Below are positions 1-64,000 of a stretch of 64,000 nucleotides of DNA, piece after piece. Source of the stretch: Chondrosia reniformis (taxonomy: Eukaryota > Porifera > Demospongiae > Chondrillida > Chondrillidae); contig OX359199.1 in assembly GCA_947172415.1 (NCBI GenBank), forward strand, positions 1,824,001 through 1,888,000, given 5' to 3'. The translations under genes and the position numbers were made by a program. Numbering within the stretch: position 1 is the stretch's first letter; each line of letters begins with the position of its first letter. The notes beneath the pieces were generated by a model. The model had not been told where the DNA came from. It saw only the letters and a program-made list of their open reading frames with translations, and did no database searches.

Positions 1-135
1 TCATAATTCATCACATGTCACTTTCTTCTATTTAAACTGGTTGTATGCCTTCCTCCTCATTTATTACTAAAGAAGATCTATGGGTCGAAACGTCCTAATA
101 ATTTGACTAATAATAAGTGATGCTCAAATTGTAAC
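1..135 (+). repeat. Family C-like fragment, GGTCGAAACGTCC motif
   Basis: Holds GAAGATCTATGGGTCGAAAC and AAGTGATGCTCAAAT, related to the 6468-6648 element. The left edge is cut by the window. The rest of 1-214 is integrin intron. Confidence 0.45.
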
Positions 136-214
136 CAATTCAAGTGCATACGTACATACATAATGTAAAAGCTTTTAATGTTGTTACATTGTTAATATAC
201 TTTGTTTTCTGCAG

Positions 215-3200
215 TATAAATGAACCATGTCGTGGTTGTGTTGGAGCCTACAGTTTTAGGCACTTTTTGCCCCTAACTAACAATGCCAGTGCATTTTCAG
301 TTAGTTGAAATGCACCATATGTACATGTAGTGATGGGCAGCTTTGATTTATTCAATACTGAATAACTCTTTACAATAGTATTGCAGCATTACTAAATATT
401 GAATATACGTACGTATACTGAAAATAACTAACTACGTATGTATACCATCCAGCCTTATGTGTACATGTACATACGTATATAAATTTGTATTATATAAAAT
501 CATTGAAGGGCAAGTTAAACTACATATCTTTTCTTAGGTGGCTGTAAATGAACGTATCATTTCAAGTAACTTGGATGCTCCCGAAGGAGGAACTGATGGT
601 CTTCTTCAAGCTGTTGTCTGCGATGATGTAAGCATGAATACAGTTTTCAATATGCTACATCTAGATGGCACAAATTACTTACTTCTAACTGCACCAAAAT
701 TACCTTTTAAGTGGTTCATCTTAAGATTTTAAGGCATCTACAGATGCAGTTGTTTTTTTCTTCTCTGGGTGGAATTCCCAGATACAGCTGTCTGGCCCAG
801 TGGAATAAAAGGAGAAAGAGAAGACTCTTGTATACTCATCAAAAGATCTCAGGCTTTTTAAGTTATTACAGAATACAGAATAGGCATAGCATGTAGGAAA
901 ATGGTGTATTAAATTATTCATTATGAAAGTGAACCTTAGGCCAACACAGTAGGAGGTGATGTTTAGTGATGGAGTGACTTCTGCCATTGAACTGTCAAAT
1001 TTAATATGTGTATATACGTACTTTCTTTGTATTTCCTACAGATAGTAGGATGGAGACCTGACCCAGCCAGGAGGCTGCTGGTCTACCTTACAGATGCTGG
1101 ATTTCACTTTGGAGCAGATGGCAAGGTACTGAAACCTCTTACAGTATGTATGTAGGTATATATATAAACTGACCCTGTATATACAGTATGTAGGTACATA
1201 TACAGTACACCCTCTATATACAGTATGTAGGTACATATACAGTACACCCTCTATATACAGTATGTAGGTACATATACAGTACACCCTCTGTATACAGTAT
1301 GTAGGTACATATACAGTACACCCTCTATATACAGTATGTAGGTACATATACAGTACACCCTCTATATACAGTATGTAGGTATACAATGTATATATCTGGG
1401 TATATATTCACATAATGAGGTTGTCATGCAAAGTCACCTAACAGTCTGTCCATTGAGTTCATTATGTCTATACAGTGGGTAACCTCACAAGTTAAAGTTT
1501 ACAGAAATGCCAAGTTTCAGGTCTATCAGGGTCTCACCACTCAATTGTATAAATTCCTTGCTTGACACTCCCTAATTAGAATTAGTAGGTGTAGGTGTAT
1601 ATGTGTACACATAATATACAAATATGGTCACATTGTAATGTGGGTTAGACAGGTATGCTGCTAATGCTATGAATATCATTAGTAACTCAAAGGTCATGCT
1701 ACTTATGGTGGTGGAGTTAAATAGAGGAAGTTAAGCCATAGTAAGTTAGGACCTGATGTCATTGAGTGAGAAACTCCTCCAATAATAGTGAAGTTAACTC
1801 TGTACTCCACCACAATGACAAAAACAACCATAGATGTCAAGAGCACACTTAAATAGTGACAGCTTAACAATATAGTCGACAGCATGGCATGGTAAACCTG
1901 TATAATAGTCACCTGAATAGAGTAGTTGCCTCCAAATTATGATCAGCTCTTAAAATCCCAGCAAAAGTAGTATAATGTACCTATAATGTAGCCACCTCTC
2001 TAATAAGGCCAGATTCAGCTGGCCCCAAGCTGACCACATTAGCCTATGCTACAGTATAGTAGAAGCCTAAGTACATATAATGTATTATGTAAGGATCAAG
2101 AGTGTCACAGATGTACGTACGTATCTATGATGTACATGTCTGACCCAGTGGAGAAGAAGATGAAAGCAGAGAAAAGAAGGAAGAAAAGACTCCTGTATCT
2201 TCATCCAAAGCTCTCTTCAGGTTTAGTTCCCCTATAGGCTCTTTTACAGAATAGGCATAGCATGTAGGAAAATGGTATCTTAGATTTTTCATACATATTT
2301 ACTGTTAGTTGTTTGCCTTGATTACAAACACGCATTAACAGTAGCACCTGCCCTTACTGTTTCACTAGATTGGTGGTGCAGTTCACCCTCACGATGGTCA
2401 GTGTCATTTGAACTTGGCAGAGGAAGGATATCATGAATACGCTCAAGACTCTCTGAGACTTGTAAGTTGAAATATTGACTTTGATCACAAACAGATTGTG
2501 GAATGAAGGGAGGTGAATTATGATGACATACGTACATTGGAGCCATCTACCTACCATCGACAGCTGTTTAACGAGGGGATTGGATAATAATTGCCTATTG
2601 TGCACCTAATATGATTTAGAGGAGCTTCAGCAACACCAATTTGTACCTTTAAATACTGTAAATCCCTTTATTTAAGCGGAACTAAAAGTTAGTGAAACTG
2701 GATTTTACCCCTACATAGTGGAATTTAATATTAGCGACTTGCAAAATGCATGGAAGTTTTGTTAGTTAATTGCAGTAATAAATAATTACAGTAGTACTCT
2801 ATTTAGTAGTAATACTATATTTAGCAAACTCTAATTTTAGTGGTAAATGTCAAATCGCTAATATAGCTAAATTTAAAAGCACGCTAATAATAAGGGATTT
2901 ACAGTAGATCAATACTTACAAATACATTATGGGATATATGTTCCAATAAAGTAACTTTCTTTCACCAAGTGTAGTGAAAGGAACATGCATACATACGTAT
3001 ATCAGATTGCTGTTATTACATTATACATACTGTATATACGTACTTATATTCATTAGCTACGTATGCTTAGTATCCACAGGAATGAGGCTTTCAGCCTCGT
3101 TATAATTATACTATATGTATGTGCAGATGTCAATACATTTACTATGTTACCTGTAGGATTATCCCTCGGTGGCAATGGTTAACTCTGTAATGTTGGAGCG

Positions 3201-6200
3201 TGGAGTATCTCCAGTGTTTCTAGTCACCTCAAGACGGCAGAGCTTGTACAGAGTGAGTTGCTGTATCTCCTCAGCTCTGGTAGATATGTATGCTCTGTGC
3301 TCGAATACTAGGAACCAGTATCATCTATTTGTGTGTAGACCTTGAGAAGCGTTTTAGACAATGCCGTTGTTGGAACACTCAGCAGTGATTCAAGTAACTT
3401 GGTGGATGCCCTGAGAAAAGCATACAATGTTAGTTACAGTGATGCTTGTATACAATACCATGTTGTTTACTTCCCATCATTCTAGTAAACATATATACCA
3501 TGTTGTTTACTTCCCATCAAACTAGTAAACATAAATACCATGTTGTTTACTTCCCATCATACTAGTAAACATATATACCATGTTGTTTACTTCCCATCAA
3601 ACTAGTAAACATAAATACCATGTTGTTTACTTCCAATCAAACTAGTAAACATAAATATAGAATGGACTAGCATACTTGTAACTTTCCTTGACCCAGGAAC
3701 TGGTGTCCACTATAAGATTGATAGCAGATCCAATTCCTGGTGTTAGTGTTGAGTTCAGTGCAAAAAGTTGTGGTAGAGGAATAACTTTGCCCAATGGTGT
3801 GTGTTCTAATTTGGAGGTGGGAAATGAAGTAAGTTTGTTGTTATGTACAATATATACGTATGTATGTACATGTATGTACGTATATGCTTGTGACTTTTAG
3901 AAAAATCAGTTTTTGGCTCCATAATATCTGTAGGTAACAATTACAGCACAAATAACTGTGACTGAATGCACACCAGAACTAATTAGTGGAACAAGGTGAG
4001 CAAGAAGACTGAATGTGTCTCTTCCTAATTTGGGCTTCCTTAGCTAACCACTCTTTGTCTTCTGAAATCAGAGATTTGGAATGGTGTAGCATTCCTCTTT
4101 AGTCACACCTATCACCAGTTACATACCCCCAGGAACAGAATATGTAACCATGACATATTGCTCTATTTGTAGAGTACAGTATCAATGATTGGATTATATA
4201 TACTACACCTTTATGTAAATACTCTAATGCAATTGGACATGCAATTACTTATAATTTGCAAGTAATAGGATACTTGCATTGGGTCTTTCTATTGTGGTTG
4301 ACCTGCAGACATCTGTCTTATTTTAAATACTAACCTGTATGTCTGGAAACTCCCTGTTACACTTGGAGAGAAATGCGTAGGTACAGTAGGTAGTTTTGAT
4401 GAGTTATTGGTTAGTTTTGTACTGTAAGTGTAGAAAGGATACAACTCTATGTTTATGTGAAACATTACCATGCATCATAGGAATGACCATATAAGGTAAT
4501 TTTTTTCTTTTAGTATGTGTATATACATATATAGAAAGGTACCTACGTATATTAATTTTATAAGTACTTCCTTTTTCATAAATACTTGCTCAGTGATAAT
4601 TTTATAAACACTTCCTTTTATAACTACGTAGTCTTACCATAAGAAACAGCCTTTTTGGGCAGGTAAAAGTGAACATTGAAGGCATCTGTAATTGTCCCTG
4701 TGAAATGAATGTGGTAAGTTAGGAATCAACTCATTTCAAGTAGAACACACAGACCTTGCGTCACACTGATGGTTTACTGATAGCCATAGTGACAAAGCAT
4801 GTGATAGGCAAAACATTTGACAATTTATTGACTTGTTTAATAAGCACTAAATTCCAGAATCATGTCAAAGAATTTCCATATAGTCATAATGATGTATATA
4901 GATAATATGCATACATGCCCACAATAAATGAAAAATCTAAGATACCATTTTCCTACATGCTATATGCCTATTCTGTAAAAAGAGCCTATAGGGGAACTAA
5001 ACCTAAAGAGAGCTTTAGATGAAGATACAGGAGTCTTTTCTTCCTTCTTTTCCCTTCTTTCATCTTCTTCTCCACTGGGTCAGACAGCCGTTTCTGGGAA
5101 TTCCACCCTTCATCAGTGATCCTGGGAGTCTTTGTCTTTTTCTTTATCTTGATCTTCTGTGAATCCTTGGCTCACTATGCTAAATCTAGGGGCCTTATAT
5201 ACACTATTTTGGCGCCAAAAGTTAAATAAGGTGCCTATTGCATAACTGCAAACTTTTAGCCTGAAAACTGGAGAAGTCACTACATATTCTGGAATACCTA
5301 ATTAGTTGTGAAATAAAGACACCATAGGTAAATGTAATGTGTACAGCTACAATTTGGCATACAATGACTGCGAATTACAGTTAGGCATACAATGACTTCG
5401 AGTTACTGTATGATGAAGGAAGTCATCCTGGTACATGATAACACTTTGAAACTTTGAATGTCTATATTTAGATGGAGAATAGCACTTTCTGTTCCAATGA
5501 AGGTAACCTGACCTGTGGACTCTGTATCTGTAACGAAGGAAGGTAAGCCGTTACGCACTAGTTAGTCAAGTTCCTTTTTAGTATAACTAACTTTAGAGTG
5601 ACTATACAGATTTTCCACCTGTATTATGACAAGGAACAATACTAATATAACTATAACATACATAAGCCTTCAGAGGGACTATAAAGATTTTCCACCTGTA
5701 TTATGACAAGGAACAATACTGTTTTTTCAAAGGCACACATTCCAAAATTCTGCCCACATAGTTAAGGGTCATGTACATATACCTCTTCTTGGGTACAAAT
5801 ATTATCTACTTTCCTACGTGGTAAATGTACCTGTTTAGGAGGGCCTGCTTAATATTATTTATTCATTTGTTTGTTAATTTTAAGAGATGAATGTACTGTA
5901 TGAATATCACTTCATTATACAGTATGTTTGTGTATTCATCTTGATTGACCAATCTGTATATAACAACAGGTTGGGTGACACTTGTGAGTGTAATGCTGCA
6001 GGAAAGGTGACTGATGGAGATCAAGGCGTTTTGAGATGCAGGTTAGCAGCACATACAACTACCTTTACAATTCAGATTGACAGTAAATGTATAGTAATTA
6101 GATATTTCAACAAGAAGGCTCCATCAGCTAGAGTTGCTGGTCTCCTGGGTGTCCCGACTAATTACATATGTACGTAGTTAAAGAAGAAAAAACAAACACA

Positions 6201-9200
6201 CAACGTTATTCTGGAGTTACTTCAACAGAGTCCAGAAATGACAGTGACCCCAATGAGTTATGACACCTGGATAACCATCAACCATTCTCTGTTTCCCCAA
6301 TAGGTTGGGACGTGGAGATAAAGAGTGTTCAGGCCTTGGGGTTGCTGGAGAGTGTAACTGTGGAGTGTGCACATGTTTTGAGAATGTCATACCTGATGTA
6401 AGTCTCTTACCTACAATAAATGTACACATGAAAGAGTAGGGGATATTTGAACATTGGACTGGAAGATGGTTTATTGAGCATCACTTGATCAGCAACATAA
6501 ATTTAGTGATGTTAAATATTCATTTTTATGTCACCCCTGGTGCCACTGGCTTTGTAACCTCTCCTCGTCACTGCTGATGAAGACCTCCGCATTGAAACGT
6601 CCAGTAAACTCATTGAATTTATGTTGTTGATGCTCAACAAATCATTATTGGATATTGTTATGATCATTGTGATCGTGAGATCATATTGAAAATGAAATGC
6701 ATAACTGTGAATTGGATTTGATTCGCCTTATTGTCATCAGGGACTTATTACTATTATATAATCTAAATACATAGGACTAATTATATATTTACGTATACTG
6801 AATAAGTCTCATGTTTTTAAGTTTGCATTCACAGATACCTGGTTCTAAATACTTTGGTGAAGTCTGCGAATGCAACAATTTTGAATGCGGTAGAGACAGT
6901 AGAGGTTTATTGTGCAGTGATAATGGTCAGTGTGGATGTAATCGAACCTGTATCTGCAATGAAGGATTCAGTGGTGATATCTGTGAATGCAGACCAGAGA
7001 CAGAATGTGTCAACATAAGGAACAATGTAAGTATACTCCCAATTTAGTTATTTGAATTCCTAAATACCGGATATCCAGAATCTTCTACATACATGCACTT
7101 GTAATTTCAAAAGGTCATCTACATACTTCTAAAGGAGTAATCTTGCATGTGATGGTTGCCAGTATAGTGTATTCATACATAAAATAGATTCTCATTATGT
7201 AAACACAAGTTCATAAACACATGAAAAATCTAAGATACCATTTTCCTATATGCTATGCCTATTCTGTAAAAGAGCCTATAGGGGAACTAAACCTGAAGAG
7301 AGCTTTGGATGAAGCCAGGAGTCTTTTCTTCCTTCTTTTCCCTTCTTTCATCTTCTTCTCCACTGGGTCTTATTATGTATTAATATTATGTAAATTAGCA
7401 TTAGATACTGCATCACTGATAGTCTCACATTTAAAAACACTTAGGATGAACTACCTTGTACGGATATGGAGCATGGAATATGTGATTGTGGCATATGCAG
7501 GTGCAATGAAGGTTACATTGGAGACTACTGTGAAACATGTACCACCTCTGAGGTTAGCATATTCTATTCCGTCTCCTTTTGATTAGGTTTCTGTTGAATG
7601 TGGCTATTATTAATTACTTTTCTAATTTATATATATACAAAGGACATAAATCTAACACCTTAGAAGACCGTATGTGCATACATGAATAATAGTATCAATG
7701 GATATCGTTTTTAATTACAATGAATTAAGAGCTAATATACAACATACAGATAAAAATGCATGTACAGTACGTGCCACAGAAAGGTAACGATAATCTCGTT
7801 TAGCAGTTATTTTTAACGTTTAACGTTCCTCGCTTAACAAATCTTTTAATGGTTAGCCTCTTCGAGAATGTTGGTTAACCTTGTACCGTATATCAGGAAT
7901 CGATTGCAAGGGTAGTGGATTGCGATTTATCAAAATTACAGATAAAGTAAACATTGTGGTTAAAGAATATGGGATAAAGCTTAAGATGTACGGACTAGTA
8001 AATGGAATTACTGAGGTGTCAAATTTATTCGTATTGGTAAGATTTCAGATATGGGCAAAATTTGCAATCTCACTTTCTCTAGACACATGTATTCAATTCC
8101 CGATATACGGTATATAACTACTTATGGAAAAATGATACCTCTTTCATAAGAAAAGTCACTCCAATAACAATTTGTGACAAGTTTGCTTTTTATTTAGACC
8201 TGCGGAGCTGAAGATTGCCAACGATTTGAGCAGTGTCTCAGTTGTTTCTCAGTTGTAGATGGTTCAGTTAGGCGCGGTAATGAAGAATGTCTGGCCAGTT
8301 GCTCAAGTATAAATGCTACCATTGCTGCTGAGGGCATTTCCAGCCAACCAGACAATACCTTTGAATGCATCAGTGTGACAGCTGGAGAGCTGTGCAATGA
8401 TATAACATATCATGTTAGGCCTGACCCGAGTGGATCTTTTGACATCTTTGTAGAGAATACTCCAAGAACTGGTAAGTACAAAGCTAAACCTTCATTAGGA
8501 AAGTAGAGCTGATTTACGTAATCCTATGTACTTTATGTATTCATACCCACATGAGATACTGTTTTTTTTTCTCTTTTCCTTATTCCAGTTTGTCAGACTC
8601 CTATTCCCGCCTGGTTAATAGCTGTTCCCATAGTAGTTGGACTCCTTGTCTTAGGAATTTTAGCTATCATTATTGCCAAGCTTATCCTCTTCTTGCTGGT
8701 AAGTACTTGTATGCTGAAGTGACACTACCTATAGGTTACTATATAAGAAGTTTAAGTTTAATGTAAGAAATGTGTATTCATGAAACTTTGTAAGCAAAAA
8801 AGACAGTTTTCTCTCATATGTACATACGTGGTTGTGTATTTTTAAACAAAATTTCCATTTTACACTTAACATAATACATTTCCCATTTACCTCCTTAAAC
8901 ATATGTACGTATGACCTACAGTTGCCACTATGCACCATAATATACAGATTATTTGTCACCTCCTTTTGAGATCCTTTCAACAAATTAGCTGACAATATGT
9001 TCTAGTCTTTTGTGGAATCGTCTTTCTATTAATATCTCTGCAATTAATAACTGGGACAAAAATATAGTGCTATATGTATATCCCATTTTTAGACAGTTGC
9101 ATTTCAAATTATTAATGCTACATCTGTCTTGATTACAGGAGCGATATGAATACAAACAGTTTAAAAATGAAGTGGCCAAAAGCCAGTTTTCTCAAGTAAG

Positions 9201-10868
9201 ATGCGATCTTAGCTATGTCTATGATTCAATAACTGAAGTTTTGTGTACCATTGTGCTAGTCCCTAAGTTAACATAAGTTAGGCTTAGTATGGTTTTCCAA
9301 TGAATTAGGTAGAGATTTTGTTTTGCGTCATTGCATATACACATGATCATTGATATTTCCTAAACCTATTGGACCTTGAGCTCTAAACAGCAATTGTTTT
9401 GAAACCCTAAGCCATCTAAACAGAATTGTGGTAGTATTGCATTGTGATGTAACCATGCAGTTTATTTAGTGTAAGTTAATAGGTTACTGGCAAATATGTA
9501 CATTAAATAATGTGTTAAATTGACCCTTCTGTGATTGTTTTAAAATAAACTTCAAATTACTCCAATGGTAGTCTTGGAACACACTATTAATGCTTTCCAG
9601 ATAAGTGCAGCACAATAGACTATAATTTATTACATCTTGTTTCCTATATTGATAATTCAACCAAACTCTATTTCAGGACTTTTTTCGGACGCTAACTTTC
9701 ATCCATCTTCTTGACCTTAGCACACCAATTGACTGCTGTACAAAATACGCATATAGGAGTTTCTCCTCAACAGAGAGGTTGACTAGCGTCGATTTATGAC
9801 TCGTTGCATGCCTCGTGTCCCCTTTTCTTCATTCCAATAGAACTCCAAATGAATATACTGTAGGGTATCCATTTTATGTATGTATGTACTGTACATACTT
9901 ACATGCATACTGTAATAAATGTGAGATGTTGTATGTATATGTATCTGTACTGTATTAAGTGACCCAATTCTGCAAGTACCAGTACCATATAGTTACAATT
10001 TTTTAAACTGTTTTTTTTTTATGTCTAATGATTTTTCAGAGTAACAATCCTTTGTACAAAAGTGCTCATCAGGAATTCAACAATCCAGCTTATGGTGGTG
10101 CTTACTAATTTCATTTAGTTTAATTGTATATATTTGACTAGATTGTCCAATAAGTCATGTACGTACGTATTCTATACAGTGTATATATTTATGTAGTTTT
10201 TAGCTACATATTGAACACTATATATTCATTATTCACATGTATGTATGTCACTATTACGTATGTAAACGTATAAAAATGAATTCAATTGTGCTTGATAGAA
10301 ATATTATTATGGAGCATGTTGGAGTGGTAGATTTTACAACTTTACATTTGTAGTTAATTAGTAAACAGTTTATAAATTACTAGACACATACAGACATAGA
10401 GATGACAGTCCACATCACTGTAATGTACATACAGTGTATATAACGTGATGTAACTTTTAACTTACAATAAGGACTACAACCAAATATAACTTCCCCCCGG
10501 TGCATGGATTACAACCAAATATCGCTTTCCCTCAAGGACTACAACCGAATATCACTTTTCCTCAAGGACTACAACCGAATATCACTTTTCCTCAAGGACT
10601 ACAACCGAATATCACTTTCCCTCAAGGACTACAACCAAATATCACTTTCCCTCAAGGACTACAACCGAATATCACTTTCCCTCAAGGACTACAACCAAAT
10701 ATCACTTTTCCTCAAGGACTACAACCGAATATCACTTTCCCTGGTGGATTACAACACAATAAGATGTAACATGACATATACATGATTTCTATTTCCATAT
10801 AGACTAACAACCCTATTTACCATCAAGCAAATCAAACCATTGCCAATCCAGCTTATGAAGCCACTTAG
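215..10868 (+). CDS. ITGB: Integrin beta subunit, 3' part (5' exons lie before the window)
   Basis: Exons by translation and splice phase: 215-299, 538-627, 1042-1125, 2369-2461, 3157-3252, 3339-3428, 3697-3828, 3934-3995, 4650-4713, 5472-5542, 5970-6041, 6304-6397, 6835-7026, 7445-7552, 8198-8471, 8589-8698, 9139-9195, then either 10040-10108 or 10803-10868. All phases join without a stop. The first exons are the second half of the beta-I domain: NLDAPEGG keeps the metal-site Asp, Pro and Glu, followed by GWRPDPARRLLVYLTDAGFH. Next come hybrid-domain strands, four cysteine-rich I-EGF modules (about 4650-7552), a beta-tail domain (8198-8471), one transmembrane helix (8589-8698) and a tail containing ERYEYKQFKNEVAK and two NPxY motifs. 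The protein should pair with an alpha chain at the plasma membrane and bind talin/kindlin-type adaptors. Signal peptide, PSI domain and the MIDAS DxSxS motif are not in the window. Family assignment is very secure; the class of beta subunit is not assigned. Confidence 0.95.
711..752 (+). repeat. Foldback element family B, left-end fragment
   Basis: GTGGTTCATCTTAAG and GGCATCTACAGATGCAG match the left inverted arm of the family. Confidence 0.55.
763..910 (+). repeat. Retrozyme-like element family A, copy 1 (5' truncated)
   Basis: Shares GGTGGAATTCCCAG, GTCTGGCCCAGTGG and the 3' arm (CATGTAGGAAAATGG ... ATTATTCAT) with the full copies. Integrin intron, directly after a family B fragment. Confidence 0.75.
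1187..1385. repeat. 37-bp minisatellite, about 5 copies
   Basis: Unit begins GTATGTAGGTACATATACAG and ends ACCCTCTATATACA; integrin intron just after exon 1042-1125. Confidence 0.85.
2136..2300 (+). repeat. Retrozyme-like element family A, copy 2, starting at the ribozyme cut site
   Basis: Homology begins at TGTCTGACCCAGTGG, within a few bases of the predicted cleavage position, and runs to the common 3' arm. Confidence 0.75.
2656..2907. mobile_element. MITE with CTGTAAATCCCTTTATT terminal inverted repeats
   Basis: Left CTGTAAATCCCTTTATTTAA and right TAATAAGGGATTTACAG are inverted and flanked by TA on both sides. About 250 bp, non-coding. Confidence 0.7.
3458..3658. repeat. 40-bp minisatellite, about 5 copies
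   Basis: Unit contains ATACCATGTTGTTTACTTCC and ACTAGTAAAC; each unit carries its own GTTTACT/AGTAAAC inverted pair. Integrin intron. Confidence 0.85.
4928..5215 (-). repeat. Retrozyme-like element family A, copy 3, near full length
   Basis: Reverse strand holds the hammerhead-like core at about 5077-5122 (CTGATGA, then GAAAC, then GTC followed by TGACCC) and both flanking arms. Integrin intron. Confidence 0.8.
6468..6648 (+). repeat. Inverted-repeat element family C with CTGATGA...GAAACGTCC centre
   Basis: Left GGTTTATTGAGCATCA and right TGATGCTCAACAAATC are inverted. The centre CTGATGAAGACCTCC ... GAAACGTCC resembles hammerhead motifs of Penelope-like elements. Confidence 0.6.
7222..7369 (-). 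repeat. Retrozyme-like element family A, copy 4, starting at the cut site
   Basis: On the minus strand the copy begins GACCCAGTGG, one base after the predicted cleavage point, and ends at the common 3' arm. Confidence 0.78.
7884..8113. mobile_element. MITE with CCGTATATCAGGAAT inverted ends
   Basis: Left CCGTATATCAGGAATCG and right ATTCCCGATATACGG are inverted. About 230 bp. Integrin intron. Confidence 0.68.
10040..10108 (+). CDS. Integrin beta alternative terminal exon A
   Basis: A phase-0 exon after the acceptor ATTTTTCAG. It encodes SNNPLYKSAHQEFNNPAYGGAY and a stop, with two NPxY motifs (NPLY, NPAY). It joins in frame to the donor after 9195. Using it gives the proximal isoform, whose 3' UTR would run into the 30-bp minisatellite that follows. 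Confidence 0.88.
   Translation, partial: SNNPLYKSAHQEFNNPAYGGAY
10470..10770. repeat. 30-bp minisatellite between the alternative integrin last exons, about 10 copies
   Basis: Unit GGACTACAACCGAATATCAC plus TTTCCCTCAA. It is intron for the distal isoform and 3' UTR for the proximal one. Confidence 0.88.
10803..10868 (+). CDS. Integrin beta alternative terminal exon B
   Basis: A second phase-0 exon after an ATATAG acceptor. It encodes TNNPIYHQANQTIANPAYEAT and a stop. It has the same TNNP/SNNP start, the same spacing of two NPxY motifs and nearly the same length as exon A, so the two look like a tandem exon duplication. It is compatible only with the 9195 donor and would replace exon A. Expression was not testable. 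Confidence 0.82.
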   Translation, partial: TNNPIYHQANQTIANPAYEAT

Positions 10869-10914
10869 GGAGAAAAAATTAAATAGACAATTTTGCCTAT
10901 GTTATGCTGTACAC

Positions 10915-11165
10915 AATATAATGCTGTAAATACATAATACATACGTAATAATGCTGTAAATACATAATACATACGTAATAATGCTGTAAATACATAATAC
11001 ATACGTAATAATGCTGTATATACATAATACATACGTAATAATGCTGTATATACATAATACATACGTAATAATGCTGTATATACATAATACATACGTAATA
11101 ATGCTGTAAATACATAATACATACGTAATAATGCTGTATATACATAATACATACGTAATAATGCT
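10915..11165. repeat. 30-bp minisatellite after integrin exon B, about 8 copies
   Basis: Unit AATGCTGTAAATACATAATA plus CATACGTAAT, beginning about 50 bp after the exon B stop. Confidence 0.88.
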
Positions 11166-12816
11166 ATTATGCAGCTAAAAGGTGCGTGGATGTGTTTATC
11201 TTAAAATCAGCATGCGCCTTGTATGCACTGTATGCATGAAATATGAAAACAAACATAATATATTAACTTCTTCCTACGTATATACATGAGTATATATTAA
11301 TTATATATTTCTAAAGAAATATATGCAGGTCCTGATCACTGCTCTGTTTAAACTTTGTAACTATAAAGTTTTCTTTCCCTTTATGTATTTCGGAAATCAA
11401 TTATTGTTTCATTTATATTTTCTGATGGCAAGCAAACATGCTACATGCATAATTAATGTTTAAATGCTTGACTTCCTTTTCTTCTTTTTTGTTTACTCTT
11501 TTCTTTTTCACCTTAATTCTTTCTTCCTTTTTCTTTGTGTATTCCTCTTTACTTATATAGCTGCAATCGACAATTTTTGAGCAATAGCAGTCAAACAAAC
11601 AATAATAAAATGATTTCTAAGATGTTTTAACCACGTGGGTCTTCATCAGTTATATATATACAATAGAACAAGTTTAAATCAATTGGGTGTATTTATAGTA
11701 AATAAGGTGATGATGTCAAAATAAGATTAATGAGTGGTTAAATGAAGAAATAATGAATAGGACATGACAATCATAACATATTCATTCTGCATGATTGTTA
11801 GGGTGGAGGATTCCACACTGTAGGTAGTTGCATACCGCACTGTCCAAGTTCATCACTCCACCACTGGTCTTAATCCATATTTATATATGGCTTCCATGAT
11901 TCTTCTCTGGGTGTATAGTACTCTTAACTCTAGATCTGGCATTGTCCCAGTTAATCTCATGCTGGGTTTCATGGGCATGAACAACAATGCCTTTGTTAGA
12001 ATCACCACTCCTCACTGCTTGCTTGTGCTCCCTAAGTCTCTTATTCTCCGGAGTACACATGCAGAATGCATCTTTCTTTTTCTTTTTTCTTTTTCCTTTT
12101 CAGGCTCCTTTTGTTCTCTTTTTCCTTTTTCCTTTCTCCTTTTTCATTTTACTCCTTTTTTCTCTTTTTTCGTTTTACCTTCTCCTATTTTTTCTTACAA
12201 CACGAACACGAATGATATTATGATACATATCTATGTTCTGCAACGTTGCCGCAATCCAAGGGACGTACGTGGCCATGGGCTAGCGCTGGCCATTGGATTT
12301 ATACTTGTTATGCAATGCTTACATAGATGTAAGCATTTGTGATGGGTTATACTTTAATGTAAGTCATATTATACCAATCTCATTATGAATTCATCATCGA
12401 TTGTATATAATCACTGCAAAATGATCATTTTTTGCTTGACAATTCTGAAATTACACTTTGTGAACATCAATTGTGTAAGAAGCACATTGAAACATGTTTT
12501 GACAGCTAGTAAGTGCACTCCAAACATAAATCAAATGCACCAAAAAACTACTCAGAGAGTACCACGTATTTAACTTCCTAATACATGCATGTACTGTACG
12601 TATTTACCTTAATATGTGTCTGTAATAATCACATGCACAAGCACTGGAAGATTGATATAGTACTATACTCTTTACTGCTTTCCTTTTGATAGACATGTAA
12701 ATATGTCGAGAAGTTGATCCTCAAAATATATTTGGATACAATAATTTCTGTCCATATTATGAAATTAAAATAAAATGAAAGTGAGGTAGCCTCCTTAAAA
12801 GTAAATTAATTTCCAG
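11166..12816. other. Intergenic, tail-to-tail, between integrin and DEX1-like genes
   Basis: Contains the Penelope-like remnant and pyrimidine-rich tracts (11460-11545, 12070-12200). No other gene seen. Confidence 0.6.
11605..12065 (-). mobile_element. Penelope-like retroelement remnant (GIY-YIG part and 3' end)
   Basis: The minus strand near 12040-11890 reads REHKQAVRSGDSNKGIVVHA and HETQHEINWDNARSRV, typical of the GIY-YIG endonuclease region that follows reverse transcriptase in Penelope-like elements. The 3' end near 11650-11605 carries CTGATGAAGACCCACGTGG, again hammerhead-like. The copy is 5' truncated and broken; no reverse transcriptase is visible here. Confidence 0.65.
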
Positions 12817-15800
12817 CTAATTGTCCTTCCTAGAATCTGAAATGTTGTCCTCTGTTACCAGTGGCAGGCTTGCAGGAGTCTTCTCTTCTCTGATAAACCA
12901 AAGAATGCTCATACATAAGCATATAAATGGTACAGCCAGACACCACTTGAGCTCAGCTTCAAAATGGAGATTAAACCTAGAATTGTACATAAAAAGAACT
13001 GACTCTTTTAACCTTTCGGATGATTTGTAAATTTCTTGCTAAACTAATATATATATGATACATTTTATAAAGTGATTTTTACATAATATCAAGAGCTAAA
13101 TATAAGGACAACATAGACATTAGGAATATATGTATGTAAATATCTAGGTGGATCAGGTAAATTAATATTTTATGTAAACAGGTTAGCAATTAGTGTATAG
13201 TCTGTCTCCATAATACAGCAATATCTTTGAGATTGTTCTTCATTAGTCTTTAGAGCATCTAGACCTCAGGGTCAAACATTTGATTATCAAGAAACAAACT
13301 GCATCTCTAGATGCTCAAGAGACTAAAGATGAACCATAGAAGAAATCCCTATCATCTAATATACCCAATACTTTGTTTAAACATGGTGGTATGATCAATC
13401 AGTTAAGATACCTTTAATACATATAAGGTAACATAATAAAATGATGCTTTGTACATACTTACCTCATGTTATAATAAAATTCATCACATTCATATCTTGG
13501 ACTGCAGACTTTCAAGTGAACCTGTCCAGATATGGGAATCGAGGGAGATTTGATGTCCAGTTTAACAGAGGCTTCCCTAACTTGTGTACCAATGCTGATG
13601 TACTGACGATGCAGTTTGATGGCTCTACCCATTGATAACTTGAATAAAGAAAAAGAGAATACCAGCATGAATAATCTAACACACCATCTCCCAACATGCT
13701 ACATCTACTTTAGAGTGAAGGCCTATAGGGAACTAAACCTAGTGAAATGATGATAGTTATAATCAGAGTAGTAATAGCTGGTTAGTATTAAAGTGCAAAC
13801 ATATCACAATATAATATTGTTCTGTACAAGCGAAAGTATTGGGATTGACAGACGAATAATATAGTGCAAGATTACAACCTATACCTTCTCTTATAGCAAA
13901 GCTGAAACTACAAGTGATCCATGATGAAAACAATATGCATTATACTTTCACCAGTCAAAGCTGCAGGCTGACTGAAGCATTTGTACAATGATTGAAAATG
14001 GAGCTAAGTACACATTGAATATATGTACCATTTTATAATAATTATAATTATACTTGCAGTACATCTTTTTAATATATTATTACACAATAGTGTGCATTTT
14101 TTTCATTGTGAAGACATCAGTCACATTATAGCCTCCATCTTCTCTAATTATGAAATATGAAACTAGGGTACTCTGTACTAATGAATAAAGTAACAGGAAA
14201 ATAAAACCAATCAATCATAATCAATCTTAAACAGGGAGGAACAGGAATGAGGCAATTGCTGGGAACTGAGCCAAGGACAGCTGGTTTGGACCACCACACA
14301 AACAAACAAAACAAACATACAAACAAACCTCCACAAGATATATTTCTGGAATTTGGCCAAAACCTCCATATGTGATTTCAAATTCTATTTCAAAGTGTCT
14401 TCCAGTAATTTCTATTGGTTCAAGGTTTGGTGAAATTGGTGAAATAGTCAACTACAAGTAGAGAATTCAATTAAAAATTGCACTAATCTCAAAGTGCACA
14501 ATTGTTTTCCTACTAAGGGTGCATCTCAAGTGATGTCAGATTAGGAAATACAGCCACAATAGTAATCACTCCATGTGTACACCACTAATTAATAGCTGTT
14601 GTCTGTTGTCATACTTTGGAAAAACTAAATGTGTTATAGATCGAATTGTTTTGAAATTTGCTAGCTACTGTCTGGAAGTACATGTACCTTTCTGTCCATA
14701 AATATACATTTTCAGACAAAGTTGGTAACCTTTATTATAAGATCTTAATTAGTATATAAGGCTTCAATTGATCCAACAAAGTATTTATGTAGATACACAA
14801 AGTTCCATACTTCTCTCAACCATCAAAATGTACAAAGTAATATTTTGACATACGTATGCACACTTGGAGTAATCATCAACAAAAGTCTAATTCCAATTAG
14901 GCAAACTTCTGTCTAATCCATTACTAATCATGCTTTCAAGGAGTGGGTATAGAGTCAACTGCATTATTTTGAGCTACTGTACGTATGCACATGAATAATC
15001 TAATATACCATTTTCCTACATGCTATGCCTACTCTGTAAAAAAGCCTATAGGTGGAGAGAGAGCTTTGGATGAAGATAGAGGTCCTAGAGACTTTCCTTT
15101 CTTCTTCTTCTCCACTGGGCCAGACAGCTGTTTCTGGGAATTCCATCCTTCATCAGTGACCCTGGGAATCTTTGTCTTTTCTTGATGTTGATCTTTTCTG
15201 AATCCTTGGCTCTCTATGCTAAATCTAGGGGTCATGTCATTCTTAGTTACAGGTCTTTGGTGTTGTTGTATTAAAGGGTCTACTTACTGAATTGCTCTTA
15301 TGAGTAAATCCGCTACCAACATGAACTTCAGAGGGCCAAATGTTTGATCTACAGCAACAAAAATCTCTGTGGTAAGTGATGTGTTCATAAATGCCTACAC
15401 CCACTAAAATACCTAAATCCTGTAGTAAAGGTGATGTTGTCTAGCAGTAATTCTTAACGTTCTCTTATGTGAGGGCACTATTTAGGTCATACTTGGATAA
15501 ACAGGAAAAAATGTGACAAACATTTCATTTGTAGATATATATGATGGTTACCCTGGTGACAGATGATTAGATTGGTAAATGTTTTGTCAACACTCTACCT
15601 GTGTTTCTGATCAATCTCTATCAGGCTACCATGAAAACTGTAACACACAAGGGTCCCATCTTGAAGTGACACCAAATATTCAATACCTACAATGAAAGGG
15701 CATGCAGTGTAAAGTACTGATTTAAGGCATATATAGCCAGGCATTATCAACAATTAATGAGCCTCTATTTGACCATGGCTAAAGATGTTAACCCTCTACA

Positions 15801-18800
15801 GTGAAGTACATTGAAGACTCACAAAACAGAACAAATAGCGAATTTTAAGATCTAAAAGCAAAACGTAAGGCTTTGATTATCATCATTAATTAAACTCTTT
15901 CTGTTAGATGAATTTCAGTTCTACCCATTAGCTCATTGTGCTCCTCAGGAGACACGAGTGGGTGATGAGGAAACCCATTATGATGATGATATTTTGGAAT
16001 ACATTACTAGACTACATACATACGGTACGTACAAAAATAACGTTTACATTGTGTGTGAAATGTGGTTGTACTTCGATCGAATTGGGAACGATGTTCGACC
16101 GTCTTTCGCGCCAAGTTCACACTAAAATGCATGATGAAGGGAGCGAACTTCTATGCACTTTCGATAGTACTTCGATCGAATTACGCACGAAATGGCATCG
16201 AAAATTAAACCACCTGATGATTTATACAGGTAAACAGGATTTTAAATAAAAATCAACACCCAAAACAACTGCTTTTAATACTCGAATATTTGGTTTTGAA
16301 ATTATTAACACTTCTTGAGGTGTTAATAATTTCAAAGCTAAAGCTAAAGACAAACAGGCAAACACATAGTCACTGATAATGTAAGGGTCTTACCCTTTTT
16401 GCTTGGGACTATATTTGCAGCCAAGGGGCTGACATATGATCCCCTTTCTATTTCTAAGGCCTGTTTGCATTTCTTCTTCAAATTGTAAAAATGAATGTGA
16501 GCCACAGAGCGATGACTTGGGGCAGAAGGAAGAACCTACACATACGCATACATAAACACATACTGTATATTCTGTATTATTCATTTACCATTTAATTTTA
16601 CAAGGAGTTTTATTCTGTTATTAAGAGAATCTTTCAGCAATTTGCTGTTTAGAGGACAATGACTAAATAATTATGAATGAATAATGAATTTATACAAACA
16701 TGTACGTACTTACATGATTAAGTACAATTCTTCTTTTGGATCACAAAGAATTGTATTAACAAAGCATACCAAATAATTTTTATGACGCTATGTACATACA
16801 TACATGTACTATGCATACATAAAAAGGGAGGTGATGTTTTAAACAACTTCTTGCCACTTTTAATAGGACTTTTCTCCCCTGGCCATAAAAGATACCTTGG
16901 TCACTGGGTGGGTTTAACATAACATAATACTGTTGACGGTTTTAAATTTCATAGGTACACATGCAGTTAATGGACCAATACATGTACTGTACATACCATA
17001 TATTTTTAATATATGAAACACTTGTTGGTCTGACTCTCAGAAAGGTAGCCAAAGGAGTTCTATGTAAACCATTTATATGCTTAATGGAAGTGTAGAGATG
17101 ATTTAGAATTGACTAAAATGATTGCAAATAAAAAAGTGATTTAATCAACTATAGGATAAGTATAGCTTTGTTTTTTGAAGTGCTTCATGGAAGCCTTTTA
17201 AATAAAGCTTATTCCATGCCAAGCTGCCTAACAAAGAATACATCTTCATATAATATAGGATCCCTTCTAAGGCAGTGGTTGATGGAGTTATAGCTGGTAC
17301 ACTAAACAGAGGCTTGGTCTAGAAGAGTGGTGATGAATTGTGAGTGCATTTGTAACATTACAAGGAGAAAATGTTGCCCAGATCATATTGTTTGCATAAC
17401 TAGCTGAACATCAAATGTAATTGGAGATGGAGTGACCTAGAAGGAGCTGCAGTAATCGGAAGATGAAAGAACAGTAGGAGTGGACTGTAGTTAAGGAATG
17501 AGCCAACACATTCATCTGTAGAGAGAATAATACACTGGGTGCTCTTGGTGATAGAGGTACGAAGATTGATCATTTCAGGCTTCAAAAATTGCACTGTCAG
17601 GTGTTAGGTCAGCCATTTTGCCCAAATACAGCATGCAGTGATATAATATTGTTGCTTTAAAGAGACTCTGCTACAGTTACCAATGTATTTTATAAACTCT
17701 GATGAATTAAATGGTTGTCACTCTTCTGGAACACAGACCACTATATCTAAAACTAACTTTATGCAGATAGATTTACCACTGATTAAAAATACACTAATTA
17801 GTGTGAATGGCAACTACTGTAATTACTTTGTAGTTAATGTAAGAGGGAAAAGATGAATGGAACATACACAAGAAAGACAACTCTCAAGTGGTGCCACAAA
17901 TAGTCAAGGTCAAGACACATCTACCTACCTATATATAGTATCAGATCCTTCAAATATTATACCCTAGGATGCAGAACACTAGAACTAAGGTACATCGTAG
18001 GTACATAAAGAGTAGAGCAACTTCACAGTCTAACTATAGACTCCCAATGTACTATGTTATGTGTATAGAAAGTCTGTGATCTTACTACCAGTAACACCAG
18101 AACTACTATATTCTAGATATACACATGAATTGAATGTCTCTGAACTCACACTATAAAAAAGGCAGCGGCCATAACCACCACAGTGGTGACACTTACCCAC
18201 CACTGCTAAATTACTACTGGTGCATATATGCATATTGAAGTAATTAAGAAATCTGTACATTGAATATCATACAATTGTTGTTAATAAGTAGCTAAAGTTT
18301 AATGGAGGTGTAGAGATGATTTAGAATTGACTAAAATGATCGCAAATAAAACATATTAATTCCAGGATAAATTTAAAGCCTTAAAGGAGTATGCAGGCCT
18401 TTTAAATTAAAGTTTATTCCATGCCAAACCGCCTAACAAAGAATACATCTTATAATATAGGGTCTCTTCTAAGCCAGGGTTGGTGGAGTTATAGACTAAA
18501 CAGTGGGGTTTACAAGAGTCGTGATAAATTGTGAGTGGATTGTTAACATTACAGGAGAAAATGTTGTTCATTGACGTGTTAGGACCTGAATGTTTGCAAA
18601 ATGCAGTTACAACATAAGCTGAGCATCAAATATGACTGATAAGATAGATGTGCTAGTGTTGGAGGCAGAATGACCTAGAAATGAACGGCAGCAATTGGAA
18701 GAATGTAGAGCAGACTGTAAGGAGTCAGCCAACACATTCTTCTGTCACTCTTCTTAGCCACCGGCCACTATTGAAACAATGTAGATTCTATGACTTTTTC

Positions 18801-21800
18801 CACTGATACACAAGAAAGACAACTCTCAAGTGGTGCCACAAATAGTCAAGATCAAGACACATCTACCTACCTATATATAGTATCAGATCCCACAAATATT
18901 ATACCCTAGGATACAGAACACTAGAACTAAGGTACGTAGTAGGATAGAGAAAGAATAAAGAATAGAACAACTTCACAGTCTGAGATGACTCCATTGCTAA
19001 TCTAACTATAGACTCCCAATGTTCTACATTACATGTATAGAGAGTCTATGATCTTACTACCAGTAACACCAGCACTACTATATTATAAAGTACACATGTA
19101 CATTGAATGTCTCTGAACTCATATTGAAGTAATTAAGAAATCTGTACATTGAATATCATACAAGTGTTTATATAAGTTAAATAATTATGAATTGACTATG
19201 TGACTACTTCGAAAGCTACTGTATAACATGTTTAGTACTCAGAGGATTGTAATGCTACAACTTGGAGGAGCTACATCTTCTTAAGCTGTCAGTAAGGCAA
19301 TCAAAGCCAACAAAAGCAGCAAAGCGACAGATGCGGTAGTCTTGAATCCATCGCTCCCTTTATATTCAGTTATAACTCTTTGACCAACTGCTTGGGGCTC
19401 GCGGAAGTTGTACATTATATTGAGATTTGCACTATCATCTACATCACGCAGCTTTCTCACATAGCTTGATGGGCATTTAATGGGGTTTTTCAAAACGAAC
19501 CACTGAACCACCTCAGTACAGGGAGGTGTAGTCAGGGAACCTTCATAGTAGTAGTAGTCCAGATTTTCGGGAAGCAGGTCCTTGACATTCGTTTCGTTAA
19601 TTGTGATACTCTCCTGATATCCCTCGGGGACCATCAGGTCGCTCCAGATACCGCTTTCGCTTACACTGTCATCTTCTTCGCAGAACACTCCAACGACACT
19701 ATAAGCGTCACCATCGGTAGAATTTCCCGGAAGACCTTCCTTCAAGCTAACAAAATGTATTTCTGCTGCATACTCTTCTCCATCGACAGTATGTTCGGAT
19801 CCTTCAGTTCTGTTCCGTCCCCAGTGGAAGTGGAATTGCTGAACGACGTAGCTACCAAGGTGATTGGTCCAAGAAATGTCTAAAGTGTTTGGCGTAAACT
19901 TGATAGTCGTTCCAGTGTTGTCCATTTTTCCGGTTAGGCTTTTATCAAAGCTATCCTGCAATTCCAGGGATATTAATCCGGTATTGTCAGATTCAGCTAC
20001 GTTCGTCACTATGTTGATCGGTGACTGACGAGTTCCATCACAGGTGAAATTGCCGTTCGTTTTCCAAGCCTCTTGATCCGAATAGCTCCAATCTCCCGCA
20101 ACAGCCGCATTCGCGGAGAATACTATGAAATTGAGTACAACAGCGAACAAGGCACCCTTTATGAAGTACATTGCTGTAGCCAATGCGAGCTTAGGACATC
20201 GCTTGCACTTCTTGTACGTATGGTTTAAATAGCTTTTTAGCACGTGATAGTGACGCAATATGTAGTCACTAATCTAAATGTGACGTACCCACACAGCCCT
20301 TCTTAATCGAAGGTTACGACCGTACTACTTACGTTCCAGCTTTGTTTTAATTCAGCTTACATTCTAATGACATTTAGAATGTGTAAACATTTCAATAAAT
20401 TTATGAGGGCCACTCAGCTAATTCAGCTTACATTGGGTATATACAAGTGTATGTAGCCATTATGCTTCAGGGGGGTATTGCATTGTCAGGAGGTTCCTAT
20501 TCCACAAGATGAAGTGTACATCTTGCCAATTGAAATGCACAATATACATGCCATGTAACGAATTTATCTAAAACAATAATTGATTATAAATATTATGATT
20601 ATTATAAAAATTATTAATGTGCCCAAGATATACAAAAAGCAACATAAACATTAATTATTAAATCATATCTAGTAATCCCTCTAATAATGAGTTATCTTTA
20701 CAGTGAACCATGTGAATTACATAATATGTAATTCACTGGGTTCACTGTAAAGATACCTGCAGACATTCAATTTCTGATACAGTATCAGCAAAACTACTTT
20801 ACATGGCTGAATATACGTACAAACTGACTTACCACTGCCATACCATCTCCAAGGTCTGAATGTATGAAGGTCAGGAGAGGCTGTCCCTCTACTCGGGTAC
20901 CCATCACAGATATAGTGGGCTTGGGCACACCCAGTGCCCCTGTTACAAAGAACAAGGTCCTACATGCATACAAATAATGCCAAGGAAGAAATAAAGTACT
21001 CAAATGTGAGAAACTACTTGAGAATGATTATAAAATATCTATCCTATTTAGACCTACATAAAACCTTTTAATCAGATTACTTTCCTACTGCAACTGTACA
21101 AAATGCAATTACGTAATTTGAATAACACATTTCCCAGAAACACTTGTCTGGCCCGATGGAGAAGAGAAGGAAAAGGAGAAAACTCTTGTCTCCTCATCTC
21201 TCACTAGGTTTAGTTCCCTATAGGCTATTTTTACAGAGTAGGCATAGCATGTAGGAAAATGGTTATGGTAGATTATTCACAAGGCACCAACCCATCTCTA
21301 GCTGCTATTACTATATCCATCTTCCCATCGTTATCAACATCTCCAAGTCTCGGACTACCTGCTATTGGAGTTCCACTATTATACTCCCACTTTATACCTC
21401 CTGTTTTCTCCAAAACTAGAATGTTGCCTGAAAAGAAGTAACATGACATACAAAGCTAGATGCCCAATGGAGCAGAAGATATATGTATATATCCTTATCT
21501 AAAGCTCTCACTAGTTTTTTTTTCTATAGGCCTTTTACTCTAGTATAGATAGTTTTAGGTGATACATGCCTACAAAGATACAGCCGCCCAAAAGTAGAAG
21601 TAGAAGATCCTTGTAAACACATATCTTCATTCAAAGCTCTCACTAGGTTAAGTCTCCCTAAAGGCCTTTTACTCTAAAGTAGATGTAGTATGGATACTAT
21701 GTATGTAGGAAAATGGTGTTCATGTCAACTGTATTACAGCAATCACAAGGACATTGGTGAGTATAATAGAATTATACCATTTATCCTCTACATGTCAAAA

Positions 21801-24800
21801 CTATAGTTACAACATTTTACAATATGTCAAACACTTGTCCATACCTGATTCATCAAATACTATAATATCTGGAACACTATCAGCATCTAAATCACCCACA
21901 ACAATCTATATATAAACAAGTGAACTTAAAATAATATCCATAACATAAACAACAGTGGCTTCCAGGAGAAATATAACTTGTACTAAATATGGAAAGTGAT
22001 AAACCTGCTAAATAACTACTCATATTACAAGAAATGTCAAGAATTGCAACTGCAAATTTAAATATAAATAGCTCTAATCAGACATTTATGCTATATTGAT
22101 TGGATAAGGAAAATGTCTAATTGAGTCAGACTAAATCAGAGCTTTACCCACTACAGTGAAACATAAAATGTTACAAACAAATTGCTTCAAAGGATTAAGA
22201 TTACATTCTGCTGGAAATGATATACGTACGTACCATGACTGCAACTTGTGAATGTAGATCATATGAATACAGATTTATATATGCTAAAGAACTTATCCAA
22301 CTATTATATACAAACCTGTGCAGCTATTGAATCAGTTGACAATGGAAAACCAGCTAGCTCTTCGCCTTTGCCATTTAGAAAGTGAACTTCGCCCTTTGCT
22401 GTACCAACCAAAATGTCAAAACCTTCTCCAGTGTCTGCTTTGATGGCTGTGGGAGAGGCTATCACAAAACCCGGCTGATCAGTTGAGTCCTGCAGGAATA
22501 ATGGCTGAAGCTGATTCTTAGGAATTGCTTAAGCATATGTACCTGATAATCTTTTGAATTTATACTGTTCTTAAATGACTGAAACCTATCTTTGAGATGG
22601 TTCATCTTTTAAGCATCTAAAGATGCAGTTTGTCTCATGATAATCTGATGTTCTTTCACTGGAGGTCTTCTTCAGCGACTGATGACCCCCAGGGTCAAAA
22701 TGTCTGATTATCAAGAAACAAAGTGTGTCTCTAAATGTTCAAAAATCTAAAGATGAACCATCTCAAAGGTAATTTTGGTGCAGATAGAAGAAATCCAATC
22801 TTGGTCATTTCATTCTAAGTAACTTAAGCTATTACAGTTACTCTCACCTCTAGCTATAGGTACAAACTTGGTCATTATATATGCTAAGAGTGGCTATTTC
22901 ATACACACAAAGCTGTAATTATGTACATCTGGGTCTTTCAACATTATCTATATGCAGAAACCCAAATGGTACAAATCTTACAACTGTCAAAATTTTAAAG
23001 TTCCTAGGTTTATTAAGTAACTATTGAATAAAGGTCTACTTAGTATGTACATCTACATACATACGTACATACGTACATTAAATATATTCAAAACAGTACA
23101 GACATAAATATCAGATCAAACATCCTAGAAATCTGGAAACAAATCTATCTTTGGATGTAATGTACATCCTTTGACTCTATGAGCACATAAGAAGTCAGTT
23201 TGGGTTTAAAACTTTGGGTCGAAACATCTATAGGAAAGGGGATGTGAACAACAAAATAGCTGTTTACTTCCTCAAGACTTGTCACATAATTGCTTGGGAC
23301 AGTGGTCAAGGGAAACCAGTCAACTGGGCAGAGGAGAAGAGTTAAAGAAGCCATTGGGATCCAGAAATATCAGACAAAGATGAATCTCCAATAATTATAC
23401 TACACCAAGCCTGGAGGAGGCAGTTTAATATTTATGCTTACTGTTTATCTCTTCCCGCCAAGGGCCACACGACAGGAAGTAGAAATAGTAGTACGTATAT
23501 ATTTTCTATCTAAGAGAAAAACTCGATTAAGTCACTGAAGAAATTCATCAGGGTGGAAAGTCTGACTTTTCTGAAGAAACCAACTTAGATGCTTAGAATA
23601 TGAAAGTGAGCCATCTCAAAGATAAGTTTGATGCAGTTAGAAGAAATCATTAATTAATTACAAATCCAATTAACTGTGTATTTTATCAAGATGACTTCAA
23701 CATAGTACATAACACCTAACAAGTAAAGTAAATTTGTCAAGAATTGCATTCAATTGTGATTTGTAAACTGTTACAAACAAATGCTTAAGGTGGTACAGTC
23801 ATGAATATCAGCAGTACAGATTGCCACAGGGATGTACAGATTGAGAATACAAGTGGTTCTGAACTATTTCTAAATCTAATCTTAAAGTTGGAAAGTGAGC
23901 CTATATACTGATTCAGAAACACATTTAATTTTAACTGACAACTAGCAATTAGATAAATACAGTGCAATTCATCTATTGAGGATTAGTTATGAAAGACCTT
24001 CTCAAAAATTGTAACTCCCATAGTCAGTCAGTCAATCAGTCAGTCAGTCAGTATAGAGTGTCATTCCTCAACTGCTGACAAAGACAACAATGAGAGTGAA
24101 ATGCCTATTGTAGTCTATAAACATGTGACTAATATCCAAATACATACTACAAAAAGTGTGTAGATATGATTTAAGGTACTCATTTCGTATACAGATATAC
24201 GTACCTATACATATACGTATGTACGTATATAGATGCACATATATGTACATGTACTGCATATACATAATGTCTACATATGATGATTGATGACAGCCAACGA
24301 TTGATTGGTTCAGATGGCCCCTTCCACTGGATATGGGCTGGGTACTGATTATCAGATTGTTCCGATAAAGAGAATCACCACTCATTAGTGAATGCAGACT
24401 AATTAATTCTTTAATTTGTAGTTAGCATAACAGAAGAAACATGAGGGTAGCATTGCTGTGGCAATTATAGTTCACGCAGTAGAAGAGCATTGGTGGACAT
24501 AACCAGTCTAGGTTTGATTCCCAGCAATTATTTCTTTCCTGTTTTTCCATCTTTGAGGATATTTAGGGATGACTAAAGATACTTGTGGTTTGATTATCAC
24601 TTTGATTAGTATATGCGTATATGCATATATGTACATACATACACACATACGTGAGTGAGGCCAAAAAACGTTTGCCATATTATCTTTCCAGTAGTGAGAT
24701 CAATATTGACAAGTCCTCCACCTACAAAGTTTGGAAGCTCATTAGCTTGCATTCCCAATTGATCAAGATTGTGGGGATCCCTAAAGAGAAAAATAGAAAA

Positions 24801-27800
24801 CACCAACCTAAATAGGACAGACCAAGAGGGAATGGTAGCCACTGAGGTACAGACAAATATTGACTGAATAGTAAGAGTAATTCCCAAGGGACTAGTTCAA
24901 AGAGTATCTATCAGTCATGACACAAATCATAAATGAGGGAACATAAAAATTACATTATGTTTCAAGGCCAATCTGATGTAGCCACTATGTTTTAATAAAA
25001 AGATGTTTTTATAAAAAAGAGAAGAATTTGAAAACAACAGTAGCTAATTAAAGGGTTCTACCATTGCAGCAATACTGTCAAACTGACATCTAAGTATTGG
25101 CTATACTAACTGAAACAAGAAGGATCAATAAATTGTTTGATAATAGTTGTGGTTAATTAACACTTTGATTGTTAACGTAAATGTACTAGATACCCACCCA
25201 TAATAGATATTGTCAAAGTAGTAACTGAGAGACAGGACCATTTCATTTTCCAAACCATCTCCGTTTGTGTCTGTAATGACTGGTGTTCCCAGGACATGAG
25301 GGTCCACCCACACTATATTACTGTCTTCTCGGTCCACACCGGAGGGCCTCTCTGCATCTGTGTGTTTGGAGTACAGGATGTCTGTACGCTTGCCAAACTT
25401 CTCTACGTAATCCTGAGGTTTCTTACTATTGTAAGGCTTTGTAGATTGACCCTATAGGATGATAAGGGGCCAATGAGTGCGTTTGTGATAAAATAAGGAT
25501 TTCTTCTAACTACATCAAACTTATCTGTTGGATAGTTCATCTTATAACTTTTTAAGCATCTAGAGATGCAATACAGTAAATAATTCGTTAGACATTTCGA
25601 ATCCAGGGTGCTGCAGAGGACCCCTTTGGGGTCGAAACTTCTGACAAATATTACCAAACTGGACCTTTAGATGCTTAAATAGTCAAAAGATGAACCGTCC
25701 AAAAGAGTGAGTCTATTTTGTGACTAAATATGTTTATATGTTTGTATGTATACATACAGTATGTATACTGTACATCTACAGTTACATACGTACTTATATC
25801 TATATACGTAGTATACAAACATAGCCCTTTTCTCGTAGAAGAAATGTAGTATGTAGGATAATGGTGTTTATTGTGTAATTACTCATATATACACAGTATG
25901 TATGTATATACATGTACAGATGTACATACAGTATGCTTACAGCACATGTACATACGTACAAATATAAAAAACTATCACTTGTTACATACGTATACGTATA
26001 TGAAAAGGGGAGTTTATTGCACTTGAGCCTGTGCTAGGCTATTGTTGCAAATAATAAACAACACTGGATAATTACACCAACCAACCAAGTGACAATCGTC
26101 TACTTGACTGGGGGACCGAAGTCCTATTTGTAGCAACCAATGGGAGGGACTGGGAGGTCATCACTGGTTGCTACAAATAGGACTTTGGTCCCCCAGCCAA
26201 GTAGACGATTGTCACTTGGTTGGTTGGCGTAATTATCCAGGGGTGTTTATTATTTGTATACGTACATATATATGTATGTACAATACAAAATATAACATAT
26301 ATAATATAGGACCTTATACAACTGCAGTTGTACATATGTAACTCAGAAGGGTCAAGTAGGATTTACAAAACTGTGCAGGAATCAACACCACAACCTAAAG
26401 CATTAAATGAAGTCTCTAAGCTTTGCACAACTCTAACTTCTGTCTTACCATGCTCAGTTGTTGTTCATCTCCAGTAATCTTCATTTGCTGCCTGATTTTC
26501 TCAGCAATCTTCTTCTGCTCTTCTTCATCCATCAAGTACCACTTTCTGTCCACTTTTATTGGCGATAACTATAGAGACACAAACAAGCAATGTTTTATCA
26601 CATTTATAGGGCATCTATAGGAGTTACAGAAGAAGACAAAGACTCCCAGGGTCAGGGATGAAGGGAGAAATTCCCAGAGACAGCTGTCTGGCCCAGTGGA
26701 GAATAAAAGAAGTAGAAGGAGAAAACTCTTGTATCCTCATCCAAAGCTCTCACTAGATTTAGTTCCCTATAGGCCTTTTACTCTAAAGAAGATGTAGCAT
26801 GTTAAATAATGGTTTGTTTTGTAGATTATTCATCTAATGGAGGCCCCGGCAATCACTGGTTTCTAAACAAGATATGTCCATCACCTGGTCTGTCATGATC
26901 TTATTACTGAAAAAGCTGCAAAAGTGCATCTACATTTGATTAACTATTCTTACACAGTATTCCAACTTCCTACAGGGAGTTCTGGCAGACGTTTGCTACT
27001 GTAAATACAGTGGAACTGATACTAGCTATTATCCTGATAATACAGACCACTTTAATCCATGATCCATTATCTCGTTGACTAATAAAGCAACTATTACAAA
27101 CACCCAAGAGGCATCAAATAGAGTTTATAGTGTCTTTAAGTTAGTCAAAATGTGGTCCGGCATTTCCCGTCTTACAGTTAAAAAGTCAAAATTGTCCTTT
27201 TTTAGTTGTTCATCACATTTCTCATCCATTCTCCCTTTGGAATTGTCAAAAGAATTTGAAAGCCAAAAGGTATTGTTGGAGAGGAAAGCAAACCTATAAC
27301 TTAAACTATTAAGCCAATAAGAAAGTAATAATGGGATAGTAATGATATGAAAGTCTCAATTGATATTTCTCAATAATCTAACAACCTCCACAATTCCATT
27401 TATTCTTTTTTCCCGTCAATACTGGAATATGGCTAACTGAATATGTACTGATTTGGGCAAATATGGTGAAATATTGTTATAATCATACTTTGGCAGGACT
27501 TCTTACCTCACGTTTAACAGTGACACTACAGTAATACAACAAATACATACGTATATACATCAAAGAAAACATGAAGTCGTAACAATCATTTTCATTTTCA
27601 GGTCACAGGAATTGCTACTAACAATTACTTGCATTGAATATAATATTTGGTAAACTAGTGGAAAATCAGGCCCGTATGCAGCTCCAAGAATGGGGGATTC
27701 TCTGTTCTCAAAGTGGAACTCATCATATAGATTTACATGTAGCATGTGATGTTTTCTCATTTGCTACATGTGAAGTGTTTCAACTACATTGGATTAATAA

Positions 27801-30800
27801 CTCAGTTCTCTCTCAAAACAATACCGTTGACAACAATACGGCACATATAGTACAAAGCAATGTCCTTTATAACCACAAAGAAAACCATTATTAAAGGATT
27901 TTTACAATCTAGATATATAATACTGATCTAACTGCACATAACATGCTGCACAAAAAGTCAACTGCATTAAGTTACTCTAGAAAAAAGTAAAACTTCTTTG
28001 ATGTTGTAATTAAATTTGGCTACACACTTCATGAGGCCGTTGTTACAATAACTCCATAAAGCTATCATGTGACAGGAGATATTAGGTTTTACAGTAGTTG
28101 AATCTTTACCTAAGATTTACATATAACCGCAGACCCAAATCTTTAGCTTAATTTAGTGTACCCTCCAAATTTAGGCCCTCCAAATTTAATAAAGTATAGC
28201 ACTTTTCAAATTAGATCTCAGAATTAATTCAACACTGAAGAGATTCCCAATTTCCCAACTAGGTACTAGTTTCCTTATGAGTTGCTATAATGCAGCAAAT
28301 ATTACAATTTGAGTGTAAAAGATTGCGATTTCATAGTACTGTATACTGTAGTAGTCAGCCATATTGTGGTTGTCTCCTTATCTGAAGAGGGAACCACAAG
28401 TCTATTAACTTCCTACACACACATATACGTATATATATACATTGCTGGGAGGTTCTGCCATTCAGCATCCTTGCCACCTAGTAATGAGTCCAAGTAAGAG
28501 TCACAGTATTGTAAATACCATAAAGATCTGTGATAAGGCCTGCTTGAGGTTATTTCCTATCTGGTATAGACTTTGAGATTGGAAATACAGTCACAGTACT
28601 GTACATACGTACTATGATAAGGCCTGCTTGAGGTTATTTCCCATCTAGTATAGACTTTGAGATTGGATTGGATTTCATCTCACAGGACCTTTGGAATGTG
28701 TAGGATTGATTTTGAACTGTAACAAAAGCTAAGTGCTCGGGTCCTAGCTTTTTCATATTTTCACTCTATTCAGTGCTTGAGTTTACTCATTTATATATGT
28801 TGTGTATACCTTAATGGTTTCTCCATACTTGATAGAAGCATCTTGACTGATAAATACAATTTCAGCATCACTAGTTACTGCAACAATCTCATCATGGCCA
28901 TCCGCGTCAATGTCATACTACACATGTTGCAGAGAACAAATTAAGAAATGAGAGAGTGGATGGGTGTGTGACTGTGTGGATGGGTGTGAGACTGTGTGGA
29001 TGGGTGTGTGACTGTGTGGATGGGTGTGTGACTGTGTGGATGGGTGTGAGACTGTGTGGATGGGTGTGTGACTGTGTGGATGGGTGTGTGACTGTGTGGA
29101 TGGGTGTGTGACTGTGTGGATGGGTGTGAGACTGTGTGGATGGGTGTGAGACTGTGTGGATGGGTGTGTGACTGTGTGGATGGGTGTGTGACTGTGTGGA
29201 TGGGTGTGAGACTGTGTGGATGGGTGTGTGACTGTGTGGATGGGTGGATGCAGGGGTGACAGTGTGAATGTGTGAGAGATATGTAACAACTTTTGTATAC
29301 CACATAAACATAAAGGAAAGTAATTCAGGAAATACATGTTATCCAACAATAACAAAAATATATTAATTTACATGCAACACCTATTCACCCAAGTACTCCT
29401 TCATTGCAATGCTTAACAAGAGGTTTCTCTTTCACCTAACAACTTCATTATGTACTATAACCATTCCCGGTACATGTAGGGCTCGCAAAAGATTAAAAAG
29501 ACAGGGTATCTGATGAAGGGTGGAATTCCCAGAAAGAGCTGTCTGGACCAGCGGAAAAGAAGAAGATAAGTAGAAGGTATATCCTCATCCAAACTCTCAC
29601 TAGGTCTAGTTCCCTATAGGCTTTTTACTATATCGAAAAAGGGTGTGTTAGATTATTCATGTAATGAGAGTAAAGCCATAATGGTAACAATAGCACATTG
29701 TCACAACACTGGACATGAACATTGACTACAAATTACTGAAAGAGAAGAAAAGAGCTATTGAGTAGTACATAACAAGTTTAGAATTATGGATTAAGATAAT
29801 GTTAGGCCTTTATCACTCTAACAATGGAGTCTGTTTCATTGCATAAGTAGATAACACATTTATTCATTAATTACTCAACAAGCCCATCAAAGATTACAAG
29901 CAAAGAACAGAGATCATTTAATTATAAACTGCAGTCACTCTGAAGGTAGATGTGAACCTCATCTATACATTCCAGTCTGTAATTAAGATAGTTAACTTGT
30001 TTATCCTTTAGTAACTCATAATATCTGACTACTTATCATAGGATCAAGCTGTACTATTTACTCACTAATAATGGTGAGGAATGGAAACCTTTTCCTTCAA
30101 TATGAAAGGGCCAGTTGTCAATCACATGGCCGGTTTCTCCATGTACAGCCCACACCTCGCCAGCTGCAGTGGTCACTATGATGTCATCAAACCCATCCTG
30201 GTCTATGTCATAGAGGATGGGAGTGGCTGTGACCTTTGACCCTCGGAGCTGGGTGGTCCAAATAGCATTCAGAACAACACCGCAGTCCCGATGCTCCTCT
30301 GTGTCTTGAAGGTCTTCAACTTCAATCTTCTTCTTCTTCTGACCTCCTTTCATCTTTGGAGGGATGGCGTGCTCCACTGCCTCTTGAACCGCCTGATGCA
30401 GGGGAGGCTGGTGGTCCTCGTGGTCCTCCGACTCATCGGCTGTTGGTGCAGCGGCCCCATCCTGCTCATTGACTGGGTTGACCTGAGGTGGTCTAGAGAG
30501 CATGACAAGTGTGATAATACACAACCAATTCAATGTATAGTGGAATTCTGTCATTAATACACTATTTACTTAATCTTAATTAAAAATCTAAGTTTCTACA
30601 AAATCTTTGTAACAACTTCCAGGCAACTGAACTAATTCTCATGCAAACGTTGATATAGTTTTCTTTACTATTGATGTTACTATGAGAACAAGATTATGTA
30701 ATTCTCAAGTCAAGGTTACCATGTAATGACATCCACTGAGAGCATTGATGTAAAACTAAGGTATGTCACATACAGATTATTATGTAGTTTGATATACTGT

Positions 30801-32832
30801 TTAGCCTCTTATGGTAACCCATGTAGGAAAATGCATTCTCATGTATAATCAGCGAAATAAAATATGTCAAACCAGCAAAGTGACCAAAGTCTTATCTGGG
30901 GTGTGGGACTGAAGTCAAAATAAGATACACAGATGTCCAGTAGGTACGTACATCTAAAGATTAGTGAGAGGGAGGACTGATTAAGTACTGTGTGTGTGTG
31001 GTAAGACATGACATGTTGTACATGGTTCATTAGGAGAAAATTAGTGGCTCCAGTCAGTCAGTGCCTCCAGACTCTGTTCCACAAACTGTTACATTCACTT
31101 CTCCTCCTTCTTTATGTAAGAGTATACTGAAATATTAGCGAGTTGATGGGACAATGATTGCACAAGTGTTTGGTTACAGGATGTGTGGAATGCAGCCATA
31201 GTGTGAAAGTTTATGTAATCTAATATTAGACAAATGACTGTTCTCAGAGTTTCCTTGATCCAATTGAATCAATATACAAGTAAGGAGGAGACTGGGATAG
31301 ACCAGCCTATGGTGTGGTACTGCACTGCTAACCACATTCCCTCATAGTAGACTTATCCTATAATTCATTAGGTTTCTTTTACAATACAACACAAGGGGAG
31401 CCAAAAACAATATTTCTGAAGACAGCTACCTACTTGATTACCTTTAAACTTTTAACTTGCTTCAAAAGGCGGGAAATATTATTCCAATATTTTAATGCTC
31501 GGAGATGTGATGTATGGTCTCGATCTGACAATCACAATGTATAGACACGCCCCATAACATGTAGACACACCCCATAACACGTAGACACGCCCCACAACAC
31601 GTAGATACGCCCCACAACACGTAGACACACCCCACAACACATAGACACACCCCACAACAGTAGACACGCCCCACAACACGTAGACACGCCCCACAACAGT
31701 AGACACACCCCACAACAGTAGACACGCCCCACAACAGTAGACACGCCCCACAACAGTAGACACACCCCACAATAGTAGACACGCCCCACAACAGTAGACA
31801 CACCCCACAACAGTAGACACACCCCACAACAGTAGACACGCCCCACAACAGTAGACACACCCCACAACAGTAGACACGCCCCACAACAGTAGACACACCC
31901 CACAACAGATATACTCACAAACATATAGAAATACCCCACAATGCTAAGATTTGTTGTCTGTAATTACGTACTGTGGCAAAGGATACAAATTAACAGCAGC
32001 TGGTGAAACATTAATAGTGTCTCAAGCACCTATCCTATCCTGACTCAATTGTAAACATCATGATGTAGTAAATCCTTAAGAGCCAGTTGCTACATTCTCA
32101 GGCCATAATCATATAACAGCTTTATAAATGTATAATTACTACATGTGAAGAAATGTAACATGTCAAGGACTCTCAAAAGATCAAGAAGAAGACAAAGATC
32201 CCTGGGGTCATTGATGAAGGGTGGATTTCCCAGAACATCTGTCTGACCCAGTGGACAAGAAGAAGGAGGAGAAGACTCTTGTATCCTCATCCAAAGCTCT
32301 CATTACATTTAGTTCCCTATAGGCCTTTTACTGAATAGATGCAAAAATGGTGTTTTACAATATCCATGTACTGGATACCACAACATAATAGGGATTAATG
32401 ACATACATAAAAACAATCATTCAATTACAAACAGACATACAAATGCCTCTCAAAAGACCAGATACTCAACACAGGTCAATTCAATTCACAACCAGTCCCC
32501 AGCTCTTTTCAGTACAATTGTACTTGACATCCCATATACATGATCCATGTACTTTAATATGACAAAAGTATGTAGAGGTAATTAATTAACAACTTGCAAA
32601 CCTATATAAATCTAGTGTGGCAAAAGGACCCATGGGTATGGTGTGGAGTGTAAGATATTCAGAAGTTTTCTGCATCAGACCATAACTTGTGCGTCGTCAG
32701 CCAGTAATTACAACTGTCAAAGGATAGACATTTCACTTCTCACCCTTCATCTGCGTGCGGGTCATCGCCACAGGCTGTGCTCCAGAGGTGCGCCAGACAC
32801 ACGAGGAGCAGAATTGCTGAAAACAAACGCAT
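12817..32832 (-). CDS. DEX1-like FG-GAP repeat type I membrane protein
   Basis: Seventeen exons (5' to 3'): 32832-32744, 32685-32602, 30492-30066, 28917-28810, 26568-26449, 25451-25198, 24780-24651, 22489-22316, 21905-21845, 21427-21292, 20959-20833, 16535-16394, 15686-15599, 15366-15288, 14451-14329, 13638-13463, 12976-12817. They sum to 2478 nt and 825 residues with every phase matching. A signal peptide (MRLFSAILLLVCLAHLWSTA) is followed by an acidic linker and FG-GAP/beta-propeller repeats with calcium-type loops DIDQDGFDD, DIDADGHDE, DTNGDGLEN, DLDADSVPD and DVDNDGKMD. The segment DPHVLGTPVITDTNGDG...LSYYFD, a C-terminal beta-rich part, the helix WCLAVPFICLCMSILWFI and a short tail follow plant DEX1 (defective in exine formation 1) in order. 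Its role in animals is not established; a surface or secretory-pathway Ca-binding glycoprotein is an inference. A carbonic anhydrase is nested in intron 11. Confidence 0.88.
13205..13362. repeat. Foldback element family B copy
   Basis: TTTGAGATTGTTCTTCATT at the left and AAAGATGAACCATAGAAG at the right form the inverted arms; centre has CCTCAGGGTCAAAC. Confidence 0.65.
13685..13745 (-). repeat. Retrozyme-like element family A, 3' fragment
   Basis: Only the arm with CATGCTACATCTACT and GGCCTATAGGGAACTAAACC remains. Confidence 0.6.
14238..14302 (-). repeat. tRNA-derived SINE-like fragment
   Basis: Minus strand CCAGCTGTCCTTGGCTC and AGTTCCCAGC match the B-box half of the 36972 copy. Confidence 0.35.
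14988..15250 (-). repeat. Retrozyme-like element family A, near full length
   Basis: Minus strand shows the core at about 15117-15163: GGGTCA, CTGATGA, stem II, GAAAC, GTC, TGGCCC. The 3' arm lies at the left. Confidence 0.8.
16015..16225. repeat. Unclassified CG-rich, partly palindromic repeat
   Basis: GTACTTCGATCGAATT occurs twice (near 16067 and 16169) with inverted GTTCGAC/GTTCACAC segments between. Looks like a degraded MITE; no family recognised. Confidence 0.35.
17087..19180. repeat. Diverged tandem duplication, units of about 1.2 and 0.9 kb
   Basis: 17087-18298 and 18299-19180 start alike (GTAGAGATGATTTAGAATTG) and end alike (AATTAAGAAATCTGTACATT), with matching blocks between (CAACTCTCAAGTGGTGCCAC). 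No coding frame. Lies in the DEX1-like intron, 100 bp from the 3' end of the carbonic anhydrase. Confidence 0.8.
19281..20258 (-). CDS. Alpha-type carbonic anhydrase, intronless, probably GPI-anchored
   Basis: An uninterrupted 325-codon reading frame. The likely start is Met30 (20171), which places a signal peptide YFIKGALFAVVLNFIVFSANA at the mature N-terminus; the upstream Met gives a basic extension. Zinc ligands are His143 and His145 in FHFHWG and His168 in AEIHFV. The catalytic-network signature SEHTVDGEEYAAE and the LTTPPCTE substrate-pocket loop are intact. Cys73 and Cys247 sit where the secreted alpha-CA disulfide is found. The C-terminal hydrophobic run ALLLLLALIALLTA suggests a GPI signal or membrane anchor. 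It should interconvert CO2 and bicarbonate outside the cell. It lies in intron 11 of the DEX1-like gene on the same strand. Lack of introns fits a retrocopy or an intron-poor sponge CA family; all active-site residues remain, so it looks functional. Confidence 0.95.
   Translation of the reverse strand: MRHYHVLKSYLNHTYKKCKRCPKLALATAMYFIKGALFAVVLNFIVFSANAAVAGDWSYSDQEAWKTNGNFTCDGTRQSPINIVTNVAESDNTGLISLELQDSFDKSLTGKMDNTGTTIKFTPNTLDISWTNHLGSYVVQQFHFHWGRNRTEGSEHTVDGEEYAAEIHFVSLKEGLPGNSTDGDAYSVVGVFCEEDDSVSESGIWSDLMVPEGYQESITINETNVKDLLPENLDYYYYEGSLTTPPCTEVVQWFVLKNPIKCPSSYVRKLRDVDDSANLNIMYNFREPQAVGQRVITEYKGSDGFKTTASVALLLLLALIALLTA
20696..20757. repeat. Short perfect palindrome
   Basis: TATCTTTACAGTGAACC pairs with its inverse at the right, with a GTGAATTACA inner stem. 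Confidence 0.6.
21132..21279 (+). repeat. Retrozyme-like element family A copy
   Basis: Begins near TTCCCAGAAACACTTGTCTGG and ends in CATGTAGGAAAATGG ... ATTATTCAC, abutting exon 10 of the DEX1-like gene. Confidence 0.72.
21467..21555 (+). repeat. Retrozyme-like element family A, short copy starting near the cut site
   Basis: Begins GCCCAATGGAGCAGAAG, two bases after the predicted cleavage point. Central parts are diverged. Confidence 0.55.
21585..21722 (+). repeat. Retrozyme-like element family A, diverged copy
   Basis: Starts about GCCCAAAAGTAGAAG and keeps CAAAGCTCTCACTAGG, GGCCTTTTACTCTAAAG and GTAGGAAAATGG. Confidence 0.6.
22581..22801 (+). repeat. Foldback element family B, full copy with hammerhead-like centre
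   Basis: Inverted arms TTTGAGATGGTTCATCTTTT and AAAGATGAACCATCTCAAAG; the right arm extends to AGAAGAAATCC. The centre holds CTGATGACCCCCAGGGTC followed by AAAATGTCTG, a decayed CUGAUGA/GAAA/GUC arrangement. Confidence 0.7.
23515..23655 (+). repeat. Foldback element family B, diverged copy
   Basis: CACTGAAGAAATTCATCAGGG and GTGAGCCATCTCAAAGATAA with TAGAAGAAATC at the right end. Confidence 0.55.
24445..24535 (+). repeat. tRNA-derived SINE-like copy
   Basis: An A-box-like AGTTCACGCAGTAGAAGAGC and B-box-like GGTTTGATTCCC are spaced as in a tRNA head. Related to 36972-37053. Confidence 0.45.
25494..25712 (+). repeat. Foldback element family B, full copy
   Basis: Left arm GGATTTCTTCTAACTACATC ... 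GATAGTTCATCTT, right arm AAGATGAACCGTCC. Centre has the hairpin GACCCCTTTGGGGTC followed by GAAAC. Confidence 0.68.
26049..26259. mobile_element. Near-perfect long-hairpin MITE
   Basis: About 95-100-bp arms (left from GCAAATAATAAACAAC, right to GTGTTTATTATTTG) differ at only a few positions around a loop of about 18 bases. Contains CCAACCAACCAAGTGACAAT and its complement. High arm identity suggests a recent insertion. Confidence 0.8.
26625..26838 (+). repeat. Retrozyme-like element family A, near full length, weak core
   Basis: Has the upstream arm (GAAGACAAAGACTCCCAGG) and GTCTGGCCCAGTGG, but the CTGATGA core is altered to GGGATGA, so self-cleavage is unlikely. Confidence 0.72.
28497..28680. 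repeat. Tandem duplication of about 90 bp
   Basis: GATAAGGCCTGCTTGAGGTT and TATAGACTTTGAGATTGG occur twice in the same order. Confidence 0.7.
28955..29250. repeat. 20-bp minisatellite, about 15 copies
   Basis: Unit GACTGTGTGGATGGGTGTGT or GTGA variant; 20 is not a multiple of 3, so all frames stay open by chance. DEX1-like intron 3. Confidence 0.88.
29505..29665 (+). repeat. Retrozyme-like element family A copy with CTGATGA core
   Basis: Contains CTGATGAAGGGTGGAATTCC and GTCTGGACC, but stem I pairing is poor. Confidence 0.7.
31538..31915. repeat. 19/20-bp minisatellite, about 19 copies
   Basis: Unit CCCACAACAGTAGACACGC with a CACGTAG variant at the left; DEX1-like intron 2. Confidence 0.88.
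32165..32372 (+). repeat. Retrozyme-like element family A, near full length
   Basis: Upstream arm, TTGATGA core (one change) and GTCTGACCCAGTGG are present; the 3' arm is partly degraded. Confidence 0.7.
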
Positions 32833-32982
32833 TGTACTCCAACAAGCAAAGGCAAGTTTGTCGTAGTTATACGTAGTTTATTGTAAATTTGTATACAAAT
32901 ATTATTTAGAGTATATATTGTATACAAATAATATGGCTGTGCTTAGTATATAAATTATTCCACTACTGATAACCGCCGGACT
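32833..32982. promoter_or_regulatory. Probable divergent promoter between the DEX1-like and FAM117-like genes
   Basis: The minus-strand gene starts at 32832, and the first good plus-strand donor is at 33033. The interval is AT-rich (TATAAATTA near 32950) and flanked on the right by DNA with more CG dinucleotides (32970-33560) than the surroundings. Head-to-head spacing this short usually means a shared promoter. This is an inference from spacing; no factor site is claimed. Confidence 0.4.
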
Positions 32983-33032
32983 GGCGCTTATCACATGATA
33001 GTAGAAATCCTTCAGCTGCACCGACGCGATAG
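32983..33032 (+). other. Possible 5' non-coding exon of the FAM117-like gene (donor at 33033)
   Basis: GCGATAG followed by GTAAGTGAG is a near-perfect plus-strand splice donor. The coding exon beginning in the 35104 region is preceded by an acceptor (TTTTGTAG) with 27 nt of leader before its ATG, so an upstream leader exon is required. This donor lies about 200 bp from the start codon of the divergent DEX1-like gene. The exon's 5' edge is a guess. Confidence 0.35.
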
Positions 33033-35103
33033 GTAAGTGAGCACTTCAAGAGTTGAACGAGTAGGTGAGGTCCAGACGAATACAGTTTAGCCATTCTGTT
33101 TATCTTCCAAGAGTGTAACTCTGAGGCAGAAAGCGCTTTTTGTACCAACTCCATAGAGTTAATTTGCGTACCTCTTTCAAAGTTACTGGTTTCTCTCTGC
33201 ACACATTCGGACGAGTGGTTATTTATGGTTAAACATAAAACAGTCGGAACATAACTGGCATACGTCTATGTTTGTATAGGTGCGCTTTACGTGTGAGCTG
33301 TATTGCTCAACTTATAAGACTCGACGTCATGGAGAAGATTCGACTCGTCTGTCTTGCTAGCTCCACCAGATGTACGACGGCGCACTAGCGGGTTTTTAAT
33401 TGCACTCGTTTGCTCTTTCGGTAGTTAAGGAGATTAGTAAATCTGGTAATTCTATTGTTTTAAAATCGTTCCTTTCCTCACAAGACCCTACTCTCTTGGT
33501 AAAGTCTTGTCTTACTTATCTAGCGATAAGCACTCGGGCGAGTAGGAGAGATAGGTCGGCTTTAGAGATGTTTCTTTAAGTAGGAGATGTGCCAGACTTG
33601 TACTCTGCAAGATTTGGTTGCTAATCTATGTTACAAGTTCGTAATCAAAACGCATTTGGTGACGATGAAATATATCTAGATGTACTTGGTATTTCTCCCA
33701 ATTCATCGGATTCATAAAAGTGAGATGTTTCTAAGAGCCGTTATGTCTAATGTAGTTCTGTCAAAAGCCATCCATTTCCAATATCCCCATTCCGTCCACA
33801 TGTGCTTATAGAAAGTGTATTTACAATTATCCGAAATGTGTCAAATGTGTATTATGCCTATTAATAGAGCATGCAGTTAATTGATACATTTCCTATGAAA
33901 CTACCTTTATAATAGTTGTCTCATTGTTATTAGGTCAGCGGAGTACTAAAATGTGGTAACTATAGGTACAAGTTGACTTAGGACTAGTAGCATCTGAAAC
34001 ACCTAAAGAGTATCATCTCAGCTATGACTAATAAGGGACAACAGGGCTCTATAACAGAATGGTGACCCTAATGATTGCGATTATGCTTCTTAGTAATTTG
34101 CCTATGAAGTAACTTGTACCTGTATGTTATCAATTTGGTTCCCATACAATAGGCCCCTGCACTTTGTAGGGTGAAGAAGTGTGTTTATGCATCACTCTCT
34201 CAATCTATTTTCTAATTACATAGATACCCTTAGCATTGGGATTAGTGGTTATATTGGGAGAGTGTAAGGGGGTACCTCATTGTTTTTCCACTTGTCAACT
34301 GCTCTTAAGGTTGTTGTGGTGATGTAGGACATGTGGTATGTACCTGTCTCGGTAGGATGTCACATTGCTGAGTGTGTATCTCTGCAGGGGAGGCAGTAAG
34401 GGGACAGGGTTTGACAAGCCACACCCCCATTAATTGATTGATGACACTGCATATTGTTGTGAAATATTTAAACCTGACACATTCCTTGTTGAAATTGTAT
34501 GAGCGGTCAGCACATATGTAATGTACACATATACATACCTATGCAGCTTACATCAATTCAGGTGATATCCAATGTCTGGATATGGGGTGTACTGGGATTG
34601 AATGGTTTTATCTGATTGTAGTATGTGTTGTGCAATGCTTGCATACTCAGTAGCAACTGCGAAAGGTGAACTTTTGGTAGAATGGTGTTAAGAAGGAAAT
34701 ACCATTCAAGTCTTTTGATAGTACTATACAACAAATGTGGGAAATGTCCACAATGTCACGCTAAAAAGGGACAGTTTTTGTGAAATATACATGATGATGA
34801 TGTAAAGAGCTTAATTTTCTTTGATGAAATGACCTATTTCATTGCAATCCTCTGACCTCAAATGATTTTGTTCTGTTGAAAGTAGTAGGTGTTGCTGAGA
34901 GTGGTGATTTAGCCTATTTATTTAGCCTATTCCCTGAAATGCAGTAGCCCTTGATGAGATTTATGTAATTTGTTTAACTTGATATATAGTAGCTTAATAA
35001 GATACCCATGTTCAGTTAACCTTATCCATACTTCTGGATTATTATCTTGTATACATTTATATACAGTATATTTGACTATTACAAATGTTGCTTACTTTTG
35101 TAG
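33033..35103. other. Upstream region / first intron of the FAM117-like gene
   Basis: No coding frame supported. 33240-33560 has more CG dinucleotides than the surroundings; the rest is unremarkable AT-rich sequence. Confidence 0.5.
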
Positions 35104-35130
35104 GTTAGTTTTTTAATTCTATACTGAGCA

Positions 35131-38100
35131 ATGGCAACACCTCAAAGACAACTGTCGAGAAGTAGGCCGATGAAGGCCACTGAACCGTTTGGCTCTGGCA
35201 CAGTCAACACTGGTAAACAATCTGGTTACTGGACACAGGGATCTCCTCTCTGCGGAGTTCCACTTTCAAAGAAGACAGAGTTCAGAGAGAGAAGGACCAG
35301 CCCCATAACACAAGCCACAGGTCTTCCATCACCCATAGGTTGGTCATTAATTATAGTTGGACAAATTAGAACTTGGGCTAACTGGATTATACCCTATTCT
35401 GATGTAATGAATTGTTACTCTATTCTGATGTAATGATTTCTAAGTATTGTAGGTACATACGTATGTCCAAGGGTAACGTGTATTGATGTACATATTTCAT
35501 ATGTGATTAGTACCCTCTGGCTTTTGTTTGAATTATTGCTGACCAATATTGCCTCTTTCCCACATTGCTGTTCCTATAATTATGGTTGGTTTTACAAAAT
35601 ATACACATTTTAAGTAGCAAGTGTCTTAAAACGTGTTCACACCTCAAGGTGGGTGGTTAATGCAATATGTATTGAACAGTGGACCAACATGTTTTGAAGT
35701 GTAACTTGTGTATTTGGCTTCAAAGAATTTATCCATGTCAAAATATGATACAAGACTGTATAAATAGTTATGAGATTAGGAGCTTATGCAAATAGAAGTC
35801 TATCCATTTACTGTACTTTGACAAGTAATGCATCATCTCCCATGTTCAGTAATTCATATGATGTTAAATAAGTCATGGAATTTTGAAAAGTGAAAATGCC
35901 AATTACATCCTAGAGTACAGTGTGTCCGAATCCTTAGATGTGTTATTGTATTGTAATCATGAGGTCTGAGGGAAATCAGTTCATTTAAAAATTCAAGTCT
36001 AGGACACTGTGGGTCTCAGAGATTGTTCCTCTGAGAAAACAAACTTATTGAACTTTCAAAGTGTCAAATCATTAGACTCTGGCTTGCTCCATTCATTCAC
36101 TTATCCTGAGGCATGGGACAGGCTGTGCTTAATTGGCAGAACTAAAGTCCATGGGAATGGGAACCAGAGTTTTCCCTTTGCCTCTTGAAGATGCTTGAGC
36201 CACAGACTGCTTCATCCTACGTACTTGGGACTTATCAGAATGGATGGAAACATGAGTGACCTTACTGCAAATATATAAGTACTCTGGCAAGTTAAGAAAG
36301 CTTGTGGTTTTCCACTTTAGCAGATAAGGGAATAGCCAAATTTGTGACTGATCATTGCAGTGTAAAATGTAATAAAGGTGATCTAACACTAGCTTTGAAT
36401 GTCAAAATCACTCTAAACTTTTAGGGGCTGCCTGTGGTAGCCCCTATATTGTTTTCAATTCTACTTCCAACTCACAAACAGATGTATAATACAGGTTCAT
36501 ATGTAATTATAATTATTATGTATTTGAAATTGGCAGCATTCGAGAAGCTTAAGTTAACTAAGTCTATTTCCTTTTTTTCTACCATTATTTATAATTTTGA
36601 GAATACCTAAGGCACTAGATATATACAGCAGTTCAACAAAGTGGCCAAGTAATTCAAGTGCAGAGGGGGAGCCCCATGAGGATTTTAACTCAAATTCTTA
36701 TTTAGTATACTTCAGTATCCATATTGGCTAGTTATTGTACAAAACCAGTGATAGTCTCTTCAATTGTTATTGTCCATGAGATCACTATATATGGAATCTT
36801 GCTTGGTTTGTATGTGCAATGTTGAACATTAATCTCATGATATGGGAAAATGCAAATCTAACACAAACAATTATTATAATGTCGTACATAACCAAAGATG
36901 TTGATCATAAAACCAGTTTTCTGAAATGATAATCAGTAAACACAAACAACAGGAAGAACCGAAACTAATTTTAAAATGGGAATGGGAACCCAGGACAGCT
37001 GGCTATAACCACAGTGCTCTGCAACTGAATAAATTGCCCCAGCAATGCTCCATTCATGCATAAGGTGTCTAAAGCTTCACTTTCTAGACCATTGGCAGTA
37101 GAGTATACACATGAGCTAGTATACATTGGATGGATGTTCTATCTCCTAGCTCCTAATGTTGCTTCTCCCCTGTCTATGGGATTGCTGACACTACGTACAA
37201 TGTGTTTGTATGAAGTGTACTCATTTTTAGGTAACATTTATGAGTATTACAAGTGTATAATACACAGGAGTGTAGTAATATTAGTAAAATAAGCTAGCAA
37301 GTTACAGTATATGTTTAATAGTACTCTCCTGTAATTCTGTAATTCTGTTAATTCTCCAGAGGTGAAGGTACCCGCTATAGGTTTGGGCAGGTGCACCACT
37401 ACACCATCCCCAACCATAGCAAGCGGCTTTAATCCAAGGCGCTCCAATTCAGTTGGTGCACTAAATGAAAATGATTGGTACATGAATTCAAAGTGGTTGA
37501 AGAAGACGTTTTCAGAAAAAGCAGTTCAGGTTAGCTGCTTGTACAACCTTCTAATGCCCTACCTGTAGTGGTGGTCCAAGTGCATAATGGTATTCATATG
37601 CATCTATGATTAAATGTTAGCTGACCAGTTGTGGGAAATGGGTGATCCTGAATAGGTTTAGTGGTTAATACAGAAATAATCACATTATCACAATCATAGC
37701 TAAATGACCCACCTGTTTGTAGAAGATATATAGCTTGTGTACAGTATCAGGAATGTCTGATTTAGTCAATCCCACTTGCCTAACAGACTATTTGTATACC
37801 TGTTGTAGAATACCCACTGGAAGGACTATTTGTATACCTGTTGTAGAATACCCACTGGAAGGACTATTTGTATACCTGTTGTAGAATACCCACTGGAAGG
37901 ACTATTTATATACCTGTTGTAGAATACCCACTGGAAGGACTATTTGTATACCTGTTGTAGAATACCCACTGGAAGGACTATTTGTATACCTGTTGTAGAA
38001 TACCCACTGGAAGGACTATTTATATACCTGTTGTAGAATACCCACTGGAAGGACTATTTGTATACCTGTTGTAGAATACCTACTGGAAGGACTATTTGTA

Positions 38101-40986
38101 TACCTGTTGTAGAATACCTACTGGAAGGACTAGTTGTATACCTGTTGTAGAATACCCACTGGAAGGACTATTTGTATACCTGTTGTAGAATACCTACTGG
38201 AAGGACTAGTTGTATACCTGTTGTAGAATACCCACTGGAAGGACTATTTGTATACCTGTTGTAGAATACCTACTGGAAGGACTATTTGTATACCTGTTGT
38301 AGAATACCCACTGGAAGGACTATTTGTATACCTGTTGTAGAATACCCACTGGAAGGACTATTTGTATACCTGTTGTAGAATACCTACTGGAAGGACTATT
38401 TGTATACCTGTTGTAGAATACCTACTGGAAGGACTAGTTGTATACCTGTTGTAGAATACCTACTGGAAGGACTATTTGTATACCTGTTGTAGAATACCCA
38501 CTGGAAGGACTATTTGTATACCTGTTGTAGAATACCTACTGGAAGGACTAGTTGTATACCTGTTGTAGAATACCCACTGGAAGGACTAGTTGTATACCTG
38601 TTGTAGAATACCCACTGGAAGGACTATTTGTATACCTGTTGTAGAATACCCACTGGAAGGACTATTTGTATACCTGTTGTAGAATACCCACTGGAAGGAC
38701 TATTTAGATTTTTAAGCAGACTTTAGTGCATGTTCTGTACATGAATAATGTAACATACCATTTTCTTACATGCTACATTTACTTGAGAGTGAAAGGCCTA
38801 TAGGGAATCAAACCTACTGATGAAGATACAAGAGTTTTTCCTTCTACTTCACTTCTTCTCACACCTTTCTCGCACCTCTCCAAGATATACATAAGCACAT
38901 CGGCTGGGCTCCACTGTGTACTATATGTTAAACCTCAGCTCCTCAGTCTGTCCCTTGTTAGACTTGTGTGTGCAAATGTAGTTGTTTTGTAAGCTTCTAT
39001 AGGTGTAGATGTAGGTGACATACTAGCTAACTAATTATAGTATCTTTTGCCACTTTCCCAGACTGGTGACCCAGCCACTAAAACTGTAGAGGATGTAGCA
39101 CAGACATCTGGTGGAAGAAAACTGGTCAGAATGTCAACTCATAAGAGATCAAATTCTTACAGCAATGCCTATGGCAGTGGTGATAGGACTTCAGAGGTTA
39201 GGAAAATCGTACACACACACACACACCTTCCTGTAGCTGCTTACAATTCTTAGAATGTGTGTTCATAACCTGTATGGAAAAGGGGAGTTAATTACACTAA
39301 GCCTCCTAAACAAGATTGGACTACATTCATTGCCTATATATATATATGTATTACTCTTGTATATACACTTTACATAGACATTATATACTATACCAGTAAT
39401 GGAATAAGTTACATGTACCTAGCTAGGACAGATATATCTATTACCATTTGCTATTAGCAGAGTAGGTCCTGTATTGTATAATGCCTCAATATTAAAGGTA
39501 TATTACTTGTACGTACATACATATGTACAGTAAGGATATGAAACTGTAACTTGGTGGAAACACTCCCAGGCATCATATCTTTTTCTGAGTTTGAGAAAGT
39601 TTGGACAAGTTTGTAATCAGTAATAATCTTTGTTTAGAGTCGTAAAATGCTTGGACCTGGTCACCTGACAGACAGTTTGGAGGTTTTACAGTGTTTGGGT
39701 GGAAAAGAAGACTTAAGAGAACAGGTACTGTGCACTTGTGTAACACTGTTAGGGATGAAGTTAGGCCACTTGTTGGGCTCTCAGAAGATATATTGACTGT
39801 GTATTCCTGTAGCAAATGCATCCTATTGATGGCCGAACAGCACCAATTCAAGAACTAGTCTCCCCATTTTCACAGTTAAAGCCTCCCAATGACTCTAACT
39901 CCACTCCACCAAATTCCACACCACCTTCACCAATGTTTCCGCTAATGAACTCAGTATCAACGCAGACATCTCATGTGAAATCTCCACCTACTCAAAGCCC
40001 CTTGGATCACCTTGTGTAAGTAATCATGATTAATGTATCATTAGTAGCTTTAAGACTTAAAAGCAGGTACATTTCAGTGGTATGCTACCTCCTGCCTAAG
40101 AATAATGCATAAGGACAGTTGTTTTGAAACTTTACAGGAGAGAAGGATCGCCAGAGGTAGGCGGTTGTTTCCAAAAGAATCCTCCTTCTCCAAAGCCAAC
40201 GTTTGTCCGAGGACCACCAGATGGAGCTGAAAGATGCACCATTAAACCATTGTAAGTACTATGTAATAACATAACAAATTGTGTTGAGACTAACAGAGTA
40301 AAGACTTCCCTTTGCTGGATCAGTTACACACTAATGAATGAATGGTTTCCAGCAGATAGTCAGTCATAACAGTCATTATCAGACAATTAACCACAAGTAC
40401 TTGCTTAAATTGATGATAATTCTAAAATTGAAAAGTGATCAAGAGAGGTATCACTGGAGTAGTCATGACCTACTGACAGATATACTGGTGTCCACACTTA
40501 GATAGCTAGTCCTAAAATGACCCTGAGATTAGTCTCTAAAACCTATTGCTCTTCATTTTCTCCCTTTATAATTGCTGAAATGAATGGCACAAATGAATGA
40601 CACAATATATATTAGGTGGTAGCACACCATAGATAGATATAGATAGATGGTGGATTACCGTGTACTACTGGACTATTACCCAGTCATCTCGGGTGTAATG
40701 GTAGATCAAGATGTTGTGGCAGTACACATCCAATTGTCTTACTAGGATAATGGTGTCTTATATTACTCATGCAAATGGGTGTAGGTGTACGTACGTAAAC
40801 CAACCATATATGGATATGCATATATACGTAGATGTATGTACATTTAAGTGCACTCATAGACTAATAGTGCTTGTGTATCTCTGCAGGTTTTCCCTTGAAC
40901 ATCGACCAATACAAGCACCAGATTCCAGCAAAATCCACTTCAAACTTAACCCAGGTGGTGTATTTCAAAGTCCTATTTCGACTTAA
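35131..40986 (+). CDS. Ser/Pro-rich disordered protein, tentatively FAM117/GLCCI1-like
   Basis: Coding exons 35131-35338, 37360-37529, 39062-39196, 39638-39724, 39813-40015, 40138-40251 and 40887-40986 join in phase to 338 residues. The initial coding exon begins at about 35104 with a short leader. There is no signal peptide or membrane segment. The sequence is rich in Ser, Thr, Pro and Arg with basophilic kinase/14-3-3-like sites (RRSNSVGAL, HKRSNSYS, RERRTSP). The order RRSxS, KRSxS, DGRxAP, STQTS, PDGxER and SKIHFKLNPGGVFQSP resembles my memory of FAM117/GLCCI1 proteins, but no motif alone is decisive. If unrelated, it is an unrecognised low-complexity regulatory protein. Intron 2 holds a 38-bp minisatellite of about 24 copies. 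Confidence 0.75.
36972..37053 (-). repeat. tRNA-derived SINE-like copy
   Basis: Minus strand reads TTCAGTTGCAGAGCACTG then TCCTGGGTTCCCATTCCCA: A- and B-box-like blocks with tRNA spacing. Confidence 0.45.
37787..38706. repeat. 38-bp minisatellite, about 24 copies
   Basis: Unit GGACTATTTGTATACCTGTT then GTAGAATACCCACTGGAA, very homogeneous with a few shared variant bases; intron 2 of the FAM117-like gene. Confidence 0.9.
38738..38860 (-). repeat. Retrozyme-like element family A, 3' half
   Basis: Reverse-strand match to the common 3' arm next to the 38-bp minisatellite. Confidence 0.65.
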
Positions 40987-41393
40987 CTTTATAGAACAGT
41001 TTTTTTGTTAACGATTCATGTAACAACACTGGTAGATACGTACGTACCTACGTACGTACATAGCTAGGTTATTGTTTTACTAACAATTGTTTTATATACA
41101 TAACACAGTGTTCTAAACCTATCATTATACATGTGTTATGTATATATGTATGCTAATAACACTTAGGCAATATTCAACACTCTCTTTTTATGCTTAAATT
41201 TCTGTAAGAATTTCCAAATGAATATTTCTCATTTTATTAACCTTAATGTGTTAAAGATTTATGGTCGCTAAAATGTTATTATGCAGTAGTATGGAGCAAG
41301 TATATGCAACAAAACGCTAAATTTAATGGACGCTAATATTAAGGGTTTTACAGTACATGAGGAATCCTTAAAGAGTGAAATTCGTGAAAACAA
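40987..41393. other. Short convergent intergenic spacer
   Basis: Lies between the FAM117-like stop and the sulfotransferase stop. Holds TACGTACG-rich sequence and a partial MITE (41256-41355). Confidence 0.6.
41256..41355. mobile_element. Partial MITE of the CTGTAAATCCC family
   Basis: Right end GACGCTAATATTAAGGGTT then TTACAGTA matches the 2656-2907 element. Confidence 0.5.
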
Positions 41394-42608
41394 TTACAGA
41401 TTTAATAACTTGTAATCGTAAGCTTTGAATAATGGAATGGAGTCCAGTCTACTTTGAATTGATTCCTTCACCTCTGGTGGCCAATTGATTAGTTTACTTG
41501 TATGAGATTCTTCGGTGAACACATGTGATGCACATTTACTGATGTAATCCTCTGAACATTGAACCTCCAAAAAATTACAGAGTTTTATTATTTCTTCTCT
41601 TGGATTGTTTATGAGATCACTACAATGTATATCAATTGTCTTATCTGCTGCAGCCTTCACCTTTTCACTTGCAAAATAAAGACGAAAATAGCCCATTGCA
41701 GATCCATCTATTGCTGTTTTGGGAACTTGAAGCAATAATTTATTTCCTAAGGTTTTCATGTCTTTAAGTTTTTTTACTAAACCACATTGACACCGGTATG
41801 TTGATTGGGTTGCTATATTATCATAGGGATTTCGTACCACTCTTATCACATAGATGTCAACCCTCAACTGCTTTCTTAGTATCCCAAATGTCTTACTAAT
41901 ATTGTAAGTGTTGTTAAATAAGAGCATTGACAAGTGGGCGCCACCTTTGTCTCCAATAATATCGATGTGGTCCTCAAATTTACCTTGCATCAAGTCTTCG
42001 AATATAAGAGAGTAACCTTTCATACGTTCTGTTATTGCTCTAATACCCTTAGCGTTCTCGATTGAACTAGTAGAACTATTGTATAGTGCTCTGAATATAT
42101 CATCTCTTTGAATTGGCAATTGGCCTGTACGGAGTTTGGTCATCAGAAAGTATTCATCAGCTACAAGTATATGAGGATGACCATCCAGTATGCTTCCCAC
42201 AAAACTGTGACAACTTCGTGGCCACCCGACAAAGAGTAACAATTTCTTGACCGAGTCAAATGTGTCGTTATGAGTGTTTAGCGAGTGATCCTTCTTCAGT
42301 TGAACTGGAATATTGTTTAGCGAGTGATCCTTCTTCAGTTGAACTGGAGTGTTTAGCGAGTGATCCTCCTGCAGTTGAACTGGAGTGTTTAGCGAGTGAT
42401 CCTTCTTCAGTTGAATTGGAGTGTTTAGCGAGTGATCCTTTAGTTGAACTGGAATAGTGTTTAGTGAGTGGTCCTTCTGCAGTGGAATTAGAATACTTCT
42501 TGTCAGTATTGAACGCTTTCCACTGAATTGTACCACAGAAAATGATAATAGTAATAGCACAATGATGACGGACAACAGACTAAACTTGATTCTTTTTAGC
42601 ATGTTCAA
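41394..42608 (-). CDS. Golgi-type membrane sulfotransferase with stem-region tandem repeat
   Basis: A single-exon frame of 404 residues. A signal-anchor helix (about residues 9-26) predicts type II Golgi topology. Residues about 43-113 are six copies of a 12-13-residue unit centred on KDHSLNT, occupying the stem. The catalytic part starts with LLFVGWPRSCHSFVGSILDGHPH (about 124-146), matching the 5'-phosphosulfate-binding loop with RSCHS in place of the usual small-residue loop. VIRVVRNPYDNIATQS (about 254-269) is the 3'-phosphate-binding motif. N-glycosylation sites include NSS, NNT and NIS. It probably transfers sulfate from PAPS to a glycan or glycoprotein; the acceptor cannot be told. It ends 407 bp from the neighbouring plus-strand gene and starts 281 bp downstream of the ankyrin gene stop. 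Confidence 0.9.
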   Translation of the reverse strand: MNMLKRIKFSLLSVIIVLLLLSFSVVQFSGKRSILTRSILIPLQKDHSLNTIPVQLKDHSLNTPIQLKKDHSLNTPVQLQEDHSLNTPVQLKKDHSLNNIPVQLKKDHSLNTHNDTFDSVKKLLLFVGWPRSCHSFVGSILDGHPHILVADEYFLMTKLRTGQLPIQRDDIFRALYNSSTSSIENAKGIRAITERMKGYSLIFEDLMQGKFEDHIDIIGDKGGAHLSMLLFNNTYNISKTFGILRKQLRVDIYVIRVVRNPYDNIATQSTYRCQCGLVKKLKDMKTLGNKLLLQVPKTAIDGSAMGYFRLYFASEKVKAAADKTIDIHCSDLINNPREEIIKLCNFLEVQCSEDYISKCASHVFTEESHTSKLINWPPEVKESIQSRLDSIPLFKAYDYKLLNL

Positions 42609-42888
42609 TGTTCATTGTCTATAAATCATATTCATGAGATATGACAGCGATATTCATAGACCATACCAAACTAGGAGAAAACCGTGGCAACGGCGGAAAC
42701 GATCCAACGAATTTATCAAGAACGATACAATGCCTGTATTACTCGTAAGCAACATTCAGCCATGCACAAATTAAGATCAGATACTGCAGCTCTACTTGAT
42801 CAATTACATCCAATTACACACATCAACACACCCTCTAAAATAGTTAAATTAGTGTTTAGGTATGGAACTAATCTACACTTGAAAACAG

Positions 42889-44580
42889 TTACGACTCTTC
42901 ACTTTTACTGGCTTGAAGCATGACCTGTAGTATCCTAAACAGGCATTCTGCAGCCTCCTTAGATGATGTGCAGCAGAGAGCAGGCGTATAACCTTAAACA
43001 GAACAGAAAACAGAACATATAATAAATGTACCTATAATGCATAATCCATATCAAATTCTTTGGTTATACAAGAACAACCACTATATGAATGTTTAATGTG
43101 TAATATTGATACACAAGCAGCTACATGTATTATACCATCACTATCAAGTAATGAACAATCGGCTCCAAGTCTCAGTAGCTCCTGCACAACTGACACTAGA
43201 CTTTTCTTGGCGGCAATGTGAAGTGGAGTGCGTCCTTCTTTATTCTTATGGTTGACCAAGCTTGTTTTACAGCGATCCAGTAAGAGTAGAGCACTCGACT
43301 CATGACCCTACAAGAGAAAATACAACTGCTAATGGCAAGTTCATGTAGTTACTGTATAAAGTAAGATTTCCAACTATGTAGTATACAATGGCAAGCATTA
43401 TTAAAAAATTCTAAGAACTAAAGTGTAAAATGTCCCTATATATGGTAACCTAGTAATCACATAATTAGCAGTTCTATTAGGATGAACTACGCATATATAC
43501 ATATAGAATAATGTCTTCATTTCAATTAGCTATACATACTGAGTACTGTCATAAAGAGTTAAAACATGCACAATAAATATATTCATTGATACATCCATAT
43601 CAGGGTGGGTTTGCTGTAGGGGGACATTTCCGCATCATAAAGCATCCCCCCTGAAAGAGCTAAATTGTCATATTTTTAATAGTAAATAAACATTGAACTG
43701 GGTTGCCCCTCAAAATTAATCACCATGCAGGCTAGATAGGGATGCTGTATATATGTACGTACGTATACATATATATAAAATGACAAGGGTGATTATTCTA
43801 GTATTGATTATTGCTGATGAAGACCTCCAGGTTAGAAATCCTGCCAATACATACTTAAAAATATATTCATACACATACGTATGTACAGTACTTCCTCGGT
43901 TATCCATGCCTCGGTTATCCGAATGGTGATGGGAAAAGTCAGCCATTTTATTTGTGACATCACTGTCATAGGCGAGTCATACAGTACTTAATCTGGATTC
44001 ATTTGGTGTGAACAAGTGGGGATTATATAGCGGAAAATGAGCAAACCAGCATAATACATGTACACTTGTATGTACAGTAGATACAAAATCTTCAGCTTCT
44101 GAACAATATTTAAAACGTTCCTCTTTCGCTAACTAGATGCTATTTCACTTATCCGGGCTAATTCACTTATCTGAACAGACTTGAGTGAAGTAGTTTATAA
44201 AGGTGTTTGGATAACCGAGGAAGTACTGTACATACATATACATATATAAATAAGTATATATACAAATATATTTATGTACTGGTTGTATGTACTAGTTGTA
44301 TGTACTAGTTATATGTACTATTTATATGTGCGTATAAAGGTTTGTACCTGTAAACACGCAAGGTGAAGAGCGCAGTTATCCTTCTCATCATTGTGGTTCA
44401 TGTCGAGCTCCTCTTTCTTTGAGCCGTTCAGCAACAAATCTGACAAGAACAAAATGGACTGGTCAAAACATCATAACATTATAACCTAATACCTGTATAC
44501 ATGTACTTATATACTCCCAACTCCAGTCTAAAACATAGAATATATATATTATTATTATTATTATTATTATTATTTTATTA

Positions 44581-44664
<84 letters not shown>

Positions 44665-47600
44665 GAGTGCCCATGCATACAACAAATGTATAAAATGCAA
44701 ACCACAGGTGGTTAAGGGGCACAGGGCTATACCTGGACACGTATAAACCATTGCCAAGGTAAAGAATTCCACATAAACCACAGGAAACAAAACACACTAG
44801 CAAGGTGTCCCCTACCAACAACGTTATTGTGTCCAAAGTTAGCAGCCATCATTAAAGGAGTTCTGCCTTGGCTGTCAGCCGCATTGATATTCACATCTTC
44901 CTTGAGGAGCATTTGAAGACAGTCAGTGTTGTCATTGAAGGCTGCTGCATGAATCACATTCCTAAAGTAACAACAGAAGCTGTGGTTTAATTACAGGACT
45001 ACTCGAAAGAAATAGTGCCATCCCTCACCATTCTGCATTGCTGGAACATATGTATGAAAAATCTAATACACCATTTTCCTACATGCTATGCCTATTCTGT
45101 AAAAAAGCCTATAGGGGAACTAAACCTGGAGAGAGCTTTGGATGAAGATACAGGAGTCTTTTATGTACGTATGTACAGTAGTTATATGTATGTATGTATG
45201 TATGTACGTATGTATGCTAATGTCAGAGAATTATTAAAAGGACAAATTTATACCAGTTACAGAATTACTAATTTTTGCCAAACATACCTACATACACAGA
45301 CATATACACACATATGTACATACTTTCAAAGATACACAAATAATGAAGCAAATATACACAATGAAACAAAAAGTGTAGTCCACAGAATACTTTCAAGTGA
45401 AAGGTTTTCCTAAAGTGGACTGATTGTCCAGTAAAGAAACACAAAATTTGGAAATGGGATTTTGAGGCTTCTTTTACATACGTACATCTGACTGTGCAAC
45501 ACAGTCTACAGAACTTGTCTGATGGATGCTTCCCTGTTCTACTTAAGTGTTCTTACTGCCCAACTAGACCCCCTTAAGGAAGAACTGCCATTTTTGAGGG
45601 TATTCTGTAGACTACACTTCTTGTTTCATTGTTGTTGTGTATATTTAAATAATATATTTATTAAACAAAAAAGTTTTCAAGATAAGAGGTCAAAATATCA
45701 GTTTCATGATGTCATAATCGAACACTGCTAAGCCATTACAAGTACAGACATCTGTATTTAGCACATACGTATTTTGTAGGATAATAAAAGTGTTCATACC
45801 AAAAGCCTAAGCCCGACACAGGCAAATTGTCAACTTTACCTGCCACTGGAATCAGTTCCATTGATTACTTGTTTCCGGATATTTTCATTATCCAAATGCT
45901 CCAGGATCAATTCTGTACAGGATTCGTGATCATTAATCCTATAATCAGGACAAACGAACAATTATGAGAATTCAGCTTATGCTACAAAGATCCTATTTCT
46001 TTACTCACACTGCACAATGCAGCAGACTGAAGGAGTTGCCTACTGTGATGTCGGTCTCACTCTCCAACAAAATTTCTAAAGACTTTCCATGTCCGTTGTA
46101 GGCAGCCCAGTGAAGAGGAGTGAAGCCATGTTTGTCTGGAGTGGAGGGACTTCCCCCAGCCTGCAGCAAAGCTCCAATCATGCTGACGTGACCACATGCT
46201 GCGGCAAAGTGCACTGGAGTGCGGCCATTTATGTCCCTACAACATAGGATGAGACATGTATATACGTACACACATGTACATGCACTCAGCAGATGTGTCG
46301 AGAGCCCCAGAACACACTTCTCAGCTTACAAAATCTTAACTACTAATAAGATCTGCTCTTAAAAGCTGTGATCCAATAAGTGTAATCATGTAACATTAAA
46401 TAGGGTAAATTAAGATAACAGATAGGGCAAGCTATGAAAGAGGATCTATTTATCTTAAGAGGAGTGGCGCCAAAGTGATAGTCCAACAATGTCTCCTTCA
46501 AGTAAAAGACCACAAAGTATGCCGTGAAGAAGATAAACTGAGAGGCTACTAGGAGATGGGTGTGGATGCTAAGAGAATTATTTTATAGAAGCTGGCTCTA
46601 ATAATAGAGGCAGCGTGGGCTTGAATTGAGGCTGGGACAAAATGAAGGCTCAGGCCTCTTGTCAGATAAAAACATACATTATGTATCTACGTATGTACAT
46701 ACGTATATGTGTAGCCGTTCACACTTACTTGGCTGAGGGGTCTGCTTGATGTTGCAGGAGAAGATCTGCGCACTCCTCAAATCCAGTTGCAGCCTACATA
46801 CATAAGCAAATAACAAACATATTTATAGGAGATTTCAAAATTCATTTGTCTCCACTTAAATATTCTTCCTCATTGCAAATTGCTATTTTAAAAAACATAC
46901 ACATTCAACTAGTCTACGATGGCTCCCTCAAAATTTTCCTATATTGTATATCACCCTCCTCTCCTCGTGTGATAAACGTATTCCCTGGCTAGTATGTATA
47001 TATATGTAATACATGTACATACGTACGTACTTAGATAAGCAGACATTTAGCAGCATATACAATAGGCTACTCACAGCTCTGTGCAAGGCTGTCCTCAAGT
47101 GTCTGTCACCAAGATCAACCTGAGCTCCTTGATCAATCAGGGACTGAACAATGTCAGTGTGGCCGTTTTGCACAGCCAGCATCAGGGGAGTGCGACCAAG
47201 ACTGTCAATGCAGTCAAAATGGTTGGAGCTGAAGTAGTGGAACATTGTATGAACACATTCCAAGTGGCCATTAGCAGCTGTTTGGTGGAAGTGAAATAAA
47301 TATAAATAAAAGCAAATAAATCCCAAACATTGACAATGTAATGTATCTCTAACCAATGTGAAGTAGTAGTTGGCGATTTTATTATGCAATAAACTTGAAA
47401 ATTAAAACATGGCAGATCAAAATGGCAGTAACACATGGTTAGTGTTGAAACAATTTTGATTTATAAATAAAGTTTAATTAGTCATTTTGATTTTAGCTTC
47501 TGTATATTAACTGGGGCCCATGAAAAGTAGCCTTCTTCGGCTAATGGGTCACCCAGTATAAATAAGATAAGTGAAATGAAGCAATCAGCAGATGTTAACA

Positions 47601-50600
47601 AAAAAACAGTTTACTTGGAAAAATAGGGGACCTTAAGATCAAGAGTAGATCTTAAAGTTTGGATGTCATCATCAGTAGACTCTGCATGCCATACTGATGA
47701 TTCCTAATAAGGACAAAACAACTGTCTATGGCTCACTCATCTCTTTGAGTGGCTATATAGGGTGGACTCTGGTTCCCAGTTCCAGGAATTACCTCAGGAG
47801 ACATGAGTAGGTTGGATAAGTCCGAAGTCCAATAACAATGTATGTACGTACTTGAGAGGAAGTGCAGGAAGTGTACATACGTAAGTATTCGGTGAGTTTT
47901 AATTTCAATATCAACCACACAAGTTTTATGTACGTATGTAATTCCTGCATATGTACGGTACAGGTCAAAAGAAACTTGGCGATTTTTGCATTTTTCCGCT
48001 GTTGGACAATGCCACCGTCTGCAGTTGGCCACGCAGCTGTCTGAGGGTTTTTGAGAGAGCAACTGAGGAAAGCTGCAAGTGCGGAAATTTGCGTATACGT
48101 ACGTACGTATACGTATGCGTACATGGTATATAATGACGATTACAATTCGTAGTCTTGACTTTCCCCAAATCACGCTAGCAGTTTTTCCAGGAGCTACAGT
48201 TCCTTCTTTGATACTGTTTCTTGTTACATACAATCTTTTGCCAGCTGCCCTTCCTTCGATCCATTCTACCATAATTTTGCTTGCCATCTCATTCCTAATC
48301 GCTTCTTCTAATCGCAATGATTCATAACGTCCAAATGCATGTAGGATATTACAGGATACTCATTTTATTTAATTTGCCAATCAAAACTCTACAATAAAAC
48401 ACTGAGGTCCGCCGAAGGAATCTGTGAAAATCCTCAGAATATAGGTGTTAATTTGCGAATCTATACAAATTCCGAGGATTTTCACAGATTCTTTCGGCGG
48501 ACCTCAGTGTTTTATCGTAGAGTTTTGATTGGCGATTTACGTACGTACATAAATAATATGAATAATAATGATAATGAATAATACGTATGAGTTTCCAGTA
48601 ATATACTATGCCATTAACTAAGTATCAAAGAGAAAGAATTGTGTCTCTCCATCTCCAAAGTAAAGGGTCAGCATCCAATATTTTAAAAATTATAGCAATT
48701 GAAAGAATCTATACAACAAAGCAAACTGTTTTGAATACTCTATTATTTTATTGTTGTCTACATACTTTCGTATTATTAATTCTGACGATACTTATACGTA
48801 GGTAAAGATCGAAATGCTCAACATACGTACGTATCATTTTCTTCATAGATTGCATGGCTTCCCTATCGACACCCTACGTACATACGTATTGTTCGTTTGT
48901 TTACAAACATCGCTGACGATACCCGCAGATGCTGATATGGCAAACCGCAAATGGCTGTACAGCAGTACGCAGAAAATTTGCGGATTCCCGTACAAACCCT
49001 TGCGGAAATCGCCAAGTTTCTTTTGACCTGTACCGTATGTACATACATATTATATCAATAGCATACACAAGGTACATGGTACATCAATGAATATAGGTTT
49101 CTACTGAAGACGGCAGGTTCTTGTGTATGTATACTAACCAGCAGCATGCAACGGAGTCCTCTTAATGACTGCATCATGCACAAGTGGACTGGCACCAGTT
49201 TCCAACAGGATGATGACAATATCCCTAAAATTGATTAAAATACCGTATATCAGGAATTGCATGCGTGTGTCAAAAGAATGCGAATTGCGAGTTTTGACTG
49301 TATTCGCAATCGTTTGACACATATTGATTTGACACCTCATAATTTCATATACACGTCCCGTACACCTAAGCTTTATCTCGCATTCTTTTAACCACAATGT
49401 ATACTTAAACCAGTAATTCGCAATCTTTTACTCTCGCATTCATATCCCGATATATGGTAGCTAAATATGAAGGCTGTACTACTGACATGTACACTGTAAC
49501 TATAGGAGTGAGTACACGGAATGAAATTCTTATAACTGAGCCAGAATATGTAATCTTTGAGATGGTTCATCTATAATCATGTGACTTCAGTCACTGAAGA
49601 AGACTCCCAGGGTTAAATAGTCCAATTCTCAATAAACAAATTGCATTTCTAGACGCTCAAAAGACTAAAGATGAACTGGACAGGAGTGACTAAGAAGACT
49701 AACTTGTGCCCTGCAAAGGCTGCCAGATCAAGTGGAGTCCGTCCTTTCTTGTCCTTGAGGTCAATCTGGTTCTGGTAACGATAGAGCAACTCATCCACAG
49801 CTTCAGAGTGGCCATGGTAAGCCTAGTGCACAGGACACAAGTGACATGGTAACCATACAGTGCACTGGACACAAGTGAGATGGTAAGCTATTAATTGATA
49901 GACAATTATATTTCCTCCATATCAAATACAGTCATTTATTGCACTCAGATCAGGTTTCATGGGAAGAGATGAGGAAATTCCTACTAGTTTTGTATGTTAT
50001 ATAGCCAGTTCTCCTCAGTATGATGCAATCATATCCTATTATTATGCAATTTTATCAGACTACGTAGTCAGTGGTAGTCTAACAGAAGTACATTTTCACT
50101 TGTCCCTCCCACATAATATTGTTTGGTCTCTGTTGGTCAACTAGTTTTGGTCTTAATTAGATAATCCAATAAAGTCAGTTCAGTAGTCTAAATGTGTATT
50201 AAAGTAAGAAAGTGAAAATAGTGGCAAAAGCTGTGGTAGCAGAGGTTTAGATAATTGGCTAAAACCAGTAGCCTGATATTCAGCTATTTTCACTTTCTTC
50301 TTTCTTGGCAATTTTCAATGTGTCTAGTGGTAGACGTAGAGGTGTATGTAGAGTGATTTCAATATCATCTTTAGCTTACAGCTAAGTGAAGTGGAGTAGT
50401 TTGAGGTGTGTCAAAGTTGTTGGTGGTGATGTCATCAGGGAGTCTGTCCATCAGCTGCTGAATGACCAACTTGTGACCTTTGGCGGCAGCATAATGTAGA
50501 GGGGAATACCCCTGGGAGTCCAGCTGCCCTGTTTTAGAACCATTCCTCAGAAGGTGGGTCACACAACTACGTACGTATGTAAGTAACAGACACAAAAAAT

Positions 50601-53600
50601 AAAATAGATACTTACAGACTTACAACCACTTCAACAGGACTTTAACCATATGTGCCAGTAGAAATCATAGAAATGGCCTCAGGTATTCATTGAAAAATGG
50701 CTGTCATATATATATTTTCGATGTGGTAAAAATGTATGTTTATCATACGATATTTCAATTGACCATATCTTCTTCTTAAAGAGGAGAATTTGCTACAAAA
50801 ATAATTAGTTTCTTACTTTGCATCAGCATCTGCTGCGCTGGCAAAATGCAGAGGGGTGCATCCTTTATTGTCAAACACATTCACAGCAGCACCATTGGCA
50901 ACCAGCGAAAGAATGCACTGAAACTGAGCTGTGGAAGTGGCATAGTGAAGAGGAGTGCGGCCATGTTTATCACGAGCATTGATGTCACAACCTTGGCCAA
51001 TCATGAGCTCAAGGCAATCCAAGTTTCTAAATTTACGAAAATATTAAAAAAACAAAAAAACAGTTGTTACACCAACTAATATGTGAAATGAGTGCAAGAA
51101 GACAAAAACCCAGAAACAGCTGTCTGGCCAAATGGAGAAAGGAAGAAAAGTTGGTATGAAACTGTATCCTCATTTGAAGTTATACACACTTTCCTAAATA
51201 GTCAATCTAGAGAATTAGTCTACAGTATGTTATTCGTACATTTCCTTAACCATTATATGCACACCAGCCATATATATCTACATATGTACGTATAGAGGAA
51301 ATTGGTTATTTAGATTATTCATGAGTATAGTACATGTGGAATGGCTAAGTAGTGCATTCATACCCTCCGCAGGCTGCAGCATGCAGACATGTTCTCTTAT
51401 CATTGTCAGTCTCAGAAATCAGGTTCATCTCTGAAAGAACAAAGTAATACAGAGGAGTAAGACCCTGCAATAAGTAGGATGTGTAAAATGTATGGAGGAA
51501 GACCCTGCAATAGAAGGATGTACAAACTGTATGGAGGAAGACCCTACAATAAGTATGTAGGACGTACAAACTGTATGGAGGAAGACCCTACAATAAGTAG
51601 GATGTGTAAAATGTACGTATGGAGGAAGACCCTGCAATAGTAGGATGTACAAACTGTATGGAGGAAGACCCTGTAATAAGTAGGATGTGCAAAATGTATG
51701 GAGGAAGACCCTGCAATAGTAGGATGTACAAGCTGTATGGAGGAAGACCCTGTAATAAGTAGGATGTGCAAAATGTATGAAGGAAGACCCTGCAATAGTA
51801 GGATGTACAAACTGTATGGAGGAAGACCCTGTAATAAGTAGGATGTGCAAAATGTATGGAGGAAGACCCTGCAATAGTAGGATGTACAAGCTGTATGGAG
51901 GAAGACCCTGCAATAGTAGGATGTACAAGCTGTATGGAGGAAGACCCTGTAATAAGTAGGATGTGCAAAATGTATGGAGGAAGACCCTGCAATAGTAGGA
52001 TGTACAAGCTGTATGGAGGAAGACCCTGCAATAGTAGGATGTACAAGCTGTATGGAGGAAGACCCTGTAATAAGTAGGATGTGCAAAATGTATGGAGGAA
52101 GACCCTGCAATAGTAGGATGTACAAGCTGTATGGAGGAAGACCCGGTAATAAGTAGTATGTGCAAACTGTATGGAGGAAGACCCTGCAATGGGTAGTTAC
52201 CTGGTGTGATAAGGTTCTCCACACAGTCAGCATATCCACTCAGACAGGCCATATGAATGGGCAGCATTCCATTAGCGCCACGCCTACCACACAAGAAGAG
52301 GTACGTGCTGTATACATACATATATGTACGTACATATACTGTAATATATAAATATGTATACAAATACACAAACAAGTTACAATACAATCATTGTGATTGG
52401 CCACCATCTACGTAACATAGAGAATATGTAACAGAGAGAATAGTAATAGTACTGCACAAGTGCACTGTATACATGTGTTCATATTTACTTGGTGATGTCT
52501 GCCTTGCTTGCTAGCAGCGCCTTGATGACGGAAGCCTGACCGTTGTGGGCTGCGAGGTGCAAAGCATTGTTTCCCTCCTTGTCAACTATTTCCACACGAG
52601 CACCTGTAGATACATACGTACACAGGGATTACACGTTGTCTGTTATTACCGTATACCAGGAATCGAATGCAAAGGTAGTAGATTGTGATTTATCCAAATT
52701 ACAGATACAAGTAAACTTTGTGGGAATGAGAGAAGAAGTTTAAAGTGTACGGAATTAACAAGGTGTCATATCAATGTGCATCAAAATATTGTGGATGTGT
52801 GCAAAACTTGCAAGCTTGCATTCTATAGACACACACACACATTCAATTTCTAAACAAATATTGTTATAGATAATAGGATTTCTTCTAACTATATTGATTA
52901 AACCAACTGCTTCCGTAGATGCTAAAATAGTGGAAAGATGAACCATCCAAACGATACCTACAGACACTTAATATCTACACATGTATATACGTATATTCAG
53001 GTTCATCATCATTGGTTCCTATAAGTTGGTATAAGAGGGGCTGGTGAAGCAGTACTGTACGTACGTATGTGATTGCTAGTGCACAGTTTGTCACTCACCG
53101 TGACTGATGAGGGTCTCAGTACGCAGGTAGAAGCCTCTTATGGCAGTGAGATGAAGAGGTGTCCGACCAGTGGCGTCCTGGCCATTCAGGTCCGCTCCCA
53201 TCTGGATCAGTATCTCCATGCACATGGCACCCTGGTGACACCACACAGCGTAATGCAGCGGAGTCTACCAAACCACCAATGAAACCAAAGCGATAATGAA
53301 TACAATTAGTGATACATCATATTTGGTCATACCTCTAGATTTAGTACAGAAGCCAAGGACTCACAAAAGATCAATAAAACAAAGATTCCCAGGGTCACTG
53401 ATGAAGGGTGGAATTCCCAGAAACAGCTGTCTGACCCAGTGGAGAAGAAGAAGACTCGTGTATCCTCATCCAAAGCTCTTACTAGGTTTACTTCCATATA
53501 GGTCTTATAAGTAGATGTAGCATGTTGAAATGGCGTGATACATTATATATGCACAGATGTCAACATTAGCTCAACCATCAAGAAGCCATTTGCACACTGG

Positions 53601-56600
53601 CAGTCTGTTCCCTATGAATGTGCTGTCAGGTAATTTGTATACATACATCACACAGCATCAGTACAGGTCTGTGTATACACATCATCATTCAGCACTGTTC
53701 ATTGCATGCAAGGTATATTGTTTGTATTACTCAGGTTATCACATAAACGTAGGTTATGCTTGATCCTACAGACCCCTGGTCCCACGGGCTCCCCCTGGTC
53801 CCACGGGCTCCCCTTGGTCCCACGGGCTCCCCCTAGTCCCTCGGGTTCCTGGGGCTCCCCCTGGTCCCACGGCTCCCCCTAGTCCCTCGGGTTCCGGGGC
53901 TCCCCCTGGTCCCACGGGCTCCCCCTAGTCCCTCGGGTTCCTGGGGCTCCCCCTGGTCCCTCAGGTTCCTGGGGCTCCCCCTGGTCCCACGGCTCCCCCT
54001 AGTCCCTCGGGCTCTCAAACAGATGTACATATGAAGCTGCGATGTTGTGTAACATTCCGTATCTGATGACATCAGACAGCTCTCAACAAACCTGTCCCTT
54101 GTTGTTTAATGGATTGACGGAGGCACCATGTTGGAGAAGCAGATCCACTACTCCTTCACAACCACCATGACAGGCAAGGTGCAGGGGTGTGCAACCGTGA
54201 CTGTTCACAGCATCAATCTGAACATACAAGCAATACATCACATCAACACCTTTATATACATATGTATATATGTACATTATATACACCTTTATATACATTA
54301 CATAATATATACTTACCTTTATATACGTACATATATATATACACCAAATGTATTATGTACGTAAATGAGTAAATTGCACTGAGCCGTGCAAGCGATCATT
54401 GGAAAGTTTTATGCCAAATTTTTGCTTATCAATATGTAAATGTATGAAATGATATGAGGTGTTTGTATGTAAATGTATGCACACACACACATATACATAT
54501 GTGAGCGCCGCCAGTAGAAATTGCAAAAAATGGCCCCCAATAGAAATCGACTTTTTCATAGCAAATGTCTTTATGGCCCTCAGAGAACGTTTGCACCAAG
54601 TTTGAACGTAATCTCTTTTTTTTACAAAGGAGATATGGTCAATTAAAATTATAGTACCATATCAAAAATATATGACAGCCATTTTTTCATTAATATCTAA
54701 GGCCATTTACTGCAATTTCTACTGGCAGCACTTACATATATACACACTGTATGTATACACCTGATGGGAACTTTAAGATCTACACTGATCTACACTGATC
54801 TTACAGCTTTGAAAGCTTTGTTTCTTAGAAAGTCTTGCAAGTACACTCAGTGAAAGACAAACCTTAGCACCGGCTTCTAGCAGAGCTTTGACTGCTTGTG
54901 CATGCCCACCGGAGGCAGCCGAGTGAAGGGGACTACACTGCTGCTTGTCAACTGCATTAACGTCTGCTCCACTGCCAAGAAGTGTTGTGATGCAAGCGCA
55001 ATGACCTGCAGCAGATGCACACATCTGTATAAACAACTTGGAGAGGTGAACATTTCCTGCATGCTATGCCTACTCTGTAATAAATTAAAAAGCCTATAGG
55101 GAAGTGAAAGCTTTGGATGAAGATATTTCTATAACTATACTATAAGAGTCTTCTCTCCTTCTCTTGCTCCACTGGGCATACATTACCTGATCTTATACGT
55201 ACTTACCAACAAAGGCAGCCAGGTGGAGAGGAGTTCTCTCCTTCTTGTCCAGTGACTTCACGTTGGCCCCTTTAACCAGTAGCAGTGATATCATCTCATT
55301 GTGGCCCATATAGGCAGCATGATGAAGAGGTGTCTTTCCCGATCGGTCTCCCATGTTGAGCTGAGCAAGTTGCGGAACAAGGATCTCTGAAAGTGAGAAA
55401 GGACCATGACATCACACTCTTATGTATCTATTAACAGCAGAAATAGTCTTAAAGCAAGGCTTGCTGTACAATTATAAAAAGGAGGAGACTATAAAAAAAC
55501 TTTTAATCAATAAGGTCAAACACTAAGTACCCAATATACAGAATAGTGATGATGTATGCCAAGGTAGATGATGAATATTCCTCACACACCTCCCAGTCCT
55601 TCAACACCCCACACACCTCCCGTCGGCCATTTTAACCAAACACAATTTCAATGTACGTAGTAGTACTGAAAATAAATAATTACAGTATATATGTACTGGT
55701 TGCACAACAAATTACCTGCACACGCCAGATGATTGCTGTTTGCTGCCATGTGCAGAGGTGTCATCCAGTACTTGTCCCTGGCTAGAATGTCAGCATTGGA
55801 ATCCAACAGCAGACGCACACAATCCTACAGTACACGGAGCAAAATACAAGCAAAAACATTTAATAAGCTCCAAAACGAGTAGCCAATCAATAAACGTCAT
55901 TACCGCTTAGTGAAGCCAAGATGATTATTAGACGCTATCACACAGTAATTATACTTCACACACATTAGTACACTATGTGTGTAGCAATACCTTATGTCCC
56001 TGAGCAGCTGCAATGTGCAGTGGTGATAGCCAGTTGACGTCTTTTCCATTCACTTTGTTCAGAGATGCTATGATACGTATATACATACGTAAATACAGTG
56101 ACATGGCATACGTACATACGTACATCCAGTACTAAAATAACAGTCGGCCATTTTTTAGAGCCAATTGTCAAATGGCAGTGTGTTTCTTACTTCTGGTTAA
56201 CAGAGCCTTCAAACATTCCAACTCTCCACAGTAGGCAGCTGCATGCAGAGCTGTGCGCCTTTCAGCATCCTATATGTAAAAGAATTACTACATAAACAGA
56301 CATACGTGCGTACATCAACTTATATGAAGCATTAACTGGCCAATCAAGGTTAACCCATGCCAGGATTCCCCTTACGGCGGACAGAGGGTGGCATTTGCCC
56401 TCTCTTAAAAACCTTTTTAATAGTATATGTCTTGAAGAAAGTCAAATTTCCAAGTTTTAATAGCAAACAAAAACATTAAAACATTTGGTTTCCCTCAAAA
56501 TATTGCTAAATTGTATATTATTTCCACTTCTAGAGAAACCCTGGCATATAATGACCAGTCCATCAAGTTTAACCTATGCAGGTAAGTCTCAGCAGTGAAT

Positions 56601-57184
56601 GGAGCAGAAACTGGTGGGTATAGTAGAGCAGTTTATGATGATATGGAAAACTACTCAACTAGGTATGGAAAACCTATTACCAGGTAGCATGCAGGTTGAA
56701 ATAGTGCTCAATTATGCAACTAACAGGAGCCTCAGGGTCTTCCCCCTGCAGCATGAGTTCCCTAATGTGGACGGCATTCCCCTCAAAACAAGCCTTCACC
56801 AGAGGATACTACAAGAAAAAGAAAAAGCTTGTACAGATATGCACTACGTGTGATCAGATACAACAGAATCGTGTTCTCTCAACAGGAGGCCGTGGTTCTT
56901 TAAACCATAGATCTATGGTTAAACTTAACCAGAATCGGGTTACAAAGGCAAAGATTCGATCATTCAAATCTTTATCAAGGATAACAAGTATTCAAGCTTA
57001 CGACTTCACTCCTCAAGAGCCGAGTCATGGTACCTTAATCCTTTGTGTAAACTACGTATAACCGTGACACTACCTTTTATGGCAAAGTCATCATCCGCTT
57101 TAAATAAAATTAGAAGGATCTAAAGTTTGCGCTTTGTTGTGAGTTCAGCCTTACGTCGGAAATCCTCTGGTGTGTTAACATCAT
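42889..57184 (-). CDS. ANKRD28: Ankyrin-repeat protein, PP6 regulatory subunit family (ANKRD28/44/52)
   Basis: Exons 5' to 3': 57184-57155 (tentative start MMLTHQRISD), 56808-56725, 56269-56191, 56067-55991, 55824-55716, 55386-55207, 55005-54863, 54217-54092, 53264-53099, 52603-52489, 52283-52201, 51430-51364, 51026-50817, 50566-50380, 49822-49704, 49224-49139, 47277-47075, 46793-46729, 46236-46009, 45938-45840, 44961-44816, 44439-44348, 43307-43136, 42992-42889. They sum to 2970 nt, 989 residues, all in phase. The protein is almost entirely 33-residue ankyrin repeats (GRTPLHYAT, GKTPLHHAAYMGH, GRTPLDLAAFAGHK). Unit order tracks ANKRD28: KRTPLHAA, GRTPLMLAVQNGHTDIV, GRTPVHFAAACGH, GFTPLHWAAYNGH, SLLHCAVINDHESC, LHLACLQGHESSALLLLDR, then YTPALCC at the end. 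The family scaffolds protein phosphatase 6 in the cytosol. ANKRD28, 44 and 52 are vertebrate paralogues, so the symbol marks the family only. Confidence 0.92.
43795..43850 (+). ncRNA. Hammerhead-like motif, isolated
   Basis: CTGATGAAGACCTCCAGGTT is followed by AGAAATCCTGCCAATAC. An ACCT/AGGT stem II is present and TATTG/CAATA could form stem I. Confidence 0.35.
43886..44228. mobile_element. pogo/Tigger-like MITE with TA target duplication
   Basis: Ends CAGTACTTCCTCGGTTATCC and GGATAACCGAGGAAGTACTG are exact inverts, flanked by TA on both sides. The 343-bp interior has no transposase frame. Confidence 0.8.
44549..44663. repeat. (TTA)n microsatellite
   Basis: Nearly uninterrupted TTA repeats with one T run, in an ankyrin-gene intron. 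Confidence 0.95.
45053..45163 (-). repeat. Retrozyme-like element family A, 3' half
   Basis: Arm with CCATTTTCCTACATGC, GGGGAACTAAACCTGG and GATGAAGATACAGG, then replaced by TACGTATG simple sequence. Confidence 0.68.
47956..49035. mobile_element. 1.08-kb terminal-inverted-repeat DNA element with TATGTA duplication
   Basis: CGGTACAGGTCAAAAGAAAC at the left is inverted at the right for about 30 bp, and TATGTA flanks both ends. Inside lie a nested hairpin MITE (48371-48537), a short plus-strand frame from 48608 (MPLTKYQRERIVSLHLQSKG) like a Tc1-type DNA-binding helix-turn-helix, and a minus-strand frame at about 48320-48130 (RLEEAIRNEMASKIMVEWIEG) of unknown origin. No full transposase, so non-autonomous. 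Confidence 0.75.
48371..48537. mobile_element. Hairpin MITE nested in the 1.08-kb element
   Basis: About 65-bp arms (AATTTGCCAATCAAAACTCT at left) pair almost perfectly; AGGTCCGCCGAAGG is repeated inverted. Confidence 0.78.
49242..49459. mobile_element. MITE with CCGTATATCAGGAAT ends, second copy
   Basis: Left CCGTATATCAGGAATTGC and right CATATCCCGATATATGG; the interior matches the 7884 copy. Confidence 0.65.
49553..49690 (+). repeat. Foldback element family B copy
   Basis: TTGAGATGGTTCATC at left, CACTGAAGAAGACTCCCAGGG in the centre and AAAGATGAACTGG at right. Confidence 0.62.
50648..50795. mobile_element. Partial copy of the GCCAGTAGAAATTGC MITE
   Basis: GTGCCAGTAGAAATCATAG, AATGGCTGTCATATATAT and TTCAATTGACCATATC match the 54503 element. 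Confidence 0.55.
51090..51325 (+). repeat. Retrozyme-like element family A, interrupted copy
   Basis: CAGAAACAGCTGTCTGGCC and the GATTATTCATGAG end are recognisable, with unrelated sequence between. Confidence 0.5.
51437..52192. repeat. Minisatellite of 38-42-bp units, about 19 copies
   Basis: Units share GTATGGAGGAAGACCCTG and alternate between CAATAGTAGGATGTACAAGC and TAATAAGTAGGATGTGCAAA types, giving a higher-order period. Fills the ankyrin-gene intron between 51430 and 52201. Confidence 0.88.
52649..52855. mobile_element. MITE with CCGTATATCAGGAAT ends, third copy
   Basis: Begins ACCGTATACCAGGAATCG and ends ACATTCAATTTC; the right terminus is eroded. Confidence 0.58.
52868..52962. repeat. 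Foldback element family B fragment
   Basis: GGATTTCTTCTAACTATATT and AAAGATGAACCATCCAAACG flank a shortened centre. Confidence 0.55.
53350..53545 (+). repeat. Retrozyme-like element family A, best-preserved ribozyme copy
   Basis: Holds the hammerhead-like core at 53392-53437 with six perfect stem I pairs. Confidence 0.82.
53392..53437 (+). ncRNA. Hammerhead-type (type I) ribozyme-like motif
   Basis: GGGTCA (53392-53397) pairs fully with TGACCC (53432-53437) as stem I. CTGATGA is at 53398-53404. Stem II uses GGG/CCC within 53405-53419. GAAA is at 53420-53423, then a short stem III (AC..GT) and a GTC cut triplet ending at 53431. Caveat: an A-A opposition sits at the base of stem II, and stem III is only about two pairs, so activity may need dimers as in other short-stem-III hammerheads. 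Confidence 0.6.
53768..54010. repeat. GC-rich minisatellite
   Basis: Units built on CCCCTGGTCCCACGGGCTC and CCCCTAGTCCCTCGGG; strongly GC-rich in an AT-rich intron of the ankyrin gene. Confidence 0.85.
54503..54735. mobile_element. MITE with GCCAGTAGAAATTGC-type inverted ends
   Basis: CGCCAGTAGAAATTGC at left and GCAATTTCTACTGGC at right; inner arms carry AATGGCC/GGCCATT. Confidence 0.68.
55052..55172 (-). repeat. Retrozyme-like element family A copy starting at the cut site
   Basis: On the minus strand it begins GCCCAGTGGAG, two bases after the predicted cleavage point, and reaches the 3' arm. Confidence 0.7.
57155..57184 (-). CDS. Candidate initial exon of the ankyrin gene
   Basis: ATGATG opens a 10-codon frame ending at a GTAAGG donor in phase 0, as the next exon (56808-56725, YPLVKACFEGN) needs. 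It was chosen because no other ATG-plus-donor in the correct phase was noticed upstream. The match of length to family N-termini is only approximate. Confidence 0.5.
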
Positions 57185-59313
57185 CCGGTCAAGCACTTTT
57201 CTTCAGATCTCTACAAACACAATGTGCGGCTAAAATTAAGAGGGTTCTCCTCCAAAGACGCTAGGGTTCGATTTATGGCGCGAAATTTAAACAAGAATGT
57301 TCAAAAGACCAGGTACATAATACGTTGACTATCCTACACTTGGGTAGTAAAGATTCGAGCCAAATTTGTCTCTAAATGATGCGCTGGAGTTATTAAATAG
57401 ATCTTTAAACTCTTGCTGCTCGAATCTTTACTAGATAGAGGAAGAAGGAGAAAATCAAAATTAAAAATGCAGAGAATAGTTTAGTTGGGTTCAATGTGAC
57501 AAACAAAACAGTGGTAGCAATATACTTATGAATGCATTTGGTTTATGTGCCCTATATAGAGATTTTGTAGCCAAGACAGATGGGGCATTGATAAGGTGTG
57601 GTCAATATCTGATAGCAATAAAGAAGGTAGACAATGCAAGAAGTTTCTTTCAGTCAAAGACCAAGAAAGTCTAAAATGTATTCAATGTACTACCGTTTAT
57701 TTTTATTCCACTGCACAGGACAGTGATTGATATATAATAATGTGGACTGCAAGATTTGGCTGATTCGGCATGACTGTATCTGTGGACTATATTTATGGTG
57801 TAGATGTGTACACCTGACAGTGCCTCATTGGGTCGGTACCCTGCTATTTTTGCACATGTGTGTTAATAATAATAATATAGATATGATATTGTGCACCTCT
57901 TCTCGGGATAGCAGATATTCTCATTGAATCATTGACCTTTTGATTGGGAACTGTTCAGGCTTGATGCTTTAATTAGAAAAAATAGTCCTTTTCTAGAAAA
58001 ATAGTCAATTGAAATTCCACTGTACCTCTATTCCCCGTTTTCTTGTTAATATTGTATTTTGTTTTGAAGTTTTTCTTGGCAAAGCTAGTCGGTTAAAATG
58101 AAATAGAAAGAAGAAAAAAGAAAACCTGTTTTACCTACATATAACCATTCTTTTATGTTTCAAACAATCTTTAAAATCTTGTAAAAAGCTGTTCTGGGAC
58201 CTTAAAATCCTATTGTTGTTAATTTTTAAGGTGATAACCAGTAATTGTATAATTATACATTGAATTAGGGCAGCCATGTTTTTGTGCCATCTCTACTTAT
58301 AGAGTACATAGTACTGCCTTATTCTCCAATTATACTTCCTTAGCATCCAAAGCATTATATATGTTCTTAATGGTGCTACATTAAAATACGCTAATTACGT
58401 CTTTGCATGGCTTCCAAAGGCTTTGTATATATACATGAATGGTCCTATATTATTAATGGTGCTGTGTATACCCATTAATGTCACAGAACTAGCTGATAAA
58501 CCACAGGGGCATTATCTACGTATATACAGTATGGTGTGCTGATTAATATGACATACAGTGTGAACAAATTTATACAGGAAGTGAAATTAATCTACACATT
58601 TATTTTCTTTGCTACTGACAATTTCTTAGGCATTGAAGCATACATCCTTTGCCATTTAGTCATTTCAATCCTGAACTGCCCAAATACTATGGTATTTATG
58701 AGGTATAAATCAGTTATACCCCTGTCAGTCTTAGCTATATACACCAAAATATAATTAGTGGGCCTCTGTTCCACCTTAAATTTGTATAATTTTGGTTATG
58801 GTCCTCACTTTTGGGATATTTACATAAAAAAGTACAAAATGTCCTGACTTATATGGAAATTGCAATCAAATACTATACGGTACAAGTTATAAAAATTTAA
58901 TGTTCTAACTCCTAGTCTATATATACGTAGCTACAATTTTGACAAGTATGTACTAGCTGTATCCATAACATGTATACTATATATGCTATATACCAGCATT
59001 GATCATGAGCTGTTATTTGAAGTTATGCATAGTTTAGAATGTATAGTAGAAAATATGATTACATTTTCATAACCATGGCAGATTTGATGTACATACTTTA
59101 CAATTGAGAGTGAGAACTATATATGTATGGAATATAGCCTCTATTAATGGATTCTCCGGATCCATTACCTAATTGTTGCTGTATATAATCAGTGATATAT
59201 ATATAATATCAGTAACTCATCTATACGTAGGTATTATATTAAACAATAAAAGCAGTTCTATTTTACTTGCAATAGTACTGTTGTCGGGCTAAAGGGGGAA
59301 TTTGGAGATCAAA
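57185..59313. other. Divergent intergenic region between ankyrin and TIL genes
   Basis: No coding exon recognised. AATAAAAGC at about 59247 could serve as a TATA-like element for the TIL gene; this is weak. Confidence 0.45.
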
Positions 59314-62300
59314 ATGAAGCTTTTTTTCTGTTTCTCGGTTCTGATTGTTTCTCTAGTTGGTATTGCGGTAGCAAACCACTTATTAACTGAATTTGAAGCA
59401 TGGAAAGACCCAAGTGAGCACTTTTGCATGCACTATTATCCTTACACAAGAAGGTGTACATGTAGAGCTATATACAACTAAAGTCAGTTACATACATCAA
59501 ATCTACGTATACCTATAACATGATGATATATTGTGATGGATTTCAGTTTGTCAATTGTTTCCTTTTCTTTGGGTGTATGAAGGATGTTCCTATTCTGGTC
59601 AGGTTTTCACATACTGCTCATCTGCCTGTCCCGCCATATGTGGTCAGCCTAAAAATGATACCTGTTACAGAAGAGGCTGTACCCCAGGATGTTCCTGTAG
59701 GGAAGGGTACATTCTAGATCTTCAAGTTAGAAAGTGTATCCAACTGGCTGAGTGCATAAACAGGCCAAGGAATGTTATTCCTGCAGTAGAAAGTGATAGC
59801 TCACGTGTCTCTGGTGGAAGCTGTTCCTTCACTACAAATAAAGCAATTTCCAAGCTGGTTCAGGTTCACTCAGAATGTTCTCAGCTATCTAACACTAATA
59901 ATCAGTTGCAGCGGGTAAGGCTAACGCTTTGTGCTTGTGCATCTATTAGTCTTGAAGCTCAGAGGCTTGCAACTAATGGACAGTCTTCATATTAGTGAGT
60001 TAACAATGTGTATACATATATAGTGTTTGTAATTTTATTCTGGAGGAAATATAAAACTTACCTACTCTTATTAAGCTTGCATGCTTAGTATACTTATAAC
60101 TGTTACATGTTTTCCATGAATAATCCAAGTCTGAAGAGATATATAGTTCAGCCACATATGCAAGTAATTATTCAAAAATATCAATGTCAATGTATACAAA
60201 TATAAGCTTACAAAAGGAAAAAACAGCAATACATATAAGATTTGCAAGATTCAAGTGTTGAATCTTGCAATTAGAAAAGTAGTTAAAGCTGAGAGGAAGA
60301 AATAATGTCACAAAAATGGCTTACACTTTATAGTTACAGGATTGGATATAGCAGAGAGACAAGGAAGGCCTTCTCCCCTAGAGTGGCCAGGATAGCATTG
60401 CTTATAGAAGCAGGGAACGTCTTCTTGTGTCAGTAAAGGCCTAAAGCTCTTTTTTACACCTTTCTTTATCTGAGTGGCAAGGAAGGCTTTATATATACGT
60501 ATAGCTCTTCACTGAAAAATTAACAGCATAGAACAAGAGTCGATCGGAATCGGTTAACTGGACATCTAACTAGAACCGGACATCTAATTTGTACCAGCCA
60601 AGTAGTTCGAGTTTACTTAGGGGCATTGTGCTAACAGCCATCCTTCTCTTGTGCACCATTCCTAGTACAGTTTCCTTACACAGCCACTGTTAAAAGAGTA
60701 GAGTTGTGAATCACTCTAAATTGCCTATTTAATGATTTTGCTGATGACTGACTGATTGATCGACCGACTGATTGATCGACCGACTGACTGACTGATTGAC
60801 TGACTGATTGACCGACTGACTGACTGATTGACTGACTGATTGACCGACTGACTGACTGACAGGATCAATTGCATTACCCTGGTAAAAGCCTGTGTGGGGT
60901 AATGATTGCCCATATTGAAAAAATGATATTGCTTTACCATTATTATATACATGCAGTGATGAAGCTTTCCAAGTCTACAAAACATGTAAGGTGGTTGGTG
61001 GCTGTACTATGTCTGCTACTACACTTGTTAATAGAATTGCAACACAGCTCTATGACATCATTGACAGCAACATTATTCAGACTGGATCTGTTAGACTGAA
61101 AACAGCACAAAGTCTTACACCTACTAGAGAAACAAGTACAGTGAAATACTTTATTACTTTAAAGTTACAGTACGTATATCTTAACTGTATATATTCTGTA
61201 TGCATATACGTACACTGGAGTCTAAATATGTGATCTCTGGGGACCCAAAAATAAATCTGACTTTTTGAACTTACGACTATGACATTAACAACAATAGTAC
61301 CTTCCTTAAAGGGTCTATGATACAAAGTCATAGTCTCACACCTACTAGCTATAGAGAAACAAATACAGCAAAACATTATAAAGTTATAAGATCTTTTTTT
61401 AGTATTAGTATTATTATTTATGGGCCATGGGCTAATTAACAGTGGGCCCAGGTAACCTTACAAATACACAAAAACAGATAAGCATAACAATACAAAAATA
61501 TCAGTTAGGGACATATAATTTATCCAGTTTATTTAATTTTCTGGGGGAATGTTTACAATAAATAATAAACGTACATTTCATAAATAATTGAATAATTAAT
61601 AATTGTGTATTGTCCTAGTTCAAATAAAGATTCTTGACTGTAGTATTACATGTAGACACATTGGTTTAACACTTTTGCAATTACTGCTTTTTATATATAT
61701 GCTTTTCAAAATAAGAGAGAAGAGACATAAACAAAGTTGTGCATTATAAAATCATCATCGAAACTACTTCTGAACTCGTCCACATACAAAGAGTCTCTTA
61801 TGACTGTAAACTGAATTAAGTTACAATATACAAAGTTACATGTATGGCATAGAAGTGTTTAAAGCTAGCTATAGGAATCTCTGTCCTCTTCTTCTGTACC
61901 TGTACTACGTACCATTCTCTTGCTGTAGGAGTGCATGTCATGCATTATTGGAGCTAGGTTTATCTAACAGGTAACTAAAGACAAGGGTGAATGCCAAATC
62001 CACCCTCTGCACTCTTCAATAGTAACTTTAGCTTTAGCTAAATGGCCTATGTAATACAGGACACTTCTAGTAACCCTGCAGAAGTCTACAGCAAGAGAAT
62101 GATACTGTAATATTGCACATAAATATATTCATTGTTTTTATCTTTGCTTCAGCAGTTCAAAACTGTACCACAGTGGAACAGTGTTCAGATGAAATCAATG
62201 GCATGATAATTGCAAACATTGGGGATAATATTACATACAATGATGATATAGCCATTCAAACTGTGGTTATAAGAATCAAAGTGTCCAGTAATGGAGAATG

Positions 62301-62569
62301 CATCAGTAAGTTCATAACAATTTTCTTATTGCCATTATTTTTAGTAATAAGTGTGTGGAGAAGGGTACATATATAGGATATACGTATAGCATACAGAAAT
62401 ACCTTGTGCAATTACATAGACATATATACAATATGTGTATTACTATCCTCCATCCATAGTTGAAATAGAAATAGAAGTGTCAACCGAAAACAGCATTAAC
62501 CCCCCAGAGATGCCCCCTCTTTTAGGATTGGGGCTGAAATTCACTACTATACCAGAAGCAGTTAACTAA
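59314..62569 (+). CDS. Secreted cysteine-rich protein with TIL domain and a repeated unknown module
   Basis: Exons 59314-59413, 59583-59994, 60957-about 61135 (or 61111), 62153-62305 and 62460-62569 give about 309-317 residues in phase. The signal peptide is MKLFFCFSVLIVSLVGIAVA. Exon 2 encodes a trypsin-inhibitor-like (TIL) domain: CSYSGQVFTYCSSACPAICG, then CTPGCSCREGYIL and CIQLAEC, with the usual cysteine spacing. After it, two related segments of about 40 residues occur: CKVVGGCTMSATTLVNRIATQL and CTTVEQCSDEINGMIIANIG, each CxxxxxC followed by an amphipathic stretch and ending in an alternating hydrophobic strand. I do not recognise this module. TIL domains often inhibit serine proteases or sit in mucin-like proteins; inhibition here is unproven. 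The exon 3 donor is uncertain. Confidence 0.72.
60738..60862. repeat. Tetranucleotide (GACT/GATT/GACC)n repeat
   Basis: Runs of ACTGACTGATTGACTGACTG with CGACC variants; intron of the TIL gene. Confidence 0.9.
62151..62156 (+). promoter_or_regulatory. NAGNAG tandem splice acceptor
   Basis: AGCAG gives two usable acceptors three bases apart before exon 4 of the TIL gene; both keep phase and differ by one residue. Confidence 0.45.
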
Positions 62570-64000
62570 ACCATACATGGATATCTTTAACTTAACAATA
62601 ATGTTAGGCATAATTGGTGTACTGGCCATGTACTGTATAATCATTTAAAAAGTGACACAAGATGAGGTTTAACTTCATATAAGTTATACAGAGTCACTGG
62701 ATGTTACTTATGGCATAGTTATGTCGAACTAATGGGATAAGTAAGCAACACACATGGTCTATGAATGCAATATGTATATTGCACCAGTTGCCAAGACATG
62801 GGCACTCGGGCGTTAAGGTATATAAAATGCACTTACCCTCATGTCCATGTCTTAACCACTAAGTATTTACATGTATACTACTACTACTACCACAACTACA
62901 ATTGTTTTAGTCACTGCACTGTATAACGTAGACACCATAAAATGGACCTCCTACCAGCAACTAAACTTGACATCTGTATTCAAGACATTAATTGAGATCA
63001 TTACACTTATACAGCAAAATAGCAATAGTTTACACATCCCCTGCACAAAGAGGCAAAGGCTAGTACTCCATTCAAATTACTGGATTGTAGACCATTTGGT
63101 AACTTGCACACAAGGAAAGACTAAAGTCTTAATGTAATGTTAAATCCAATACAAAAGGAAGCAATCAACGGTAAACACCTCAGGGTTACCCCTGGCTCTA
63201 TCTACCTATATATGTATCCCTAGCCCTGTGACCATCTTATCACATATGCTAGCTATAACTGATCATAGGTGAAGATTCAACTCATTGCATGGTGCATAAG
63301 CTGTTCACATGGGCTATACACAGATCGGTATATAGCCCAGCCCAGAGGTGGGACTATGACCGAAGCATACATGTACACATATACTTTCTGAGCAAAGAAA
63401 ACAGTTGTGGTTAGAATATCACACATACAAAATAAGGGGTTTCTGACTTTGCATCAACATCTGCTGCGCTGACAAAAATGCAGAGGGGTGCAGTGAACAA
63501 AGTGAATGGAAAGGACGTCAACTGGCCATATGGCTGCACTTCCACAGAGATGCTGTGATGTACCGTATAGCGAGAATATTTTTGCGGGAGAAAATTTTGT
63601 AAAAGTCTAAAAATTTACTCAAACGAAAATTTTGGCAGTGGTCTCATTCTCCCCTGCCTGAAAATGAGTTGCACAATCACTTAAAGAATCATCATGATGT
63701 TTAATGACATTAGTTCCTGAATTTATAATTACTTCCTGCACTGTCAAATATAGTTTGATCAATCTGCCAACTCCAGTATATATGCATGAATGAATTGGCA
63801 ATGTGGCAAATTATATGTATATGAGTCCATAATTTTTGTAATTTAAAACTGTACATATGAAATATTGAAATATTGTTGTTGGTAACAGACCTTTTAGTAA
63901 TTTATCAATGACTTTTATTCCAATTAAAGCCAATATTAAACATTTTTGACAATTTTTCTTCCCTTGACAGCAATTAAGTCCTAGCTTCATCTTAAGAATC
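62570..64000. other. Right-hand intergenic stretch
   Basis: No gene supported. Contains a small GACATGGGCA/TGTCCATGTC inverted pair near 62795-62855, the exon fragments at 63445-63560 and a CCGTATAGCGAGAATATTTT repeat start at 63563. Confidence 0.5.
63445..63560. pseudogene. Scrambled fragments of ankyrin-gene exons
   Basis: 63445-63492 matches the 3' end of ankyrin exon 51026-50817 and its donor, in the same plus-strand orientation (about 92 % by eye). 63493-63527 (GTGAACAAAGTGAATGGAAA...) is the reverse complement of part of exon 56067-55991. 63543-63565 resembles the acceptor side of that exon in direct orientation. Two exons are thus joined in opposite orientations. Confidence 0.6.

Follow-up and report, generated by a model that had tools for sequence, protein, structure and literature searches.

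Features of the locus

The window analyzed here, a stretch of 64,000 nucleotides from contig OX359199.1 of the sponge Chondrosia reniformis, carries at positions 53392-53437 a hammerhead-like RNA motif that sits in a dispersed repeat of about 245 nt, termed family A. The letters at these positions agree with the original prediction, which had read them as a complete hammerhead core with six stem I pairs. The motif begins with GGGTCA (53392-53397), CTGATGA (53398-53404), A, GGG, TGGAATT, CCC and A, and ends with GAAA (53420-53423), CAGCTG, TC and TGACCC (53432-53437). Its parts are as follows:

53392..53437, forward strand: type I hammerhead-like motif, identified from the sequence; 28.4 bits (E 2.3e-6) with model R1, no Rfam match
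53392-53397 with 53432-53437: stem I, six pairs
53398-53404 and 53420-53423: catalytic core
53406-53408 with 53416-53418: stem II, GGG/CCC, three pairs behind an A.A opposition at 53405/53419
53423-53424 with 53429-53430: stem III, two pairs (A-U and C-G) with the loop AGCU

The CUGANGA and GAAA elements of a type I hammerhead are present together with U16.1 and H17, and three stems surround the core in an arrangement that is open at stem I. The sequence at stem III, ACAGCUGU, is a palindrome, and cleavage is predicted after GUC, between 53431 and 53432. An A-A opposition at the base of stem II, raised as a caveat when the motif was proposed, is present as well (53405/53419), and positions 10.1 and 11.1 are thus unpaired. 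Just upstream of the motif-bearing copy of family A lies an ankyrin repeat coding exon, at 53091-53264 and in neighboring segments on the reverse strand (Pfam PF00023, E 7.6e-10).

Recognition and folding of the motif

A descriptor that tolerates A.A has a single match in the window, the site at 53398, and none in 40 Mb of random sequence (one strand) that matches the window in dinucleotide content. The motif is also found by R1, a model built from ten canonical hammerheads of two other repeat families of the same genome, X and Y, and two further family A cores are scored by this model at 26.8 bits (15117-15162) and 19.7 bits (5077-5122). On both counts, the proposed core is a genuine type I hammerhead core, beyond chance. 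A search with Rfam, which the original prediction had named as a check, went the other way and found no hammerhead in the 64-kb window even at E <= 10. Rfam likewise found none over 53380-53450 or over ten further family A loci. A strict hammerhead pattern does not match the motif because it demands a C before GAAA.

Folded by itself, the 46-nt motif is no more stable than its shuffles (z -0.45), and its 148-nt context folds worse than shuffles (z +1.83). The lowest-energy fold of the motif keeps stems I and II and replaces stem III by a pairing of CUG with CAG. Canonical hammerheads of the same genome show this CUG-CAG pairing too, but with z values of -2.8 and -3.3.

Copies and variation of family A

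Family A had been described as a high-copy repeat, and it is indeed large, with 2,759 genome-wide matches to the 36-nt core at up to 3 mismatches and none to the reversed pattern. The accompanying figure of about 17 copies per 64 kb corresponds to 17 BLAST rows, the query included, but most of these are without the motif. At a stricter cut-off, the window holds 15 family A matches, 4 of which contain the full core; most copies in the window lack the motif mainly because they are truncated at the 5' end. Individual copies in the window are as follows:

53336..53551, forward strand: family A copy with the motif, aligned to positions 5-242 of the 245-nt probe
14989..15227, reverse strand: family A copy with its core at 15117-15162; R1 26.8 bits
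4924..5188, reverse strand: family A copy with its core at 5077-5122 and a TATATAAG box just upstream; R1 19.7 bits
29502..29663, forward strand: family A copy in which the core letters are kept and stem I and stem III pairs are broken
7219..7369, reverse strand: truncated family A copy whose first base, probe position 106, lies one base beyond the predicted cut
2137..2292, forward strand: truncated family A copy whose first base is probe position 101, four bases short of the predicted cut

Variation was followed in an alignment of 79 copies, most of them selected for their core or for likeness to the copy in the window. An intact core is present in 62 of the 79, and 10.1-11.1 is A.A in 76. 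Pair 3 of stem I is A.C in 27 of the aligned copies, where the common variant GGATCA breaks the pair. A TGGCCC wobble in the copy at 15117-15162 had been offered as covariation-like; TGGCCC gives a U-G pair there, but the change is one-sided. Within-family covariation is weak because TGGCCC is one-sided and GGATCA (27/79) breaks a stem I pair, and it was rejected, since the changes in general are mostly one-sided or pair-breaking. Across families A, X and Y, five of the six stem I pairs are changed on both sides; this between-family covariation represents three lineages, and the both-side changes are no more numerous than in shuffles (193/500).

Some copies lie close to one another. On contig C2, at 756965-757401, a piece of family A, TGGCCCAGTGGAGAA, forms a local array in which it recurs every 25 to about 150 bases (at least 8 matches). 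Family A neighbors in opposite orientation, 3-53 bases apart, occur at the loci L002, L013, L045, L050 and L058.

Family A as a probable retroposon

The copies share the end structure of a SINE-like repeat, namely a common 3' end and varying 5' truncation. This is evident from 52 matches that were not picked by the core, of which 35 extend to the 3' end and 15 extend to the 5' end. Such ends imply that copying proceeded from the 3' end of an RNA, and therefore that the hammerhead strand is the RNA (sense) strand. Target-site duplications of 4 nt or longer were found in 26 of 67 cases versus 17.2 in shuffled pairs, a weak and unconvincing excess that counts against the explanation favored below. 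With regard to an RNA polymerase III promoter, the TATA-like sequence TATATAAG stands upstream in six distinct family A copies and lies about 30 nt above the commonest start region of full-length copies (positions 18-27, 16/58). The U6 gene has a TATA-like box too. No element common to U6 and family A was seen beyond this box, and a promoter common to the two was rejected on that ground.

Retrozyme families X and Y

Retrozymes do occur in this genome, in the form of families X and Y. When the core was searched for with a free stem II, the 962 matches included canonical hammerheads with G-C at 10.1-11.1 beside those of family A. A strict canonical type I pattern gave 248 genome matches, some of which lie in tandem repeats of 352-363 bp, and Rfam Hammerhead_1 scores above its cut-off in five of nine canonical loci. 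Over the unit, the likeness between X and Y is 61-62%, and stems I and II are changed on both sides at 3 of 12 pairs. Among 100 of the 248 canonical matches listed, at least 9 tandem steps occur: four units follow one another at 359 bp, further steps measure 352-363 bp, and a single one 281 bp. The same 100 matches include at least 10 head-to-head X/Y hammerhead pairs, 67-976 bp apart (including L093, L094 and L095). As circles, both units fold better than shuffles, with z values of -6.1 for Y and -2.1 for X. X and Y fit the description of non-LTR retrozymes given in the available text of PMC7229834. Moreover, they match metazoan members of that class in their unit of 352-359 bp, tandem repeats, G+C of 0.43-0.45 and self-pairing, as far as the accessible parts of PMC7229834 and PMC7761336 describe it. 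A third class of canonical hammerhead, for example CTGATGAGCCCTGGCATTGGGCGAAACAGGTA, has a TGGCATT or TGGTATT loop and accounts for at least 10 among 100 of the 248 matches listed.

Relics of both families lie in the window:

47688..47732, forward strand: hammerhead of an X-type retrozyme, decayed, with changes at 10.1 and in the G of GAAA; R1 59.7 bits; similarity to X over 47619-47778
36068..36367, reverse strand: relic of an X-type retrozyme, 64.9% alike to the X unit over 313 columns; its decayed hammerhead (36199-36244) scores 22.2 bits with R1
26000..26256, no strand assigned: inverted Y-type retrozyme arms without a hammerhead core, from BLAST to the Y unit, L069 and L071 and from the sequence

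The relic hammerhead at 47688-47732 lies outside the original finding. It is nearly complete, and Rfam HH9 scores the relic at 47619-47778 with 14.4 bits, below the cut-off. Rfam reads the hairpin at 26000-26256 as weak microRNA-like matches (mir-4874 and mir-4041). Inverted fragments resembling the X unit occur at 15829-16007, and no hammerhead was seen there.

5' ends at the predicted cut

The predicted first base after GUC corresponds to position 105 of the family A probe. Junctions between repeat and flank were taken from 60 of the first 100 listed 3'-anchor sites and from unselected copies in the window and other loci. Of these, 89 were placed, 11 were dropped as duplicates and 78 were kept, 63 of them with the junction inside the DNA examined. 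In this core-independent sample, 7 of 63 junctions fall exactly at 105 (5/65 and 6/63 with other gap costs); by eye, L116 would raise the number to 8 and L098, which is one base off, to 9. Only 3 junctions fall at 96-104 as against 21 at 105-114, and the second commonest position is 112, with 4. Poisson estimates for 105 versus other positions range from 2.5e-4 to 1e-6, with sequence preference ignored.

The whole genome was covered by counting sites at which the three letters preceding a chosen position fail to match the repeat. Exact counts are 120 at 105 versus 16 at 104, 11 at 82, 20 at 101 and 17 at 75, where the controls at 101 and 75 are only partly fair in that their patterns exclude an ACA flank by construction. 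After collapsing same-flank neighbors within 1.2 Mb, 68 of the 100 listed matches (120 in total) remain at 105, whereas the control counts are uncollapsed. The collapsed set contains TGG in 38 cases and TGA in 30, and both forms at 105 therefore point to several source lineages. An ACA flank precedes 18 of the 68, so a match of TG to an ACATG target helps. At 82, where TGG provides a fair control for TG, none of the 11 matches has an ACA flank, and at 104 one of 16 does. With flanks starting with A removed, 28 collapsed cases remain at 105 versus 20 uncollapsed at 101. Some of these counts stem from small indels: the TGT/TCT flanks at 105 (7/68) may be of this kind, and 13 of the 17 flanks at 75 read CAC or CAG. 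On contig C2, between 2509409 and 3557119, at least 13 matches with an identical ACA flank at 105 extend over 1 Mb; these are probably one insertion spread by a larger duplication.

Does family A RNA cut itself?

Four things can be read directly from the DNA: the motif, the copy number of the family, 5' truncation combined with a common 3' end, and the clustering of 5' ends where the bond is predicted to break. They are best explained, with a probability that we put at roughly 0.6, if family A is a short non-autonomous SINE-like retroposon whose sense RNA carries a partly self-cutting type I hammerhead. Transcription would begin about 30 nt below the TATA-like box, with TATATAAG as the putative promoter, and the reverse transcriptase of another element would copy the RNA into the genome from its 3' end. 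Part of the RNA would cut itself after GUC despite A.A. The cleaved 3' fragment would still be copied, which would account for the roughly one-tenth of sampled copies whose first base is exactly the one following the cut bond. Judged from the genomic copies, cleavage of family A RNA in vivo at the predicted bond is likely.

Several findings count against such cleavage. Of 79 copies, 76 have A.A at 10.1-11.1 and 27 have A.C as pair 3 of stem I; Rfam has no match, and neither the motif (z -0.45) nor its context (z +1.83) is unusually stable. In addition, ACA flanks make up 18 of the 68 cases at 105, the comparison without A-flanks is 28 versus 20 at position 101, and the 4 junctions at 112 are as expected from stalling at stem I. 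In the available text of PMC3088659, 10.1-11.1 is the most conserved pair after A15.1-U16.1; natural U-U cases exist there, and U-U allows more cleavage than all other mispairs. The axolotl hammerhead HHR_Amex2, with U.U at the base of stem II, shows 22% cleavage in one hour in vitro according to the accessible part of PMC7229834. From the same part of that source, HHR_Amex2 resembles the family A motif in its unpaired stem II base and its two-pair stem III with a tetraloop, and differs in having U.U rather than A.A and in lying in tandem repeats. A hammerhead closed by A.A should cleave slowly but need not be inactive.

Other readings are less probable. That the motif is a chance resemblance or the remnant of a protein-coding exon is hardly credible: although the frame 53313-53501 runs open through the motif for 62 codons and Rfam has no match, the descriptor finds nothing in 40 Mb of random sequence, and canonical hammerheads of the same genome contain the identical GAAACAGCTGTC. 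Pfam has no match to the frame at E <= 1, on which ground a coding exon was rejected. The original prediction took family A itself for a retrozyme lineage, spreading through circular RNA, and this identity did not hold up. It is very unlikely, even though the intact core and palindromic short stem III recur in X and Y of the same genome and relics of both lie within the same window. In the window and in 3-kb stretches, 13 pairs of neighbors lie within 400 bp; 3 of these pairs point the same way, at unequal spacings, and no regular tandem unit in the retrozyme range of about 150-450 bp was found. The family A circle has a z of +1.5, versus -6.1 for Y and -2.1 for X, and is thus not the highly self-paired RNA unit of a retrozyme. 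Furthermore, family A has fixed ends, away from the cut site. Membership in X/Y was rejected, given that only 12-14 nt, around GAAACAGCTGTC, are in common on the same strand. Family A is an element of a different type that carries a motif of the same sort, and it is better regarded as a SINE-like retroposon with an embedded hammerhead that was probably once active. Because the stem III loop is identical (GAAACAGCTGTC), we infer that the hammerhead of family A has a common origin with the retrozymes of this genome or was acquired from them.

A stronger competitor, possible but on balance unlikely, accepts the hammerhead descent of the motif and holds that no cutting has occurred since A.A was gained. 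The motif would then be a fossil passenger, and the pile-up would result from reverse transcriptase stalling at the stem I hairpin together with TG microhomology to ACATG targets. The A.A and broken pairs of most or many copies suit this account, as do the junctions at 106-114, with 4 of them at 112, and the 18 ACA flanks among 68 at 105, which also accompany a few other junctions, for example at 82 and 101. However, stalling is expected at the base of stem I, whereas 105 lies beyond its entire 3' arm, and microhomology is opposed by the TGG control at 82 (11 matches without ACA) and by 104 (16 with one ACA). The excess at 112 may reflect stalling at stem I, which could also contribute to 105. 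Self-cutting of a SINE-like RNA remains the preferred reading.

Relation to known systems and significance

Family A can be compared with several known elements. The hammerhead repeats of schistosomes, said to have been described by Ferbeyre in 1998, are reportedly SINE-like, that is, short dispersed repeats with a hammerhead inside the transcribed unit. By description alone, family A resembles them in both features. In R2 and further non-LTR retrotransposons, an HDV-like ribozyme located at the 5' end determines where the genome-copied RNA begins. Family A is alike in that a ribozyme would set the start of such an RNA; its fold is another one, and its cut is internal, so that only a fraction of copies start there. 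Penelope-like elements carry minimal hammerheads that, in the available text of PMC7761336, are like those of family A in being dispersed, of type I and with a very short stem III. Family A, by contrast, is a short repeat that stands by itself and has a 3' end of its own. With metazoan non-LTR retrozymes, as characterized in the accessible parts of PMC7229834 and PMC7761336, family A shares a type I core, a short stem III, thousands of copies and a low G+C; it differs in having no regular tandem unit or strong self-pairing, in its fixed ends away from the cut and in its 5' truncation. An earlier report of a hammerhead in Porifera, including Amphimedon, was not found in the searchable open-access literature or in the main texts searched within it.

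Tentatively, the hammerhead of family A may have changed jobs, from making circles out of tandem units, as in retrozymes, to the in vivo 5' trimming of a SINE-like RNA, with A.A tolerated. Dozens of independent insertions beginning at the cut bond would then preserve a fossil record of the cut. These findings put retrozymes, along with a hammerhead-bearing SINE-like repeat, in a sponge genome, and by mapping the starts of truncated retroposon copies, ribozyme cleavage might be inferred purely from a genome sequence. If it is true that a hammerhead closed by A.A cuts in vivo, Rfam searches would have to reach further, and the sequence limits now accepted for this ribozyme would have to be widened.
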